Assembly: GCA_022827345.1 (NCBI GenBank)
Contig: JAJDTB010000065.1
Span: 1 to 64,000, forward strand
Length of the DNA: 64,000 bases
DNA from: Gemmatimonadota bacterium
Lineage (GTDB): Bacteria; Gemmatimonadota; Gemmatimonadetes; Longimicrobiales; Gaopeijiaceae
Direction of reading: 5' to 3'
Shown: positions 1 to 64,000 of the stretch, in pieces
How the letters are laid out: each line of letters opens with the position of its first letter
How positions within the stretch are numbered: the stretch's first letter is position 1
The notes under the pieces: generated by a model
What the model was told of the DNA's origin: nothing
What the model saw: the letters and a program-made list of their open reading frames with translations, nothing else
Database searches by the model: none
Position numbers and translations under genes: made by a program

Positions 1-156
1 GCCATTGAGGCGGACAGTGGAAATCTAGTGTCGTCCAAGGGTGTCCATAGAGTTCCGTAACATCCTGCTTATCAACACGTTAGACACGGTATCGCCTACT
101 CCCTTCGACCGGCTACGCCTCTTGCGATCCACTGCCATCCCGGCTACGATTAGGGA

Positions 157-1380
157 ATGAATAATGTCACCAATTCCCGCGCCCGACGCCGTCGAGGCAA
201 GCCGAAGGGCCGTCATCCCCACAACCGGCTGTCCGCCGCCTTCGTGCGCTCGGCTCCGCCCGGAAGACACTGCGACGGGAACGGCCTGTACCTCTACGTC
301 AAGAAGACCGGAACCCGCAGCTGGATCCAGAGGCTCGTCGTCCGGGGCCGCAAGCGCGAGATCGGTCTCGGCAGCGTCGTCCTCGTCTCGCTGGCCGAGG
401 CCCGCGAGCAGGCGCTGGCGAACCGGAAGCTGGCCCGCGCGGGCGGAGACCCGCTGGCCGAGAAGCGCCGGTCCCTCGGCGTTCCCACCTTCGCCGAGGC
501 CGCCGGGCGCGTCATCGAGCAGAAGCGCGCCGGGTGGCGCAGCCCGAAGACCGCGAGGCTGTGGACTCGCTCGCTGGAGATGTACGCCTTCCCGCGCCTC
601 GGCAACCTGCCGGTCTCGGAGATCACCAGCGGCGACGTGCTGGAAACGCTGTCCCCAATCTGGCACGCGAGGCCGAAGGTCGCCCGCGCCATCCGTCTTC
701 GCATCCGCGCCGTGCTGGAGTGGGCCGTTGCCATGGACTGGCGGACCGACAACCCCTGCGACCGGCTCCTGCCGGTGCTCGGCGCGCAGCACGATGTCGT
801 CACGCACCGCAAGGCCCTGCCTCACGGCGAGGTGGCGGCGGCCATCGCGAAGGTGCGGGCGGCGAAGCCGGGGAAAGTGGACACGTTGGCGTTCGAGTTT
901 CTGGTCCTGACGGCGGCCCGCGGCGGCGAGGTCCGGGGGGCGGTGTGGAGCGAGATCGATCAGGATGCGGGCGTGTGGACGATTCCGGCAAGCCGGACGA
1001 AGACCGCCCGCGAGCACCGGGTGCCGCTGTCCGGCCGGGCGTTGGAGATCCTCGACGCGGCCCGCAAGCTGTGGAACGGGGAGAGTCCGATCGTGTTCGT
1101 CAACGAGCGCGGGAAGCCGTTGACCCGGAAGCGGCCGGGCCGGTTGCTCCTGAGTTGCGGAATCTCGGCGGTGCCTCATGGGTTCCGGTCGTCGTTCCGG
1201 GACTGGGCCGCCGAGAGGACGGACCATCCCAGGGAGGTCGTCGAGGCCGCGCTTGCTCATGTCGTTCAGAACAAGGTCGAGGCGGCGTACCTGCGGACGG
1301 ATCTGTTCGAGCGGCGGCGTCGGCTCATGGCCGATTGGGCGGCCTATCTGGAGGGCCGGAGAGCAGGCCCCGAGACCTGA
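157..1380 (+). CDS. P4-type tyrosine recombinase / integrase
   Basis: 407-residue site-specific integrase of the phage/genomic-island (P4) type. The N-terminal ~100 residues match the arm-type DNA-binding domain (GNGLYLYVKKTGTRSW, then the IGLG and LAEAR segments). A core-binding SAM-like domain covers ~110-200 and the catalytic domain ~220-395. The full set of catalytic residues is visible: Arg in TAARGGEVRG, Lys in SRTKTAREHRVPLS, His and Arg in HGFRSSFRDWA, His in ALAHVVQ and Tyr in EAAYLR. It should therefore be active in strand exchange. The ATG is preceded closely by TAGGGA. No tRNA gene was found next to it, so its attachment site is not identified. The downstream remnants and orphan lipoproteins fit an integrated accessory segment (inference). 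Confidence 0.93.
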   Translation: MNNVTNSRARRRRGKPKGRHPHNRLSAAFVRSAPPGRHCDGNGLYLYVKKTGTRSWIQRLVVRGRKREIGLGSVVLVSLAEAREQALANRKLARAGGDPLAEKRRSLGVPTFAEAAGRVIEQKRAGWRSPKTARLWTRSLEMYAFPRLGNLPVSEITSGDVLETLSPIWHARPKVARAIRLRIRAVLEWAVAMDWRTDNPCDRLLPVLGAQHDVVTHRKALPHGEVAAAIAKVRAAKPGKVDTLAFEFLVLTAARGGEVRGAVWSEIDQDAGVWTIPASRTKTAREHRVPLSGRALEILDAARKLWNGESPIVFVNERGKPLTRKRPGRLLLSCGISAVPHGFRSSFRDWAAERTDHPREVVEAALAHVVQNKVEAAYLRTDLFERRRRLMADWAAYLEGRRAGPET

Positions 1381-1783
1381 TCTGACCTTGCGACCGGCTC
1401 CGAGGCCGTTTCGGGGCGGATCGGAGGCATTTCGGGTAATCTACGGGCTCTAGGATCGCCCAGGATCGACAATCTCGGGTTCCCGAGGGGTAGAGGTAGG
1501 GCGAAAAGCGGCGGTCCGCAGAGAGCACCGCTATCGCGAGGGAGGTGACGGTGTCGCCCGTTGCCCTCGCCGTCCGTGAGACTGGTGACCGAGAGGCCGG
1601 GGAGCTTGCCAGCGACGGCCCGGAGAAACATCGCCCGTGCGATTTTGGTCCACTCCGCCCCAGAAACGGGAGGACTGGCGGCACGTCCGGGTGCGCGAGG
1701 CGGCGAGTACGGCCAACGACAGCAAGGTGTACCTGCTGGCCCTTCTGGTCATGGGCTTGGTGTCCTCTCAACTGCGGCGAACC
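1381..1783. other. intergenic stretch without a supported gene
   Basis: About 400 bases between the integrase stop and the stem-loop at 1784. Several frames are open because of high GC, but none shows a recognisable domain, signal peptide or good ribosome binding site. No tRNA or clear att repeat was recognised. Confidence 0.5.
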
Positions 1784-1832
1784 GCCGCCACCCCCTGGAC
1801 CGGGGCAACCCCGAAAGCCCGGGGGTGGCGGC
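1784..1832 (-). terminator. strong stem-loop, likely terminator of the lipoprotein gene
   Basis: GCCGCCACCCCC at 1784-1795 pairs perfectly with GGGGGTGGCGGC at 1821-1832 (12 bp). A second small stem, CGGGG-CAA-CCCCG, lies inside the loop. It begins 11 bases after the stop of the minus-strand lipoprotein gene. There is no U-tract, so it may act as a pause or processing hairpin rather than a classical intrinsic terminator. Confidence 0.6.
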
Positions 1833-1843
1833 GTCATCGTCCG

Positions 1844-2413
1844 TCATCCGGCGTAGCGGTCCCACACCGTCAGCCAAAGCGCCTCGCCGGAATAGTTGCG
1901 CGCGGCTTCGTCGATCTCGATGCGCACGAGCTGGCGGCACCATGGAACAACGCAGTCGAACCCGTGGATGGCTTCGTCGTCGCGCGCGGTATCCGGTGGC
2001 GGCGGTGATCGGTCGATCCGAACGTGCCACCGTTCGATCCGCCTCTCGAGCCTCCACGTCACATGGCCTTCCGCCACCACTTCGCCGGACTGGTGAAGGG
2101 TCACGAATACGCTAGCCATGCCCGCGTCGGGCAGGTCGAAGGGACCGTAAGTGCCATTGGCGCCGAAGTCGGAAGCCGTCAGCATGACCGGCGACTTCCC
2201 CGGCACGCGCACCTCGACTTCGAGGCCGGCGAGTCCCGCAGGGTCGGACAGTTGGTCGCGCACGATCGGGGTTTCGCCGGATCCGGGCGGCCATTCGATC
2301 GTCCACATGGTCGTATTCCTGCCCGCCTGCACCTCAAGCCAGGTGGAGTCGAGCACGTCGCACGCCGACACCGCCAGCACCGTAGCGGCGGTGAGTAACG
2401 GCGTCGTCCTCAT
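1844..2413 (-). CDS. hypothetical lipoprotein
   Basis: 189 residues starting MRTTPLLTAATVLAVSACDV, a lipoprotein signal with a lipobox ending at Cys ~18. The mature part looks like a small secreted beta-rich protein (VEVRVPGKSPVMLTASDFG, a WRLERRIERWHVRID segment and a two-Cys C-terminal part CVVPWC). No family was recognised. The reading frame is open further upstream, but this ATG is chosen because the signal peptide follows it at once and GGGGTAGGGACG precedes it. It is followed by the stem-loop at 1784-1832. Just upstream on the same strand lies the methylase remnant. Confidence 0.72.
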   Translation of the reverse strand: MRTTPLLTAATVLAVSACDVLDSTWLEVQAGRNTTMWTIEWPPGSGETPIVRDQLSDPAGLAGLEVEVRVPGKSPVMLTASDFGANGTYGPFDLPDAGMASVFVTLHQSGEVVAEGHVTWRLERRIERWHVRIDRSPPPPDTARDDEAIHGFDCVVPWCRQLVRIEIDEAARNYSGEALWLTVWDRYAG

Positions 2414-2418
2414 CGTCC

Positions 2419-2658
2419 CTACCCCACGTTCCGGTGCCAAGTCGAGCGGATGTCGTTGGCGTCCCAGTCGGACGGCTCGCTGGCCGACTCCCTCGGGCTC
2501 GACGGCGTGGACAACTTCGAGAAGTGGTCCTCGTGCTCGTCGGTTGCCGCCGGATAGTAGGAGCGGTTCCTCGTCCCGCCGCCTAAAGCGCGCACCCGGC
2601 GAAGATCGGCGAAGTACTCCTCCGCCGCGACGATCAGCTTCTTGTTGGGTCCGGACAT
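2419..2658 (-). pseudogene. N-terminal remnant of a restriction/modification-type DNA methylase
   Basis: 79-residue frame beginning MSGPNKKLIVAAEEYFADLR, then RVRALGGGTRNRSYYPA. This resembles the conserved start of large type ISP / N6-adenine restriction-modification enzymes (AxxYFAxLRRxRAxGGxTxERSYYPAL), which normally run on for 900 or more residues. Here the similarity stops abruptly after SYYPA and continues into an unrelated, low-complexity, Ser-rich tail. The simplest reading is a deletion remnant fused to foreign sequence; a short intact gene of unknown function is the alternative. It lies just upstream of, and codirectional with, the 1844-2413 lipoprotein. Confidence 0.5.
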
Positions 2659-3466
2659 CTTGGCTTCGTGGAAATCGGCCGTGCCGCCCTCTCGTGGTCA
2701 GTATCCAGCAACCTTCGGAAGATACCACGACAGATGGGTTGGCGGCGGTCGGTCGGCTTCGTAGAAACTCAGCGTGCCGGTACACCGGCTCGGGTGGATG
2801 TCAGGGCCGGTTCGATGGAGGCCGCAGGTTTGCAGCCCCCGCGCCTTGTCTGGTTGTCTGGATGCCGATTTGCTCGGACCATTCCCTTGACGGGATCTCC
2901 AGGGGACAGTCGGGAGGAGCGTTGAACAAACCGCTCGCGGCGTGTCCATCGACAGGGTCGGACACGGCTCCCCCCGAGGGCTGGCTGTACGCTCTTAAGG
3001 TCGGTCAGCCAGCCGACGCGATGTAAAACATTCGCGCTCTGGCGAGGGGTGCTGCCGCCCCCCTTCGATCCCCCGGAAAACCTCCGCTCCGGCAGCGTTC
3101 GCGGTTGTGGAGTTCCGCCCGGCCACCGGCCTGGCCGAACCGTTCCCGGCGGCCAGGCGCCGGTTGTTCTCCCACCGAGCACCGCTCCCCGCCGGTCGAG
3201 GCCGTCGGTTCGCGGATGAGTCTGCGGCGTGACCGGCGGGCGGCGTGGTCGGCGTTGCCACCACTGCGGCGCCGGTCCCCCCGGCCTCCGGGACGGACTC
3301 CGCCCGTCCCTCCGCCGGGGTCGAGCCCCCTTCCCAACCCGGCAAAGCCCAGTCGTCCCGCGGCGTGACGCGCCTGGGATCTGCGCTACACATGCCCCCC
3401 GTGTTCCCATGTGCGCTTGCGGCACGCCCCAGCACGCGCAGACGGGGGCCATTGAGGGCGAGGTCC
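2659..3466. other. long non-coding stretch, no gene supported
   Basis: About 800 bases. The open frames here are overlapping and Pro/Arg/Gly-rich, as expected from GC-rich non-coding DNA, with no domain or credible start. The stretch around 2930-3010 was examined on the minus strand as a possible tRNA and does not fold as one. It fits decayed accessory DNA next to the methylase remnant. Confidence 0.5.
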
Positions 3467-3961
3467 CTAGCTCCTCACGCGATGAAGTCGGAGCCCCCGA
3501 TCGCGACCTGCGCACATTAGGGCTGCGCTGACATGTTCCTCAAGGCCTTGCCGCCAGACAGAGGCGGTGAGGTGGCAATGCTCAGTATTCTGGCCATCCG
3601 GATACTCGATCTCGAAGCGCAGATCCATCTCGCTCGGCAGGAGGCTTCCCCCCAAGGTCAGACACCGCATTCCACCTTGAACGCTACCGCCGACGGTATC
3701 GGCTCCCTGAAAGCCCTCAAGGTGGTAGAAGAAGTCCGTGACGTAGGATCCGTTCAGTCTGACAGCGCCCCTTTGTATCGGCTGTTCCTCAAGATCGAAC
3801 CGCCACCAGACGCCGTCGTCGGACGCACCCTCGTGGCCCTCCCAGGCACCATCCAGTGAGAACGGGTTGGCGCAATCCGTTGAGAATTCGTCCACCTCGT
3901 CACAGGCCACAGCCGCCAAGAGGACGGCCAACAGGAAAGCAACCGCGACCTCTCCCGTCAT
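3467..3961 (-). CDS. hypothetical lipoprotein, end of a coupled small-ORF set
   Basis: 164 residues. The N-terminus MTGEVAVAFLLAVLLAAVAC is a signal peptide with lipobox LAAVAC. The mature part contains DGAWEGHEG, WWRFDLEEQ, a run of beta-like strands and several Cys (CANPF, MRCLTL, EHCHL, ALMC), suggesting a small secreted beta-barrel or lipocalin-like fold; no family was recognised. Its ATG overlaps the TGA of the upstream 59-residue ORF (ATGA, 3958-3961), which points to translational coupling. Confidence 0.72.
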   Translation of the reverse strand: MTGEVAVAFLLAVLLAAVACDEVDEFSTDCANPFSLDGAWEGHEGASDDGVWWRFDLEEQPIQRGAVRLNGSYVTDFFYHLEGFQGADTVGGSVQGGMRCLTLGGSLLPSEMDLRFEIEYPDGQNTEHCHLTASVWRQGLEEHVSAALMCAGRDRGLRLHRVRS

Positions 3962-4137
3962 CGACGAGGGGATATGGCGGATCTCCTTATGATCTCACGC
4001 CACTTCTCATAGGCGGCCTCGGCCCCTTCCAATGCGTCTCCTGCCAATTCCCACAGCAACCACACATCGGTCGCGGTCAGCTCGACGCCTCGGTTCCTTG
4101 TCGCGGCCCACCGCAGTTTTTGGAAACCGGACTTCAT
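3958..4137 (-). CDS. small protein of 59 residues, unknown
   Basis: Short frame starting MKSGFQKLRWAATRNRG and continuing VELTATDVWLLWELAGDALE to an acidic/Trp-rich helix (AYEKWREIIRR). It is probably all-helical and cytoplasmic. A good Shine-Dalgarno, GGGAGAAG, lies about 5 bases before the ATG. The ATG overlaps the stop of the ORF at 4134-4505 (ATGA), and its own stop overlaps the start of the 3467-3961 lipoprotein (ATGA). Coding potential is supported mainly by this double overlap and the RBS; no homology was recognised. Confidence 0.55.
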   Translation of the reverse strand: MKSGFQKLRWAATRNRGVELTATDVWLLWELAGDALEGAEAAYEKWREIIRRSAISPRR

Positions 4138-4505
4138 TCGATCTTCTCCCTTTGATTGTGGACGTTGTTGTGGCCGCCTCGCGGCCGTCCGTTCCTCTTC
4201 TCAAGCCTACCTGATCGGGCGTCGATCAGCATCAGCCAGATTTCGAGTCGGTCGAGGACGGCGAGGGTGGCTGTTGGCGCATTGAGGGAGGTGCCTCGAT
4301 GTGCCGGTTGCGTTTCTCGAACATATCGGGCTGCGCCATCGGCGGTCACCCACAGCTCGACCATGGACAGCTTCCGAGGCAGGTATCCAGCGGACCGGGG
4401 GGGAGTTCTGGTCACGGTCGAGGCCACTTGCGACGAGGGGATTCCGCCGGGTGGTATCCACATGGCGGGAGGGTACCTCCAACTTGGCCGCAGACGCTGA
4501 CACAT
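4134..4505 (-). CDS. hypothetical protein, possible first gene of the coupled set
   Basis: Frame of up to 123 residues ending at a TGA inside the ATGA overlap with the next small ORF. The C-terminal half looks protein-like (PRKLSMVELWVTADGAARYV, then LAVLDRLEIWLMLIDARSGR), while the first ~30 residues are Pro/Ser/Arg-rich and may be untranslated. Met codons at 4463 and near 4370 are possible starts. Third-position GC is lower than in neighbouring genes, consistent with acquired DNA or a spurious frame. No family was recognised. The region upstream (about 4550-4625) is AT-rich and could hold the promoter. Confidence 0.35.
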   Translation of the reverse strand: MCQRLRPSWRYPPAMWIPPGGIPSSQVASTVTRTPPRSAGYLPRKLSMVELWVTADGAARYVRETQPAHRGTSLNAPTATLAVLDRLEIWLMLIDARSGRLEKRNGRPRGGHNNVHNQREKIE

Positions 4506-4721
4506 CCAAGAGCGTTCCAGAGCGTCGATCTACATCCCGTTCAGGAAACACGAACTGATAGGGGAACAGCAATCACAACAGACCATGTAACACAAGTAAT
4601 AACAAACTCTTACAGAATCATCGCCCATCGAGCCATGGAAATGCCCGCGATTCGAATGTAGGGTTCTCTCTGCTTGCCAGATTGGGCAGACAGGAGCATG
4701 TTCCGGGAGGAGCGGACCTGC

Positions 4722-4760
4722 ATGAGCGCGGACAACATTCGCCGAAACGGCAGCTACTGA
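4722..4760 (+). CDS. 12-residue leader minicistron before the coiled-coil gene
   Basis: ATG AGC GCG ... TAC TGA encodes MSADNIRRNGSY. It is preceded by GGGAGGAG about 10 bases upstream, the only strong ribosome binding site in the area. Its stop lies 3 bases before the GTG of the 4764-5312 gene, which has no RBS of its own. It may load ribosomes onto that gene by coupling. Its only support is position and RBS. Confidence 0.4.
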   Translation: MSADNIRRNGSY

Positions 4761-4763
4761 CCA

Positions 4764-5312
4764 GTGGACACGACCATCATCAGCGTGCTGGCGACGGGTG
4801 CGGGCACAGTCATGGCCGTGGTGGGACTGGTGTCGCGGAGTATCGGGAACCTGCGGAGTCACATGGACCACAGGATCGACGCTCTGACACACGCAAACCA
4901 GCAAGCCCACGACGCGATCGGTCTGCGAATCGACAACGTGCGCAATGAGCTCGTCAGCCGGATCGATGCCCAAGGAGCCGAACTCCGTGCTGAACTCGGT
5001 GGCCGGATCGATGCCCAGGGCGGCGAGCTGCGCGAACGGATCGACATCCAGGGTGCTGACCTGCCCGAGCGGATTGACACCCAGGTTGCTGGTCTGCGCG
5101 AACGGATCGACGCTCAGGGAGCCGACCTGCGCGAACGGATCGACACCCACGGTGCTGGCCTGCGCGAACGGATCGACGCTCAGGGAGCCGAGCTGCGCGA
5201 ACGGATCGACGCCCAGGGCAGACGGCTTGATCGCGTCGAAGTCAAGGTTTCCCGGATGGGGGAAGACGTGGCGTTCATCAAGGGTTGGGTGACTGCGCGG
5301 CCCGAAGCTTGA
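4764..5312 (+). CDS. membrane-anchored hendecad coiled-coil protein
   Basis: 182 residues. An N-terminal hydrophobic segment (ISVLATGAGTVMAVVGLV) acts as anchor. A long coiled coil follows with RID at residues 55 and 66 and then every 11 residues from 81 to 147 (RID-AQGAELRE-type units). The 11-residue period is a hendecad, giving a nearly straight right-handed coil. The C-terminus RVEVKVSRMGEDVAFIKGWV resembles the tail of small phage- or island-borne coiled-coil proteins (DUF1640-like). It starts at GTG with no RBS of its own; the leader minicistron just upstream may supply initiation. The role is unknown; a structural or scaffold function is likely. Confidence 0.75.
   Translation: MDTTIISVLATGAGTVMAVVGLVSRSIGNLRSHMDHRIDALTHANQQAHDAIGLRIDNVRNELVSRIDAQGAELRAELGGRIDAQGGELRERIDIQGADLPERIDTQVAGLRERIDAQGADLRERIDTHGAGLRERIDAQGAELRERIDAQGRRLDRVEVKVSRMGEDVAFIKGWVTARPEA
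5004..5231 (+). repeat. 33-bp tandem repeats encoding 11-residue coiled-coil units
   Basis: About seven adjacent 33-bp units of the type CGGATCGACGCTCAGGGAGC... lie inside the coiled-coil gene. Neighbouring pairs are so alike that a 66-bp higher-order unit is visible around 5095-5205. In-frame expansion or contraction by slippage is expected. They have no unique spacers and are coding, so they are not CRISPR. Confidence 0.85.
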
Positions 5313-5424
5313 CCGGCCTGCGAGGGCAGCGAGCCCAGGGTAATTGGCGCGGCCGGTGAAGCCGATCTATCTTGCTGGCCGGGAGAGCGGATATCCGGGT
5401 GTCGTGACTGGAACCAGAACTGCA

Positions 5425-6426
5425 ATGATCGATCAAGTCATCGACGAAACGAGCCTCGGGGGATCCAGCCCGGCGCTTCGCCGGTCTCGATGCGCGCGCC
5501 GGTTCATCCCCGGTCTGCTCGCCGCCACGCTCACCGCCTGTGCGGATGCCCCCTGGCCCCAGGCCGAGCCCGTCGATCCCGAGGTGCTCGCCGCGGAGCA
5601 CGAGGAGTGGCGGGCGAACAGGCGGGAGAGCCTCGCGCGTCCGAACGCCGGGGTGATCAGCTGGGGCGGGCTCTGGGAGCTGGCCGAGGGGGCCAACGCA
5701 TTCGGGTCGGACCCATCGCTGGCGATCGTGCTGCCCCGGGAGGATTCGCCGCCGCACGCCGGGACGCTGCATCTGAGTGGCGGCCAGGTGCGGCTGGAGC
5801 CCGCCGCCGGGAGCGGCCTGACCCTTCGCGCAGGCGACCCCGTGACCGCTCCCCTGCAGATGCGCGACGACCGGTCGGACAGTACGACGGTCCTCGCCCT
5901 CGGTTCCCTCGGCCTGCGGATCCACGCCGAACCAGGGACCGACCGGCTCTGGCTCCGGATGTGGGACACGGACGCGCCCAGGGTCGCCGCGTTCGAACTG
6001 CCGCCGTATTTCGCGGTGAGCAACGAGTGGCGGGTGGCGGCGCGGTTCGATGCCTACGACGAGCCGCGCACGGTGCCGCTGGCCGACGTGACCGGCGGGA
6101 CGGTGTCGAACGAGGCGCCCGGCGAGCTGGTTTTTCGCGCGGATGGGCGCGAGCACCGGCTGATCGCCTTCGCGACCGCGACGAGCAGCAGCTACTTCGT
6201 GACGCTGTGGGACTCGACGGGTGTGGGGGACACGTACCAGGGGGGCAGGTACATGCGGGTGCCGCTGGCCGGCGAGGACGGGTGGACGACGATCGACTTC
6301 AACCGCGCCTACAATCCGCCGTGCGTGTTCACGCCGTATTCGGTGTGCAGCCTGCCGCCGCACGAGAATCGGCTGGCGCTGGCGGTGACGGCGGGGGAGC
6401 GGCGGCCGGTGGACGCGCCTTATTGA
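5425..6426 (+). CDS. DUF1684-family lipoprotein
   Basis: 333 residues. After a short N-terminus comes the lipoprotein signal FIPGLLAATLTACAD. The mature domain begins WRANRRESLARPNAGVISWG and ends with the DUF1684 signature: TTIDFNRAYNPPCVFTPYSV, then CSLPPHENRL. Proteins of this family are secreted and of unknown enzymatic role. The ATG at 5425 is preferred over an in-frame TTG at 5344, because the upstream stretch is not signal-like and GGAACC precedes the ATG. It converges on the SnoaL-like gene at 6454. Confidence 0.85.
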   Translation: MIDQVIDETSLGGSSPALRRSRCARRFIPGLLAATLTACADAPWPQAEPVDPEVLAAEHEEWRANRRESLARPNAGVISWGGLWELAEGANAFGSDPSLAIVLPREDSPPHAGTLHLSGGQVRLEPAAGSGLTLRAGDPVTAPLQMRDDRSDSTTVLALGSLGLRIHAEPGTDRLWLRMWDTDAPRVAAFELPPYFAVSNEWRVAARFDAYDEPRTVPLADVTGGTVSNEAPGELVFRADGREHRLIAFATATSSSYFVTLWDSTGVGDTYQGGRYMRVPLAGEDGWTTIDFNRAYNPPCVFTPYSVCSLPPHENRLALAVTAGERRPVDAPY

Positions 6427-6453
6427 GGGGCGGCTGGGCGGACGACGCCCGGG

Positions 6454-7074
6454 CTACAGCTCGTCCAGGTACTCCGCCGGGATCGGTCCCGCGTCCGGCT
6501 CGTGCTGCCAGAAGATGGTGAGGATCCACCAGCGCTCGCCGTCGTAGAGGTACTGGAACGAGTTGATGCCGCGGTTGAAGGGCTCCTCATCCGGGTCGTC
6601 GGTGCGGAAGGACGCGTAGGCGCTGAAGCGGTGCGCGATGTCGCCGTAGGTCTCGGTGACGTTGCCGATCTCGACCTCGTAGAAACCGTCCGCGAAGGCG
6701 TCGCTGTTGGGCGTGGCGAAGTCGTCGGGGGACATGGAGGCGACGGTGCTGGTGCGGCCGTTCTGGCCGTGCTGGCTGGCGACGGGCATGAGGCGCGCGC
6801 CGGGGGCGAAGAGGGAGCGGAAGCGGTCCCAGTCGCGCGGAACGCCGGCGTCGCCCGAGATGGACTCGTAGACGGCCGTGGTGATGGCGTCGATCGAGGC
6901 GACGTCAGCGGGGTCGGCCGTCGGCGCGGGGGGCATCTCGGCGGTTTCGGCGGCGGCGGGCTCGGCGTCGGCCATGGGGTCGTCGGCCGCGCCTTCGGGG
7001 GCGGTGCAGGCCAGGGAAGCGGCGAGGATCGCGGTGAAGAGGGGGCTCAGCAGGGCGCGTTGCGGAGAGCGCAT
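6454..7074 (-). CDS. SnoaL/NTF2-like lipoprotein
   Basis: 206 residues. Lipoprotein signal LLSPLFTAILAASLACTAPE, then an acidic Ala/Pro-rich linker to ~55. A cone-shaped alpha+beta domain of the NTF2/SnoaL type follows (DAITTAVYESISGDAGVPRD, then WDRFRSLFAPGARLMPV). It contains RFSAYASFRT and ends GINSFQYLYDGERWWILTIF. This layout is typical of secreted SnoaL-like domains that bind small molecules; no catalytic role can be assigned. It is divergent from the permease at 7260, with a 185-bp shared promoter region. Confidence 0.8.
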   Translation of the reverse strand: MRSPQRALLSPLFTAILAASLACTAPEGAADDPMADAEPAAAETAEMPPAPTADPADVASIDAITTAVYESISGDAGVPRDWDRFRSLFAPGARLMPVASQHGQNGRTSTVASMSPDDFATPNSDAFADGFYEVEIGNVTETYGDIAHRFSAYASFRTDDPDEEPFNRGINSFQYLYDGERWWILTIFWQHEPDAGPIPAEYLDEL

Positions 7075-7259
7075 GGGGTCCTCCAGTGCTGGGGCGAATC
7101 CGGTCGGCCCGGGACTCCGGGGAGCGGGGTCCGCGGGCGTGTCAATCCTATCGCGCCGTGCGGGCTGCCGCCATATTGGCGCCGCGAGCCACGCAGTCGA
7201 CCGGAACGTCGCTCTGCTCTTTGAACACCTCGGATTTGATGCACGGAAAAGGAAGCCCC

Positions 7260-9035
7260 ATGGCGCAGCAGCCCAGCCGATCCGCCACCGGAGTTCGTTT
7301 CGAGCCCGACGAGAGTCCCAATCTGCCCATCACGATCGGACTGGCGCTGCAGTACTGCGTGCTCACGCTGGGGCCGATCGTGCTGACCGTCGCGATCGTG
7401 GTGCGGACGGCCGGCGAGAGCGAGCTCTTCCTGTCGTGGGCGGCGAGCGCGGCGCTGCTCGTGAGCGGGATCACGACGATGGTGCAGGCGAGGCGGGTGG
7501 GGCGGTTCGGCGCGGGGTACATTCTGCTGATGGGGACGTCGGGGGCCTTCATCGCGGTGTCGGTGGCGGCCCTGGCGCAGGGCGGGCCCGGGATGCTGGC
7601 GACGCTGGTCGCGGCCTCGGCGCTCTTCCAGTTCCTGCTGGCGTCGCGGCTGTCGCTGCTGCGGCGGATCATCACGCCGACGGTCGCGGGGACGGTGATC
7701 ATGCTGATCGCGGTGACGGTGATGCCGCTGGTGCTGGACCTGGTCGAGCGGGTGCCGGAGGGGGCGGCCCCGTCGGCCGGGCCGGTGACGGCGTTCGTGA
7801 CGCTGGGCGTGACGATGGTGATCGTGCTCCGCGCGGCCGGGGCGATGCGGCTCTGGGGTCCGGTGATCGGGATCCTCGCGGGGTGCGTGTCCGCCGGGTT
7901 CTTCGGCCTCTTCTCGTGGGACGCGGTGGCGGCGGCGCCGTGGTTCGGCTTGCCGGTCGAGGGCTGGCCGGGGTTCGACTTCGGCTTCGGGCCGGTGTTC
8001 TGGGCGCTGCTGCCGGCGTTCGTGTTCGTGACGCTGGTCGGCGCGATCGAGACGATCGGCGATGCGGTGGCGGTGCAGCGGGTGTCGTGGCGCGACGACC
8101 GGGCGACGGACTTCCGCGGGGTGCAGGGGGCGGTGATGGCCGACGGGCTGGGCAACTTCCTGTCGGGGCTGATGGCCACCGTTCCCAACACGACGTATTC
8201 GAGCAGCGTGTCGATCGTCGAGATCACGGGGGTGGCGGCGCGGCGGGTGGGGATCGGAATCGGGGTCGGATTCTGCGCGCTGGCGCTGCTGCCGAAGGTG
8301 GTGGCGGTGATCCTGTCGATCCCCGACCCGATCATCGGCTCGTATGTGGTGGTGCTGATCGCGATCCTCTTCGTGCTGGGGATGCGCATCGTCGTCGGCG
8401 ACGGCATGAACTACCGGAAGGCGGCCATCGTGGGGGTCTCGTTCTGGGTCGGCTCGGGGTTCCAGAACGGCGGCCTCTTCATCGACCAGATGAGCCCGTT
8501 CTTCGCCGAGATGCTGGGCAACGGCATGACCTCGGGCGGTCTGACGGCGCTCGTGCTGTCGGTGTTCGTGGAGCTGGCCGGGCCGCGGCGCAAGCGGCTG
8601 GTGACGACGCTGGGGGTGGATGCGCTGCCGGAGATCAGCGGGTTCCTGGAGGGCTTCGGCGCACGCGCGGGATGGGACAGCGGCATGGTCCAGCGGGTCC
8701 AGCTGGCTTCGGAGGAGGCGCTGGTGAGCTTGATGGGGGATGGGGGCGCCGGGGGCGCCGAGGGCGACCCGGACGGCCCGGCGCGGCGGCTGCGCCTGAG
8801 CGTGCGCGCGGAGCGGGGTGCGGCGGAGCTGGAGTTCCTTGCCGTGTCAGGTGAAGGGAACCTGGAGGACCGGATGGCGCTGGCCGGAGAGCACTCGGTC
8901 GAGATCGAGGCCGATCACGACTTCTCGCTCCGGCTGCTGCGGCACCTGGCGGCGTCGGTGAGGCACCAGAAGTATCACGACACCGATATCCTCACGGTGC
9001 GGGTGGAGGTGCCGGGAGGTCCCCCTACCGCCTGA
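7260..9035 (+). CDS. NCS2 (uracil/xanthine) permease with C-terminal ATPase-like domain
   Basis: 591 residues. Residues ~20-440 form a nucleobase-cation symporter-2 membrane domain with ~12-14 hydrophobic segments, including LALQYCVLTLGPIVLTVAIV, the TSGAFIAVSVAAL and TPTVAGTVIMLIA segments, FVTLVGAIETIGD and TVPNTTYSSSVSIVEITGVA. The last ~140 residues are cytoplasmic (LPEISGFLEGFGARAGWD, RVQLASEEALVSLM, then LRLLRHLAASVRHQKYHDTD) and resemble an RsbW/HATPase_c_2-type anti-sigma kinase fold, not the usual short NCS2 tail. The N-box Asn of true ATPases is not evident. The start is ATG at 7260 after AAAAGGAAG. A paralogue with the same architecture lies at 51632-53389. Confidence 0.85.
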   Translation: MAQQPSRSATGVRFEPDESPNLPITIGLALQYCVLTLGPIVLTVAIVVRTAGESELFLSWAASAALLVSGITTMVQARRVGRFGAGYILLMGTSGAFIAVSVAALAQGGPGMLATLVAASALFQFLLASRLSLLRRIITPTVAGTVIMLIAVTVMPLVLDLVERVPEGAAPSAGPVTAFVTLGVTMVIVLRAAGAMRLWGPVIGILAGCVSAGFFGLFSWDAVAAAPWFGLPVEGWPGFDFGFGPVFWALLPAFVFVTLVGAIETIGDAVAVQRVSWRDDRATDFRGVQGAVMADGLGNFLSGLMATVPNTTYSSSVSIVEITGVAARRVGIGIGVGFCALALLPKVVAVILSIPDPIIGSYVVVLIAILFVLGMRIVVGDGMNYRKAAIVGVSFWVGSGFQNGGLFIDQMSPFFAEMLGNGMTSGGLTALVLSVFVELAGPRRKRLVTTLGVDALPEISGFLEGFGARAGWDSGMVQRVQLASEEALVSLMGDGGAGGAEGDPDGPARRLRLSVRAERGAAELEFLAVSGEGNLEDRMALAGEHSVEIEADHDFSLRLLRHLAASVRHQKYHDTDILTVRVEVPGGPPTA

Positions 9036-10083
9036 AGCGCACCCACTTCGTGATGCGGCGCTGGGACACCTCGGCGCCGTACACGTTGCCCTCCCGGTCC
9101 ACCGCGACGCCTTCCGGCCCGCTGAACCCCATCGGGTTGGCCCGGTCGTCCGGCAGGAAGTGGTGCACCCACCCGTCGCGGGCGTCGCCGATCCGGATCC
9201 CCTTTTCCCATCCTGCATTGCGCTGCCCCGTGAACTCGTTCAGCGCGGGGCTCGATTCGGAATCGGCCACGTAGATGATGTCGTTGTCATCGATGTAGAT
9301 GCCGCTCGGCCGGCCGAACTGCGTCCAGATCGCGAGGAACTCGCCCTCCTGGTCGAAGATCTGAATGCGGTTGTTGTAGCGGTCGCCCACGAAGATGCGG
9401 CCCTGCGAGTCCATCGCGAGCGCGTGCGGGTCGCGGAACTGCTTCGGCCCGTAGCCGAGTTCGCCCCAGGTCTCCATGTAGTTGCCGTTCTCGTCGTAGC
9501 GGACGATGCGGCCGCGGGTGCGGTCGTGGGCGTCGGCGACGTAGATCTGGCCGTTGGGCGCGACCAGCACGTCGGACGGCTGGGTGAGGTGGGTAGGCGG
9601 GTCGCCGGCCTCGCCGGGAGTGCCGATCGTCATGAGCAGCTCGCCCTCGGGGGAGAACTTGAGGACGGTGTGGCCGGTCGTGGTGCCGCCGGGCCGCCAC
9701 GCGTCGGTCACCCATACGTTGCCCTCGTGGTCGATGTCGATCCCGTGCGGCCACGCGATCAGGCCGGCGCCGAAGCTGCGCAGCAGGTTCCCGTCGGTGT
9801 CGAAGAGCAGGATCGGATCGACGTCGGAGTCCACGCAGGTATTGCGCCCGCAGCGCTCGGCGACCCAGATGTTCCCGTCCAGGCCGATCTCGACGGCGCT
9901 GGTCGATCCCCACTGGCGGCCCTCGGGGAGTTCGCCCCAGCCGTAGATGGGGCGGAAGGGATTGCTGGTGTCGTGCTGGGCGTGGACTGACGGGGCGGCG
10001 AGGGCGGCGGCGGCGGCGACGGCCAGTGCAGCGGCGGCCAGCGTGGCGGCGGCCGGCTTGGCGGCCAGGGCTCGATTCGACAT
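9025..10083 (-). CDS. secreted NHL-repeat protein (peptidyl-hydroxyglycine lyase-like)
   Basis: 352 residues. An Ala-rich Sec signal ends near APSVHAQ. A six-bladed NHL beta-propeller follows with repeated DxxGNxWVxD units (VEIGLDGNIWVAERCG, IDHEGNVWVTDAWRPGG, VAPNGQIYVADAHDR, ALAMDSQGRIFVGDRYNNR, GVAVDREGNVYGAEV). The layout fits the bacterial peptidyl-alpha-hydroxyglycine alpha-amidating lyase family, whose substrates in bacteria are mostly unknown. The 3' end overlaps the permease 3' end by 11 bp. It is divergent from the molybdenum hydroxylase operon at 10250. Confidence 0.85.
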   Translation of the reverse strand: MSNRALAAKPAAATLAAAALAVAAAAALAAPSVHAQHDTSNPFRPIYGWGELPEGRQWGSTSAVEIGLDGNIWVAERCGRNTCVDSDVDPILLFDTDGNLLRSFGAGLIAWPHGIDIDHEGNVWVTDAWRPGGTTTGHTVLKFSPEGELLMTIGTPGEAGDPPTHLTQPSDVLVAPNGQIYVADAHDRTRGRIVRYDENGNYMETWGELGYGPKQFRDPHALAMDSQGRIFVGDRYNNRIQIFDQEGEFLAIWTQFGRPSGIYIDDNDIIYVADSESSPALNEFTGQRNAGWEKGIRIGDARDGWVHHFLPDDRANPMGFSGPEGVAVDREGNVYGAEVSQRRITKWVRFRR

Positions 10084-10249
10084 TCCGGGGTTCTCCTTGT
10101 GGGGGATTGAGATTGCTGGAGGAGGCGGCGCTCGCCAAGTTTATCGCGCCGGGCACGGCACCGCCATGTTGAGTTGCGAGGCGGTCTCCGGCACGTCTGA
10201 CAGTCAGCCAAGCGCCAGATGCGGTTGCTGTGTCGAGAGGAGGCGACGA

Positions 10250-10891
10250 ATGAGTGAGTTGCTGCCCGGCGTGAGTGAGCTGCTCCCCGGTCGGGGCAGC
10301 GTCTCGCGGCGTGGTTTCATCAAGGGCGTGATCGCGGCCGGCGCCTCGGTGTCGGCGGTCTCGTGGTTCGCGGTCCCGGCCGGCGCGCCGCAGCAGGGGG
10401 CCGCGCGGGGTGCGCTGGGCCGGCTCGTGACGCTGGAGGTGAACGGGCGCACTCGGCGGGTCGATGTCCTGCCGCAGGAGACGCTCGCCATGACGCTGCG
10501 CTACAAGCTCGGGCTGACCGGGACCAAGCTCGGGTGCGACCGCGCCGAGTGCGGGGCGTGCACGGTGATGATCGACGGGGTGGCGCACTACTCCTGCTCG
10601 ACGCTGACGCAGCGCGTACGAGGGCGCGGAATCACGACGGTCGAGGGGCTGGAGGGCCCCGGCGCCGAGCTTCACCCCGTGCAGAGCGCGTTCATCGAGG
10701 AGCTGGGTCCGCAGTGCGGGTTCTGCACGCCGGGGCAGGTGATGGCGGCCGCGGCGCTGCTGCGCGCCAACCCGAGCCCCACGCGCGAGGAGGCCCGCCG
10801 CGCGATGTCGGGCAATCTCTGCCGCTGCGGCGCCTACGATCACTATCTGAACGGGGTGATGAGGGCGGCCCGGGAGGCCTCCCGTGTCTGA
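10250..10891 (+). CDS. Tat-exported [2Fe-2S] subunit of a molybdenum hydroxylase
   Basis: 213 residues. The N-terminus carries a twin-arginine signal (SVSRRGFIKGVIAAGASVSA). The body is the xanthine dehydrogenase-family Fe-S subunit: first cluster in GCDRAECGACTVMIDG with a further Cys in YSCSTL, second cluster in CGFCTPGQ and NLCRCGAYDHY. It passes electrons between the Mo and FAD subunits. A Tat signal on the small subunit is as in periplasmic PaoABC-type aldehyde oxidoreductases, whose partners are carried across folded. A strong RBS GAGAGGAGG precedes the ATG. The gene overlaps the next by 8 bp. Confidence 0.93.
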   Translation: MSELLPGVSELLPGRGSVSRRGFIKGVIAAGASVSAVSWFAVPAGAPQQGAARGALGRLVTLEVNGRTRRVDVLPQETLAMTLRYKLGLTGTKLGCDRAECGACTVMIDGVAHYSCSTLTQRVRGRGITTVEGLEGPGAELHPVQSAFIEELGPQCGFCTPGQVMAAAALLRANPSPTREEARRAMSGNLCRCGAYDHYLNGVMRAAREASRV

Positions 10892-13283
10892 GCTGATCGG
10901 GAAGGACTTCACCCCCCCGGACGTGGCCGCGAAGGTCACCGGGCGCGCCAAATACGCCGAGGACTTCCGAGCCGACGGGATGCTCTTCTGCCGCCTCATC
11001 ACGAGCCCGATGCCGCACGCCCGAGTGCGCGGGATCGACGCCTCGGAGGCGCTGGCGATGGAGGGCGTCGTCGCCATCCTCACCGCCGACGACGTGCCCG
11101 AGATCCCCGCGCCGGGCAATCCCATCCTCACCAACACCCCGCACTTCGTCGGCGAGCCGGTCGCCGCGCTGGCGGCGGTGGACGAGACGACCGCCCAGGA
11201 CGCCATTAAAAAGGTCAAACTGGACCTCGAGCCGCTGCCCTTTGTGGTCGACCCGCTCGAGAGCCTGCGCCCGGACGGCCCCAACGCCCGCGAAGACGGC
11301 AACACGGTCGAGCGCCGCACGGGAGTCTCCGAGATCAAGTGGACCGACGCCGACTTCGCCGCGGCGGCCGACGGCGAGCTGCCGATGGGCGCGGTCAACA
11401 ACGAGTGGTCCTACGGCGACCTCGAGGCCGGCTTCCGCGACGCGGCGGTCGTGCTCGACGAGAGCTTCGTCACGGCCGGCACCTCGCACCACTCGATGGA
11501 GCCCCGCTCGGCGATGGCCTACTGGCAGAACGGCAAGTGCCATGTCTTCGGATCGAGCCAGAGCCAGAGCGCGACGCTCGGCAGCCTCGCCCGCTACATC
11601 GGCATCGACGTGTCCGACCTGGTCTTCGTGGCCGAGTTCTGCGGGGGCGGGTTCGGGTCGAAGGGCAGCGCGTACCCCGTCATGTCGATCCCGGCGCACA
11701 TGGCGCGGAAGACCGGCCGCCCCGTCATGATGCGCATCAGCCGGGCGGAGGAATACGCGATCGGGTCGGCCCGCGCGGGGTTCCAGGGCCGAATCCGCAT
11801 GGGGTTCCGCGACGACGGCCGCATCACGGCGGCGGACCTCTTCATCGTGCAGGAAAACGGGCCCAACAGCGGCTTTGGCGATCTCGGGAGCGCCGCGGGC
11901 GCCGTCTCCATCGTCTACACACCTCTGGCCATGCGTTTTCGCGGGATCCCGGTGCTCACCAACACGCCCGCGCGGGGTGCGCAACGCGGGCCGGGGCAGA
12001 ACCAGATCGCCTGCGCGGTCGAGCCCATCCTCGACAAGGCGGCGCAGCAGCTCGGGATCGACCGGGTCGCGATCCGCCGCATCAACGCGCCCGTCAGCGA
12101 GTCGCGCTACGGGGGCAATCAGGGTCCGGTGACCAGCGCGCACCTGCGCGAGGCGCTCGATCTGGGAGCCAGCCGGTTCGGATGGGACGAGCGGCTCGCC
12201 CGCAGCGGGGTGCGGCGCGGGTCGAAGGTGACCGGCGTCGCGGTCGGCACGGCCTTCCACTCGGCGGGCTTCAGCGGGATGGACGGGCTGGTGCGAATCA
12301 CGCCCGACGGCAGGCTGCACATCCACTGCGGGGTCGGCAACCTCGGCACATACTCGTATGCCGGTGTCTCACGCGCGGCGGCCGAAGTGCTCGGCTACGA
12401 CTGGGACAACTGCGTGATCGTGCGCGGGGACTCGTCCCGCAATCTGGCCTCGGCCAGCCCGCAGGTGGGCAGCAACACGACCTTCACCATGACGCGCGCC
12501 GCGTACGTGGCGGCGGCCGACGCCGTCGAGAAGCTCAAGGCGATCGCGGCGATGCAGTTCGGCGGCTCACCCGACGACTACGACACCGGCGGCGAGGCCG
12601 TCTTCGCCCGCGCCAACCCGTCGCGCAGACTCAGCTACGCGCAGGCGGCCGAGCGGGCGATCGCGCTCGGCGGGCGCTTCAGCGGCCACGAGATCCCCGA
12701 CGACCTCAACCCCATCACCGCGGCCTCGGTCGCGAACCTGGCGGGCACCGGCCTGATCGGCGCCGCGCGCGACAACCTCCCCCACGAGGGCACCGTTCCC
12801 GCGCTCGCGGCCGGGTTCATCGAGATCGAGCTCGACGTCGAGACCGGCGCCTTCGAGATCGTCGACTACCTGGGCGTCGCCGACTGCGGCACCGTCGTGC
12901 ATCCGCAGGGCCTCGCCGCGCAGGTCAAGGGCGGCGCGGTCATGGGTTTCGGCATGGCCGCGCTCGAGCGCCACGTCTACGACCGTCGCTACGGCGTCGC
13001 CGGAAACATCGGTTTCCACCAGGCCAAGCCCCCGTCCTACCTCGACGTGCCCTCGCACCTCGACTGGGCCGCCACCGACATCGCCGACCCCCAGAATCCC
13101 GTCGGCGCAAAGGGCGTCGGCGAGCCGCTGATGGGCTGTTCCGCGGCCGCGCTCCTCTGCGCCATCTCCGACGCGCTGGGCGGCCACTACTTCAACCGCA
13201 TCCCGGTGGTCCCCGACATGATCGTGAACGTGCTCGCCGAGCAGGCCCAGTCGCACCGCCCGCTCGAGGTCAACACGCAGTGA
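10884..13283 (+). CDS. molybdopterin-binding large subunit, xanthine dehydrogenase family
   Basis: 799 residues, GTG start overlapping the Fe-S gene. N-terminal aldehyde oxidase/XDH a/b hammerhead domain (FTPPDVAAKVTGRAKYAEDF) to ~150, then the Mo-binding domains: FCGGGFGSKG, NTPARGAQRGPGQNQ at the active-site loop, ASPQVGSNTTFT, and the conserved catalytic Glu region VGAKGVGEPLMG near the C-terminus. The loop PARGAQRGPG is neither the AYXCSFR of form I CO dehydrogenase nor a canonical xanthine dehydrogenase signature, so the substrate (aldehyde, purine or other N-heterocycle) cannot be told. It has no Tat signal and presumably rides with the small subunit. Confidence 0.93.
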   Translation: MSELIGKDFTPPDVAAKVTGRAKYAEDFRADGMLFCRLITSPMPHARVRGIDASEALAMEGVVAILTADDVPEIPAPGNPILTNTPHFVGEPVAALAAVDETTAQDAIKKVKLDLEPLPFVVDPLESLRPDGPNAREDGNTVERRTGVSEIKWTDADFAAAADGELPMGAVNNEWSYGDLEAGFRDAAVVLDESFVTAGTSHHSMEPRSAMAYWQNGKCHVFGSSQSQSATLGSLARYIGIDVSDLVFVAEFCGGGFGSKGSAYPVMSIPAHMARKTGRPVMMRISRAEEYAIGSARAGFQGRIRMGFRDDGRITAADLFIVQENGPNSGFGDLGSAAGAVSIVYTPLAMRFRGIPVLTNTPARGAQRGPGQNQIACAVEPILDKAAQQLGIDRVAIRRINAPVSESRYGGNQGPVTSAHLREALDLGASRFGWDERLARSGVRRGSKVTGVAVGTAFHSAGFSGMDGLVRITPDGRLHIHCGVGNLGTYSYAGVSRAAAEVLGYDWDNCVIVRGDSSRNLASASPQVGSNTTFTMTRAAYVAAADAVEKLKAIAAMQFGGSPDDYDTGGEAVFARANPSRRLSYAQAAERAIALGGRFSGHEIPDDLNPITAASVANLAGTGLIGAARDNLPHEGTVPALAAGFIEIELDVETGAFEIVDYLGVADCGTVVHPQGLAAQVKGGAVMGFGMAALERHVYDRRYGVAGNIGFHQAKPPSYLDVPSHLDWAATDIADPQNPVGAKGVGEPLMGCSAAALLCAISDALGGHYFNRIPVVPDMIVNVLAEQAQSHRPLEVNTQ

Positions 13284-13293
13284 GGAGGCGGCC

Positions 13294-14307
13294 ATGATGA
13301 ACGACATGATGACCCGTTTCGAGCTCCTGCAGCCGACCGACCTGCCGGGCGCGCTCGATCTGCTGGCCCGCCACGGCGCCGACGCGTGGCCGCTCGCGGG
13401 GGGCTACGACAGCTTCGACTGGTTCAAGAACCGCGGCAAGGAGCCCGCGGTCGTGATCGACCTGGAGGGGGTCGAGGAGTTGAGGGGGGTGAGAGAGGTA
13501 CAGGGCGGCGATGACGCCGGCGGCAGCGGTGGCATCGAAATCGGCGCCATGACCACGCTGGCGACTATTGAGAGCGACCCGATCATCCGGTCACGATATG
13601 CCCTCCTGGCCGATGCGGCGGCCGACGTCGCGAGCCCCCAGATCCGCAACGCCGGAACGATCGGCGGCAACGTCTGCCAGGACACGCGCTGCTGGTACTA
13701 CCGCTACGGCATGGCCTGCTACCGCGCCGGCGGCAACACCTGCTACGCGGGCGCGCCGGGCGCCATGAACCGCGAACACGCGATCTTCGGCGCCGACCGC
13801 TGCGTGGCGGTCACGCCATCGGACGTCGCCCCGGCGCTGGTGGCGCTCGACGCCGGGATGGTAATGCGGAGCGTGCGCCGCGAAAGGGTCGTCCCCGCGG
13901 CGGAGTTCTTCATGCCGCCCGGCGTCGACATCACCCGCATGACCGTGCTGGAGCCCGGCGAGCTTCTCACCGCGATCCGCATCCCGGGCCGCTGGGCGGG
14001 CGCCGACTTCCGTTTCGAGAAGGTCGCCGACCGGAAGACCTGGGACTTCGCGCTGGTCAGCGTGGCCGCGGCGGTGCGGGTGAACGGCGGCGGCGCCATC
14101 GAGGACGGCCGCATCGTCGCCGGCGCCGTCGAGTGCGTCCCGCGCCGCCTGACCGAGGTCGAGGCGTTCATCCGCGGCCGTCCCCGCGACGAGGAGACGG
14201 CGGAGGCAGCCGGCGAATTGGCGGTCAGCGGCGCCGATCCCCTCGACTACAACCACTTCAAGATCCCGCTGCTCCGCAACCTGGTGAAGCGGGCGGTGCG
14301 GGGGTGA
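13294..14307 (+). CDS. FAD-binding subunit (CoxM/XdhB family) of the molybdenum hydroxylase
   Basis: 337 residues. The FAD-binding PCMH-type domain has LPGALDLLARHGADAWPLAG and GYDSFDWFKNR at the first FAD loop, and RNAGTIGGNVCQDTRCWYYR at the second. A CO dehydrogenase flavoprotein C-terminal domain follows (FEKVADRKTWDFALVSVAAA). The Cys-rich stretch CWYYRYGMACYRAGGNTCYA is noteworthy because some members bind an extra [4Fe-4S] cluster in this region. Third gene of the operon. Its TGA overlaps the ATG of the HEPN gene (TGATG), so the toxin-antitoxin pair is read from the same transcript. Confidence 0.92.
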   Translation: MMNDMMTRFELLQPTDLPGALDLLARHGADAWPLAGGYDSFDWFKNRGKEPAVVIDLEGVEELRGVREVQGGDDAGGSGGIEIGAMTTLATIESDPIIRSRYALLADAAADVASPQIRNAGTIGGNVCQDTRCWYYRYGMACYRAGGNTCYAGAPGAMNREHAIFGADRCVAVTPSDVAPALVALDAGMVMRSVRRERVVPAAEFFMPPGVDITRMTVLEPGELLTAIRIPGRWAGADFRFEKVADRKTWDFALVSVAAAVRVNGGGAIEDGRIVAGAVECVPRRLTEVEAFIRGRPRDEETAEAAGELAVSGADPLDYNHFKIPLLRNLVKRAVRG

Positions 14308-14735
14308 TGGCGAGCCACGTCGAGCCTCCAAGGTGGCAGTACAGGTTCCGAAATTTCTCCCGGGCCTATTCGCTCCTGCGCGAGGCCGCGGCAGACGATC
14401 CGAAGAGACTGAACGACCTTGAACGCGAGGGACTCATCCAGCGCTTCGAGTACACCTTCGAGCTGGCGTGGAAGACCTTGAAGGACCGGCTGGAGCACGA
14501 TGGGATGCGCATCGAGCCCATCGCTACTGCTCGCAACGTCATCCGGACAGCGTACGAGTCACGCCTGGTCGCGGACGGCCAGACGTGGATCGACATGCTG
14601 GAGGATCGCAACCGCATGTCGCACGAGTATGACGCGGAGGCGTTCCAGGAAGTCGCTGACAACGTCCACAGGCGGTATCTTGCAGTGCTGGAACAGTTGC
14701 GGGCGACGCTGGCAGAGGAAGGCAGGACACCGTGA
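14307..14735 (+). CDS. HEPN-domain protein of a HEPN/MNT module (HI0074 family)
   Basis: 142 residues, all-helical. It matches the nucleotidyltransferase substrate-binding protein family: FRNFSRAYSLLREA, QRFEYTFELAWKTLKDRLEH and WIDMLEDRNRMSHEYD. The last contains the HEPN Rx4H motif (R-NRMS-H) characteristic of RNase toxins of the HEPN superfamily. In HEPN/MNT modules this protein is the toxin, and the neighbouring minimal nucleotidyltransferase neutralises it, in known cases by AMPylation. The start overlaps the stop of the FAD-subunit gene; the end overlaps the MNT gene by 4 bp. Confidence 0.9.
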   Translation: MASHVEPPRWQYRFRNFSRAYSLLREAAADDPKRLNDLEREGLIQRFEYTFELAWKTLKDRLEHDGMRIEPIATARNVIRTAYESRLVADGQTWIDMLEDRNRMSHEYDAEAFQEVADNVHRRYLAVLEQLRATLAEEGRTP

Positions 14736-15064
14736 ACGCTTCTGAATCGGGCCCTGCGACGTGTGTTCTGGACGATCGCCTGCTCGGTCGGCTGACGCAC
14801 GTCTTCACGACCTACCCAGACCTCGAATCCGTGGTCCTTTTCGGGTCCCGGGCGACGGGGACGGCCTCTCCGTGGTCGGACATCGACCTCGCAACCACTG
14901 GAGTCCGGCATCGTCGCACCCTCGGTCGGCTCAAGCTCGACCTGGAGGATCTCGATATCCCGCAACGCTGCGATGTCGTTGCCCTCGAGTTGGTCCGTCA
15001 CGAACCTCTGCTGCGACACATCGAGGCGGTGGGGGTGACGATCTACCGTCGCCCTACCGACTGA
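14732..15064 (+). CDS. minimal nucleotidyltransferase (MNT antitoxin)
   Basis: 110 residues, GTG start overlapping the HEPN gene (GTGA). It carries the polymerase-beta-type active site VVLFGSRATGTASPWSDIDL: the GS motif and the paired Asp of DxD are present, followed by a third acidic strand (RCDVVALEL). It is the expected antitoxin partner of the upstream HEPN protein. A hairpin follows 13 bp after the stop. Confidence 0.9.
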   Translation: MNASESGPATCVLDDRLLGRLTHVFTTYPDLESVVLFGSRATGTASPWSDIDLATTGVRHRRTLGRLKLDLEDLDIPQRCDVVALELVRHEPLLRHIEAVGVTIYRRPTD

Positions 15065-15077
15065 AGGGCACCCGGTT

Positions 15078-15094
15078 CCCGGCGCGGCGCCGGG
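15078..15094. terminator. GC-rich hairpin between convergent toxin-antitoxin genes
   Basis: CCCGGCG-CGG-CGCCGGG is a perfect 7-bp stem with a 3-base loop between the MNT gene (plus) and the VapC gene (minus). It could end transcription from either side. There is no clear U-tract. Confidence 0.5.
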
Positions 15095-15124
15095 ACACCG
15101 CCCGCGCAGCCGCCACCGCCCTGC

Positions 15125-15517
15125 TCACCTCCTGCGAACCCTCCAGGCCGCGTCGAGGCCGCGGTCGAAGGTCATGAGTTCGCGCGGTTTGTGGCGCAGG
15201 CAGCAGGCGAGGTGGACCAGGTCGCGGGATTCGAGGCTCGGGTGGAGGCTCGCCAGAGCCCGCGCCATCTCGACATCGGCACGTTCGACCGGCCACACTT
15301 CGTCGACCGTGCCGCCTACCAGATCGAAGGCCACCTCGAGCTGCCGACGCCTTCGCCGGCGCAGGTAGTTGTGGAGGAGTTCCTGCAGCACCTCCGCCGA
15401 CGTCACGAGGCGGGTGTCGCGCTGCCGTGCCCGGGCGAAGAAGGCCCTGGCCTCGGCCCGGTGTGGATGGTCGGCACCGACGAAGTACATGAAGACGTTG
15501 GCGTCGACGAAGATCAT
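15125..15517 (-). CDS. vapC: VapC-type PIN-domain ribonuclease toxin
   Basis: 130 residues, PIN fold. The Mg-binding acidic residues are in place: MIFVDANVFMY (Asp5), TSAEVLQELL (Glu), LESRDLVHLAC (Asp) and LMTFDRGLD (Asp). PIN toxins cleave RNA, often tRNA. The start overlaps the stop of the antitoxin gene by 4 bp (ATGA), the usual VapBC order. Confidence 0.88.
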   Translation of the reverse strand: MIFVDANVFMYFVGADHPHRAEARAFFARARQRDTRLVTSAEVLQELLHNYLRRRRRRQLEVAFDLVGGTVDEVWPVERADVEMARALASLHPSLESRDLVHLACCLRHKPRELMTFDRGLDAAWRVRRR

Positions 15518-15786
15518 TCGCTGTCGTAGTCCGGGTATCGGGTCTCGACCAGAATCCTCTTGATCTCGGGCCAGTCCGGCTCCCGGGCACCCGGCGGGTG
15601 ACGCGCGTCACACCTTGCCTCGAACTCCCGCAGTTCTTCGACCGTGAACTTGCGCGGACGCGCCGACACGAGCTTTTCCTCGGCGGCTTCACGGAGCCAT
15701 TCCCCGAGAGACTTGCCCTCGCGGCGCGCCTGGGTCCGATAGGCGACCTTCGCCGTTTCCTCAACGATGAAATGGATGCGGGCCAT
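15514..15786 (-). CDS. vapB: VapB-type antitoxin
   Basis: 90 residues starting MARIHFIVEETAKVAYRTQA, continuing REGKSLGEWLREAAEEKL; a ribbon-helix-helix N-terminus for DNA binding. An acidic C-terminal tail (FTVEELREFEARCD, then EIKRILVETRYPDYDSE) would wrap the PIN toxin. The ATG at 15786 is chosen because the frame upstream is not protein-like. It lies first in the vapBC operon, with a palindromic candidate operator just upstream. Confidence 0.82.
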   Translation of the reverse strand: MARIHFIVEETAKVAYRTQARREGKSLGEWLREAAEEKLVSARPRKFTVEELREFEARCDARHPPGAREPDWPEIKRILVETRYPDYDSE

Positions 15787-15804
15787 GGCGGATCGTACGG
15801 GTGA

Positions 15805-15850
15805 GTGTTGCACAGGAATGTGGTGCATATGCAAGATAGTTGCACAACAC
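15805..15850 (-). promoter_or_regulatory. candidate VapBC operator
   Basis: Just upstream of vapB lies the perfect 10-bp palindrome TGCATATGCA (15824-15833), flanked by the inverted arms GTGTTG (15805-15810) and CAACAC (15845-15850). RHH antitoxins usually bind such palindromes to repress their own operon. This is inference from position and symmetry. Confidence 0.5.
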
Positions 15851-15856
15851 GCGCAG

Positions 15857-18800
15857 TCAATCCCTCGGCTCCTCCAGCCTCCCGTCCATGAACACCCGGC
15901 TCGGCACCACCCGGTAGTCGAAGGGATGGCCTTCAAGGATGACGAAGTCGGCGTCCTTGCCGGGCTCGATACTCCCGATGCGGTCGTCCATGTCCAGCAG
16001 TTCGGCGGCGTTCAGCGTCGCCATGCGGAGCGCATCCACCTCCGGGACGCCGTTGCGGAACGCCCACGCGGAGTTGAGGATCGGCTCGCCGCCCAGCCGG
16101 CCGATCGGCGAGGCGCGGCGTGAGGCGCCCGGGCCGTAGAACGCGACCTTGACGCCCGCGCGGGTGAGGATCGCGGGCCCCTCGACGCTCCAGCCCTCTC
16201 CGCCGCCCCGGATGTCCGAGGCGTAGCTGCCGGAGTTGCCGAGGATGACGCCGGCGCCGGCGTGGGCAAGTTCGGCGGCGAGCTTGTGGGCTTCGACGCC
16301 GCCGGTGACGACGAGCCGCAGGTCGTAGTCGCGCGCGATCGCGAGGGCTTCTTCGATCTCGGCGACACGGTCGGCGTGAATGACCGCGGCGACCTCGCGG
16401 CGGAGAAGAGGGAGCAGGGCTTCGAGGCGGGGGTTGTAATCTGGGTCGTCTGTGGGTCTGGCGGTGATCCCGGGCGTGCCGGCCCGGGCGGACGCGGGAT
16501 CGGCGGCCGCGGCGTAGGCGGCCGCGGCGTCCAGCACGTCGCGAATCCGGGCGGACGCCGCCTCAAGCGTCAGCGGGTCACCCGAATCGTCCGTCCACTC
16601 GCGCCGCGCCGACGCGGTGAGCGCGAACACCATGCTCGCCGGCTCTCGCCGCACCATCTTCTCGAAGTCCATCCCGGGCGTCTTGATCACGACCCCGCTG
16701 CCGCCGATCAGGTTGCGGGTGCCAGGGGTGACATGGATCGCGGTCACCCCGATCGCCGTGTTCACCCGGTACGACGGGAACCACGGATCGACCGCGTACA
16801 GCGCGTTCATCTCGGGCACGACCGCCTCGGTGATCTCGTCGTTCTGCACCTGCCACTTGAGGTCGCCGATCCAGTCGTTGGGGAAGGCGCGCGCGATGAT
16901 CGTACCCGGCATGACGACGCGGCCGCCGATGTCCATGACCGGGATGCCCGCGGGCGGGCTCGCGTCGGCTGCGACGGTGGTGAACCGCCCGTCCTCGATC
17001 ACCAGCGTCGCGTTCTCGATCGCGCCGTCGCTGATGGTGAAGACGTGGGCGCCGGTGATGGCGAAGGTGTGATCGTCCGGCCCGATCTCGCCCGTCACCG
17101 GCCCGAACGGCCCCACCGCGCGCGGCTCGTCCGGCTGCGGCAAACGGGCGCGTGCATACTCGATTCGGCCATCGACGATCACCCGCTCGATGCGGTCGGC
17201 GGTCAGGTCGAGGAAGTGCCCGTCGAGGAGCACAAGATCGGCGTCCTTGCCGGGCTCGATGCTGCCGACCCGGTCCTGCAGCCCCATCGCGCGCGCTCCG
17301 TTGATGGTCATCACCTCGAGCGCCTGCTGGTCGGTCAGCCCGTGACGCGCCAGGAACGCCCCGTACTCGCGGAAGTCCTTGAAGTGCTGGCGCGACATGT
17401 CGGTCTGGATGCTGGCGTACACCCCCGCGTCGAGCAGCTCCTCGAGCAGGTTGCGCGGCTCGGGGTCGTTGAAGTACTGCACGATCATCATCGGGCCGAT
17501 CACGGGGACGATCTGCGTGCCCACGAGCAGCTCGGTCATCGGGAAGACCTCTTCGGCGTGCGCCAGCGCGAGGCGGTCGAAGAAGCCGTACTTCCGCGCC
17601 AGCCGCAGCACCATCATGGTCTCGCTGGGGTAGTGCGTGTGCACGTGGACCATGACCTCGCCGCGGAGCACCGCCGCGAAGGCATCGAGGCGCTCGTCGC
17701 GCTCCGGGGCCGGGCCGAGCCCTGCCGCGTGGGCGTCCTGCGCGCCCACGTATGCGCGCGCGCGCCGGAAATAGTCGTCCGCGACGGCGTACCACCCCAT
17801 CACGGTCTGCGGCGTCTCGCCCGGCCGCAGGTTGATGAGCGGGCGCACGGCCATCTTCAGGTCGACATAGGGCTTCAGGATCGTGGGCTCGCGCTTCATC
17901 TTGAGCGCGACGGACTGCCCGCTCGAGACGATGCCGCTGCCAGAGCGTGTGATCAGCGACGTGACGCCGCCCGACAGCGCGACCTGGATCATGGGGTCGT
18001 CCAGATCGAGATGGTCGACGGCCTTCCACTCGGCGGTCACGGGGCCGGGGATCCGCGAGCGGCCCGACCGGTCGAGCGCGAGGTGCGCGTGGGCGTCGAT
18101 CATGCCGGGGATGACCGTCTCGGCCGTGTAGACGCGCGCATCCGGCGGTGCGTCGACGGACGGTCCCACCGCGGCGATCACGCCGTCGCGGATCAGGATC
18201 TCGCCGGGCGAGAGGGTGCCGTTGGTGGCGGTGTGGACGGTCTCGGCGCGGACGAGGGCGGTGCCGGGTTGCGTCGACGGAAGCCGGTCCAGGAACGCCG
18301 CGACGTCGAGCAGCACGACATCGTCCCGCTGGCGCAGCTCCCGCAGGAACGGTCCCTTGTGGCCGGCGCCGTAGGTCAGCAGGAAGCGCGCGCCTTCGCC
18401 GCGGTGCCGGTCGAGGGCCCGCTCGATGTTGGCCCAGTGCGAGGCGTTGATCGGGTCCCAGCCGCCGGGGCCGAGGTCGGCGTCGAAGAGGCGGGCATAG
18501 ACCTGCATGCGGATGTCGTAGGCGTCGTCGTAGGCGTCGGTGTGGATCCAGTAGGGGTCGTCGCGCGCGCCGCCGGCCGCGAGGGCTTCGGCGGAGGCCG
18601 CGCTGGCCGCCTGGTACTCGGCCCAGCGGGCCGACCGGTTTGGGTCCCGCGCATACGCGTCGAGGTAGCCCGCCCGGAAGTCCGACATCGGTTCGGTCCA
18701 GCCCGCCGTGGGGATGACTTCGAACTTCATCTCCAAAGACAGGGGGAAGAGCACGTCCATGTACTCCGGAAAGCGGCGCACGCGGGGCTCTTCGACGGTG

Positions 18801-19984
18801 CCGGTGGCGGCGAATTCGGTGCGCGCGCGGTCCCAGCGGTTGGGCGGGATCTCGGTGAGCCAGTAGTCGGGGTCGATCTCGCGGACGAGGTCGCGGACGA
18901 CGTCGAGGCTGAAGCGGTCGCTGTCGAGGTGCCCGCTGTGGAGCATGCCGAGGACGACGACTTCGGTGGGGGTGGTGAGCCCGGGGGTGCTGGCGCCGGC
19001 TTGCCTGTCGTGGTCCGCTGGAATCAGCTCGACCAGGGTTCCCGCGATCTCGTTGGCGACGAAGACGCGCTCGCCGTCGGGGTGGACGCGGACGACGATC
19101 GGCTGGGCGCCGACTTCGATGGTCTGCGTGACGGTCCGCGCCTCGATGTCGACGATGGAGACGGTGCTGCCGCCCGCGTTATTGACGACGGCGTAGCGGC
19201 CGCCGGAGGGGATCGCGACCGAGAAGGGGCGGGGGCCGAGGCCCGGGATGTGGCCGGTGACGCGGAACGAGGCCGTGTTGATGAGCGCGAGCTCGTCGGA
19301 GCCGCCGCAGGCGACGATGTAGGTGGTCTGGTCGGGGGTGAGCGCGCCGCCGGGGGGGCCGGGGCAGACCTCGACGGTGGCGTCGGTCTCGGCGTTGAGG
19401 AGGTCGATGACGGAGACGGTGCCGGCGTCGAGGTTCGGGACGAAGGCGTGGGATCCGTCCCACATGACGTCGGCGGGGTAGGGGCGGTCGCCGGTGGGGT
19501 GGGACGCGGTCGGCACGCCGGTGCGGGTGTCGATGACCCAGAGGCGGTCGGAGAACTCGGTGGTGATCCAGGTCTCGCCGCGCACGGTGGCGGGGGTGAA
19601 GAGGGAGGGGCCGGGGGTGACGGTGTGGGTGGCGGTGGGGACGCGCCGGCCGGCGGCGTCGAGGGTGACGAGGGTGGAGTCGCGGAACTGGCTGACGAGC
19701 CAGCCGTCGTCGAGGCGGACGAGGTCGAGGGGGGCTTCGCCGGCGTCCCAGCGGGCGACCACGGCCGCTGTCGTGAGGTCGACGACGGCGATGCGGCCGT
19801 CGCCGGTGAGGGCGACGTATGCGGTGTCGCCGTCCGGGCTGAAGCGGATGCCGTGTGGGGCGGCGCCGACTTCGATGGTGGCGGCGATGCGGAAGGGTGG
19901 GGCGGCGTCGGGTGTCGGGTCGGCCGGCGCACAGGCCGTCGCGATCGGGACCGCGGCCACCAGCAGGGGGAACGCGGCTCTCAT
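15857..19984 (-). CDS. giant fusion: lipoprotein, YncE propeller, TraB-like domain, two amidohydrolase domains
   Basis: 1375 residues. Signal MRAAFPLLVAAVPIATACAP ends in a lipobox. Residues ~30-330 are a YncE/surface-antigen-type seven-bladed propeller (repeats such as PHGIRFSPDGDTAYVAL). Residues ~338-575 resemble a TraB/ChaN-like domain, with LGMLHSGH near 344 and TYGAGHKGPFLREL near 537. Residues ~585-980 are a metal-dependent amidohydrolase with HAHL at 632, VMVHVHTHYPSE and LALAHAEEVFP, closing SIEPGKDADLVLLDG. Residues ~995-1375 are a second amidohydrolase fold in which the metal HxH is replaced (PGTIIARAFPND near 1026), so it is probably inactive. The lipid-anchored protein may act on cyclic amide or dipeptide substrates (inference). 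Confidence 0.82.
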   Translation of the reverse strand: MRAAFPLLVAAVPIATACAPADPTPDAAPPFRIAATIEVGAAPHGIRFSPDGDTAYVALTGDGRIAVVDLTTAAVVARWDAGEAPLDLVRLDDGWLVSQFRDSTLVTLDAAGRRVPTATHTVTPGPSLFTPATVRGETWITTEFSDRLWVIDTRTGVPTASHPTGDRPYPADVMWDGSHAFVPNLDAGTVSVIDLLNAETDATVEVCPGPPGGALTPDQTTYIVACGGSDELALINTASFRVTGHIPGLGPRPFSVAIPSGGRYAVVNNAGGSTVSIVDIEARTVTQTIEVGAQPIVVRVHPDGERVFVANEIAGTLVELIPADHDRQAGASTPGLTTPTEVVVLGMLHSGHLDSDRFSLDVVRDLVREIDPDYWLTEIPPNRWDRARTEFAATGTVEEPRVRRFPEYMDVLFPLSLEMKFEVIPTAGWTEPMSDFRAGYLDAYARDPNRSARWAEYQAASAASAEALAAGGARDDPYWIHTDAYDDAYDIRMQVYARLFDADLGPGGWDPINASHWANIERALDRHRGEGARFLLTYGAGHKGPFLRELRQRDDVVLLDVAAFLDRLPSTQPGTALVRAETVHTATNGTLSPGEILIRDGVIAAVGPSVDAPPDARVYTAETVIPGMIDAHAHLALDRSGRSRIPGPVTAEWKAVDHLDLDDPMIQVALSGGVTSLITRSGSGIVSSGQSVALKMKREPTILKPYVDLKMAVRPLINLRPGETPQTVMGWYAVADDYFRRARAYVGAQDAHAAGLGPAPERDERLDAFAAVLRGEVMVHVHTHYPSETMMVLRLARKYGFFDRLALAHAEEVFPMTELLVGTQIVPVIGPMMIVQYFNDPEPRNLLEELLDAGVYASIQTDMSRQHFKDFREYGAFLARHGLTDQQALEVMTINGARAMGLQDRVGSIEPGKDADLVLLDGHFLDLTADRIERVIVDGRIEYARARLPQPDEPRAVGPFGPVTGEIGPDDHTFAITGAHVFTISDGAIENATLVIEDGRFTTVAADASPPAGIPVMDIGGRVVMPGTIIARAFPNDWIGDLKWQVQNDEITEAVVPEMNALYAVDPWFPSYRVNTAIGVTAIHVTPGTRNLIGGSGVVIKTPGMDFEKMVRREPASMVFALTASARREWTDDSGDPLTLEAASARIRDVLDAAAAYAAAADPASARAGTPGITARPTDDPDYNPRLEALLPLLRREVAAVIHADRVAEIEEALAIARDYDLRLVVTGGVEAHKLAAELAHAGAGVILGNSGSYASDIRGGGEGWSVEGPAILTRAGVKVAFYGPGASRRASPIGRLGGEPILNSAWAFRNGVPEVDALRMATLNAAELLDMDDRIGSIEPGKDADFVILEGHPFDYRVVPSRVFMDGRLEEPRD

Positions 19985-20077
19985 GGCGGGTACTCCATCG
20001 CGGGTTTGAAGAGGCGTCGGCGCGGGGACGTATTTAATATTTTGGGCATCTTGCTCCCCGCACCAGAGAACCCGCCC

Positions 20078-20809
20078 ATGAGTTCGTCCCGATACGACCT
20101 ACACCTGCACGAACAGCTCCTGCTTCTCGTCCTGCGCGACCGGAAGGGCACGGTCGACTACCGGGCCGGGCACTACAACCTGGCGATGGGCGGGGCGATC
20201 CTCGCCGAACTGGCGCTGGACGGCTACATCCGCATCGACGACAGCAGGAAGGCACGGGTCGAGGCGGTCCGCGGCCTGGGCCGGCTCCGCGACGAGGTCA
20301 TGGACGAGGCGCTCGACCAGGTGCGCGGGTCCAGGCGGCGCCGGGCGGCCTCGTGGGTGCAGCGGTTCGGCTCCATCAAGCGCCTGCGCCACCGGACCGC
20401 GGTCGGACTCTGCCGTCGGGGCATCCTGCGCACGAGCGAGTCGCAACTGCTGCTGGTCTTCAGCCGCAAGGTCTACCCGACCGTCGATCCCGAGCCCGAA
20501 CGCCGGGTGATCGCGGCGCTCCGGGAAGCCGTCATGGACGACGCGGATGTCGAGCCCGGTCTCGGCGTCGTCCTGTCGCTGGCCCACACGACCGGGTCGC
20601 TCAAGATCCACATCGACCGCAGGGAACTCCGGGCGCGCAGGAAGCGGCTGAAGGCGATCGCGGCGGGCGAGGCGTTCTGGACGAGCGGCCACTCCGCCGT
20701 GGCCGCGCACGAGGCGGTCAAGAGCGCGGTGGCGGCGGCGCAGGCGGCGGTGGCGGCGACGAATGCCGCGGTTGTGACTGTGATCGCGGCTTCCTCGGCG
20801 TCGAGCTGA
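20078..20809 (+). CDS. GPP34 (GOLPH3-like) family protein
   Basis: 243 residues. It matches the Golgi phosphoprotein 3 domain found also in bacteria: LHEQLLLLVLRDRKGTVDYR, then NLAMGGAILAELALDGYIRI and a central Arg-rich helix. The C-terminal tail is Ala-rich and helical (HEAVKSAVAAAQAAVAATNA). Eukaryotic members bind phosphatidylinositol-4-phosphate; the role of bacterial ones is not established. The ATG at 20078 is chosen; the frame is open far upstream only as antisense to the giant fusion gene. The 93-bp divergent spacer has an AT-rich stretch (GTATTTAATATTTTGG) suited to a promoter. Confidence 0.85.
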   Translation: MSSSRYDLHLHEQLLLLVLRDRKGTVDYRAGHYNLAMGGAILAELALDGYIRIDDSRKARVEAVRGLGRLRDEVMDEALDQVRGSRRRRAASWVQRFGSIKRLRHRTAVGLCRRGILRTSESQLLLVFSRKVYPTVDPEPERRVIAALREAVMDDADVEPGLGVVLSLAHTTGSLKIHIDRRELRARRKRLKAIAAGEAFWTSGHSAVAAHEAVKSAVAAAQAAVAATNAAVVTVIAASSASS

Positions 20810-20815
20810 CTTCCC

Positions 20816-23515
20816 TCAGAAGTCGTACCTTACCCTCGCCACCAGCATCCTGCCGATCTCCGGCGCACCTACGAACTCCTGGTGCAGGTTGTTGAGGACG
20901 TTGTTGGCCGTCAGCGACACCTGCGTGCCGGGCTGGAAGGGGAGCCGGTATCCGATCAGGACATCCAGAAGGCTGTATCCGTCAACATCACCCCGGTACA
21001 CGCCGGAGTTCATCGGAAAGGCGGTGGTCATCCGCAGCCGTCCGCCGAAGGAGAAACCCGCGGCCCGGTTGTCGAAGGTGAACCCCACCGATCCCTTGTG
21101 ATTGGGGGCATTGAGCGCGATGTCGTCCGTACTGGTGCACAGGCCGTCTTCGTTGAAATCGAAGCACTCGTCGCTCTGGAAGGAGTAGTTCGCGTCGATC
21201 CGCAGCCGGTCCGTTGCGAGAATCTGCGCTGCAAGGTCCGTCCCCCAGAAATCCACTTCGCCGAAGTTCCGATACGTGACGATGAGGTCGGCGGACTCCG
21301 ACTGATCCGGCACGACGGTGCCCAGCGGCGCTGAAGCGAGGAGCTCGGCGATTCCCAGAGCACTCTCCCGGGTGATGAGGCCGGCCCGGATGAGCGGTGC
21401 CAGACGATGGACGATGAATGCCCCGGTGCTCTCGGCATCGAGGAACACGTTCGGCGTGATGATCTGCAGCGGGCCGATGAAGTTCTGCACCCGGCTGAAG
21501 TAGGCGTCCACGGACAGGAGCACCTTGTTCCTGATCAGACCCTTGTAGCCGACCTCGTAGGTGTTGTTGATGGTCGGGACGAGTTCGGCCCTGCCCTCCA
21601 CCGGCGAGTTGTCCAGCGGGAACCTCATGGAGGGATCGGTGGCCGACTGGTCCAGGCGGCGCAGCACCGTGCCGAGCGCCGGATCCCCGGGCCGGGCCCC
21701 CGGGTCTTTCAGGAAATTGACGAGCGGTGCCGTCCTGGGATCGAGCGAGGGCAGCAACTGGAGGACCGCCTCCCAGAGCAACGCGGCGTTTGCCGGGATA
21801 GGGCCGGCGACCACCGGCGAGCGCATGCAGTAGGACATGACGCCGCCAGGGCACTGAGCCCCGAAGGTGAAGCCACCCGAGGGCACGCTGAGCGCGCGGA
21901 TGTTGTAGTCGATGCCTCCGGCCACGGGGATCTGCGCCGCGACGATGTCCAGAAAGAGATTGGTGGTGGTCGGAGTCGCGAAGGCCCGATTGTAGGTGAG
22001 GCGGAAGGTCTGGTTGTCGGTGGGGCGGAGCACGAGGGCGGCGCGAGGGGAGATGTTCATGTCGGCAAGGCGGTTGTGATCGTCCAGGCGGATTGCGGTG
22101 ACGAGGTCCACCCGGTCGCCCAGAGACGTCTCCGAATGCAGATACGTGCCGGCTTCGGAGACGATGTCGTCGTCCTCGTTCCGCCCGAAGATCGTACCCC
22201 CGGTGCGCGGCTCGGTCCGCTGCCAATCGACGCCGTAGATGAAACTCTGCCAGGGTCCGACATCGAAGCCGTATTGAAACTGGGCCGCCATGGTGCGCGA
22301 CTGGTCCACCACCGGGCCGCCGGTCCGCAGCAGGAATGTTCCGGCTTCAGCCGCTCCTCCCGCTGCAGTGCTCCCGGAATTCGTCTGGTTCAGGAACGCC
22401 TGGGCGAAGAGCCGACCCTTCGCAAGGCGGGTCTGGACGAAGTCGTAGCCCCAGTTTTTCACCTGGCTGGCACCGATCCGCGTCATTGAGATGCCGCTGC
22501 CGATCTTGCTGGTTCCGGTATTCAGGATGAACGCGCCGTCATCGCCGAAGCGCACGTCGAACCGGGCATCGGCACTGTACCTGGACGTTTCATAGTCGCG
22601 AGAGATGATCTCGAACGGATCGTCATACTCCCAGTCGTTTCCCCGCTGGTACTGTCCCGAGATCTTGACGCCGAAGTTCTCGGAAGCGGCATGGGCGGAG
22701 CGGAACTGACCGTGGAAGACCGAACGTTCACCTCCCGCCAGTGAAATGGTGGAGCCCTGCTTGTCGAGTGGCGACGAAGTGATGATATGCATCACGCCGT
22801 TCGATGCGTTCGGGCCGTAGAGCGCGGCTCCCGGGCCCAGCGAGACCTCGATTCGCTCGATGTCCAGATCCGTCGTCGGGAACAGGCTGTACGCATTGAA
22901 CCGAAGCGAAGGAATGCGTGCATAGCGGTTGTCGATGATCGTCAGGAGCACGCCGGAGGACACGTTGTTGAACCCCCGCGCCACCAGCGCTGACCGGCTC
23001 AGTCCGGTCTGGGCCGCGTCGATCCCGGGCAGCGTGCGCACGTGTTCCGCGACGGTAACCGCCGCCGTTCGGGCCACGTCGTCGGACGAGACGGTGGAAA
23101 TCGACGCCGGCGCGTCGAGCGCCTTCTCCTGACGGCGCGACGCCGTGACGACGATGGGATTGAGGAGCAGCGCCTGCGAGCGCAGAGCCACGGAGACTTC
23201 CGCGGTGCCGCCCGCGACCACGTCGACGCCATCGACCCGGGCGGTTTCGTATCCGATCAGCCTGACCACGAGCGTGTGCGACCCGGGAGCCACGCCAAGG
23301 CTGAAACGTCCTGCCTGGCTGGTGGCGACCGGCCCAGCCGCCCCAAGCGCCTCGACCGCCGCATCGGAAAGGGCCTCTCCCGTTTCGGCGTCCGTGACCT
23401 GGCCCGTGATCGTCCCCTGTTGGGCCTGGGTGCCTGCCGGAATGACACTCGCTGCAGCGAACGCAAACGCGGAAACGACAAAAGCGAGACCTTCAAGCCG
23501 TGATGGGGTTGTCAT
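20816..23515 (-). CDS. TonB-dependent outer-membrane receptor with CarboxypepD_reg-like domain
   Basis: 899 residues. The signal peptide ends PAGTQAQQG. An N-terminal carboxypeptidase-regulatory-like beta domain (ITGQVTDAETGEALSDAAVE) covers ~30-120. The plug (VVTASRRQEKALDAPASIST, LVARGFNNVSSGVLLTIIDN) covers ~125-260, and the 22-stranded barrel ends with RVRYDF, an aromatic terminal residue. It imports a large substrate using TonB energy; the substrate is not evident. The start at 23515 is preferred over one 30 bases upstream because GAGGATGGAG lies before it. It is divergent from the RND adaptor gene, with a 290-bp spacer. Confidence 0.93.
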   Translation of the reverse strand: MTTPSRLEGLAFVVSAFAFAAASVIPAGTQAQQGTITGQVTDAETGEALSDAAVEALGAAGPVATSQAGRFSLGVAPGSHTLVVRLIGYETARVDGVDVVAGGTAEVSVALRSQALLLNPIVVTASRRQEKALDAPASISTVSSDDVARTAAVTVAEHVRTLPGIDAAQTGLSRSALVARGFNNVSSGVLLTIIDNRYARIPSLRFNAYSLFPTTDLDIERIEVSLGPGAALYGPNASNGVMHIITSSPLDKQGSTISLAGGERSVFHGQFRSAHAASENFGVKISGQYQRGNDWEYDDPFEIISRDYETSRYSADARFDVRFGDDGAFILNTGTSKIGSGISMTRIGASQVKNWGYDFVQTRLAKGRLFAQAFLNQTNSGSTAAGGAAEAGTFLLRTGGPVVDQSRTMAAQFQYGFDVGPWQSFIYGVDWQRTEPRTGGTIFGRNEDDDIVSEAGTYLHSETSLGDRVDLVTAIRLDDHNRLADMNISPRAALVLRPTDNQTFRLTYNRAFATPTTTNLFLDIVAAQIPVAGGIDYNIRALSVPSGGFTFGAQCPGGVMSYCMRSPVVAGPIPANAALLWEAVLQLLPSLDPRTAPLVNFLKDPGARPGDPALGTVLRRLDQSATDPSMRFPLDNSPVEGRAELVPTINNTYEVGYKGLIRNKVLLSVDAYFSRVQNFIGPLQIITPNVFLDAESTGAFIVHRLAPLIRAGLITRESALGIAELLASAPLGTVVPDQSESADLIVTYRNFGEVDFWGTDLAAQILATDRLRIDANYSFQSDECFDFNEDGLCTSTDDIALNAPNHKGSVGFTFDNRAAGFSFGGRLRMTTAFPMNSGVYRGDVDGYSLLDVLIGYRLPFQPGTQVSLTANNVLNNLHQEFVGAPEIGRMLVARVRYDF

Positions 23516-23805
23516 GGGACTCCATCCTCGTGTCCTGGGCCACACAATGGGATCGGCGGGTACCTTGTTGCCCTGGCTCCCGCAAAGGTGCCGTTTTTCC
23601 AGCTGTCAATACAGGAAAGTAAGGGCCGACACCGCTGACGGCGAACCCCGTGCGCGATGCTGGCAGCCCGTGGACAAAATCCCCCCGGCATTCGAGCGGC
23701 GGTGGATGCGGGCTGCTGGCGGCAGATGGGTGGAGCGCCGTTGTGGTTATTCACACGGGCGGTTAAGATGGCTGCCCGACCCTTTCACGACGCAATAGCT
23801 GAACG

Positions 23806-24897
23806 ATGCCAAGCGATTCTGCCGACGGAAATGTTCGACCGAGGTGGCGTGGGTACGCCCAACTGCTCCTTATCGCGGTTCTGGTCTTGGTCGCCCTGCG
23901 CCTGGCCCGGGCGCCCGACCGGGTCGAAGTCGAAGTGGGTGCCGGAGCCACGGTCGAATCCGCGACGCCCACGGTGAGCACATTCGACCCGGTCGCGACC
24001 GAGGAGTCGATGACCGTGGATCTGACCGGTACGGTCTCGCTCGCGGACCGCGTCTCGGTGATGGCCGAAGTGGGAGGCCGCGTGGCCTGGGTATCTCCGG
24101 AGTTCACCAACGGGGGAAGACTCGCGCCGGACGAACCCTTCGTGAGGATTGATACGGCCAAGTACTCGCTCGAGGTACAAGCCGCGCAAAACGCGGTTGC
24201 GGAGGCCGAGGCGCGACTGTCGACACAGCCCGGGCCCGTAGCCGCAGCCGTGCTCGAGAGCGCTCGAACCGCGCTGCGCCTGGCCGAGTTCGCGCTCAGC
24301 CGAACGGAAATCTCCCTGCCCTACGAGGCTCGCGTGATCAGCGCGGACGTGAGTGTGGGTGAGCTGGTCGGCCCGCCGGAGCTTGTCGGCCCCCAAGCGG
24401 TGCTGGGCATCGTCTACAGCACCGAAGCACTGGAGGTCAATGCACCGATTGAAGTCGCCGACCTGGCCTATCTGGCCCCGGCAGTCGGCCGCTCCGCCCG
24501 GGTGTCCACAACGTCCGGCGTTCATTCTGCGAGGATTGTCCGCGTCTCATCGGTGCTTGCGCCCAGGACGCGTCTTTCGACGATCTTCCTGCGGTTCTCG
24601 CCCGCTCAGCGCGCCAGCTCGCTGCCACTGCCGAACACCTTCGCCGAAGTCGAGATCGAGGGCCCCCCATACCGGAACGTCTATCTGCTGCCGGAATCGG
24701 TGTTGCAGCAGGACGACGCCGTGTGGGTTGTCGAAAACGGCGCCCTGCGCCGGGTTGTCCCCAACGCCATCGGGTGGACCAGCGAGGGTCTGGTGGTCGA
24801 GGCGTTCGACGCGGCCGACGGCATCGTGATCGGCGCCCTGCCCGGAGCACGGGAGGGATTGGCGGTCGAGTTGGCGGGCGCAGCGTCTTCCCGATAG
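23806..24897 (+). CDS. RND efflux periplasmic adaptor (membrane fusion protein)
   Basis: 363 residues. An N-terminal membrane anchor (YAQLLLIAVLVLVALRLA), then an HlyD/AcrA-like layout: barrel-sandwich half RVSVMAEVGGRVAWVSPEFT, an alpha-hairpin (AAQNAVAEAEARLSTQ ... ESARTALRLAEFALSRTEI), and the second half LPYEARVISADVSVGELV. The beta-barrel and membrane-proximal domain end GIVIGALPGAREGLAVELAG. It links the inner-membrane pump to an outer-membrane channel; no TolC-like gene is present nearby. The permease gene follows after 5 bp, so the two form an operon. Confidence 0.9.
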   Translation: MPSDSADGNVRPRWRGYAQLLLIAVLVLVALRLARAPDRVEVEVGAGATVESATPTVSTFDPVATEESMTVDLTGTVSLADRVSVMAEVGGRVAWVSPEFTNGGRLAPDEPFVRIDTAKYSLEVQAAQNAVAEAEARLSTQPGPVAAAVLESARTALRLAEFALSRTEISLPYEARVISADVSVGELVGPPELVGPQAVLGIVYSTEALEVNAPIEVADLAYLAPAVGRSARVSTTSGVHSARIVRVSSVLAPRTRLSTIFLRFSPAQRASSLPLPNTFAEVEIEGPPYRNVYLLPESVLQQDDAVWVVENGALRRVVPNAIGWTSEGLVVEAFDAADGIVIGALPGAREGLAVELAGAASSR

Positions 24898-24902
24898 TCA
24901 CA

Positions 24903-27900
24903 GTGAAAAACGGGCTGATCGCATACTTCGCCGGGAATCCGGTCGCCGCGAACCTCCTTATGGTGTTCTTCATCGTCGGCGGCCTGATCGCGGGCTCCAA
25001 CCTCCCTGTCCAGAACTTTCCGGAGATCGACCTCCGCAGCGTCACAGTCACTGTCAGGTCGCCCGGTTCCTCGCCCAGGGAGGTTCGGGAGGACATCGTA
25101 CGGCGGCTCGAGGAAAACGTAGTCGGTCTGCCAGGGGTGGAGCGTGTCGTTGCAGCGGCCTATGAAGGGCTTGCCCGGGTCACGGTCGAACTGGCCACCT
25201 TTGCGGACGCCGCCGCCGTTCTGGACGACGTCAAGAATGCCGTGGACCGCATCGAGAATTTTCCGCCGGTTTCCGCGGAACAGCCCGAGATCGAATACAC
25301 TCGGGTAGAGATCGAGGTTCTGACGCTCTCCGTCTCGTCGGCATCGGCCAGCGAGAACGAATTGCGGCTGGCCGCCCAGGCGTTGCGGGAAGGGCTGCTC
25401 GAGCTGCCGTCCGTCTCCCAGGTGACGCTCCTCGGCACGCGGGATCGTGAGATTTCAATCGAGCTGAGCGAGGTGGAGCTGCGCCGCAACGGACTCTCCA
25501 TCAACCAGATTACGGATGCGATTCGGCGCGCCTCCCTGAATTTGACCTTTGGCGAACTGCGTACGGACGCCGGAGGCCTCGTGCTGCACACCGTCTCAAA
25601 GCGGCAGTTCGGCGAGGAGTTCGAGGACATTCCGGTAATCACGCGGCTCGATGGCTCGATTCTCACCGTGGGCGAGGTCGCGGAGATTCGTGACGGGTTC
25701 GTGGACGAAGACATCATCACCCGAGTTGATGGAGACCCCGCCATACTGGTTCGTGTCGACGCGGCCGGGCAGCAGTCGATCGTGACCATGGGCGAGGACA
25801 TCAGAAGCTGGCTTGCGAGCTACCAGCCTCCTCCGAACGTCGAGATCGGCATCTGGAGCGACCGGGCGGGCGATGCCGTCGACACGATATCGTCGATCGT
25901 CGGAAACGCAGTGGTGGGCACCATGCTGGTCCTGCTGTGCCTTGTCGTGTTCTTCGACCTGCGTGTGGCCACCTGGGTCACCCTGGGCATTCCCCTGTCC
26001 TTTCTGGGTTCCCTGATCTTCTTCGGAATGAGTGGCCTCACGCTCAATCTGGGGACGATCTTCGCCTTCTTCCTCATGGTGGGCATCGTCGTGGACGACG
26101 CGGTGGTCGTCGGCGACAGCATCGCGGCTGAACGAGAGGGCGGGAAGGAACCACTCGAGGCCGCGGTGGCGGGCGCACGCGCCATGGTGGGGCCCATCAC
26201 GATCGGCGCGGCAACCACAATGCTCGCCTTCATCCCGCTTCTCTTCATCACCCCCCCTCGACTCCAGATCGTCAACGTGTTTCCGTATGTGGCACTCTTT
26301 GTCCTGACGGTCTCGCTGATCGAGGCATTCTTCATATTGCCGGCCCACCTGTCCCATCCCGGGCGCTGGAGCCAGCCGCCGCTGTCGGACATTCAGCATC
26401 GGGCACACGTTCGCTTGCAGACGATTCGCGACATGGTCGTAGTGCCCGCGGTCTCCTGGTCGATTCGCCGCATCTGGTTTGCGCCCGTCCTGGGAACCGT
26501 GCTCGTCCTGTTCGCACTCCTGCTGCTCCGGGCCGACGTAGTGCGCATCGTCTACTTCGACGACGTGCTGAATGCCTCCGAGAACATTCAGGCCGATCTC
26601 ACGCTGCCCGTGGGCACGCCGTTCGAAGTGACGCTCGCGGCGGCCGAGCGATTCTCCGACGCGGCACTGGCGGTGAATGATCGGAGCGAGGGAACATCGG
26701 TCGACGCGGTCAGCATCATGGCCGGCAACGTCCTCGCGCGGCGAACAGCCGAAGCCGGTCCCAACAGGAGCCACCTAGCGTCCGTGATAGTCCATCTGAA
26801 TGAGCGGCCGATCCGGCGCATGTCGGTACTGGGGATCACACGTCTGTGGCGTGAGAACATCGGCGATGTGTCGTATCTGGAAAGCGTAGCCTACTACACT
26901 CAGCGCACGCAGTCGGAGCAGGGCGTGGCCTACGCCCTGAAGCACGACGACCTGGACAGCCTGCGAGCCGCCACGAACGAGCTGACCGCGTCGATGGCGT
27001 CCATGCCGGGGCTATACGGAATCTCCGACAATCTGGTGCTGGGCAAGCGTCAATTCGCAATCGAACTGACGCCCGCGGGCAAGGCGGCGGGGTTGACGCC
27101 CGCGGGGATAGGGGTACAGCTCCGTGCCAGTTTCCATGGGGCGGAGGTCCAGCGCATTCAGCGCGGCCACGATGAGATCAAGGTGATGGTGAGATACCCC
27201 AGGGAGCGGCGCCAAAGCATGCGCGACCTTGAGAGCGAACGGATCCATCGGCCCGGCACCGGGGAGAATGGCGCCGGCCAGCCCTCCTCGGCTTCCGGAG
27301 GGGAGGTCCCTCTCTCAACGGTGGCCGATCTGAGCGAGCGGCGCGACCTGTCTGCACTGGTCAGCATCGACGGCCAGCAGACCGCCCTCGTGAGCGCCGA
27401 AGCCGACCCTGCACTGCTGACGCCCCTTCAGGCCAGGCGCGAGATAAACGAGAGCTTCGTTCCGCAGCTGCTCGAGAGATACCGGAATCTCCGAATCGAA
27501 CCCCACGGCAGCGCCCGCACGGAGGGCAACCTCCTTGGGACCCTGGCCGTGCTGATTCCCCTGCTGCTCATCGCGATGTATGTCCTGATCGCTGCCTTCC
27601 TCCGCAGCTACTGGAAGCCCGTGATCGCCGTAGCCGGTATTCCGATCGCGTTTTCGGGAGCGGTCGTGAGTCACTGGATCCTGGGATGGGACTTCAGCGC
27701 CATGTCGCTGTTCGGGGTGATCGGAGTCGCGGGCGTAATCGTAAACGACGCGCTCGTGCTGATGGATCGCTACAACGTGCTGCGTCGAGAGAGCAGCATG
27801 ATCCCGGCGATCGCCGCCGCATCCGCCGCAACCCGCCATCGTTTCCGGGCCGTGTTCCTGACCAGCCTGACGACGATCCTGGCGCTCGCACCGCTGCTCT

Positions 27901-28034
27901 ACGTGCGGACCGAGGAACTGATGATTCTCGTGCCATTCGTTGTGAGCATGCTCGGCGGATTGATATTCTCCGGCTTCTTCATACTCTGCCTGCTGCCGTC
28001 GCTGGTAATGGTTGCGGAGGCCAGGTCGGAATAG
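24903..28034 (+). CDS. RND-type efflux permease (HAE1/AcrB superfamily)
   Basis: 1043 residues, GTG start chosen because the N-terminal cytoplasmic helix and TM1 (NGLIAYFAGNPVAANLLMVF) follow directly. It has the usual twofold organisation: TM1, a large periplasmic loop, TM2-7, TM8, a second loop and TM9-12. The proton-relay Asp pair lies in TM4 (GIVVDDAVVVGDSIAAE); the second half has GVAGVIVNDALVLMDRYN. Porter-domain segments such as VRSPGSSPREVREDIVRRLE are typical. It exports hydrophobic compounds or lipids by proton antiport. It forms a two-gene operon with the adaptor and faces the TonB receptor gene divergently. Confidence 0.93.
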   Translation: MKNGLIAYFAGNPVAANLLMVFFIVGGLIAGSNLPVQNFPEIDLRSVTVTVRSPGSSPREVREDIVRRLEENVVGLPGVERVVAAAYEGLARVTVELATFADAAAVLDDVKNAVDRIENFPPVSAEQPEIEYTRVEIEVLTLSVSSASASENELRLAAQALREGLLELPSVSQVTLLGTRDREISIELSEVELRRNGLSINQITDAIRRASLNLTFGELRTDAGGLVLHTVSKRQFGEEFEDIPVITRLDGSILTVGEVAEIRDGFVDEDIITRVDGDPAILVRVDAAGQQSIVTMGEDIRSWLASYQPPPNVEIGIWSDRAGDAVDTISSIVGNAVVGTMLVLLCLVVFFDLRVATWVTLGIPLSFLGSLIFFGMSGLTLNLGTIFAFFLMVGIVVDDAVVVGDSIAAEREGGKEPLEAAVAGARAMVGPITIGAATTMLAFIPLLFITPPRLQIVNVFPYVALFVLTVSLIEAFFILPAHLSHPGRWSQPPLSDIQHRAHVRLQTIRDMVVVPAVSWSIRRIWFAPVLGTVLVLFALLLLRADVVRIVYFDDVLNASENIQADLTLPVGTPFEVTLAAAERFSDAALAVNDRSEGTSVDAVSIMAGNVLARRTAEAGPNRSHLASVIVHLNERPIRRMSVLGITRLWRENIGDVSYLESVAYYTQRTQSEQGVAYALKHDDLDSLRAATNELTASMASMPGLYGISDNLVLGKRQFAIELTPAGKAAGLTPAGIGVQLRASFHGAEVQRIQRGHDEIKVMVRYPRERRQSMRDLESERIHRPGTGENGAGQPSSASGGEVPLSTVADLSERRDLSALVSIDGQQTALVSAEADPALLTPLQARREINESFVPQLLERYRNLRIEPHGSARTEGNLLGTLAVLIPLLLIAMYVLIAAFLRSYWKPVIAVAGIPIAFSGAVVSHWILGWDFSAMSLFGVIGVAGVIVNDALVLMDRYNVLRRESSMIPAIAAASAATRHRFRAVFLTSLTTILALAPLLYVRTEELMILVPFVVSMLGGLIFSGFFILCLLPSLVMVAEARSE

Positions 28035-28081
28035 GGGGACCCGTTCGGCGCGGTCCGATCCCGTGCAACTCACATCAGCTT

Positions 28082-29683
28082 TCAGCGCCGGATCACCTCC
28101 CCCGGCAGCGCCGGCGCGTGCACCGGATCCCGCCTCACCCGGGTCGCCTGCTCGAACGCGTAGCCGAGCGCCAGCAGCCGACCCTCGCTGAACTCGCGCC
28201 CCAGGAACGAGATGCCCACCGGCAGCCGGTCGCCGGTGAAGCCCGCCGGGACGATCATGTCGGGGAGGCCGCTCAGGTTGGCCAGGTTGGTGGCGGAGGG
28301 CGACGGGGTGGCCGCCGACGAGCCGCGGTAGACCCCCGCGGGGCCGGGCCGCGTCGGCGAGGTGGGGTAGACGATGGCGTCCAGGTTGTCGGCGTCCATC
28401 GCTCCCACGAGGATGTCGCGCACCAGCGGCAGGCCGTGGTCGCGCATCGCGCTGTATTCGTAGTCGTCGAGCGATCCGCCGGCCAGCTCATCGTGGAAGA
28501 AGTTCCAGCGCGTGGGGTTGGGGACGCCGCCGTCGGGCAACGGAGCCAGGATCTTCTTCGCGCGCTCGACCATCTCCTCCAGCGTGCGGGGGTATCCGGG
28601 CGACAGCGTGGCCAGGTACGCCTCCATCTGCACGGGGAACTCGCGAAAGCGGATCGTCTGGTAGTACTCCGCCTTCGCCGCGAGCAGCCAGGGCGGGTAG
28701 CGCACGTCGACCACCGTCGCGCCGGCCTCGCGCATGGCGTCCAGCCCCGCCTCGATGATCCAGTCGACCTCGGTGTCGTAGCCGAGGAAGTCGCGCGCGA
28801 TGCCGATGCGGGCCCCGTCGAGCGCCCCCGGATCCAGATGCGCGGTGTAGTCGCTTTCGTAGCGCCCTTCGCTGGCCAGGGTCGCCTCGTCGGCCGGGTC
28901 GACGCCCACCATCACGTTCATCATCGCGGCGATGTCGTAGACGTGGCGGGCCATCGGGCCTGCCGTATCGAATGACAGCGCGAGCGGCACGATCCCGTCA
29001 CGGCTCAGCAGCCCGAGCGTCGGCTTCAGCCCGGCGATGCCGTTGGCGGTGGAAGGGCCGCGCACGGATCCACCGGTGTCGGTGCCGATCCCCAGCTGCC
29101 CGTATGAAGCGGCGATGGCCACCCCCGTGCCGCCGGAAGACCCCGACGGGTTGCGCGTCAGGTCGTGCGGATTGCGCATGGGCCCGTCGATCGAGCTCAT
29201 CTGCACCCCCGAAGCGAGCTCGCTCATGTTGGCCTTGGCCAGGATGATCGCCCCCGCGTCGCGCAGCCGCCGCACGATGAATGCGTCGTCGGGCGGGATC
29301 GAGCCCTTGAGCAGGATCGAGCCGGCCGTGGTCGGCATGTCGTCCGTGTCGACGTTGTCCTTCAGGATGACGGGGATCCCGTGCAGGATCGACCGCGGTC
29401 CCCGCGTCCGCCGCTCCTCGTCGAGCTCCCGCGCGCGGGCCGGCGCCTGGGGGTTGATGGTCAGGATCGCGTTGAGGCCTGGCCCCTGGTCGTCGAATGC
29501 CTCGATGCGGGCCAGGTACAGCTCGACGAGCCGCTCCGAGGTGAGCGTGCCGGCCTCGAAGGCCGCGTTGATGTCGGCGATGGTGGCGCCGGAAAGGGGG
29601 ATGTCCTGCGCGGCGGAGGCTGAGGGGACGGAGGAGAGGGCGACCGAGAGCGCGAGGGCGGCGCGGATGGTGCGTGGGGTCAT
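28082..29683 (-). CDS. secreted amidase-signature family hydrolase (1)
   Basis: 533 residues. The Sec signal ends SVPSASAAQ. The amidase-signature Ser-cisSer-Lys triad is complete: Lys in GIPVILKDNVDT, cis-Ser in NPSGSSGGTGVA and the nucleophile Ser in GIGTDTGGSVRGP. It hydrolyses an amide bond in the periplasm or outside the cell; the natural substrate is unknown. The ATG at 29683 is chosen because the signal peptide begins there, although the frame is open upstream. A second secreted amidase lies at 37549-39120. Confidence 0.92.
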   Translation of the reverse strand: MTPRTIRAALALSVALSSVPSASAAQDIPLSGATIADINAAFEAGTLTSERLVELYLARIEAFDDQGPGLNAILTINPQAPARARELDEERRTRGPRSILHGIPVILKDNVDTDDMPTTAGSILLKGSIPPDDAFIVRRLRDAGAIILAKANMSELASGVQMSSIDGPMRNPHDLTRNPSGSSGGTGVAIAASYGQLGIGTDTGGSVRGPSTANGIAGLKPTLGLLSRDGIVPLALSFDTAGPMARHVYDIAAMMNVMVGVDPADEATLASEGRYESDYTAHLDPGALDGARIGIARDFLGYDTEVDWIIEAGLDAMREAGATVVDVRYPPWLLAAKAEYYQTIRFREFPVQMEAYLATLSPGYPRTLEEMVERAKKILAPLPDGGVPNPTRWNFFHDELAGGSLDDYEYSAMRDHGLPLVRDILVGAMDADNLDAIVYPTSPTRPGPAGVYRGSSAATPSPSATNLANLSGLPDMIVPAGFTGDRLPVGISFLGREFSEGRLLALGYAFEQATRVRRDPVHAPALPGEVIRR

Positions 29684-29822
29684 GGGAGTGCGGCTCCGGT
29701 GGGAAGGGTCGGGGGGGCGGGTGCCGCCAAGTTGGCGCGCGCGCGGGGGCCCTTGCAATGCGGCGCGCCGGCCCGGGCATCGCGGCGTGTGGGCGCGCCC
29801 GATCCGGACCGGACGCGGCCCG

Positions 29823-30764
29823 TCAGCGGACCAGCGCGAGCAGGCTGCGGGGGTCGACGCTGGTGGTGCCGTAGCGGACCACCCAGCGGAGGTGCGGGCC
29901 GGTCACGCGTCCCGTCGCGCCGACACGGCCGATGGGGGTGCCGGCCGTGACGGTGTCGCCGGCCTCGACCAGCTGCTCGCTGAGGTGGAAGTAGCCGCTC
30001 ACCACACCGCCGCCGTGGTTCAGGTAGACAAGGTTGCCGGCGTACACGAAGCCGTCGACGAGCGCGACCACGCCATCGGCGGCCGCGACGACGGTATCGC
30101 CCATGAATCCCTGAAGGTCCAGCCCCATGTGGCGGCTCGAGATCTGACCGTTGAACTCGCGGCCGGTGCCGAACTCGCTGGTCACCCGGTAGGGGCGCGG
30201 CATGACCATCGTGGGCGACCAGAGACGCGGGGTGGCGAGAGCGTCGCGGGCTACCTGGGCGGCCTTTTCGCGGTCGCGTGCCAGCCGCGCCTGGTCCTCT
30301 TCATTCGGGGGCGAGCCGAAGCGGGGCGCGACGGTGAGGCGCTCGTGTTCGTATGTGCCGGCCACGATCGGAATACGGAGCGAGTCGGTCTGGGTGCGGC
30401 CGTCGGGGTAGGTGGCCCGGACCCAGGCGTCGACCGAGTCGGTGGCGTTGATCGGCACGGGGGCGAAGCTCTCCAGCGCCGACTCGGCGGCGTGGAAGTG
30501 GAGGGTTTCGCCGCCGGCCTCGCCCGTGGCCGAGACGGCGCCCGAATCAGGCGGCGCGGCGACGCGGATCAGGAAGAGGTGGCCCTGGGTGGGCTCCGTG
30601 GGCGTCCAGGTGACTTCGAGGGGCGGGAGCGGGGGTGGGGGTGGATCGTAGATGAGGGCGAAGGCGGCCGCCGCCACGAGGATGACGGCGGCCGCGACGG
30701 CCAGGGCGGTTCGGGCGGGGTGGCGGCGGGGCTTGGCGCGGGCTGCGGCGTTTTGTTCGGTCAT
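29823..30764 (-). CDS. M23-family peptidase-like protein with altered zinc site
   Basis: 313 residues. A single N-terminal membrane anchor (ALAVAAAVILVAAAAFALIY), a Pro-rich linker, an Ig-like beta domain (~50-140), then a LytM/M23 domain: SRHMGLDLQGFMGDTVVAAA with the first His and Asp ligands, LVYLNHGGGVVSGYFHLSEQ, and GRVTGPHLRWVVRYG. In canonical M23 enzymes the last motif is HxH; here the second His, the third zinc ligand, is Arg. The protein may therefore be a catalytically inactive peptidoglycan-binding factor of the EnvC/NlpD type (inference). No clear RBS. Confidence 0.8.
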   Translation of the reverse strand: MTEQNAAARAKPRRHPARTALAVAAAVILVAAAAFALIYDPPPPPLPPLEVTWTPTEPTQGHLFLIRVAAPPDSGAVSATGEAGGETLHFHAAESALESFAPVPINATDSVDAWVRATYPDGRTQTDSLRIPIVAGTYEHERLTVAPRFGSPPNEEDQARLARDREKAAQVARDALATPRLWSPTMVMPRPYRVTSEFGTGREFNGQISSRHMGLDLQGFMGDTVVAAADGVVALVDGFVYAGNLVYLNHGGGVVSGYFHLSEQLVEAGDTVTAGTPIGRVGATGRVTGPHLRWVVRYGTTSVDPRSLLALVR

Positions 30765-30844
30765 GAGTTATTGGCGGTTCCTGTGGCGCGTCGGCCGACT
30801 GAGGCAAGCGTCGGAAGTATGCTGCACCAAGGTGCGTCGGCGCG

Positions 30845-30863
30845 CGCCGGTCAACAACCGGCG
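30845..30863. other. 19-bp perfect hairpin
   Basis: CGCCGGT-CAACA-ACCGGCG in the spacer between the divergent M23 and beta-propeller genes, immediately before repeat copy A. Its role is unknown; no U-tract. Confidence 0.4.
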
Positions 30864-30870
30864 ACAGTCC

Positions 30871-30911
30871 CGCGGAAACGACCAGGGACATGCTGATGTC
30901 CGGATGGGACA
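30871..30911 (+). repeat. imperfect 40-bp direct repeat, copy A
   Basis: This copy and the one at 32493-32533 share CGACCAGGGACA and CGGATGGGACA with about 34 of 40 positions identical, in the same orientation. The two copies bracket a 1.66-kb segment holding only the 31032-32276 propeller gene. This copy lies about 120 bp before that gene's start. Confidence 0.6.
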
Positions 30912-31031
30912 GCTGCCCGTGTCGGGTAAGCGCATTCGCCGCCAGGACGTATGGCAACTGTGTATCGGACGCAGAGTGTCTATCCAGGCAACTGGAGAAC
31001 ACCTGCTGGACAGCGAAAACAGGGGTACACC

Positions 31032-32276
31032 GTGACTCGATCGACCTTCAGGATCCATCCTTCACAGTGCGCCCTGGCGGCGCTGACAACCATACTGGCG
31101 TTGGGCACCCCTCTTCTGGCCGCCCAGGAAGTCATCGAGCTTCCCGCTGAAGACCAGCTGCTGGACGCGGAGTTCGAAGAGGTGTATCGGGTGGGGTCGT
31201 TCGAGGGTGACGAATGGGAGACCTTCGGCATCATCGGCGCGGTGGCATTCGACGCATCGGGCAATCTCTTCGTGCTGGACTCGCAAGCCGGACGGATCGT
31301 GGTCGTGGGCACCGACGGAGGGTTCCTGCGCGAGTTCGGAGGTGTTGGCGACGGGCCGGGTGAATTCGGTGGAGACAACGGTTCCGGGATCAGACTCGTG
31401 GTCCTGCCCAGCGGGGCAGTTGCGGGCTATGACCCCGACCACCGGCACTTCTCGGTTTTCGGTACCGGCGGCGAGTTCGAACGCACGGTGAGAATGCCCG
31501 GCGGATTGCTGTACATGCTCCCCCCTTTGCAGGCCGAGCCTGGCGGCGAATCCGTTATCGCGACAGCAAGAGTGTTCGCCATCGACATCAACGCCCTGCG
31601 CAATCGCGAAGAACCCGACGAGCCCACTTTCCGACCGATCCTGCGCTTCGGCCTGAGCGGTGAAGATGTCGTCGAGGATACCGTGGCCCGAGCATGGGAG
31701 TCGCCAAGCGATGCCAGCGGGTTTGCACCCCCGCTCGTAGTCGGTGCGCTCCCGGACGGCGGTGTCGCCTACGTGGACTCGTCAGCCTACGCGATCAAGG
31801 TCATGTCGCCCGAGGGCAACCTGGTGCGCGTGCTCACACGGCCAATTCAGCCCGAACCCGTGACCGACCGGATCAGGGAAGCGGAGATCGAGCGACAACT
31901 GGAGGAACTCGATGGGAGCAACGAGTTGGGGGCGGACCGGGCGGGTGGGCAACGTGGCGCCATGATGGCCCAGATGGCTGCATTCAGGCGCAGCGGCATC
32001 CAGTCGATGACATTCCACGACGTTGTGCCGGTCATGAGTGCCCTCAAGACCGGCTGGGGAGGGACGATCTGGGCACGTCGTCGCGGCGAAGGGGTGGTCC
32101 GCGAGGGCCCGATTGACCTGCTCACTCCGGATGGCCGCTACCTTGGCACCTTCGCGGCGGAAGCCACCGCGATGCCCTCCGCCTTTGGCCCCGACGGCCT
32201 GGTCGCCTTCGTCGAGCGCGACGAACTGGATGTTCCGACCGTGGTGGTTCGGCGCCTGCCGTCCGAGCTCAGGTAG
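31032..32276 (+). CDS. secreted six-bladed beta-propeller protein
   Basis: 414 residues, GTG start placed so that the signal peptide ([20 protein letters not shown]) follows directly; an in-frame ATG 81 bases upstream is less likely. The body has NHL-like blades typical of the 6-bladed beta-propeller proteins common in Gemmatimonadota and Bacteroidota: [51 protein letters not shown] and [21 protein letters not shown] helical insertion ([15 protein letters not shown] ... [12 protein letters not shown]) interrupts the propeller at ~310-350. The function is unknown. It is bracketed by the 40-bp direct repeats. Confidence 0.78.
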
Positions 32277-32304
32277 GACGCTACCAGACCCGCCGCACCC
32301 CGAT

Positions 32305-32489
32305 TCAGTCCTCCCAAGCCGTGAGATCGGACTCCGGCAGAGGATCGAAGAAGCTGTCGTCCACGGTCAGCCGACCCTTGAGCGCTCCGAATCGGCGGAC
32401 AGGACGGCTGTCCTGGTGCGCGACGAGACGCGCGACCGGCTTCCCGCTTCGGGCGATCACGATTTCCTCGCCCGCTTCCACCGGAGTGG
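32305..32489 (-). pseudogene. C-terminal fragment of a Phd/YefM-family antitoxin
   Basis: A frame without a start, ending at the TGA 32305-32307, reads TPVEAGEEIVIARSGKPVAR, then RRFGALKGRL and DDSFFDPLPESDL. This is the C-terminal two-thirds of a prevent-host-death antitoxin. The N-terminal DNA-binding part is missing: homology stops at about 32489, exactly where repeat copy B begins. No partner PIN toxin is adjacent. It is interpreted as an antitoxin broken by insertion or recombination at the repeat. Confidence 0.72.
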
Positions 32490-32492
32490 TTC

Positions 32493-32533
32493 CGCAGAAA
32501 CGACCAGGGACAAGTCGATGTTCGGATGGGACA
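32493..32533 (+). repeat. imperfect 40-bp direct repeat, copy B
   Basis: Second copy of the repeat at 30871-30911, about 34 of 40 bases identical and in direct orientation. It abuts the point where the Phd antitoxin reading frame is cut, and lies about 90 bp before the VPS10-like gene start. Confidence 0.6.
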
Positions 32534-32620
32534 CCGGGTTGTCTCCCATATGGTCACATCCCCCCCGATGCCGTAGACTCACTGCGCACCGCTACGATCA
32601 TCACCCCATCAGGAACCACA

Positions 32621-35600
32621 ATGCACGACCATCGCTTGCCCACCTCCCCACGCGGCACGACTGCGCGCGCTCCCTTCGCGGCCCTGCTCGCCACGACCCT
32701 GCTCGCGTCCCTCGCGGCCCCCGCCACCCTCCCCGCCCAGCAGCGCGGCGGCGGCGAGGGCGGCGACGAGGACGCCCCCGCCGAGCTCAACGCCGGCCTC
32801 CTGTCCTCCTTCCGCTGGCGGAGCATCGGCCCGGCGACCGCCTCGGGACGCATCGCCGACATCGCCGTCGATCCCACCGACCGCAGCACCTGGTACGTCG
32901 CGGCCTCGTCCGGGAACGTCTGGAAGACCACCAACGCGGGCACCACCTGGACGCCGATCTTCGACAACTACGGCTCGTATTCGATCGGCGCGATCGCGCT
33001 CGACCCGAGCGACCACCTCACCCTCTGGGTCGGCACCGGCGAGAACAACGGCCAGCGCTCGACGGGATACGGCGACGGTGTCTACAAGTCGGTCGACGGC
33101 GGACGCTCGTTCACGAACATGGGGCTGGAGACGTCCCGGCACATCGGCATGATCGCCATCCACCCGGACGACTCGCGCACGGTCTTCGTCGCGGCGCAGG
33201 GCCCGCTCTGGGCGGCTGGCGGCGAGCGCGGCCTCTACCGCACCACCGACGGCGGCGAGACCTGGGAGCTGGTCCTCGAGATCGACGAGCACACCGGCGT
33301 CAACGAGGTCTACTTCGACCGGCGCAACCCGGACGTCATGTACGCCTCGTCGTGGCAGCGGCGCCGACACCAGTGGACGATGATCGACGGCGGGCCGGGC
33401 TCGGGCATCCACAAGTCCACCGACGGCGGAAACACCTGGCGCGCGATCAACCGCGGGCTGCCCTCGGGCGACAAGGGGCGGATCGGGATGGCGATCTCGC
33501 CGATCGACCCCGACGTGCTCTACGCGATCGTCGAGGCGTCCGGCAACAACGGCGGCACCTTCCGCAGCGAGAACATGGGCGAGAACTGGAGCCGCACGTC
33601 GCGCTACCAGTCGGGCGCGGCAATGTACTACCACGAGCTCTACGCCGACCCGCACCGCTTCGACCGCATCTATTCGCTCGACACCTTCGTGCAGATGTCC
33701 GACGACGGCGGCCAGACCTGGGGCCGGCTGCCCACGCAGGGCGTGCACGTGGACCATCACGCGCTGGCCTTCGACCCGGACGACCCCGAGCACCTGATCC
33801 TCGGCAACGACGGCGGCCTCTACGAGACGCATGACTTCGGCGAGAGCTGGCACTTCTTCCCCAACCTGCCGCTGACCCAGTTCTACAAGGTCGCGACCTC
33901 GAACGACGAGCCGTTCTACTACGTCTACGGCGGCACGCAGGACAACAACACGCTCGGCGGACCGTCGCAGACATTGGGCGGCGGCATACGCAATTCGGAC
34001 TGGTACGTAACCCTCGGCGGCGACGGATTCGACCCGGTGGTCGATCCCGAGAACCCCGACATCATCATCTCGCAGCTGCAGTACGGGGTGATTTCGCGCT
34101 TCGACCGGGGCAGCAAGGAGCGCCTCGACATCCAGCCGCAGCCCGACCCCGACGGCCCGCCGCTCCGCTGGTACTGGGACGCCGGGCTGCACATGTCGCC
34201 GCACGACAACAACCGCATCTACTTCGGCGCGCAGATCCTCTTCCAGAGCGACGACCAGGGGACCAGCTGGCGCGCGATTTCGGGCGACCTGTCGCGCAAC
34301 ATCGACCGCAACCAGCTCGAGGTGATGGGGCGCGTGTGGAGCGTCGACGCGGTCGCCAAGAACCGCTCGACCTCGGCGTTCGGGCACATCGTGGCGGTCT
34401 CGGAGTCGCCGCTGGCCGAGGGGCTGATCTACGTGGGCACCGACGACGGGCTGGTGCAGGTAACCGAGGACGGAGGCGACACCTGGCGCGCCGTCGAGAG
34501 CCTGCCGGGCGTGCCGGACACGAGCTTCGTGCACGACGTCGAGGCCTCGCTGCACAACCCCGACGAGGTCTTCGTCGTGGTCAACAACTTCAAGCGCAAC
34601 GACTTCCGCCCGTACGTGCTCAAGTCCACGAACCGCGGCGTGGACTGGCAGATGATCACCGGCGGCCTGCCCGACAACAGCCCGAGCTTCTCGATCGTGC
34701 AGGACCACGTCGAGCCGGGGCTACTCTTCCTGGGGGCCGAGTTCGGGGCCTTCGTGTCGGTCGACGGCGGCGAGTCGTGGATGGACTTCGACGCCGGCCT
34801 GCCGACGATCCCCGTGCGTGAGCTCGAGATCCAGAAGCGCGAGGGCGACCTGGTGGCCGCCACCTTCGGCCGCAGCTTCTACGTGGTCGACGACTACACT
34901 CCGCTCCGCGAGCTGGCCCGCGCGTCCGACGAGATCCTCGCCGGCGGCGGTCACATCTTCGAGGTGGCCGATGGGGACATGTTCGTGCCCTGGAACCCCG
35001 GCGGCGCGAACGGCAGCGACTTCTACACCGCCGACAATCCGCCGCTGGGCGTGACCTTCACGTACTGGGTTGGCGAGACGCTGAGGACCCGTGAGGCGGA
35101 GAGGAGGGCGGCCGAGCGACGAGCGCAGCGTGCGGGCGAAGACACGCCGTATCCCACATGGGACGAGCTGGAGGCAGAGGATCGCGAAGAGGCGCCGCGG
35201 GTCTTTCTCACCGTCCGCGACGACGCGGGCAACGTGGTCAACGTCGTGAATGGCTCGACCGGCCGGGGCGTTCACCGCGCCGTGTGGAACTACCGCTACC
35301 CGGGCTACAACCCGGTGACGGGGGGCGGCGGTGGCGGCGGCGGCTTCGGTGGATTCGGCGGCGGGGGCGGCAACGGCCCGATGGCGCTGCCGGGCGACTA
35401 CACCGTGTCGCTGGCGCAGCGCGTCGACGGCGAGGTGACGGAGCTGGCCGGGCCGACCCCGTTCACGATCGCGCCGCTCAACCAGCCCGCGATCCCGCAG
35501 CAGGACCGGGCGCGGATTCTCGCGTTCCAACGGGAGACGGGCGAGTTGCTCCGTGCTGTGACCGGCAGCCAGCGGGTGGCTGCGGAGGCCGCGCAGCGGA

Positions 35601-35983
35601 TCTCGGCCATCAAGCAGGCGCTGCAGCGCTGGCCTGCGGCGCCGGGCGAGCTGACGGGCGAGGCCCGCGCGATCGAGCTGAGGCTTCTCGACCTGCGGGA
35701 AACCCTGGAAGGATCAAGGACCCGGACTTCGCGCGCGGAGCCCGACCTGCCCGGCATCACGGGGCGCGTAAACCAGATCGTGCGCGGGCACTGGAACGGC
35801 ATGCACGGACCGACGGAAACGCACCGCGAGCAGTACCGGATCGCGCGGCGGCTGTTCGGCGGGTTGTATCCCGACCTGCAGCAGCTCGTCGAGACGGATC
35901 TGCCGGCGCTCGAGGCGCGGCTGGAGGAAGCGGGCGTGCCGTGGACGACGGGGCGGGCGCTGCCGAGGTGGCCTCCGGAGTAG
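32621..35983 (+). CDS. secreted VPS10/BNR-repeat protein (sortilin-like)
   Basis: 1120 residues. The signal peptide ends PATLPAQQ. Residues ~50-760 are two consecutive BNR/sortilin-type propellers with many Asp-box repeats (SxDxGxTW): GNVWKTTNAGTTWTPIF, GVYKSVDGGRSF, GLYRTTDGGETWELV, GIHKSTDGGNTWRAI, SDDGGQTWG, QSDDQGTSWRAI, AFVSVDGGESWMDF. A beta-sandwich-like part follows (APRVFLTVRDDAGNVVNVVN), then a Gly-rich linker (~910-930) and a helical C-terminus. It is annotated in related genomes as a glycosyl hydrolase or VPS10 domain protein, but no glycosidase residues can be assigned. The ATG at 32621 has AGGA at good spacing. Confidence 0.87.
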   Translation: MHDHRLPTSPRGTTARAPFAALLATTLLASLAAPATLPAQQRGGGEGGDEDAPAELNAGLLSSFRWRSIGPATASGRIADIAVDPTDRSTWYVAASSGNVWKTTNAGTTWTPIFDNYGSYSIGAIALDPSDHLTLWVGTGENNGQRSTGYGDGVYKSVDGGRSFTNMGLETSRHIGMIAIHPDDSRTVFVAAQGPLWAAGGERGLYRTTDGGETWELVLEIDEHTGVNEVYFDRRNPDVMYASSWQRRRHQWTMIDGGPGSGIHKSTDGGNTWRAINRGLPSGDKGRIGMAISPIDPDVLYAIVEASGNNGGTFRSENMGENWSRTSRYQSGAAMYYHELYADPHRFDRIYSLDTFVQMSDDGGQTWGRLPTQGVHVDHHALAFDPDDPEHLILGNDGGLYETHDFGESWHFFPNLPLTQFYKVATSNDEPFYYVYGGTQDNNTLGGPSQTLGGGIRNSDWYVTLGGDGFDPVVDPENPDIIISQLQYGVISRFDRGSKERLDIQPQPDPDGPPLRWYWDAGLHMSPHDNNRIYFGAQILFQSDDQGTSWRAISGDLSRNIDRNQLEVMGRVWSVDAVAKNRSTSAFGHIVAVSESPLAEGLIYVGTDDGLVQVTEDGGDTWRAVESLPGVPDTSFVHDVEASLHNPDEVFVVVNNFKRNDFRPYVLKSTNRGVDWQMITGGLPDNSPSFSIVQDHVEPGLLFLGAEFGAFVSVDGGESWMDFDAGLPTIPVRELEIQKREGDLVAATFGRSFYVVDDYTPLRELARASDEILAGGGHIFEVADGDMFVPWNPGGANGSDFYTADNPPLGVTFTYWVGETLRTREAERRAAERRAQRAGEDTPYPTWDELEAEDREEAPRVFLTVRDDAGNVVNVVNGSTGRGVHRAVWNYRYPGYNPVTGGGGGGGGFGGFGGGGGNGPMALPGDYTVSLAQRVDGEVTELAGPTPFTIAPLNQPAIPQQDRARILAFQRETGELLRAVTGSQRVAAEAAQRISAIKQALQRWPAAPGELTGEARAIELRLLDLRETLEGSRTRTSRAEPDLPGITGRVNQIVRGHWNGMHGPTETHREQYRIARRLFGGLYPDLQQLVETDLPALEARLEEAGVPWTTGRALPRWPPE

Positions 35984-36009
35984 GGGGATGTAAACCCGAC
36001 ATGTCATAA

Positions 36010-36027
36010 TGTAAACCAAAGTTTACA
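36010..36027. promoter_or_regulatory. palindrome TGTAAA-N6-TTTACA, copy 1
   Basis: TGTAAAC-CAAA-GTTTACA, a perfect 7-bp inverted repeat 27 bases after the VPS10-like gene stop. Identical outer arms with the same 6-base spacing recur at 40438 and 47348. A further palindrome, GACATGTC, sits just before it at 35998-36005. Probably a protein-binding site or a short hairpin; its binding factor is unknown. Confidence 0.6.
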
Positions 36028-36058
36028 GTGCGGCGCGCCGTCTGGGCTTGATTCCGGC

Positions 36059-36105
36059 ACATTCGTGTCACTTTGATGATCGTATCATCGATTTGACACG
36101 AATGT
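36059..36105. repeat. 47-bp inverted repeat
   Basis: ACATTCGTGTCA (36059-36070) pairs with TGACACGAATGT (36094-36105). Inside, GATGAT-CGT-ATCATC forms a second stem separated by a 4x4 internal loop. It sits at the 5' edge of the DUF4143 fragment and could mark a recombination or insertion junction, or be an operator. Confidence 0.65.
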
Positions 36106-36379
36106 CAGCGGTGGAGCGGCTCTCCGAGCCACAGGGCACGAGGCCGACATCCTGATCGACGCGGGCGGTCGCCTGATTCCGGTGGAGGTCAAGTCCGGCC
36201 GGACGGTACCCGCGGACGCCGTATCGGGGTTGCAGTGGTGGACCTCGATTCCCTCGAACCCGAATCGGGGTGGTGTGCTGGTCCACGGCGGGACGGAGAA
36301 CTTCGACCTGAGCGGGTTCCGGGTCCTGCCCTGGTTTCTGGGGGCTACGCCCGCAGCCGGAGCTCCCGAATCCGCCTGA
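36106..36379 (+). pseudogene. C-terminal fragment of a DUF4143-family ATPase
   Basis: A start-less frame reads GHEADILIDAGGRLIPVEVK, then SGRTVPADAVSGLQWW and NFDLSGFRVLPWFLG. It is the PD-(D/E)xK nuclease-like end of DUF4143 ATP-binding proteins; the D and ExK residues are visible. The AAA part is absent. The remnant starts at the 47-bp inverted repeat, and its 3' end overlaps the convergent intact DUF4143 gene by 35 bp. It is a decayed second copy, not part of that gene. Confidence 0.72.
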
Positions 36380-37508
36380 GCGGACACGCGGTGATCGCAT
36401 CGCCCAGCGGGTACTGCAGGTCGCCCGGATAGACGACCCACAGGTGCTCCAGACCGAGATCGTCCTTGACGATGTGCATGGACTTCGTGGTCCGGGGTGC
36501 GTCGCTGCACTTGAACTCGAAGCCCCACCGCTTCCCGCCGCGCAGTAGCATCAGGTCCAGTTCGGCTCCCCGCTGGGTGCGGTAGAAGTAGGCTTCGTCG
36601 GCCCCATGCGCGATCAGGGTCTGTTCAAGCGCAAACCCCTCCCAACTGGCCCCGTAGGCCGGGTGGAGCGGGAGTTGCGCAGGATCGTCGATGCCCAGCA
36701 GGGAGTGCAGGATTCCGCTGTCCCGCAGATAGACCCTGGGTGACTTCACGAGCCGTTTTCCGAGGTTTTCGAACCAGGGGGGCAACACCCTGAGCATGAA
36801 GGCCCCCGCCAGCAGGTCGCGGTAGTGGTTGACCGCCGTGACTCCGATGTCCATCGAACGGCCGATCTCGGCGGCGTTCCAGGTCTGGCCGTGCCGGTGG
36901 GCCAGCATGCGCCAGAAGCGGCCGAGGGCTTCGGGAGAAACCCTTGACCCCAAACCGGGAATGTCGCGCTCGAGAAACGTCCGTGTGAAGGCCTGCATCC
37001 ATCGTCTCCACACGGCGTTGCCCGGAGCGAGGTAGGCTCGGGGAAAACCGCCGCGCATCCACAGGAGGTCAAGCTCGTCGGGGCCCACGTCGTCCAGGGA
37101 GAGGCCGCCCACATCGACAAAGAGTATCCGGCCGGCCAGCGTTTCGGAGACCCCGCGAATCAGGTCCCACGACGCGCTGCCCAGGAGGAGAAAGACCGCC
37201 TTGCGCTTGCGGTCGTCCGTGATCGGACGGAGGGTCTCGAACAGGTGCGGACTGCGTTGAATCTCATCGATGACGACGAGTCCCTCACTCTGGCCGAGCA
37301 ACCGTTCGGGCGTTGCGGACAGCGCCTCGCGAGCGGCTGCGACCTCCAGGTCATAGACGGTGCCTGGACCATCCCAGGCCGATACGACCTGTTCGGCGAG
37401 TGTAGTCTTGCCAACCTGGCGGGCGCCCAGCAGCGCTACCACCGGGGCCTCGGCCAAGCCACGGTTGACGGCCGCCAGCAGACGCGTACGGGGGATGTAT
37501 TGTTGCAT
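36345..37508 (-). CDS. ATP-binding protein with AAA_14 and DUF4143 domains
   Basis: 387 residues. AAA ATPase N-terminus with Walker A GARQVGKTTLAEQ and Walker B-like GLVVIDEIQRSPHLFETLRP, sensor-like FLLLGSASWDLI. The C-terminal DUF4143 domain is PD-(D/E)xK-like (RGAELDLMLLRGGKRWGFEF, then KCSDAPRTTKSM). These proteins are common, mobile and of unknown function, with a proposed role in toxin-antitoxin or defence systems. The ATG at 37508 is chosen because MQQYIPRTRLLAAVNRGL is the usual N-terminus. The short upstream spacer has CAACAATAGTTG, a possible autoregulatory site. Confidence 0.88.
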   Translation of the reverse strand: MQQYIPRTRLLAAVNRGLAEAPVVALLGARQVGKTTLAEQVVSAWDGPGTVYDLEVAAAREALSATPERLLGQSEGLVVIDEIQRSPHLFETLRPITDDRKRKAVFLLLGSASWDLIRGVSETLAGRILFVDVGGLSLDDVGPDELDLLWMRGGFPRAYLAPGNAVWRRWMQAFTRTFLERDIPGLGSRVSPEALGRFWRMLAHRHGQTWNAAEIGRSMDIGVTAVNHYRDLLAGAFMLRVLPPWFENLGKRLVKSPRVYLRDSGILHSLLGIDDPAQLPLHPAYGASWEGFALEQTLIAHGADEAYFYRTQRGAELDLMLLRGGKRWGFEFKCSDAPRTTKSMHIVKDDLGLEHLWVVYPGDLQYPLGDAITACPLRRIRELRLRA

Positions 37509-37548
37509 ATCGTTTGCCGGATACGAGATATTCAACAATAGTTGAGCT

Positions 37549-39120
37549 CTAGAGCTCCGGGAACCCCTCTGGCGGGCGGCGGTGGTGAGTCGCCTGCTCG
37601 TAGGCGTAGGCATACCGGAAGAGCAGGCCTTCGGCGTACGGCCGCGCCAGGATCTGCAGCCCGGCCGGGTGCGTGCCCTCCGTGAAGCCCATCGGCACCG
37701 TGATCGCGGGCATGCCGGTCGCCGGCGCGACGCGCTGGGAATTGTCTCCGCTGTACTCTTCGCGGCCACGGTCGATGTGCGCGGGCGGGCTGAGCCAGCT
37801 GGGGTAGACGACGGCGTCGACTTCCGCGGCGTCCATCGCGGCCACCAGATCGGCGAGGTATGCCTGGCGCCCCTCGTTCTCGAGGAAATCGGGGCAGGGG
37901 GGATCCCACTCGGCCGGAGGCACGTCGAGCGGCGAGTCCTCCGACCGGCGGAGCGAGCCTTCGACGTAGTCGGAGTATTCGCCGGTCTCGAGCACGTGCA
38001 GCACGTCGGTGAAAGGCGCCGCGTCGCCGAGCGAGTTGAGATAGACGTGCATGTCGTAGCGAAAGCGGCCGCAGAACATGTTCTCGCGCGCGAGTTGGGC
38101 CTGTACGTCGAAGTCGAAGGGGTCGACGATCTCGGCGCCCAGCCCGGCGAGTTCGGCGAGCGCGTCCTCGAAGACGGCGACTACGCCCGAGTCGGCGTCC
38201 TCGGTGTCGACCAGCGCCCGCAGCACGCCAATCCGGGCGCCTTGCAGGCCGTCGGCGTCGAGGAAGGTCGTGTAGTCGTCCTCCTTGCGGTCCCGCCCGG
38301 CCTCGGTGTAGGGGTCGGCGGGATCGTGTCCGGCCACCACGTTGAAGACGCGCGCCACGTCCTCGACGGTGCGCCCCATCGGCCCGGCGATGTCCCGGTC
38401 GAATGAAAGCGGCACCACGCCGTCGCGGCTGGTCAGCCCGATCGTCGAGCGGATGCCCACGAGCGCCAGGCGCGACGAAGGGCCGCGGATCGAATTGCCG
38501 GTGTCGCTGCCGAGCCCGATCAGGCCGAAGTTCGCGGCGACGCCCGACGCGGTGCCTCCGCTGGAGCCGGCCGGCACGCGGTCGAGGGCGTAGGCGTTGC
38601 GGGTCGTGTCGAAGGACGAACTCACCGACTGGCGCGCGCTGAACGCCCACTCGGCCATGTTGGTCTTGGCCACCACGATCGCGCCCGCCTCGCGGATGCT
38701 CCGCACCATGAACGCATCGTCGGGGGGGATGCTGCCGGCCAGCGCGATCGAGCCCGCCGTGGTCACCATGTCGTGCGTGTCGAAGTTGTCCTTGACGAGC
38801 ATCGGCACGCAGAAGAGTGGGCCGGGCTCGTCGCCGGCGGCCAGGGCGGCGTCGAGTTCGTCGGCGCGGTCGAGGGCGGCCGGATTGACGACCGTGATCG
38901 CGTTGATGCGGTCCTCGTAGGCCTCGATCCGGTCGAGGTATGCCTGCACGACCATGCGGCAGGTGGTGGCGCCCGAGAAGATGGCCTCCTGCACGCCGGC
39001 GATGGTGGCCTCGACGACGGGGATGGGGGCGGGGTCGGGGCGGCCGCAGGCGGTGGCGGCGAGGGCGCCCAGAACGACGGCGAGCGTGGTGGCAGGGGAG
39101 CGACGGGCCGTTCGAGTCAT
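37549..39120 (-). CDS. secreted amidase-signature family hydrolase (2), lipoprotein
   Basis: 523 residues. Lipoprotein signal TLAVVLGALAATACGRP. Amidase-signature residues: Lys in VPMLVKDNFDTHD, cis-Ser in VPAGSSGGTASG, nucleophile Ser in GLGSDTGNSIRGP, where the usual GGS is GNS but Ser is kept. The C-terminus has CPDFLENEGRQAYLADLVAA and PAITVPMGF. The ATG at 39120 is chosen over one at 39129, because GAGGAG touches the latter and is well spaced for the former. It follows the triple-RidA gene in the same operon, with almost no gap; RidA-type proteins scavenge enamine/imine products, so linked amide or amine catabolism is plausible (inference). Confidence 0.9.
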   Translation of the reverse strand: MTRTARRSPATTLAVVLGALAATACGRPDPAPIPVVEATIAGVQEAIFSGATTCRMVVQAYLDRIEAYEDRINAITVVNPAALDRADELDAALAAGDEPGPLFCVPMLVKDNFDTHDMVTTAGSIALAGSIPPDDAFMVRSIREAGAIVVAKTNMAEWAFSARQSVSSSFDTTRNAYALDRVPAGSSGGTASGVAANFGLIGLGSDTGNSIRGPSSRLALVGIRSTIGLTSRDGVVPLSFDRDIAGPMGRTVEDVARVFNVVAGHDPADPYTEAGRDRKEDDYTTFLDADGLQGARIGVLRALVDTEDADSGVVAVFEDALAELAGLGAEIVDPFDFDVQAQLARENMFCGRFRYDMHVYLNSLGDAAPFTDVLHVLETGEYSDYVEGSLRRSEDSPLDVPPAEWDPPCPDFLENEGRQAYLADLVAAMDAAEVDAVVYPSWLSPPAHIDRGREEYSGDNSQRVAPATGMPAITVPMGFTEGTHPAGLQILARPYAEGLLFRYAYAYEQATHHRRPPEGFPEL

Positions 39121-39125
39121 GGGTC

Positions 39126-40331
39126 TCATCTCCTCGCCGCCGTCATCTGGATCTCGACGCCGAGCCGGCCCACCAGCGGCAGTCCCGCGAGCGTGACCGG
39201 CGGCACTCCATCCGGCATCACCTCCGCGAGCACTTCCATCACCGCCTCCGCGTCGCGCACATCGGTGAGGTAGACCCACACGTCCTCCACATCGCCGAAC
39301 CCCAGCCCCGCGGCCTCGAGCGTCGCACCGAGATTGGCCAGGGTGGCCCGGGCCTCGCCGCGGGCATCCTCACCTGCCGCGAGCATCCCCGCCAGCCAGA
39401 CCCGTTCGCCGGTCGTGATCGCGGGCGAAAGCGGCGACCGTCCGCGCCGCTGCCCCTCGCGCAGCACCACCCGCCGCTCGTCCGACTGCTCCGCCACGCA
39501 CTGGATCTCGACCAGGAAGGCCGGGTTCATCAGGCCGCCGCGCACCGCAGCCCGCGCGGGAGGATCGTCGGCGGTGACGAACTCGCGGTAGGCCGTGTTC
39601 ATGTCGCCCCAGAGGCGGACGTCGTCCAGGAAGACCTTGCAGCTGACCAGGTCGCCATAGTCCATCCCGGCCTCTTCGAGGATCAGGCCGATGTTGCCGA
39701 AGACGCGCCGGGTCTGGGTCTGCACGTCGCCCCCGACGGGCTGGTAGGTGTCCGGATCGCGGCTGGTCGCGCCCGCCACGAAGAGCACGTCGCCCGCGCG
39801 CACGCCCCACGAATACGGCAGCGCCGGCGACTGCAGCCCCGACGGCACGATGATCTCGGTCTCGTCCGGGGTGGCGACGGCCGACATCTGAACCAGGGCG
39901 TCGCGGTCGGGCAGGTCGGCACGGACGGTGGCGCGCGTGGGCGGATCGTTGGCGAAGTAGCCGCGATAGACGCCGTTCATCGCCTGGAAGTGGCGTGTGT
40001 CACGGAGGAAGACGTTCATCGCGACGACATCCTCGTAGCCGAGCCCGCGGGCCCGCAGCTGCTCGCCGAGGGCGTCCAGCGTGGCGGCGGTCTGCTCCTC
40101 GACGGTGGTGAGGGGGGCGCCGCCCTGCGAGGTGCCGGTGATGTTGGACAGGTAGACCAGCTCGGGCGTCTGGGCGGAGGTGGGGGGCGGGAAGATGAGG
40201 GGTGCCGCGAGGGCGATGAAGGCCCCGAGCAGAACGAGGGCTGACAGGCCAATCGGCGAGCCGGCGCGAATCGTGGCTGCGGTGGAGGCCGAAGTGGGCA
40301 GGCGCACGAGCGCCGCAGGCAGGGTTCTCAT
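39126..40331 (-). CDS. secreted triple-RidA (YjgF/YER057c) protein
   Basis: 401 residues with an N-terminal signal (LSALVLLGAFIALAAPLIF). Three RidA domains follow in tandem: ~60-155 (NVFLRDTRHFQAMNGVYRGY, PPTRATVRADLP), ~160-275 (GVRAGDVLFVAGATSRDP, PPARAAVRGGLMNP) and ~285-400 (GERVWLAGMLAAGEDARGE, VTLAGLPLVGRLGVEI). The substrate-binding Arg of the xxRxxV motif is present in domains 1 and 2 and absent in 3. RidA deaminates reactive enamines and normally works as a cytosolic trimer of single domains, so this chain may form the trimer by itself in the periplasm. It forms an operon with the downstream amidase. Confidence 0.85.
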   Translation of the reverse strand: MRTLPAALVRLPTSASTAATIRAGSPIGLSALVLLGAFIALAAPLIFPPPTSAQTPELVYLSNITGTSQGGAPLTTVEEQTAATLDALGEQLRARGLGYEDVVAMNVFLRDTRHFQAMNGVYRGYFANDPPTRATVRADLPDRDALVQMSAVATPDETEIIVPSGLQSPALPYSWGVRAGDVLFVAGATSRDPDTYQPVGGDVQTQTRRVFGNIGLILEEAGMDYGDLVSCKVFLDDVRLWGDMNTAYREFVTADDPPARAAVRGGLMNPAFLVEIQCVAEQSDERRVVLREGQRRGRSPLSPAITTGERVWLAGMLAAGEDARGEARATLANLGATLEAAGLGFGDVEDVWVYLTDVRDAEAVMEVLAEVMPDGVPPVTLAGLPLVGRLGVEIQMTAARR

Positions 40332-40437
40332 TTCGGTGATCCCGGTGGGAGGTGGCTGGAGGGGATGACTGACCTCTACACTGCTCGCTCGTGGGAGCGC
40401 GAGCAACAGCGCATGCCGCTCGAGGGGTCGATCGTGA

Positions 40438-40455
40438 TGTAAACCGCGCTTTACA
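40438..40455. promoter_or_regulatory. palindrome TGTAAA-N6-TTTACA, copy 2
   Basis: TGTAAA-CCGCGC-TTTACA, 12 bases past the stop of the ABC ATPase gene and about 107 bp before the triple-RidA start, both on the minus strand. It has the same arms and spacing as copies 1 and 3. Confidence 0.6.
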
Positions 40456-40466
40456 AAACGTAATGT

Positions 40467-41330
40467 TTAGTTGTCATCGTCATGACTCTCTCTCCGCAGC
40501 GGAATGGTCTGGGGCGCGCCCGTGTCGCTGCCGGGACCGGGGTGAGGCACCAGCCGCAGCGGCCACTCGTACACGTCCTCGAGGGTGGTGCGAGACAACA
40601 CCTCCGCCGGCGCGCCGCAGGCCCGGGCCTCGCCGCGGTCGAGCAGCAGAATCCGGTCGGCGAAGCGGGCGGCGAGGTTGAGGTCGTGGGTGATGACGAA
40701 GACGGCGAGCCCCTCCGCGCACAGCTCCTGCAGCAGGTGGAAGAGGTCCATCCGGTAGCGCAGGTCGAGGCCGGCCGCGGGCTCGTCGAGGAGCAGGATC
40801 GGAGCCTCCTGCGCCAGCGCGCGCGCGATCCGGGCGCGTTGGTGCTCCCCGCCGGAGAGCTCGCCGAGCTGGCGCCGGGCCAGGGGGGCGACGGCGCACC
40901 GCTCCAGAGCGCGGTCCACGATGGCATGGTCGTGCCTGGCGGCGCGCTCCCACGGCCCCAGGTGTGCGTACCGTCCCATCCCGACCATCTCGCGCACGGT
41001 CACCGGAAAGGGAGAGGACTCCGACTGCGGGACCACTGCGATCGCACGCGCCCGTTCGCGGTCGCCGAGGCCGGCCAGGGATTGATCGGCCAGCCGAACC
41101 TCGCCCAGCTGCGGCGTCAGCGACCCGGAGAGGAGCCTCAGCAGCGTGGTCTTGCCCGAGCCGTTGGGTCCCGCCACGGCGAGGAGCTGCCCCGGCTCGA
41201 CCGACACCGAGATCTCGCGAACGGCCGCCTTTTCCGCGCGCGGGTGCGTGTAGGCAAGGCCGCGGCCTCGCAGCACGGGGCGCCAATCGCCGGCCACGGG
41301 CCCTACTGCGCCCCCAGCGGTCTCGTCCAT
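40467..41330 (-). CDS. btuD: ABC transporter ATP-binding protein, BtuD/FhuC type
   Basis: 287 residues. Walker A AGPNGSGKTTLLRLLSG, Q-loop VVPQSES, signature LSGGEHQRARIARALAQ, Walker B ILLLDEPAAGLD and H-loop VFVITHDLNLAARFAD. The iron/B12-type ATPase is matched to the FecCD permease immediately upstream. Because a cobalamin riboswitch precedes the operon, vitamin B12 or a related corrinoid is the likely substrate. The ATG at 41330 follows GGGGTGGGGCGG and lies 14 bp after the permease stop. The C-terminal tail is Asp-rich (ESHDDDN). Confidence 0.9.
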   Translation of the reverse strand: MDETAGGAVGPVAGDWRPVLRGRGLAYTHPRAEKAAVREISVSVEPGQLLAVAGPNGSGKTTLLRLLSGSLTPQLGEVRLADQSLAGLGDRERARAIAVVPQSESSPFPVTVREMVGMGRYAHLGPWERAARHDHAIVDRALERCAVAPLARRQLGELSGGEHQRARIARALAQEAPILLLDEPAAGLDLRYRMDLFHLLQELCAEGLAVFVITHDLNLAARFADRILLLDRGEARACGAPAEVLSRTTLEDVYEWPLRLVPHPGPGSDTGAPQTIPLRRESHDDDN

Positions 41331-41344
41331 CCGCCCCACCCCCC

Positions 41345-42346
41345 TCACCGCCGCCCCCCGCGCATCAGCAACACCACGAACAGCGGCACCCCGACCACCG
41401 CCGTCACCACCCCGGTCGGCAACTCGGCCGGCGCGACCACCAGCCGGGCCACCGTGTCGGCCAGCAGCAGAAAGGCCGTCCCGGCGAGAAACGACGCCGG
41501 CAGGAGCATGCGATGGTCGTTCCCCCACGCGATCCGCACCGCGTGCGGCACGATCAGCCCGACGAACCCGATCACGCCGCCCGCAGCCACCGCCGCGGCC
41601 ACCATCAGCGACGCGGCCAGGTAGGCCGTCAGCTTCACCTGCTGCACCGACGCACCCAGGTAGTAGGCAACCTCCTCACCCCGCGACAGGAGGTTGAACG
41701 CGCGCGCCAGCGACAGCACCACGGCGGCGCCGGGCACAAGCAGAAGCGCCAGCAGCCCGTTCGACCCCCAATCCGCGCCGGACAGGTTCCCCATCATCCA
41801 GAAGATCGCCGAGCGGAAGGACTCGATGTCGGCGACCGAGAGCAGCAGCAGGATCACGGCGTTGAAAAAGGCGCCGGCAATCACCCCCGCGAGGATCAGG
41901 ACGCGGGTGTCCATGCCGCCGGGAGAGGCCCGCCGAGCGATCTGCAGGACGAGCGTCATCGCCGCGACCGCGCCCAGGAAAGCGCCCAGCGGAAGCACCC
42001 AGGGAAGGGCCAGCCCGATCCCCGTGACCACCACCGTCACGGCCCCGACCGCCGCCCCACCCGAGACGCCCAGCACATACGGCTCCGCCAGCGGGTTGCG
42101 CAGCAGCGCCTGGAAGGTGCAGCCGCTCAGACCGAGCGCGCCCCCCACAAGGGCCGCGAGGACTGCGCGCGGCAGGCGCAGCTGCCACAGAATCGCGCGC
42201 GTGGAGGAATCCGCGTCGCCGGACAGGGTGCGCCAGAGGTCGGCGGGCCCGAGGCCCGAAGCGCCGAAGGAGATGCTGACCGCGGCCGCGACCGTGACGG
42301 CGAGCCCCAGCAGGACGAGGCGGGCCGGCGTGCGGGAGCGGGTCAA
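41345..42346 (-). CDS. btuC: FecCD-family ABC permease, BtuC type
   Basis: 333 residues with about ten membrane helices. Typical segments are RLPRAVLAALVGGALGLSGC followed by TFQALLRNPLAEPYVLGVSG, GVIGFVGLIVPHAVRIAWGN (the cytoplasmic coupling helix) and PTGVVTAVVGVPLFVVLLM. It moves the substrate delivered by a periplasmic binding protein across the inner membrane. It is the first gene after the cobalamin riboswitch and is followed by the ATPase. No BtuF-type binding protein is in the window. Confidence 0.92.
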   Translation of the reverse strand: MTRSRTPARLVLLGLAVTVAAAVSISFGASGLGPADLWRTLSGDADSSTRAILWQLRLPRAVLAALVGGALGLSGCTFQALLRNPLAEPYVLGVSGGAAVGAVTVVVTGIGLALPWVLPLGAFLGAVAAMTLVLQIARRASPGGMDTRVLILAGVIAGAFFNAVILLLLSVADIESFRSAIFWMMGNLSGADWGSNGLLALLLVPGAAVVLSLARAFNLLSRGEEVAYYLGASVQQVKLTAYLAASLMVAAAVAAGGVIGFVGLIVPHAVRIAWGNDHRMLLPASFLAGTAFLLLADTVARLVVAPAELPTGVVTAVVGVPLFVVLLMRGGRR

Positions 42347-42404
42347 CGTCCTGCCATCTCGATGTACACCGGCTTCCCTCCCTCGAAGGATGGTGCAAGG
42401 ACGA

Positions 42405-42630
42405 GGGAGCCGCGTCTCCTGGCTCGAGGCAAAGTCGCTCGCCTTCCCGGGGACCAGCTGCCTGGCGGTCCAAATCCCGGTGGCTATCGAGCGCGTCGTG
42501 CCGGATCCGCGGGGGATCCGGGCCTCCTACAGTGGCGGGGCCGCGTCGGCTTCGGACCGACTTCCGGTGGCTCGCTCGCTATCGGTCGGCACGTTAACGG
42601 GATTCGGGTTGAAGGGCAACGGTGTCCGGC
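42405..42630 (-). promoter_or_regulatory. cobalamin (AdoCbl) riboswitch
   Basis: On the minus strand, between 42630 and 42405, the order of conserved cobalamin-riboswitch elements is visible: a P2-like TTGCCCTTCAACC, CCGGAAGTCGGT, the B12-box core GCGGCCCCGCCACTGTAG (about 42527-42545), a long variable hairpin CCGGATCC-CCCGC-GGATCCGG, and the 3' element GAGCCAGGAGACGCGG (about 42410-42426). It lies some 60 bases before the btuC start. Binding of adenosylcobalamin would shut off btuCD expression. Confidence 0.8.
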
Positions 42631-42763
42631 GCGTTTACCCGGGACCAGTCCCAATCGAGCATGGCTCTGTCCCGGCGAATCCCCGTGGACTGTCTTGTTT
42701 TGTCGTGCCCATGCACTATTCTGTACTGCCACGGCCCCGTTTGGGGGTCGAGACCATGTTCTC

Positions 42764-45700
42764 ATGAGACAGATCCCCGACTTCGTTCGCCAAAGAGGCC
42801 GTCCAGGTGCCCAGGCCGCGCTGCTGCTGGGCCTCTGCCTGCTGGTCCTGCCCGCTTCCGCCAGCGCCCAGGACACCGAGGAACACGAGCGCATCCTCGC
42901 CCGCCTGGAGTATGAGCGTGTCCGTACCTATTCCGGACGTGGAGTCGACGTCTCGTCGCGCATGAGGATCGCGCGGGAGCAGGCGATTGCCCTGCGGCGC
43001 ATCGCGGCCAGGGGCGCGGCTTCGACCCCATGGCGGGCGCTGGGCCCGACACAAATCGACGACCCGTGGGTTGGCCCGGTGGCGGGGCGCGTATCGACGA
43101 TCGCCATCCATCCGCACGATCCCGCGGTCCTCTACATCGGAGGAGCCCAGGGAGGTGTGTGGAAAACCGAAAACCGGGGAGCCTCCTGGACTCCCCTGTC
43201 CGACCACGAATGCTCGCTCGCAATGGGGTCGATCGCCATCGACCCGGTCAACCCGGACATCATCTACGCCGGCACCGGCGAGCAGCACTTCTCGGGAGAC
43301 AGCTACTACGGGTGCGGTGTCCTGCGGTCGCTGGACGGCGGTTCGACGTGGGAGTGGGACCGGCAGCTTGCGGGCGTCTTCCTCCGCAGCGGGAGCGAAG
43401 GCGCCAGGATTTCGCGCGTCCTCGTCGACCCCCTGACTGCCGGATCCTCGATGTCGACCACGGTCCTGGCGGCGGCGGATTTCGGGCTCTTCCGATCGAC
43501 GGACAGCGGCCGAAGCTGGCGCCCGGTGCTGAACGGGCGCGTGACGGACCTGGTCATGAACCGGGCCGATCCGTCCATCCTGTATGCGGCCGTGATGGCG
43601 CAGGGAGTCTACAAGTCGACGGACAGCGGCCGCAGCTGGACCTACGCCTCCAGTGGAATGCGCGACACGCATATCGGCCGAATCAACCTGGCCATTTCCC
43701 CTTCGATGCCGGACATCGTGTACGCGGCAATCGATCACGACCGAGAGGAGACCGGGCAGATCCCCGGGCCGCTGGTCTACCGCACCGAAAACGGTGCCGC
43801 CACCTGGCGAGAGGTCGGGGCGGAGGGAGCCGATTGCACAACGATCTGCTGGTATGCCATGACGCTGGCGGTACATCCGCTGAATCCCGAGCGCGTCCAC
43901 CTCGGTGCCGGCGTCCGGATGTACATCTCGACGGATGGCGGGGAAACGTTCGCCCTGGCCCACCCGGACAACGTGCACGTCGACCAACACTACCTCGTCT
44001 TCGACACGCTCAGCGGGCCCGACGCCCTCTACCTGGCCAACGACGGAGGCGTCTACCGCTCCACGGACGCGGGTGCAAGCTGGACATCACTGGCCACCGA
44101 CCTGGCGATCGCGCAGTTCTATCCGGGAGTCACCCTGCATCCGGCCGACCCCGCCGGGGCTCTGGGCGGAACCCAGGATCTGGGTACCCTCCGAGCGGTC
44201 GCGACGACCCCGTGGCCCAAGCTCATGGGCGGGGACGGCGGATTCACGGCCATCGACGCCGAGGATCCGGACGTCTGGTTCGGCGAGCCGCAGTGGCCAC
44301 ACGGTCCGCACCGCAACGGGCAGGCGGCGACCACGGGCATCGACCTTAGCGAGGACGCGCAGTTCCTCCCGCCGCTCGTGATGGATCCGGTAGACTCGAA
44401 GCGGCTGTATTTCGGCACCCGGAGCATCTACCGGACGGAGAACTCGGCCGACAAGTGGGTGCGGATCTACGACACCCCAGGGCGAGCGAAGGTCAATGCC
44501 ATCGCCCCGGCACCCTCCGACGAGAACACGGTGTACGCCTCGATCCTGCGTACCTGGGACATCTACGGGGTCGCGTTCACCCATGACGGGGGCGTGACCT
44601 GGGAAGAATCGGAGTTGGGGCTGAGCGATCCCCGGTACATCGGCGACCTGGCCGTGCATCCCGACGATCCGGATCAGGCATACGCCGTTGTGGGCGGATT
44701 CAGGACCGGACACGTCTTCCAGACCACTGACGGCGGCCGCACCTGGCGTGACCGTACCGGCAATCTGCCCGACCATCCCGTCAATGCCGTTCTATACGAT
44801 CCCGAAAACCCCGAGGGGATCTATATCGGAACCGACGTGGGGGTCTTCCACTCACCCCGCGGAGGCGATCGCTGGGACATGCTCGGCGACGGACTCCCGA
44901 CCGTCGCGGTCTTCGACCTGGCGGCGCGCGCGGGTACGGGCAGACTCGTGGCCGCCACGCACGGGCGCGGCATGTTCGAAATCCCGATCCAAGTCCCGCT
45001 CACTGCACGCGTGCAGCCGAAGGCGGTGCACGACACGGTCCTGGTGGGTGTGGACGAGCAGGTGACCGGCCGCGTGATCGTGGCGCCGCACGGAAGGGAC
45101 GACTACATGGCCGGCTGGACGGCGGCTCCATCGGCCACCGCTCCCTGGCTGACGGTCACCGGAGGGATGGGGCAGGGGCGCGGGCGCTTCACCTACGGCA
45201 TCGCGGCATCCGAGCTGCCACCGGGCGACCACGAGGCGGTCGTGCAGGTCCTGGTGTCCGGGGTGTCGGACGCACTCGACATTCCGGTGCATGTGCACGC
45301 GGCCGCGCCGAAGGGCCACATGACGCTGGCCCGCAGCGAAAGCCGGAAGGCGGTTCTCGTTTACGACACGGCTCCCTTTGAGGACTCGGTGGCGGTCAGC
45401 TTCGAGGGTGCGCAGGCGGCTACCGTCGAGTGGCGCGCGACGCTGCCGGGCATCAGCCGATGGCTCGATCTGACAAACGACTCGGGCGTTGGAGACGGAT
45501 TCGTCACGTGGACCGTGGACCCGGACAGTATCGAGGTGGGGACATACACCGAACGGGTGGCGATCACGGCCAGCCTCGCGACCGGCAGCCCCGCGGAGCT
45601 CGTGTACACACTCTCGGTGGAGCCTCCGCTGAGCATTCCCGCGTTGCGCGTGGCGGGGTCGGACTACGGTGTTTCCGGCTGGTCGCTCGTCTCGACCGAC

Positions 45701-46210
45701 TCCATCTCCGTGGGCTTTGCCGGCTTCGGCGCCGATTCGGCGACCTGGACCGCGGCCAGCGGCTCCGAATGGCTGACGGTCGAGCGGAGCAGCGGCGGCC
45801 GGGCGGACCCGATCGTGTGGACGCGCACGTCGGAATCGCTCGATCCCGGCGTCTACACAGACACGATCACCATCCGGGTCGATGGGCATCCCGACCTCGT
45901 CGGACTGGTCGTGGACAGTCTGGAAGTGGTACCCCCGATGACCGTCGAGGACGCGGCTCACCACCTCCTCGGCCTTGAGGTCCTGGCACCCGCTCAGGAG
46001 ACTTTCCTCGACTGGTTCGGCAACGGCGACGGAGTCTTCAACGCCGGTGACGTGCTCAGGTGGCTGGACCACTGCGCGGCGACCGGGGACTCGGGCTGCG
46101 AGAAGCCTCCGGGCGAGCCGGCATCGGGGCAAGAGCCGGTATCGCCCGCACGGCGCGTTCCCGATTCCGAGCCGAGGTCATCCGCACCAGGGAGGAGCAG
46201 AGGGGAATGA
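42764..46210 (+). CDS. secreted BNR/VPS10-like propeller protein with dockerin-like C-terminus
   Basis: 1148 residues. The signal peptide ends LPASASAQD. Residues ~80-740 are a two-propeller BNR/sortilin-type region (GGVWKTENRGASWTPL, GVLRSLDGGSTWEW, LFRSTDSGRSWRPV, GVYKSTDSGRSWTYA, VYRSTDAGASWTSL, VFQTTDGGRTWRD). Residues ~745-1070 are three BACON/Ig-like beta domains with repeated WLTV-type strands (SATAPWLTVTGG, SGSEWLTVERSS). Near 1083-1103 DWFGNGDGVFNAGDVLRWLD resembles a dockerin/EF-hand repeat. A large cell-surface or secreted adhesin or scavenger is likely. The ATGA overlap with the next gene suggests coupling. Confidence 0.83.
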   Translation: MRQIPDFVRQRGRPGAQAALLLGLCLLVLPASASAQDTEEHERILARLEYERVRTYSGRGVDVSSRMRIAREQAIALRRIAARGAASTPWRALGPTQIDDPWVGPVAGRVSTIAIHPHDPAVLYIGGAQGGVWKTENRGASWTPLSDHECSLAMGSIAIDPVNPDIIYAGTGEQHFSGDSYYGCGVLRSLDGGSTWEWDRQLAGVFLRSGSEGARISRVLVDPLTAGSSMSTTVLAAADFGLFRSTDSGRSWRPVLNGRVTDLVMNRADPSILYAAVMAQGVYKSTDSGRSWTYASSGMRDTHIGRINLAISPSMPDIVYAAIDHDREETGQIPGPLVYRTENGAATWREVGAEGADCTTICWYAMTLAVHPLNPERVHLGAGVRMYISTDGGETFALAHPDNVHVDQHYLVFDTLSGPDALYLANDGGVYRSTDAGASWTSLATDLAIAQFYPGVTLHPADPAGALGGTQDLGTLRAVATTPWPKLMGGDGGFTAIDAEDPDVWFGEPQWPHGPHRNGQAATTGIDLSEDAQFLPPLVMDPVDSKRLYFGTRSIYRTENSADKWVRIYDTPGRAKVNAIAPAPSDENTVYASILRTWDIYGVAFTHDGGVTWEESELGLSDPRYIGDLAVHPDDPDQAYAVVGGFRTGHVFQTTDGGRTWRDRTGNLPDHPVNAVLYDPENPEGIYIGTDVGVFHSPRGGDRWDMLGDGLPTVAVFDLAARAGTGRLVAATHGRGMFEIPIQVPLTARVQPKAVHDTVLVGVDEQVTGRVIVAPHGRDDYMAGWTAAPSATAPWLTVTGGMGQGRGRFTYGIAASELPPGDHEAVVQVLVSGVSDALDIPVHVHAAAPKGHMTLARSESRKAVLVYDTAPFEDSVAVSFEGAQAATVEWRATLPGISRWLDLTNDSGVGDGFVTWTVDPDSIEVGTYTERVAITASLATGSPAELVYTLSVEPPLSIPALRVAGSDYGVSGWSLVSTDSISVGFAGFGADSATWTAASGSEWLTVERSSGGRADPIVWTRTSESLDPGVYTDTITIRVDGHPDLVGLVVDSLEVVPPMTVEDAAHHLLGLEVLAPAQETFLDWFGNGDGVFNAGDVLRWLDHCAATGDSGCEKPPGEPASGQEPVSPARRVPDSEPRSSAPGRSRGE

Positions 46211-46896
46211 AGAGGATCCCGCTCCTGATTCCGGCGGTGTTGGCGGCTGCCGTGGCCGTGTACTCATGCGGCGGAGACGAGACGGTCACTCCCGCGCCCC
46301 CGGCAAACCGTCCGCCCGTGGCGACCGGCACCATCCCCGCCGCGAACATCTTCGTCGACGACACGGTCACGGTCGACGTGTCGGCGTACTTCAGCGATCC
46401 CGACGGCGACCGGCTCAGCTACGACGCCACGGTTTCACCCGGCACGGTGGCTTCGGTCTCGGTCGCGGGAAGCGTCGTCACGATCGTGGGGGCCGCGAGG
46501 GGCCTGGGGACCGTGACCGTGACCGCGCGCGACCCGGGCGGGCTGTCGGCACAACGGCAGATGGGGCTGAACGTGGATGACAGGTTCGGCTACGTGAACG
46601 TGGACATCCAGGACGGCCAGTCCGATTGGGGCGCCGTTGTGCTCGCGGTTGTCGGTCCGGCGTTCGACTCGCTCCAGGCGGCCCCGGATCTGGCTGTGTA
46701 CCACGTGCCGGCGCAGAGCGGCGGCGGCCTGAACGTCTTCGTGGCCGGAGAGATTCCGCAGTCCGGAACGCTCTTCCGTTTCTGGACCGAGGATCGGGGC
46801 CGGATCGGTGAGTACGGTGGCCGAGTCTTGCAGGCAGCCGCGCGCAGCTACGAGCAGCGCGATCCGGGAAGTGTGGGGATTACGGTCCAGCGCTGA
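46207..46896 (+). CDS. lipoprotein with a cadherin/dystroglycan-like domain
   Basis: 229 residues. Lipoprotein signal AAAVAVYSCGG, a Pro-rich linker, then a domain resembling bacterial Ig/dystroglycan-type cadherin repeats (DVSAYFSDPDGDRLSYDA, VTVTARDPGGLSA) with putative Ca-binding Asp residues (DPDGD). The C-terminal half (WGAVVLAVVGPAFDSLQAAP) is unassigned. The ATG overlaps the TGA of the preceding propeller gene (ATGA), so the two are probably made together; the lipoprotein may hold the large protein at the surface (inference). Confidence 0.78.
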   Translation: MKRIPLLIPAVLAAAVAVYSCGGDETVTPAPPANRPPVATGTIPAANIFVDDTVTVDVSAYFSDPDGDRLSYDATVSPGTVASVSVAGSVVTIVGAARGLGTVTVTARDPGGLSAQRQMGLNVDDRFGYVNVDIQDGQSDWGAVVLAVVGPAFDSLQAAPDLAVYHVPAQSGGGLNVFVAGEIPQSGTLFRFWTEDRGRIGEYGGRVLQAAARSYEQRDPGSVGITVQR

Positions 46897-46932
46897 TCGG
46901 CTGCCGGGCGCTGCGGCGTCGACACCCCCGCC

Positions 46933-47230
46933 TCAGAAATCATACCGTACCCGCACCAGCGCCAACCTTCCCAGCTCGGGCGCACCGACGAACTCCCGAT
47001 GCCGGTTGTTCAGCGCGTTGTACACCGTCAACTCCAGCCGCGCATTCGGCTGGAAGGGCAGCTGATAGCCGGTCGTCACGTCCAGCACGTGGTAGGCGTC
47101 CACGGTGCCGGCAAACACGCCCGACCGGCAGTGCCCCATGTGTCCGCCCTGGCAGCGGTCCGCGAAGGAGAGCCCGCCGGAAGGAACCGGGAGTGAGCCA
47201 GAAGGGAAGCGGTGCCCGCCGTTCCCACGG
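46933..47230 (-). pseudogene. C-terminal fragment of a TonB-dependent receptor
   Basis: Start-less frame ending at 46933 with LSFADRCQGGHMGHC, VDAYHVLDVTTGYQLPFQPN and ALNNRHREFVGAPELGRLAL, closing with RVRYDF. It matches the last barrel strands of the intact receptor at 20816-23515 (VDGYSLLDVLIGYRLPFQPG ... VGAPEIGRMLVARVRYDF). Upstream of about 47230 the frame is lost. It is a remnant of a paralogous receptor. Confidence 0.8.
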
Positions 47231-47326
47231 GCGGAATCCGGGGTGCAACGGGGACAGATCCGAGGTGTGAGCGGTCGCTGCGAGTACCCCCGTCACCGGG
47301 ATGCGGCTGACTTGGTAGTCCGATAA

Positions 47327-47365
47327 TGACAAGTGTGGTTGTCAATATGTAAAGCGAACTTTACA
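47327..47365. promoter_or_regulatory. double palindrome: TGACAA-N6-TTGTCA and TGTAAA-N6-TTTACA (copy 3)
   Basis: TGACAA-GTGTGG-TTGTCA (47327-47344) is followed 3 bases later by TGTAAA-GCGAAC-TTTACA (47348-47365), extendable to an 8-bp arm ATGTAAAG-CGAA-CTTTACAT. The second overlaps the stop codon of the oxidoreductase gene. Both share a 6-6-6 design. Confidence 0.6.
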
Positions 47366-48419
47366 TGCGATTGAAGAAGACTCTCTCGGCAAGCCTGCGG
47401 AAGAGGCTCCGGGTGAGTAGCCCGGCTTCCAGCGCACGCGCCACCGGCAGGCGATCAAAACTCCAACGGGCGGCGCGCTTCCACACATGGTTCGGATACT
47501 CCCGGCGAACGACCCGGCCCGGGTGCGGTGCGCTCCCTTCGAGGTGATCGGCGATGGCGTCGCCGGCGAGTCGGCCGAGCCGGTACGCGTTGTGGATTCC
47601 GCCCGCTGTCAGCGGTGACACCATGCCGGCCGCATCGCCGATAAGCAGCACTCGATCCGCATGGAACTTGCGCAGAAGTCCCCCTATGGGAATGACGCCC
47701 CCGCGCTTCTCCAGCACCGCTCTGTCCGACAGTCCGAACAGCGGGTCGATCCGGTCGATGAAACGCTGCATGTCCGCCTTCAGGTGGCGATGGACCGCGA
47801 GCCCGACCTGCGTCACCCTCACGCCCGGCACCACCCAGCCGATGTACCCGGGCGCGCACTCCGGATCGATGAAGCAGTGCAGGCAGTCGCCGTCGCCCGG
47901 GGCGGGCTCGAACTCCCACTCGACGCCCTTCAGCACCCGCAGGTTGCGGTCGAGTCCGAAGCTCTCGGCCACGCGGGAGCGGGCACCGTCGGCTCCCACC
48001 AGGAACCGGCAGGCTATGCCGGAACCTTCGAGGGCGAACCCGGCCCCGTTTCGTGTGGCACCCTGGTACTTCTCGCCGAATCTGATCTCCGCTCCCGCAC
48101 TCCGGGTCTCCTCGGCCAGATGCCGCATGAGCGAACCGGTGTCGGTCGCCATGAAGAAGTAGCGGTCGCGATCAAGCTCAAGGAACCGGTGGTTCGGCGT
48201 GTAGACGCGCACGCGGCTGATCCTGCGCACCAGCGGAGCCGGGACCGCCCACTCCTCCCAGGCCTCCTTGACCAGGATTCCGGTGGTATGGATGCGCTCG
48301 CCCGGCCCGGACTGCCGGTCGAGGACCACCACGGAGAGTCCGCGCTCCGCGGCCCGGCGGGCGCACGCGAGCCCCGCGAACCCGGCGCCGATCACGGCGA
48401 TATCGTAAGTTGCGGCCAT
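47361..48419 (-). CDS. FAD-dependent oxidoreductase, geranylgeranyl reductase family
   Basis: 352 residues. N-terminal Rossmann GxGxxG: DIAVIGAGFAGLACARRAAE. A second FAD motif is RFLVGADGARSRVAESFGLD and the GGR-family motif is DRVLLIGDAAGMVSPLTAGG. The family reduces isoprenoid double bonds or oxidises polyprenyl and quinone-like substrates; the specific reaction is not clear. The ATG at 48419 begins MAATYDIAVIGAGF, and no good RBS was seen. It is divergent from the S9 peptidase gene, with a 46-bp spacer. The stop codon lies in the palindrome at 47348-47365. Confidence 0.87.
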   Translation of the reverse strand: MAATYDIAVIGAGFAGLACARRAAERGLSVVVLDRQSGPGERIHTTGILVKEAWEEWAVPAPLVRRISRVRVYTPNHRFLELDRDRYFFMATDTGSLMRHLAEETRSAGAEIRFGEKYQGATRNGAGFALEGSGIACRFLVGADGARSRVAESFGLDRNLRVLKGVEWEFEPAPGDGDCLHCFIDPECAPGYIGWVVPGVRVTQVGLAVHRHLKADMQRFIDRIDPLFGLSDRAVLEKRGGVIPIGGLLRKFHADRVLLIGDAAGMVSPLTAGGIHNAYRLGRLAGDAIADHLEGSAPHPGRVVRREYPNHVWKRAARWSFDRLPVARALEAGLLTRSLFRRLAERVFFNRM

Positions 48420-48465
48420 GTGTCGAATGATAACCCGCCCAGCCATTTCCGGAGGAGCTTTCTCC

Positions 48466-51069
48466 ATGCGCACTTCTCACGGCTCAACGACCCGTTCTCG
48501 CGGCCCCCGCGTTCTTCCGCTGCTGCTTTCGCTTGCCGGCCCGGTCCTTCTCGCGGCTTCGCTTGCGGCGCAGGAGCGCGACGCCCGACCGGGCGAGCAT
48601 CTCGATCCACCACCCGGCTACATCCTCCCTCCCGATCCCGTCGGCGACCTCTTCGCCACCGATCCCAACTTCGCCACGCTGGACCACGTCAGCCCCGACG
48701 GCAACCACTTCGTGGTCCCGCTCTCGACCGAACTCTCACGCCTGGCGGAGGTCGGCGAAGAGACCCTGCGCCTCGGGATGCTCGAGATCCGTGCACGCAC
48801 CGACCGCCCCTGGCACCTCGACATCTACGGGCTGTACGGTCTTCGCTTCTACTCGCTCGGCGATCGCTCGTTCACCGACGTCGAGCTGCCCGACGGCATC
48901 TACATCAGCGACCTCATGTGGTCCCCCGACGGGTCGGAGCTCGCCTTTCTCGCGCACCTCGAAGACGTCACCCAGGTCTGGATCGCCTCGCCCTCAGACG
49001 GCTCGGTCCGTCCGGCGGGAGACGCCCACGTCATCACCACGATCGGGACTTCCTCCCGCGGCCAGGGCGCCGCCCCCTCGAACATGCTGCAGTGGACGCC
49101 CTCCGGGTCGCTCATCACGCTGGCCGCGCCCACCGATCGGGGTGCGCCCCCGCCCGCGCCCGCGCTGCCGAGCGGCCCGGCGATCCGCCATACCCGCGCG
49201 GAGGCCACCCCCAACCGCACCATGCCGTTCCTGCTCCAGGACGACCACGACGCCGACCTGTTCGAGTACTACACGCGCAGCCGGATCGTCGCGCTGGTCC
49301 CTGGCGCCTCGGCGCGGCCGATCGGCGAGCCGGGCATGTACGAAGCCGTGTCGGTGAGCCCCGACGGCCGGCACCTGATCGCCACGCGGATCGAGCGCCC
49401 GTTCACCTTCATCAACAGCTACAGCGGGTTCCCGCGCGTGACCGAGGTGCTGGACATCGCGACGGGCGAGGTGCTGGCCACGCTCGAGGAGCGCGAGCTG
49501 CGGGAGGGGCGGGGCGGCGGGTCGCAGGATGGTCCGCGCGATTGGCGCTGGCGGCCCGACGGGAGCGGGATCTCGTACCTTCACCGGGTGGCCGGGGACG
49601 ATGACGAGGCCGGTGGTGCGGAGGGGTCCCGAGGGGATCGCATCATGCTCCTCCCCCCACCCTTCGGCGAGGGGGACGCAATCGAGATTGCGCGCAGCGA
49701 GCACCCCGTCGGCGAGGTCGTCTATTCGGCCGACGGGCGTCACGCGTTCGCTTCGGTCAGCCGGGACGGCGAAAACGGCCTGTTCCACTATGCGCTCGAC
49801 CCACCGATCAACACGCCGGCCGAGGGGCGGGTTCTGGTGCCGTTCCACGACCCCGGCGACGCGGTCGCGCTGCCCGGCGAGCTGCTCACCGCCCGCACCG
49901 GCAACGGACTCGACTACGCCTGGATGTCGTCGGACGGCGAGAGCGCGTACCTGCGCGGCGACGGGCTGAAGGAGGACTTCCGGCCGCAGCCCTTCGTGGA
50001 CCGGCTGTCGATGGCCGGCGGCGACACCGAGCGCATCTTCGAGGGATCGCGCGACAGCTTCGACCGGCCGCTCGTGCCGCTGGACGCGGATCTGGAACGC
50101 ATGATCGTGAGCCGCGAGGGGAAGAACGCGTTCCCGGACAGTTATCTGTGGACTCGGGGCGGGAGCGCTGCCACCGGCGGCACGCTGGAAAACCTGACCG
50201 GCAACGTCGACCCGTTCCCGCGGCTGACGGCGGCGAGGCGGATCGACTTCGAGTTCACCCGCCGCGACGGGCTCGAGATCCAGGGGCGGGTGTCGCTGCC
50301 CGTCGACTACGTCGAGGGAACGAAGGTGCCGGCGATCTTCTGGACCTATCCCCGCGAGTACAGGAGCGAGGACGACTTCCACAACGCCACGATCCGGGCG
50401 CGCAATCACAATGCCCATACGCAGCTGACCTGGCTGCGCTGGTCCGACATCTGGCTCACCCAGGGCTACGCGCTGATATACCCCGACATCCCGATCGTAG
50501 GGCAGAATTACAACGATTACTATATCTCGAACATGGTCGACGGGATGTACGCGGCGATCCGCGCGGTGGACGGCCTCGGCATGATCGACATGGACCGGAT
50601 CGGGCACGGGGGCCACAGCTACGGCGCTTTTGCCACCGCAAACTTCCTCGCGCACACGCCCTTCTTCAAGGCGGGAATCGCGGGGGACGGGGCGTACAAC
50701 CGGTCGCTGACGCCGATGGGCTTCCAGGCCGAGCCGCGCGACATCTGGGAGGCGCCGCACATCTACATGGAGATGTCGCCGTTCTTCAAGGCGGACCAGA
50801 TCAACACCCCGCTGCTGTTGTACCACGGCGCCGACGACAACAATTCGGGCACCTATCCGATCCAGTCGCAGCGGATGATCCAGGCCCTCACCGGGCTCGG
50901 CAAGACGGCGGTGCTCTACGAGTACCCGTTCGAGTCGCACACGCCGCGCGCGATCGAGAACAACCTCGACATGTGGGCGCGCTGGATCGAGTGGTTCGAC
51001 CGGTTCGTGAAGGGGGAGGGGGGTGTGAAGCCGGCCGCTACGGACGAGGGCCTCAGCAGCCGCAGCTGA
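48466..51069 (+). CDS. secreted S9 prolyl-oligopeptidase-family peptidase
   Basis: 867 residues. Signal RVLPLLLSLAGPVLLAASLA then AAQ. Residues ~60-560 are a propeller (LDHVSPDGNHFVVPLS, ISDLMWSPDGSELAFLAHLE). The C-terminal alpha/beta-hydrolase has the catalytic triad: Ser in GHGGHSYGAFATANF, Asp in LLLYHGADDNNSGTYP and His in YPFESHTPRAIEN. It is a dipeptidyl- or acyl-aminoacyl-peptidase acting on short peptides outside the cytoplasm. A strong RBS GGAGGAG lies 9 bases before the ATG. The 3' end overlaps the convergent rhodanese gene by 17 bp. Confidence 0.92.
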   Translation: MRTSHGSTTRSRGPRVLPLLLSLAGPVLLAASLAAQERDARPGEHLDPPPGYILPPDPVGDLFATDPNFATLDHVSPDGNHFVVPLSTELSRLAEVGEETLRLGMLEIRARTDRPWHLDIYGLYGLRFYSLGDRSFTDVELPDGIYISDLMWSPDGSELAFLAHLEDVTQVWIASPSDGSVRPAGDAHVITTIGTSSRGQGAAPSNMLQWTPSGSLITLAAPTDRGAPPPAPALPSGPAIRHTRAEATPNRTMPFLLQDDHDADLFEYYTRSRIVALVPGASARPIGEPGMYEAVSVSPDGRHLIATRIERPFTFINSYSGFPRVTEVLDIATGEVLATLEERELREGRGGGSQDGPRDWRWRPDGSGISYLHRVAGDDDEAGGAEGSRGDRIMLLPPPFGEGDAIEIARSEHPVGEVVYSADGRHAFASVSRDGENGLFHYALDPPINTPAEGRVLVPFHDPGDAVALPGELLTARTGNGLDYAWMSSDGESAYLRGDGLKEDFRPQPFVDRLSMAGGDTERIFEGSRDSFDRPLVPLDADLERMIVSREGKNAFPDSYLWTRGGSAATGGTLENLTGNVDPFPRLTAARRIDFEFTRRDGLEIQGRVSLPVDYVEGTKVPAIFWTYPREYRSEDDFHNATIRARNHNAHTQLTWLRWSDIWLTQGYALIYPDIPIVGQNYNDYYISNMVDGMYAAIRAVDGLGMIDMDRIGHGGHSYGAFATANFLAHTPFFKAGIAGDGAYNRSLTPMGFQAEPRDIWEAPHIYMEMSPFFKADQINTPLLLYHGADDNNSGTYPIQSQRMIQALTGLGKTAVLYEYPFESHTPRAIENNLDMWARWIEWFDRFVKGEGGVKPAATDEGLSSRS

Positions 51070-51448
51070 TCCCCGTCCCAACCTGTGCGGTTTCGCCTGC
51101 CGTGGCGTAACCGTCGCGCTTCCACCAATCCAGACCACCCATCAGCTCGCGCACCTGGAAGCCAAGCGTGAGGAGCTTCAGCGCGGTCTTTGTCGAGGCG
51201 TTGCAGCCGATGCCGTCGCAGTAGCAGACGTACAGCTTCGATTTGTCGAGGTGGGCCGTGGTTTCGGCGCTGATCTCGCGGTGGGGCAGGTTCACGGAGC
51301 CGGGGATGTGCTCGCGGGCGTAGGCCTCGGCGGACCGGCCGTCGACCACGACCACCGGCTCGTTGCGGTTGAGGGCTTCGTAGACATCCCACGAGTCGGT
51401 CTCGAAGGCAAGCTTCTGCCTGTAGTGGTTGAGTTGATCGATGTTCAC
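51053..51448 (-). CDS. rhodanese-like sulfurtransferase
   Basis: 131 residues, GTG start. A single rhodanese domain: EPVVVVDGRSAEAYAREHIP then GSVNLPHREIS (the typical DxR and HIPGAxxxP segments), and the active-site loop YVCYCDGIGCNASTKTALKL with Cys at the catalytic position, followed by ELMGGLDWWKRDGY. Single-domain rhodaneses carry sulfur as a Cys persulfide. The C-terminus GISCGC carries two further Cys. Cytoplasmic; no signal peptide. Confidence 0.9.
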   Translation of the reverse strand: MNIDQLNHYRQKLAFETDSWDVYEALNRNEPVVVVDGRSAEAYAREHIPGSVNLPHREISAETTAHLDKSKLYVCYCDGIGCNASTKTALKLLTLGFQVRELMGGLDWWKRDGYATAGETAQVGTGISCGC

Positions 51449-51631
51449 GGTGCGTCCGGGTACGGTGATCGGGTGGAGGGGCGTTCTCGTGTCGAATCTA
51501 CAAGGATCTTGACAGGGGATGAGGCGTGTCCCCGACTATGCTTCGGGCCGTTCGCCGCGCCCGCCCCGGGACGGTGCCCGCGGCCCCTGCGTTGACACCA
51601 CCCGATCGCTCACTTTCGCGAGGGAATTTCC

Positions 51632-53389
51632 ATGGCATCCGAGCCAGCCGGAAGCGCCCACGGCGTCCGCTACGAACCCGACGAGAAGCCGCCCTGGCCG
51701 CTGGCCGCGGGGCTCGCGCTGCAGTACTCCGTGCTGGCGGTCGGGGGCGTGGTGCTGACGGTGGCGATCGTCCTTCGCAGCGCGGAAAGCAGCGCGGGAT
51801 ACCTGGCGTGGGGGGCATTCGGCGCGCTTCTGGTGAGCGGGGTGGCCACGATCGTGCAGGCGTGGCGCGTGGGGCGCCTGGGGTCCGGCTACGTGCTCAT
51901 GATGGGGACGTCGGGTGCGTTCATCGCGGTGTCGGTGGCGGCGCTCCAGCAGGGGGGACCGGGGCTGCTGGCCACGCTGATCATCGTCTCGTCGCTCTTC
52001 CAGTTCCTGCTCGCGGGGCGGCTGTCGATTCTGCGGCGGATTCTCACGCCGACGGTGGCGGGGACGGTGATCATGCTGATCGCGGTCAACGTGATGCCGT
52101 TCCTCTTCGACTTCATGGACAACGTACCGGAGGGGAGCGCGCCGCTGGCCGCGCCCGTGACCGTGATGGCGACGCTGGTGGTGACGCTGGCGATCATGCT
52201 CAAGTTCACCGGGCCGGTGCGGCTGTGGGGACCGTTGATCGGGATCGTCGCGGGGTGCATCGCGGCGGCGTCCTTCGGGCTGATGGATGGCGGACCGGTG
52301 AGGGAAGCCATGTGGGTCGGCGTGCCGGTGGCGGGCTGGCCGGGACTGGGGTTCGACTTCGGGCCGGCGTTCTGGGCGATTCTGCCCGCCTACACCTTCG
52401 TGACGCTGGTGGGCGCGATCGAGACGATCGGGGACGCGGTGGGCATTCAGCGGGTGTCGTGGCGCGAGCGGCGGGCCACCGACTACCGGGCGGTGCAGGG
52501 AGCGGTGGCGGCGGACGGCTTCGGCAATCTGCTCTCGGGGCTCTTCGCGACGGTTCCGAACACGACCTACTCGAGCAGCGTGTCGGTCGTGGAGATCACG
52601 GGGATCGCGTCGCGCCGGGTGGGGGCGTGCATCGGCCTGATCTTCTGCGTGCTGGCATTCGTGCCGAAGGTTACGCAGGTGCTCCTGATCATCCCCGATC
52701 CGGTGATCGGCGCCTACGCCATGGTCATCATCGCCGTGCTGTTCATGCTCGGCACCCGGATCGTGCTGCAGGACGGAATGGACTACCGGAAGGCCACGGT
52801 GGTCGGGTTCTCGTTCTGGGTCGGGGTCGGCTTCCAGAGCGGCCAGATACCCACCGAAGGCCTGACGCCCTTCCTGCAGCAACTGCTCGACAACGGGATG
52901 ACGTCGGGAGGCCTGACCGCGCTCGTGCTGACGGCGTTCATGGAGCTGACGGGGCCGCGGCGCATGCGCATGCAGACGGAGTTGGAGGTCGCTTCGCTGC
53001 CGAAGATTCACAGGTTCCTGGAGGGATTTGCCGGTCGGCGGGGGTTGGGGGATGATATTGCGGGCCGGTTGGCGCACGCCGCCGAAGAGACGCTGCTGCT
53101 CCTGATCGGGGAGGGGGCGCAGGAGGCCGAGGGTGCCGAAGCGACTGGCAAGCGCCGGCTGCGGCTGACGGCTCGGACCGAATCGGGCGGCGCGGAGCTG
53201 GAGTTCCTGGCCGCGGGCAGCGAGGGCAACATCGAGGATCACCTGGCCGTGGTCGGCACCCACGCGGTCGACGCCACGGAAGAGCACGAGTTCTCGCTGC
53301 GGCTGCTGCGCCACCTTGCGACCTCGGTGCAACACCACAAGTACGAGGACATCGATGTGGTGACCGTGCGGGTTGACCCGGCGGCCTAG
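51632..53389 (+). CDS. second NCS2 permease with C-terminal ATPase-like domain
   Basis: 585 residues, a paralogue of the 7260-9035 protein along its whole length, including the extension. Membrane part: LALQYSVLAVGGVVLTVAIV, GTSGAFIAVSVAAL, TPTVAGTVIMLIAVNVMPFL, FVTLVGAIETIGDAVGIQRV, NTTYSSSVSVVEITGIAS. The C-terminal domain runs LPKIHRFLEGFAGRRGLGDD, AHAAEETLLLLIGEG, then LRLLRHLATSVQHHKYEDID. Conservation of the extension in both copies argues that it works. The spacer before it has a GGGGA...TCCCC inverted repeat (about 51517-51535) next to TTGACA. Confidence 0.87.
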   Translation: MASEPAGSAHGVRYEPDEKPPWPLAAGLALQYSVLAVGGVVLTVAIVLRSAESSAGYLAWGAFGALLVSGVATIVQAWRVGRLGSGYVLMMGTSGAFIAVSVAALQQGGPGLLATLIIVSSLFQFLLAGRLSILRRILTPTVAGTVIMLIAVNVMPFLFDFMDNVPEGSAPLAAPVTVMATLVVTLAIMLKFTGPVRLWGPLIGIVAGCIAAASFGLMDGGPVREAMWVGVPVAGWPGLGFDFGPAFWAILPAYTFVTLVGAIETIGDAVGIQRVSWRERRATDYRAVQGAVAADGFGNLLSGLFATVPNTTYSSSVSVVEITGIASRRVGACIGLIFCVLAFVPKVTQVLLIIPDPVIGAYAMVIIAVLFMLGTRIVLQDGMDYRKATVVGFSFWVGVGFQSGQIPTEGLTPFLQQLLDNGMTSGGLTALVLTAFMELTGPRRMRMQTELEVASLPKIHRFLEGFAGRRGLGDDIAGRLAHAAEETLLLLIGEGAQEAEGAEATGKRRLRLTARTESGGAELEFLAAGSEGNIEDHLAVVGTHAVDATEEHEFSLRLLRHLATSVQHHKYEDIDVVTVRVDPAA

Positions 53390-53392
53390 CGG

Positions 53393-54154
53393 TTACAGCA
53401 CCCCCGGAATGCACGCTTTGCGGTCGGTCGGGTAGTCGTCGAAGCGCTCCCGGTACCACCGATGGTTGCTGAGCGCCCTCGGGCCCAGATTGGCCACCGT
53501 GTACACGAAGAACGCGAGTCCCGCCGTCGACCAGGTCGCCAGCGCCCAACCGCCCCATTCCAGAATCTCTCCCAGGTAGTTCGGGCAGGAGACGTAGCGG
53601 AACGGGCCGCCCCTCGGGATCGAGTAGTCGGCCTCCCCCTTTTTTCGGAGGCGCAGGAGGATGTTGTCGGAGTGAAGGTTCAGGGCGGAACCGGCGAAAA
53701 AGAGAGCCACACCGGCCACGAACCGCGGGTCGGTCAGCCACTCGACGCCATACTCGCCGAGGTGCGAAATGAAGCGCGCGTTCACATAGGCGTTGAGGAC
53801 GTTAAAGGTGAACCCGCTCAGCACCACGACCGCGGGCATCGTCTTGCCGGCGGTACGCGTGCGGAGGGGGTAGATGAACGTCCGGTTCAGGTAATGAAGC
53901 TGCCACATCGCGAGGAACAAAAGGGGAACGGTCGCCGCGGCCGCCCGTCCGGAGGCGTAGACATAACCGAACAGAACCGTCGCCGGGAGTTCCATGACGA
54001 TCCAGCCCAGCCTGTTGGGGACGGCCGGTCCCCAGCCGCTGCCGCCGTAGTGGCGTCCGTAGGGGGCCCTTAAGCGCAGCAGGGGCGTGAAGGTGAGGGC
54101 CGCCAGCGCGAACACGGCCCACACGATCGTGCGGTGAAATGTTGCCTCGGTCAT
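53393..54154 (-). CDS. steroid 5-alpha-reductase / DUF1295-type membrane enzyme
   Basis: 253 residues with about six membrane helices. The C-terminal signature is that of 3-oxo-5-alpha-steroid 4-dehydrogenases and isoprenylcysteine-type methyltransferases: LLRLRKKGEADYSIPRGGPF, RYVSCPNYLGEILEWGGWAL, NHRWYRERFDDYP. Such enzymes reduce enone double bonds with NADPH in sterols and polyprenoids; the bacterial substrate is unknown. The ATG at 54154 is chosen because the first membrane helix (IVWAVFALAALTF) follows. It is divergent from the ACP gene (174 bp) and could be part of a lipid pathway with the PKS (inference). Confidence 0.85.
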   Translation of the reverse strand: MTEATFHRTIVWAVFALAALTFTPLLRLRAPYGRHYGGSGWGPAVPNRLGWIVMELPATVLFGYVYASGRAAAATVPLLFLAMWQLHYLNRTFIYPLRTRTAGKTMPAVVVLSGFTFNVLNAYVNARFISHLGEYGVEWLTDPRFVAGVALFFAGSALNLHSDNILLRLRKKGEADYSIPRGGPFRYVSCPNYLGEILEWGGWALATWSTAGLAFFVYTVANLGPRALSNHRWYRERFDDYPTDRKACIPGVL

Positions 54155-54328
54155 GGGGCGATTTGACGCGGTAGTGCGACATAAGGCGCCGCCTTGTCGC
54201 CAAGGGACGGCGCCCTTTTGACATGGGGCAAGAGCAGGGTTAGACTTGCCATGTCTTGATCCGCGGGGTCGCTGGCCACTGCGGATCTCACCCCACAGCA
54301 CTGACATCCACAAGAGAGCTGAGCACAC

Positions 54329-54562
54329 ATGTCAACGACCGCCGATCGTCTTGTTTCCATGATCAACAAGAACCTCGACCTCGACCACGAACCGGATCTG
54401 AACAAGAGGTTCGAGGATGCCGGCATCAGTTCGATGGTCTGCGTCGAGTTCGTCAGGCTCGTCGAAGCCGAGTTCGGGCTCAGCTTCACCCCGGAAGAAT
54501 GCACTCGCATGGCCACTCTGCAGGGCTTTTGCGACCTGATCGATTCGCGGCTGGCCAACTGA
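54329..54562 (+). CDS. free-standing acyl carrier protein
   Basis: 77 residues, acidic four-helix ACP. The phosphopantetheine site lies in EDAGISSMVCVEFVRLVEAE, where the usual DSL is SSM; the Ser before Met at position ~36 is the expected attachment site. The C-terminal helices LSFTPEECTRMATLQGFCDL end IDSRLAN. It resembles D-alanine/PKS-type discrete ACPs more than the fatty-acid AcpP (DSLD). It converges on the giant PKS with a 40-bp gap and may supply a carrier that the PKS lacks at its C-terminus (inference). Confidence 0.85.
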   Translation: MSTTADRLVSMINKNLDLDHEPDLNKRFEDAGISSMVCVEFVRLVEAEFGLSFTPEECTRMATLQGFCDLIDSRLAN

Positions 54563-54602
54563 TTCGGTCGTCTTCCGGGAGCATCCGCCACGCGGCGGTT
54601 GT

Positions 54603-57600
54603 TCAACTGCCGGGATCGATCCAGTACCGCCGGCGCTCGAACGGGTAGCCGGGGAGCCAGATCCGCCTCCGCTGTTCGCCGGCGAACAGACCCCCGAACG
54701 TGATCGGGAGGCCGGCCTCGTAGGCCCTCGCCACTGACTCGGCGAAGTCGGTGTGCTTTTCGATCGGCGTCTCCGGCCAGCTGTCAAGCCGGGCCGGGCC
54801 CGCCGTCGCACCCGCGCCGATCTCCAGCACGAGCCGCACATTCAGTTCCGCAAGCCGGGCCTTGCAGCGGCCCGGCCGCGGCCGGGCCCGAATCCGTCTC
54901 AGCCAAATGGCGGGATCGGGGGCCTGGCCGGAGTCGATGGCATGGCTCTCGGCCAGGTTGAGCAGGGTCAGCGAGGGGGCGCGTGTGTCTATTCCGGCGA
55001 TGGTGGCTTCCACTTCGGCGAGAGGATCCTGCCTGGCGGCGGATGCACCGCCACCCGCGGGCGCGGCCGCCGCCATGCGCATCCTGGGCTGGGCCATCGC
55101 GGTGCCCCTTGCCGCGGCGATGCGCAATCCGTCGTCCAGGCTGAAGACGCCTGCGGCCCAGGCCGCGGACAGCTCTCCGGCGCCGTCTCCGACCGCCACC
55201 GCGGGCCCAACGCCAACGCTTGCCCAGAGCGCCGTCATCGCGCACTGAACGGAGTACAACGCCGGCTGTGCCCACTCCGGGTCCCGCAGTCTTCCGGCCG
55301 CGCTTTCCCGGCCGAACATCACGTCCAGCAGCGACGCCCCTTCGCGTTCCTCCCGGATCACGGCGTCGCAACGGTCCAGAACGGCTCGCACAACCGGCTC
55401 GCGATCGTACAGCTGCTGCCCCATGCCGGTCTGCTCGCTGCCTTCGGCGGTGTAGATGCAGGCGACTCTGGGTGAGGTGCCGGTCCCGCGATCGTAGGCA
55501 GCTGAGACGTCGACAGCCGCCCCGGCGACCGCGCGCAAGCCGTCGCGCAGGGAATCCAGATCGCGGAACACGACCCCTGACCGATGAGCGAAGTGGCTCC
55601 TCCCAACCCCGGCGGTCCAGGCCAGGTCGTCCAGACGTGGCTCGGGAGGCGCACCGTTTTCGCCCTCGCGGACGGTGTCCAGCCACACGAGATACCGCTC
55701 TGCCAGCTCGCTCAGGGCCGTTGGCGACTTGCCGGAGAGCGGGAGCAAGCGCGTTTCGCGCGGACTGAGCGCGACCGTGGAGTCGGCGTGCGTTTCCGCC
55801 ACCTGCTCCGGCAGGCTGACCTCGACGACCTGGGCCGCACCTGTGGGCCGGGCGCCGTCCATCCCCGGGGGCCCTTCGACGACCACATGCGCGTTGGCCC
55901 CTGACAGCCCGAACGAGCTCACCGCGGCGCGCGGAGGACGATCCGAGTGCTCGGGCCACGCCGTGGCCTCGGCAGTCACCCGGACCGGGATGCCGTCCCA
56001 GTCGACGTGGGGGTTCGGGTTGCGGAAGTGCAGCTGCCCGGGAATGCGGCCCTCGTTCATGGCGAGGATGGTCTTGATCAGGCCGGCGACCCCCGACGCC
56101 GCCTCCAGGTGGCCGATGTTCGTCTTGACCGAGCCGATGAGCAGTGGGCTCTTCGGGTCACGCTCGCGCCCGTAGACCGCCGCCGCGGCCTGAATCTCGA
56201 TCGGGTCTCCCAGATCCGACCCGACGCTGTTGGCCTCCAGGTAGTCGACCTCCGCGGGCGAGACACCCGCCCGGGACAACGCCTCCTCGATCACCCGTTC
56301 CTGCGCCGGTCCGTTCGGAACCGTGAGCGCGGCGGTCGACCCATTGTGATTCACCGCGGAACCCCGGACGACTGCCCAGATTCGGTCGCGGTCGGTCCTC
56401 GCGTCGTCCAGGCGCTTGAGCACCAGCACCCCGCAGCCCTCGCCCCGCACGAATCCGTCCGCGGCCGCATCGAAGGAGCTGCAGCGCCCGGTCGTCGAGA
56501 GCATTCCCGCCTGGTTCATGAACTCAGTGATGTCGGCGGACACGACCGCGTGCACTCCGCCGACGAGCGCCGCGTCGACCTCGCCCCGCTGCAGGGCGGA
56601 CACCGCCTGGTGAACCGCGGCCAGAGAAGAGGCGCATGCCAGGTCCACCGGCACGGACGGGCCGTTGAGTCCCAGCGCGAAGGAAACCCGGCCCGCGGTC
56701 ACGCTGATGGTGCCGCCGAGATACCCGAGCACCAGACCCGCGGCCAGGGCCAGGTCCCTGTAATCCCCGTCGCCGACCCCGGTGAACACGCCCGTGCGGC
56801 TGCCGCGCAGCGTCTCCGGGTCGACGCCCGCGTCCTCGAGGGCGTGCCAGGTCGTTTCGAGCAGCAGCCGCTGCCGCGGGTCCATCGACCGTGCCTCGAG
56901 GGGATGGATGCCGAAGAACCTGGCATCGAACTTGTCGAGGTCCTCGAGGTAGCCGCCCGGATGCCGGGCGTCACCGGTGGACTCGGGGTCGCCGTCCACG
57001 CCGTGCCACGGACCCGGATCGCGCCGTGCGTCGGTGACCATGTCCGCCCCGGCATCGAGCAGTCGCCAGTAGGCGTCGAGATCGGGCGCGCCGGGAAGGC
57101 GGCACGCCATTCCCACGATGGCGATGCCGTCGTCTCCGGGCAGGGCCGGTGCTTCGGGTGCGGAAACGGGTTCGGGCTCCGCTTGGGGAAAGGACGCCGC
57201 GCCGTCCTCCTCGAGCTCCTCGGCCAGGTGGTCGGCCAGGGTCACGATGTCCGGGTAGTCGAAGACCAGGGTATTGGGCGCGGTGTAGGTCCCCGTGAAC
57301 GCCCGGTTGAGCCGGTTGCGCAGCTCAACGGCCATCAGGGAGTCCATCCCCAGGTCGAAGAAGCCGACCGTGGGCGCCGGGGCCGATGGCAGCCGGAGAA
57401 CGGCCTGCACCTCGCCCTGGAGGAACGAAACCAGCACGTTTTCGCGCTCTCCCGACGGCGCCTGCCGCAGCCGGGTCATGACGTCCTGCGACGAGGCCGC
57501 CGCCTCGGCTTCGGTTTCCGCAGTGGCGGCGAGCAGGTCGTCGAGCAGGGGCGGCCGCTCTTCCACGGCCTCTTCGAACACGGCCCAGTCCATCGCCATT

Positions 57601-60600
57601 ACAACGGCCGAGGTCGCGTCTTGGCGCACCAGCCGGTCGAATGCCCGAATGCCCTGCTGCGGGGTGAACCAGCGGCCTCCGAGCGCCGAGCGGCGCTGGT
57701 CGATGCGCTCGCGCTGCTCCGCCGCCTCGCCGATCTCCGACCAGGCCCCCCAGGCGATGGCCTGCCCGGCGAGTCCCAGCGCCCGGCGGTGGCCGGCGAG
57801 CTGGTCCAGGAAGGCGTTGGCCGCGCCGTGGTTCGTCTGCCCGGGGTTGCCCATCACGCCGACGCGGCTGGAGAAGAGGACGAACATGTCCAGGTCGCGG
57901 TCCAGCGTTGCGCGGTGGAGGTGCCATGCGCCGAGGATCTTGGGCGAAAGGACCCGCTCGAACCGCTCCCAGCTCTGGTTGGTGAGCGCCCCGTCCGAGA
58001 GCACTCCCACGCTGTGAACGACGCCGCCGAGGGGAGGCAGATCCCGGTCGATGCGGGTCAGCATCCGGTCGATCGCGCCGGTGTCGGTCACGTCCGCCAG
58101 CTCTACCTCGACGGTCACGCCCCGGTCGCGCAGTGCCCGGATGGTCTCTTCGGCGCCGGCGTCCGGTCCGCGGCGTCCGTTCAGCACGATCGTCCCCGCG
58201 CCCCGCTCTGCCATCCACTCGGCCACGGCGCATCCGATCCCGCCGAGGCCGCCTGTCACGAGATAGGTCCGGTCCTGCCGCAGGCGGCCGCCGGTGATGG
58301 GCGGAGCCGAAACCGCGATCTTGCCCAGATGTCGCGCGGATCGCATGAAGCTCAGCGCGGACCCGGCCTCGGCCAGCGGCCAGCGGCTGTGCACGATCGG
58401 TTCGAGCTCGCCGGTGGAGATGCGCGCCATGATGTCCCGCAGGACCCGCCCCGCCCACTCCGGGTCCGTCTTCTTCACCACGTCCAGCTCGAGGATGTGG
58501 TAGGGCACGTCGGGACGCACCGCCGCCATCTCCTCGTAGCTCAGGATGTCCCGCCTCGCCATTTCCACGAACCGGCCGCCTTGCTTGAGGCAGGCCAGGC
58601 TGGCGTCGATGTAGCCCTCGCTCGTCAGGCTGTTGAGCACCACGTCCACGCCTTCGCCGTTCGTCGCCTCCATGATCTCTTCGCCGAAGGCCGTCGTGCG
58701 GCTGTCGAAGATGTGCCTGACGCCCAGTGACCTGAGGTAGTCCTGCTTGGGCGCGCTCGCGGTGGCGAAGACCTCCGCTCCCGCCGCGTGCACCAGCTGG
58801 ACCGCGGCGAGGCCCACGCCCCCGGCGGCGGCGTGCACGAGTACGCGCTCGCCGGGTTCCAGGCCGGTGAAGTCGAAGGAAAGCGCCGCCGAAACGAACG
58901 CGCTCGGGATCGTCGCGAGCCCGGTCGCCGAGATTCCCCCGGGTGCGGGCGCGACCAGCTCCTCGTGCGTGATCATGTCCGGCCCGAACGCGCCGAACCC
59001 CATTCCGACCACATGATCGCCGACGGAAACGTTGGATACCTCGGCGCCGACCTCGACGATGCGCCCGCACATCTCACGGCCCAGCAGTCCCTCTTCGATG
59101 AACCCGAGCGACCGGAAAACGTCCCAGAAGTTCAGTCCGGCGGCCTCGACTTCGACGCGAACCTCCCGCGGATCGAGCGCGCGCACGGGAAGCTTCAGCA
59201 CGAACGGCCTGTCGAACACGCCGTCCGGATCGGGGGCGAGCACCCAGCTCGTTTCGTCTGGGAGGGTCAGCCGCGGCGCACCGTCCTCGGTTCGTACCAG
59301 GCGCGCCACCGAGCGGCGGCCGCGACGGTACGCGATGTGATTCTCGAGGTCGGGGTACATCAGTTCGTTCGCCAGGTCCGGTACCGGTGCCATCGGGGCG
59401 GGGTCGAGGTCGAGCATTCGTGGCTTGAGGTGCGCCGCCTCGCGCTCCACGCCCTTGCCGAAGCCCCACAGTGCCGCGCCGGCCAGGCTGCCTCCGCGCT
59501 CGCGTTCCAGCACCTGCGCGCCGCTTGTCACGAGCCACAATCCCATTTCGGGAGTCGCGCCCGCGTCGCCCACGCCCTGAACCATGGCCAGCGCGGACTC
59601 GCCAGCGAGTGTCACGTCCCGCCACATCTCTTCGGTGGTGGCCTGTTCTCCGGTGCCGTCCAGAGCCACGAGGTGCACGACTCCGCAGAAGGGAACATCG
59701 GCGGGCAGGTCGTCAATGAGCGACTGCCACGCCTCTCGCCGCTGCATCTCGATGGCCGTGGTCACGCCGGGTGCGGTCGTAACCCGCCCCTCGGCATCCG
59801 CTCCCTTGGGGCACGCCAGCACCACGGTCTGATTGCGAGCTCGCAGGTCCCCGGCCAACTGCGCCGCCAGCCCGGCCGAGCGACCGCTCGCGCCGCCGGC
59901 CACCACCCACGCACCCGCGGGCTCGGTCACCACCGAGGGCCCCTGCGCCACGATCACGCCCTTGTCGGGCACGGTGACGGTGTCGGCCTCGTCCACGCCC
60001 AGCACCTCCACCTCGCCGAAACCGGCGTTGCCGAGCGCCTGCCTCCAGACCGCCGGGCTCGCGAGCGCGTGACGGGGGCGGTAGTCGTCGGCGAACCTCC
60101 ACCACCCGTCGAGCTGCCCGAAGGTCAGGTCCATCCAGCCCAGGCCGCTGAGGTTCTCGAGTGCGACCAGCTGTCCGGAGGGCGCGAGGAGGCGGCGGCA
60201 GTGGTCCAGCGTCTCGTCCAGTGAGCGCGTCGCGTGCAGGACGTTGGAGGCGATGATGAGGTCGTAGCCGTGCAGGTCGAAACCCTGTCCGACGGGATCC
60301 TTCTCGATGTCGAGCGGCCGGTACTCGATGCATCCGCCGCCGTCGCCGAAGCGCGCTTCGGCCTCCGAGAAGAAGCCGGCGGAGATGTCGGTGTACACGT
60401 AATCGAACCCGCCCTTCGGGAGGATCGGCAGGATGGAAGCGGTCGCCGATCCGGTCCCGGCGCCGACCTCGATCACGCGCAGGCGCCTTCCCCGGGGCAG
60501 CGAATCGACCAGGGCGCGGACCGCCACCTCCAGCATGCGGTTCGCGGCGCGCGCGACCGGAGCCTTGAGGTAGAGGTCGGCGGCGGTGGGTTCACCGCTG

Positions 60601-63600
60601 CTGAAGAGGAGGGTCAGGGGGTCTTCGCGGCCGTGCAGGACGTCGGGCAGCGCCGCGGCCGAGCGCCGGAACAGTCCGGTCTCGGTCTGGCCGTGGGCGT
60701 ACCGCTCCAGCATGACGGCGGCGTGCCCGTCGAGATCGGAGGGCAGATCCGGGGGCCATGGATCCTTCGAGCCCAACTCGACGACGAACGTGCCGTCCTC
60801 CTTCTCGCGGAGCGCACCCGCCCGGGCTGCCATCTCGAGGATTCTCCTGAAGAGGCGGCTGTGCTCGGCCAGGACGCCGAGCCGTTCCCTCAACTCCTCG
60901 GAATCGACGACCGCACCCGGGATGCGCTGCCAGCCCAGCCGGTCCAGCGTCCCCAGCGCGTAGGACCACGACCACTGCTCCAGATCCCGCAGCAGCGAGT
61001 TCCGGTCGTCATGGTCGACCCCTGACTCGGCCAGGTACTCCGACCAGGTCTGCGCCCCGGCCTTCACCGCCCCCGGAGCCGGGAAGAAGTCCGCGGACGG
61101 CATGCCGTCGGCAAGCGCGCATTCCCGCCATACCACCTCGTAGAGGAGGTCGCTGACGCCTTCGCCCGCCGAGAGCAGCGAGGCGCGGGTCGCACGCTTC
61201 ACCGTGTACCCGCCGATGATCCCCAGCAACAGCCCATCGGGGTCGTAGATGCGCATTTCGCCGGTGAGGACCTCGGGGGGCTCGCCCGGCTGCGATTCCG
61301 CCTCCCGGGAGGCCTCGCTCAGGCGCACATGGCAGAACACCCGCTCCGGCAGCTGGCCGGTCGTGAACGAGAGCCGCTCCCAGCCGAAGGGCAGGAAGGT
61401 GATGCCGCCATGGGGTCCGTCCAGGTCGCGCGCCGAGCCCATGACCTGAAAGCACCCGTCCAGGACCAGTGGGTGGAGGTCGAGCCCGCTTCCCCCGGCC
61501 CCCTCGGGCAGCCTTACCTCGCCCAACGCCTCTCCCGGACCGGACCAGAGGCCGCGCAATGTCTGGAAGAACGGACCCAGACCGACCTTGCCTTCCGCGC
61601 GGGCCCGGTAGTACCCCGCCACATCGGCCGGCGAGAGCCTCGCCTTGATCCCCTCCAGGTCGATTCGCTCCGCGGGATCGCCAGCCACGGCGCCCAGCGG
61701 CAACCGGCCCTCCACGTGCACTGTCCAATCCCCGCCGCTCCCCCGGCTGTAGATCCGGAAGCGCCGCGCCGACACCTGATCCGGCGCGTCGAGGACGAAC
61801 TGGATCGTCCGGCTCTCGTCGCCGTCTTCGGCGCTCTTCGGGAAAACCAGCGCGCTGTGCAGCTGCATGTCCTCCACGATCACCGGCCCGCCGCTCAGCA
61901 GGGCGGACGCCGATGTGGCCATGGCCCCGTACAGCGCTCCGGGCACGACGACCTGGCCGAACACCCGGTGGTCTTCGAGCCACTGCGGGTCCGCCACGAA
62001 AAGCTCGGACTCGAAGGCGACCTCGCCGCCAGCCGAGTCGTGACGAGTGCCGAGCAGGGGGTGCCCGGTGCCTCCGCGACGGCGTTTCGGCGCATCGAGC
62101 CAGTAGTGAGACCGCTGGAACGGGTAGCCCGGCAGCGAGATCCGCCTGCGCGATTCCCCGGCAAAGAGGGCCTCGAAACGGATCGGGAGCCCGGCCTCAT
62201 ATGCGCCGGCGACCGCAGGTGCGAAGGCGCCGATTCCTGCTCCGGCACCCTCTGAGGGCGGCCCGGCCAGAGTCCCCTGGACGCGCGGCGCCGAAGCGCG
62301 GGACGATTCCGGCCACGCGGCGAGCGCCATCGGCAACAGCACCGAACGCGGGCCGATCTCGATGACCATGTCCACCCCGGAGTCGGCCAGGGTCCGGATC
62401 CCGCTCGCGAACGCGACCTTCTCGCGGGCGTGCCGCCTCCAGTAGGCCCCGTCCAGCCGCTGTCCGGACTCGACCGCGCGGCCCGTCAGGTTGCTGACGA
62501 AGGTCACGTCCCGCTGCTCGATGGCGACGCCGTCCAGGGACGCTTCGAGGTCGTCCAGGATCGGGTCGGCCAGCGCGCTGTGGAATGCCTTCGCCGTGTT
62601 GAGGCGAACCACGCGGACGCTCTCCGAATCGAAGCGGTCCGAGAGCGCCTGGATGCCCTCCGCCGGGCCACTCACCACCTGGTGGGTGCCGTTATCCCCC
62701 GAAATGCTGACCGGGACCCCGGAAGACGCCGCGTTGAAGGCCTCGACCTCGGCCGCCACCCTCTCCGGCGGCGCGAACACCGCGGCCATGGCACCCGCCT
62801 TCATGCCGGACATCAGCGACCCCCGCGCGCACGCAAAGCGCATTCCGTCCTCGAGGCTGAATACCCCCGCAGCTTGCGCCGCGGCGATCTCCCCGACGCT
62901 GTGGCCCAGCACTACATCCGGGCGCACGCCCACGCTCGACCAGAGCGCCGTCAGCGCGCACTCCAGCGCGTAGAGGGCGGGCTGCTCCCAGGCCGTGTCG
63001 CCCAGGTCACCCACCGCCCCGGCCCTGCCGAACATGACGTCGAGCAGGGATGTTCCCCGCACTTCCCGGAACACCTCTTCGCAGCGATCCAGCACGGCCC
63101 GCGCCACGGGCTCGGCCTCGTAGAGGGCACGACCCATGCCGGCCCACTGGCTCCCCTGACCGGTGTACGCAAACGCCACCCGGGAAGACGCCCGCGCCGC
63201 TTCGTCGCCGGTCCGCTCGGCCGCGGCCTCCAGCCCCTCCCGCAGCGACGCGGCGTCGCGAAACACGACCCCGGCGCGGTGATCGAAGTGGCGCCGGCCC
63301 ACGCCCGCCGTCCAGGCCGCGTCGGCAAGCAGCGATTCAGGCGCGATCCCGGCGGTGGAAGCGTCGGCATCCAGTTCGTCGAGCCAAGCCAGGTACCGGC
63401 CAGCCAATTCACGGAGCGCCGAGCCGGACCTTGCCGACAAGGGCAGGATGCGCGCGCCGCGCGGTTGAGCCGCACCGTCCAACGGCATGTCCGTCCCGGT
63501 GGGAAGCGAAACGGCGACAGCCTGTGGGGCTCCCAGTGGCTTGCGGCCATCAGCGCGATACTCCTCCACCACCGCGTGCGCGTTCGTGCCCGATATCCCG

Positions 63601-64000
63601 AAGCAGTTGATGCCGGCGATGCGCGGCCCTCCGGTCCGGTCGGGCCACTCCATCGTGCTCGTGGTCACCTGGAGCGGCAGGCTGTCCCAGTCGATCGCCG
63701 GGTTGGGGTTCATGAAGTGCAGGTGCTTCGGAATCACCCCGCGCCGCACCGCCAGCGCCGCCTTGATCAGGCTGACCACCCCCGCCGCCGACTCCAGGTG
63801 ACCCACATTGGTCTTGACGGACCCGATCAGGAGCGGCCGGTCCGCCACGCGGCCCCGGCAGTAGATGCTGGACACGGCGTCGATCTCGATCGGATCGCCC
63901 ACCTCCGTACCGGTTCCGTGCGCCTCGACGTAGTCCACCTCCAGCGGACCGATCCCGGCGGCGGCCAGCGCGTCCTCCATCACTTCTTCGAGCGCGGGCG
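54603..64000 (-). CDS. type I polyketide synthase, N-terminus beyond the window
   Basis: At least 3130 residues, open to the window edge inside a KS. Approximate domains by position: KS1 C-terminal half 64000-63550 (EAHGTGTEVGDPIE, KTNVGHLES); AT1 63180-62250 (GQGSQWAGMG, GHSVGEIAAAQ, KAFHS: malonyl-type); DH 62075-61180 (DHRVFGQVVVP, LDGCFQ); C-methyltransferase 60620-59990 (VIEVGAGTGSATAS); ER 59260-58310 (HAAAGGVGLAAVQL); KR 58275-57730 (YLVTGGLGGIG; the usual catalytic Tyr in GQxNY is His, GQTNHGAANAF); ACP 57430-57200 (GMDSLMAVELRNRL); KS2 57135-55870 (DLACASSL but EANSVGSD for EAHGTGT); AT2 55470-54790 (GDGAGE for GHSxGE, HAFH region deleted). The end is PFERRRYWIDPGS; no TE, no last ACP. 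Module one should add a fully reduced, methyl-branched unit. Confidence 0.93.
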   Translation of the reverse strand, partial: PALEEVMEDALAAAGIGPLEVDYVEAHGTGTEVGDPIEIDAVSSIYCRGRVADRPLLIGSVKTNVGHLESAAGVVSLIKAALAVRRGVIPKHLHFMNPNPAIDWDSLPLQVTTSTMEWPDRTGGPRIAGINCFGISGTNAHAVVEEYRADGRKPLGAPQAVAVSLPTGTDMPLDGAAQPRGARILPLSARSGSALRELAGRYLAWLDELDADASTAGIAPESLLADAAWTAGVGRRHFDHRAGVVFRDAASLREGLEAAAERTGDEAARASSRVAFAYTGQGSQWAGMGRALYEAEPVARAVLDRCEEVFREVRGTSLLDVMFGRAGAVGDLGDTAWEQPALYALECALTALWSSVGVRPDVVLGHSVGEIAAAQAAGVFSLEDGMRFACARGSLMSGMKAGAMAAVFAPPERVAAEVEAFNAASSGVPVSISGDNGTHQVVSGPAEGIQALSDRFDSESVRVVRLNTAKAFHSALADPILDDLEASLDGVAIEQRDVTFVSNLTGRAVESGQRLDGAYWRRHAREKVAFASGIRTLADSGVDMVIEIGPRSVLLPMALAAWPESSRASAPRVQGTLAGPPSEGAGAGIGAFAPAVAGAYEAGLPIRFEALFAGESRRRISLPGYPFQRSHYWLDAPKRRRGGTGHPLLGTRHDSAGGEVAFESELFVADPQWLEDHRVFGQVVVPGALYGAMATSASALLSGGPVIVEDMQLHSALVFPKSAEDGDESRTIQFVLDAPDQVSARRFRIYSRGSGGDWTVHVEGRLPLGAVAGDPAERIDLEGIKARLSPADVAGYYRARAEGKVGLGPFFQTLRGLWSGPGEALGEVRLPEGAGGSGLDLHPLVLDGCFQVMGSARDLDGPHGGITFLPFGWERLSFTTGQLPERVFCHVRLSEASREAESQPGEPPEVLTGEMRIYDPDGLLLGIIGGYTVKRATRASLLSAGEGVSDLLYEVVWRECALADGMPSADFFPAPGAVKAGAQTWSEYLAESGVDHDDRNSLLRDLEQWSWSYALGTLDRLGWQRIPGAVVDSEELRERLGVLAEHSRLFRRILEMAARAGALREKEDGTFVVELGSKDPWPPDLPSDLDGHAAVMLERYAHGQTETGLFRRSAAALPDVLHGREDPLTLLFSSGEPTAADLYLKAPVARAANRMLEVAVRALVDSLPRGRRLRVIEVGAGTGSATASILPILPKGGFDYVYTDISAGFFSEAEARFGDGGGCIEYRPLDIEKDPVGQGFDLHGYDLIIASNVLHATRSLDETLDHCRRLLAPSGQLVALENLSGLGWMDLTFGQLDGWWRFADDYRPRHALASPAVWRQALGNAGFGEVEVLGVDEADTVTVPDKGVIVAQGPSVVTEPAGAWVVAGGASGRSAGLAAQLAGDLRARNQTVVLACPKGADAEGRVTTAPGVTTAIEMQRREAWQSLIDDLPADVPFCGVVHLVALDGTGEQATTEEMWRDVTLAGESALAMVQGVGDAGATPEMGLWLVTSGAQVLERERGGSLAGAALWGFGKGVEREAAHLKPRMLDLDPAPMAPVPDLANELMYPDLENHIAYRRGRRSVARLVRTEDGAPRLTLPDETSWVLAPDPDGVFDRPFVLKLPVRALDPREVRVEVEAAGLNFWDVFRSLGFIEEGLLGREMCGRIVEVGAEVSNVSVGDHVVGMGFGAFGPDMITHEELVAPAPGGISATGLATIPSAFVSAALSFDFTGLEPGERVLVHAAAGGVGLAAVQLVHAAGAEVFATASAPKQDYLRSLGVRHIFDSRTTAFGEEIMEATNGEGVDVVLNSLTSEGYIDASLACLKQGGRFVEMARRDILSYEEMAAVRPDVPYHILELDVVKKTDPEWAGRVLRDIMARISTGELEPIVHSRWPLAEAGSALSFMRSARHLGKIAVSAPPITGGRLRQDRTYLVTGGLGGIGCAVAEWMAERGAGTIVLNGRRGPDAGAEETIRALRDRGVTVEVELADVTDTGAIDRMLTRIDRDLPPLGGVVHSVGVLSDGALTNQSWERFERVLSPKILGAWHLHRATLDRDLDMFVLFSSRVGVMGNPGQTNHGAANAFLDQLAGHRRALGLAGQAIAWGAWSEIGEAAEQRERIDQRRSALGGRWFTPQQGIRAFDRLVRQDATSAVVMAMDWAVFEEAVEERPPLLDDLLAATAETEAEAAASSQDVMTRLRQAPSGERENVLVSFLQGEVQAVLRLPSAPAPTVGFFDLGMDSLMAVELRNRLNRAFTGTYTAPNTLVFDYPDIVTLADHLAEELEEDGAASFPQAEPEPVSAPEAPALPGDDGIAIVGMACRLPGAPDLDAYWRLLDAGADMVTDARRDPGPWHGVDGDPESTGDARHPGGYLEDLDKFDARFFGIHPLEARSMDPRQRLLLETTWHALEDAGVDPETLRGSRTGVFTGVGDGDYRDLALAAGLVLGYLGGTISVTAGRVSFALGLNGPSVPVDLACASSLAAVHQAVSALQRGEVDAALVGGVHAVVSADITEFMNQAGMLSTTGRCSSFDAAADGFVRGEGCGVLVLKRLDDARTDRDRIWAVVRGSAVNHNGSTAALTVPNGPAQERVIEEALSRAGVSPAEVDYLEANSVGSDLGDPIEIQAAAAVYGRERDPKSPLLIGSVKTNIGHLEAASGVAGLIKTILAMNEGRIPGQLHFRNPNPHVDWDGIPVRVTAEATAWPEHSDRPPRAAVSSFGLSGANAHVVVEGPPGMDGARPTGAAQVVEVSLPEQVAETHADSTVALSPRETRLLPLSGKSPTALSELAERYLVWLDTVREGENGAPPEPRLDDLAWTAGVGRSHFAHRSGVVFRDLDSLRDGLRAVAGAAVDVSAAYDRGTGTSPRVACIYTAEGSEQTGMGQQLYDREPVVRAVLDRCDAVIREEREGASLLDVMFGRESAAGRLRDPEWAQPALYSVQCAMTALWASVGVGPAVAVGDGAGELSAAWAAGVFSLDDGLRIAAARGTAMAQPRMRMAAAAPAGGGASAARQDPLAEVEATIAGIDTRAPSLTLLNLAESHAIDSGQAPDPAIWLRRIRARPRPGRCKARLAELNVRLVLEIGAGATAGPARLDSWPETPIEKHTDFAESVARAYEAGLPITFGGLFAGEQRRRIWLPGYPFERRRYWIDPGS

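Follow-up and report, generated by a model that had tools for sequence, protein, structure and literature searches.

Locus and domain architecture

The window analyzed here, a stretch of 64,000 nucleotides from the genome of a Gemmatimonadota bacterium, carries a 591-residue open reading frame (P0001) on its forward strand at 7260-9035, with an ATG at 7260 and a stop codon at 9033-9035; start and length are kept in its orthologs. The gene caller picked this frame, and a reverse-strand gene at 7260-9035 was discarded because a stop interrupts the frame. Residues 26-400 (7335-8459, forward strand) match the Xan_ur_permease family (Pfam PF00860) with 151 bits against a cut-off of 27 (E = 4e-44), and the protein scores below the cut-offs of the NCS2-superfamily and pbuX models of NCBIfam. 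According to the predicted models, the transmembrane (TM) region of this NCS2/SLC23 carrier ends with its last helix at about residue 440, and a separate soluble domain occupies residues 444-585 (8589-9014, forward strand). The first-pass annotation had noticed a soluble extension behind the NCS2 part, and its full-length conservation in eight carriers of the same genome, its presence in congeneric genomes and purifying selection argue that the extension is not due to chance. A second fused paralog of 585 residues, 63% identical to P0001, lies in the window at 51632-53389 on the forward strand.

The genes around P0001 encode a DUF1684 protein, a 206-residue protein without a Pfam match on the reverse strand, an NHL-repeat protein, also on the reverse strand, whose end overlaps the end of the carrier gene, and then a molybdenum hydroxylase. 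As these flanking genes are unrelated, an operon of P0001 with its neighbors in the window was rejected. The molybdenum hydroxylase set downstream of the NHL-repeat gene comprises three genes for 2Fe-2S, MoCo-binding and FAD subunits (10250-14307, forward strand). Towards the other end of the window, a very large type I polyketide synthase (PKS) frame with AT, DH, methyltransferase, ER, KR, ACP and KS domains runs on the reverse strand from 54603 to 63980 and past the window end (L138:1-4869), and fused carrier paralogs flank it on both sides (window 51632 and C73:66541).

Fold of the C-terminal domain

Two AlphaFold models were built, one of full-length P0001 (mean pLDDT 75.5) and one of the tail alone (pLDDT 79.1, pTM 0.75), with sequences from the window and from fetched loci as the only inputs. 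The lid region is of low confidence in the full-length model (pLDDT below 50 at residues 532-556). In the predicted tail a strand is followed by two long helices, two strands, a weak lid helix, a further helix and two strands, which is the strand-helix order of GHKL domains and matches the HATPase fold of the RsbW/SpoIIAB type. When the tail model was compared with known structures by Foldseek, 19 chains were found at E <= 0.001, all 19 of them UsfX, RsbW or SpoIIAB (best E = 7.7e-8). Structural alignments to these proteins in VIA-align span 103-122 residues, with Z-scores of 14.4 for UsfX, 14.2 for RsbW and 12.6-12.8 for SpoIIAB, while histidine kinases reach about 7. The structure prediction thus gave neither an unrelated fold nor disorder, and the segments on which the first-pass annotation had based its RsbW-like HATPase_c_2 assignment (FLEGFGARAGWD, LASEEAL and LRLLRHLAASV) fall, in this order, within helix 1, helix 2 (which holds the N-box) and helix 3 of the model.

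At the level of sequence, HATPase_c_2 (PF13581) hits P0001 residues 454-569 below threshold, with E = 0.052 for the full-length protein and 0.0018 for the tail alone, and at 18.7 bits the gathering cut-off of 27.4 is not reached. Matches to this model occur in 23 of 40 family tails (best E = 1.9e-6 for a tail and 4.9e-5 for a full-length protein). With an intact RsbW of a Nitrospinota locus as query, phmmer retrieves a carrier from Acidimicrobiia (E = 4e-5), and hhalign aligns the tail profile with three intact RsbW proteins over 70 columns (E = 2e-5), so that E486 falls on the N-box Glu and S490 on the N-box Asn. A search with the profile of the C-terminal domain against PDB sequences gave no meaningful match, so that homology of the tail rests on the fold, Pfam and hhalign. 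Taken together, the predicted structure strongly supports placing the tail with the anti-sigma kinase fold of RsbW, SpoIIAB and UsfX.

Loss of the ATP-site motifs and selection on the tail

The ATP site was surveyed in 103 family sequences. The N-box equivalent of P0001 (residues 479-491; 8694-8732, forward strand) contains R479, E485 and E486, all invariant in the family, and E486 is the N-box Glu. The N-box Asn is found in none of the 103 sequences, position 490 being S (as in P0001), T, L, V, I, A or M. Likewise, the DxGxG of the G1 box is absent from all 103, and its equivalent (residues 530-538; 8847-8873, forward strand) carries the invariant N534 and D537 instead. The GxG of the G2 box occurs in one of 103, a match by chance; the corresponding G2-box/helix 3 region of P0001 (residues 552-572; 8913-8975, forward strand) lacks it and has the conserved pattern S556-L-R558-x-L560-x-H562 ... 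H569-x-x-Y572, in which L560, H562 and H569 never vary and S556, L557, R558 and Y572 are almost invariant. In comparisons of orthologs, the median dN/dS is 0.23 in the tail versus 0.15 in the carrier part, which indicates purifying selection.

While the domain had been described as ATPase-like, its ATPase signature is gone and another set of invariant residues is in place. To judge from its sequence, the tail is a degenerate, probably non-catalytic domain under selection, and with the ATP-site motifs gone it would probably serve as a docking or control handle rather than as an enzyme. The term ATPase should be dropped from the description of P0001.

Carrier part and substrate

By fold, the carrier part matches UapA, UraA and SVCT1 (Foldseek), and the family profile matches UapA with E = 1e-26. 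Canonical NAT carriers are defined by three motifs, Gln-His in TM1, E-x-x-G-[D/H/G] in TM8 and [QEP]-N-x-G-x4-T-[GRK] in TM10, and the nucleobase is contacted by the TM10 Gln/Glu and the TM8 Glu (PMC5972032). P0001 retains the TM8 motif, including the substrate Glu of UapA and UraA, as E264-T-I-G-D268 (8049-8063, forward strand), and E264 is kept in 99 of 103 family sequences. At the position of the TM10 signature (8202-8231, forward strand) it reads S-S-V-S-I-V-E-I-T-G, that is S-S-V-S-x4-T-G; across the family the Asn position is Ser in 97 of 103 sequences, and Q, E or P at the first position occurs in 0 of 103. In TM1, Gln-His is changed to Gln-Tyr, with Tyr, Leu, Phe or Ala in other aligned members. 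In three paralogs of the same genome the TM8 Glu is replaced by Arg or Lys and the TM10 motif is broken; one of these, on contig C67, belongs to the clade linked to STAS genes (see below).

P0001 thus shares fold, sequence and the TM8 ExxGD with the SLC23 carriers UapA, UraA and SVCT1, but differs from them by the lost TM10 signature, the changed TM1 Gln-His and the roughly 145-residue C-terminal domain added in the family. For the label of nucleobase permease given by the first-pass annotation, this means that the NCS2 carrier stands, while the nucleobase part is weak as two of the three NAT motifs are missing. Together with the Arg or Lys at TM8 in the three paralogs, this leaves a nucleobase substrate unproven; the substrate of P0001 need not be a nucleobase, and the protein is better described without this word. 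A class III aminotransferase gene (L138:5169-6539) overlaps by 4 bases the start of a fused carrier paralog (L138:6536-8281), and the aminotransferase cluster is present in seven loci of the set. This is a possible hint at an amino-compound substrate.

Distribution of the fusion

The genome of P0001 encodes eight full-length fused carriers including P0001 itself, and the other seven are 45-63% identical to it, tail included. A ninth place carries the tail alone. The only other NCS2 protein of this genome, a 449-residue frame on contig C47 whose start may be AzgA-like, lacks the tail. All 22 congeneric genomes contain matches, with 4-12 in each. When the carrier part alone was used as query, the near-full-length relatives of at least 43% identity among the matches listed had frames of at least 538 residues, with one exception of 459 residues, and the next carrier among them, at 29% identity, was of tail-less length. 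This near-constant co-occurrence indicates that the tail and this branch of carriers go together.

A wider survey of NCS2 proteins with this extension returned a large family with patchy relatives in several phyla. Within a sample of the phylum the tail was found in 32 of 200 genomes and 7 of 93 genera, and in the class of an Acidimicrobiia locus in 9 of 198 genomes. By their titles, the 80 named relatives appear to be metagenome-assembled genomes. The jk18x series of names comes from Ircinia (PMC9531527), the 277c series from Petrosia ficiformis (PMC8941161), and Palauibacter rhopaloidicola is sponge-derived by its name; for the remaining series a sponge origin is suggested by the naming, with MEX2-MAG12 not placed. 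The family therefore appears to occur mostly in symbionts of marine sponges, and a restriction to sponges is likely. In a quick tree Acidimicrobiia, Spirochaetia and, weakly, Nitrospinota each fell into a single clade, and the paralogs of the window genome were scattered. Some record titles look misassigned, which makes the count of phyla approximate: L078, titled Gammaproteobacteria, and L025, titled in or near Gammaproteobacteria, have the same match coordinates as G113 and G106, respectively, of the family of the window. Transfer across phyla was thus not read from titles, and titles inside Gemmatimonadota clades were not counted. The fusion was not described in the open-licence literature searched.

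The domain also occurs without a carrier. A 172-residue protein (G000:C26:70593-71108; L108:4594-5112) combines one predicted TM stretch with the same RsbW-like domain. It has relatives in 13 of 15 genomes tested of the genus, its own included, and three or four of those genomes hold a second, adjacent copy. The spread of this single-TM form speaks for the domain being a module that works at the membrane.

Gene context of the C67-type clade

STAS or swf-type polyketide genes lie beside some carriers of one paralog clade (C67-type). On contig C67 of the window genome the order is aminomethyltransferase, STAS protein, reversed dehydrogenase and carrier (C67:101549). In a locus of the same genus (L175), the carrier is followed on one strand by a STAS gene at a distance of 321 bp, then, after 93 bp, by a small helical protein, and by a PKS-like frame. 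In six genomes of another family the small helical protein comes directly after the carrier, and two of these examined further (L177 and L180) have a PKS-like frame downstream, preceded in L177 by a radical-SAM gene. These neighbors in L177-L182 were rejected as STAS proteins since they comprise only the small helical extension without a STAS core. The small protein (L175:5877-6233, L177:8611-9003 and relatives) has no convincing Pfam match. In the window genome it is found fused to STAS (L132:10996-11832 and 1617-2282), which links carrier, small protein and STAS. The STAS proteins of these loci keep the Ser of the S-x-G-L site, the usual STAS Ser site.

No STAS or small-protein neighbor was found outside the C67-type clade, and across the 80 named loci (L018-L097) none lies within 3 kb of the carrier. 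Within the clade itself, the majority of the congeneric loci fetched, some on short contigs, also lack both, so the STAS link is not general. Intact RsbW and STAS genes are present in the window genome. In four Nitrospinota loci (L071, L076, L081 and L091), genes for a response regulator and an RsbU-like phosphatase lie about 1.2 kb downstream of the carrier, followed in L071 by an intact RsbW; L094, a short contig, has only response regulators nearby. This proximity is suggestive only, as a reverse gene lies between where called and all loci belong to one lineage.

The order on C67 equals that reported for ORF14-ORF17 on a fosmid from a symbiont of Plakortis simplex, in the part of the description that covers these genes (PMC3908369). 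There, a permease (ORF17), an anti-anti-sigma factor (ORF18), ORF19 and the PKS SwfA follow one another; in that part ORF17 is SupE-like and called only "Permease", and its 557 residues are similar in length to P0001. The PKS frames near the carriers of L175 and L177 add to the likeness, and the small helical protein takes the position that the POR_0546-like ORF19 has in the published cluster. The permease of swf/sup clusters is probably a member of the same family, and length and context suggest an RsbW-like tail on SupE (ABE03914) and ORF17.

Proposed role and alternatives

The architecture of P0001 is real and unusual, and its fold had been correctly named. Like RsbW, SpoIIAB and UsfX, the tail has the HATPase_c_2 fold, strand order and N-box Glu, and in part of one clade STAS genes adjoin the carriers; unlike them it is fused to an NCS2 carrier, has lost its ATP motifs and has an invariant set of its own. 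A second comparison is offered by SulP/SLC26 transporters, which combine the SLC23 fold with a regulatory STAS domain (PMC6497670). In these, too, a carrier of the related 7+7 TM type bears at its C-terminus a domain that belongs to the anti-sigma partner-switch toolkit (PMC6497670, PMC8256260). The two differ in that SLC26 carries the STAS side and P0001 the RsbW side, with no STAS domain fused to it, and their sequence families are distinct. The single-TM version and the STAS neighbors in one paralog clade favor a regulatory role, with no tie to the purine status that had been suggested.

We tentatively propose, with slightly less than an even chance of being right as a whole, that P0001 is a divergent NCS2/SLC23-fold carrier whose catalytically dead RsbW/SpoIIAB-type domain is a regulatory handle for STAS docking. 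The predicted fold, the degenerate site, the conserved residues, the near-constant fusion, the single-TM form and the STAS neighbors in part of one clade support this model; from them we infer location, pairing, docking, an effect on transport and reset. The domain would probably be cytoplasmic, since NCS2 carriers end inside and basic residues follow the last helix, and the pseudo-RsbW domains would probably be paired in the carrier dimer. There they may bind a STAS (anti-anti-sigma) protein, whose binding or release would change carrier activity, and a separate intact RsbW kinase might reset the switch by phosphorylating the STAS protein. No STAS gene adjoins P0001, whose own partner would come from a gene elsewhere. 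Such an arrangement would mirror SulP/SLC26, where the STAS domain sits on the related 7+7 TM fold.

Alternatively, the former ATP pocket could have been remodeled to bind a small molecule, possibly a nucleotide or the transported substrate, and could gate transport allosterically without a protein partner. Several invariant polar residues at the N-box, G1 and G2 equivalents could line such a pocket (E485/E486, N534, D537, S556, R558, H562, H569 and Y572), and all eight fused carriers of the genome have the domain; however, part of the invariant set is located in helix 3 and the last strands, where it might just as well form a protein interface, and the STAS neighbors in one clade point to a protein partner, so that we consider a ligand sensor unlikely. 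Some members might instead have given up transport and become solute sensors, with the RsbW-like domain passing the signal on to STAS proteins and sigma factors. Such transceptors would fit the eight copies in one genome and the three paralogs, the STAS-linked C67 protein among them, in which the TM8 Glu has become Arg or Lys and the TM10 motif is broken, yet P0001 and most relatives keep the TM8 ExxGD (E264 in 99 of 103) and the conserved TM region, which makes this a distinctly improbable account.

Dimers are known both for RsbW-type domains and for NCS2 carriers, and the tail might do no more than help the protein to dimerize, remain stable or be targeted to the membrane, a function also suggested for some SLC26 STAS domains. 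This explains poorly the invariant polar residues and the independent single-TM version, and we rate it marginally lower still. The literal reading of the first-pass annotation, in which a nucleobase permease carries a working kinase or ATPase domain, has the kinase fold and the invariant N-box Glu in its favor, but is very hard to reconcile with N-box Asn and G1 motifs absent from all 103 sequences, a G2 motif absent save for one chance match, and two of three NAT motifs missing from the carrier half.

Returning to the docking model, it can be extended to a partner switch borne by a transporter, in which STAS proteins dock onto the pseudo-RsbW domain of an NCS2-fold carrier and either the stress switch controls uptake or the carrier reports to the stress switch. 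This switch would be spread over sponge symbionts from several phyla and, within one clade, would accompany swf-type polyketide clusters. In this full form the idea is a possibility on the unlikely side. What emerges is a recognizable family, often multicopy within a genome and perhaps confined to sponge symbionts, which also offers a domain identity for the tail of the "permease" found next to swf clusters. If the model is true, the family would be the mirror image of the SulP/SLC26-STAS proteins, related carrier folds having taken up opposite halves of the same bacterial switch, and such a pair would make the gating of transport by these domains testable by comparison.
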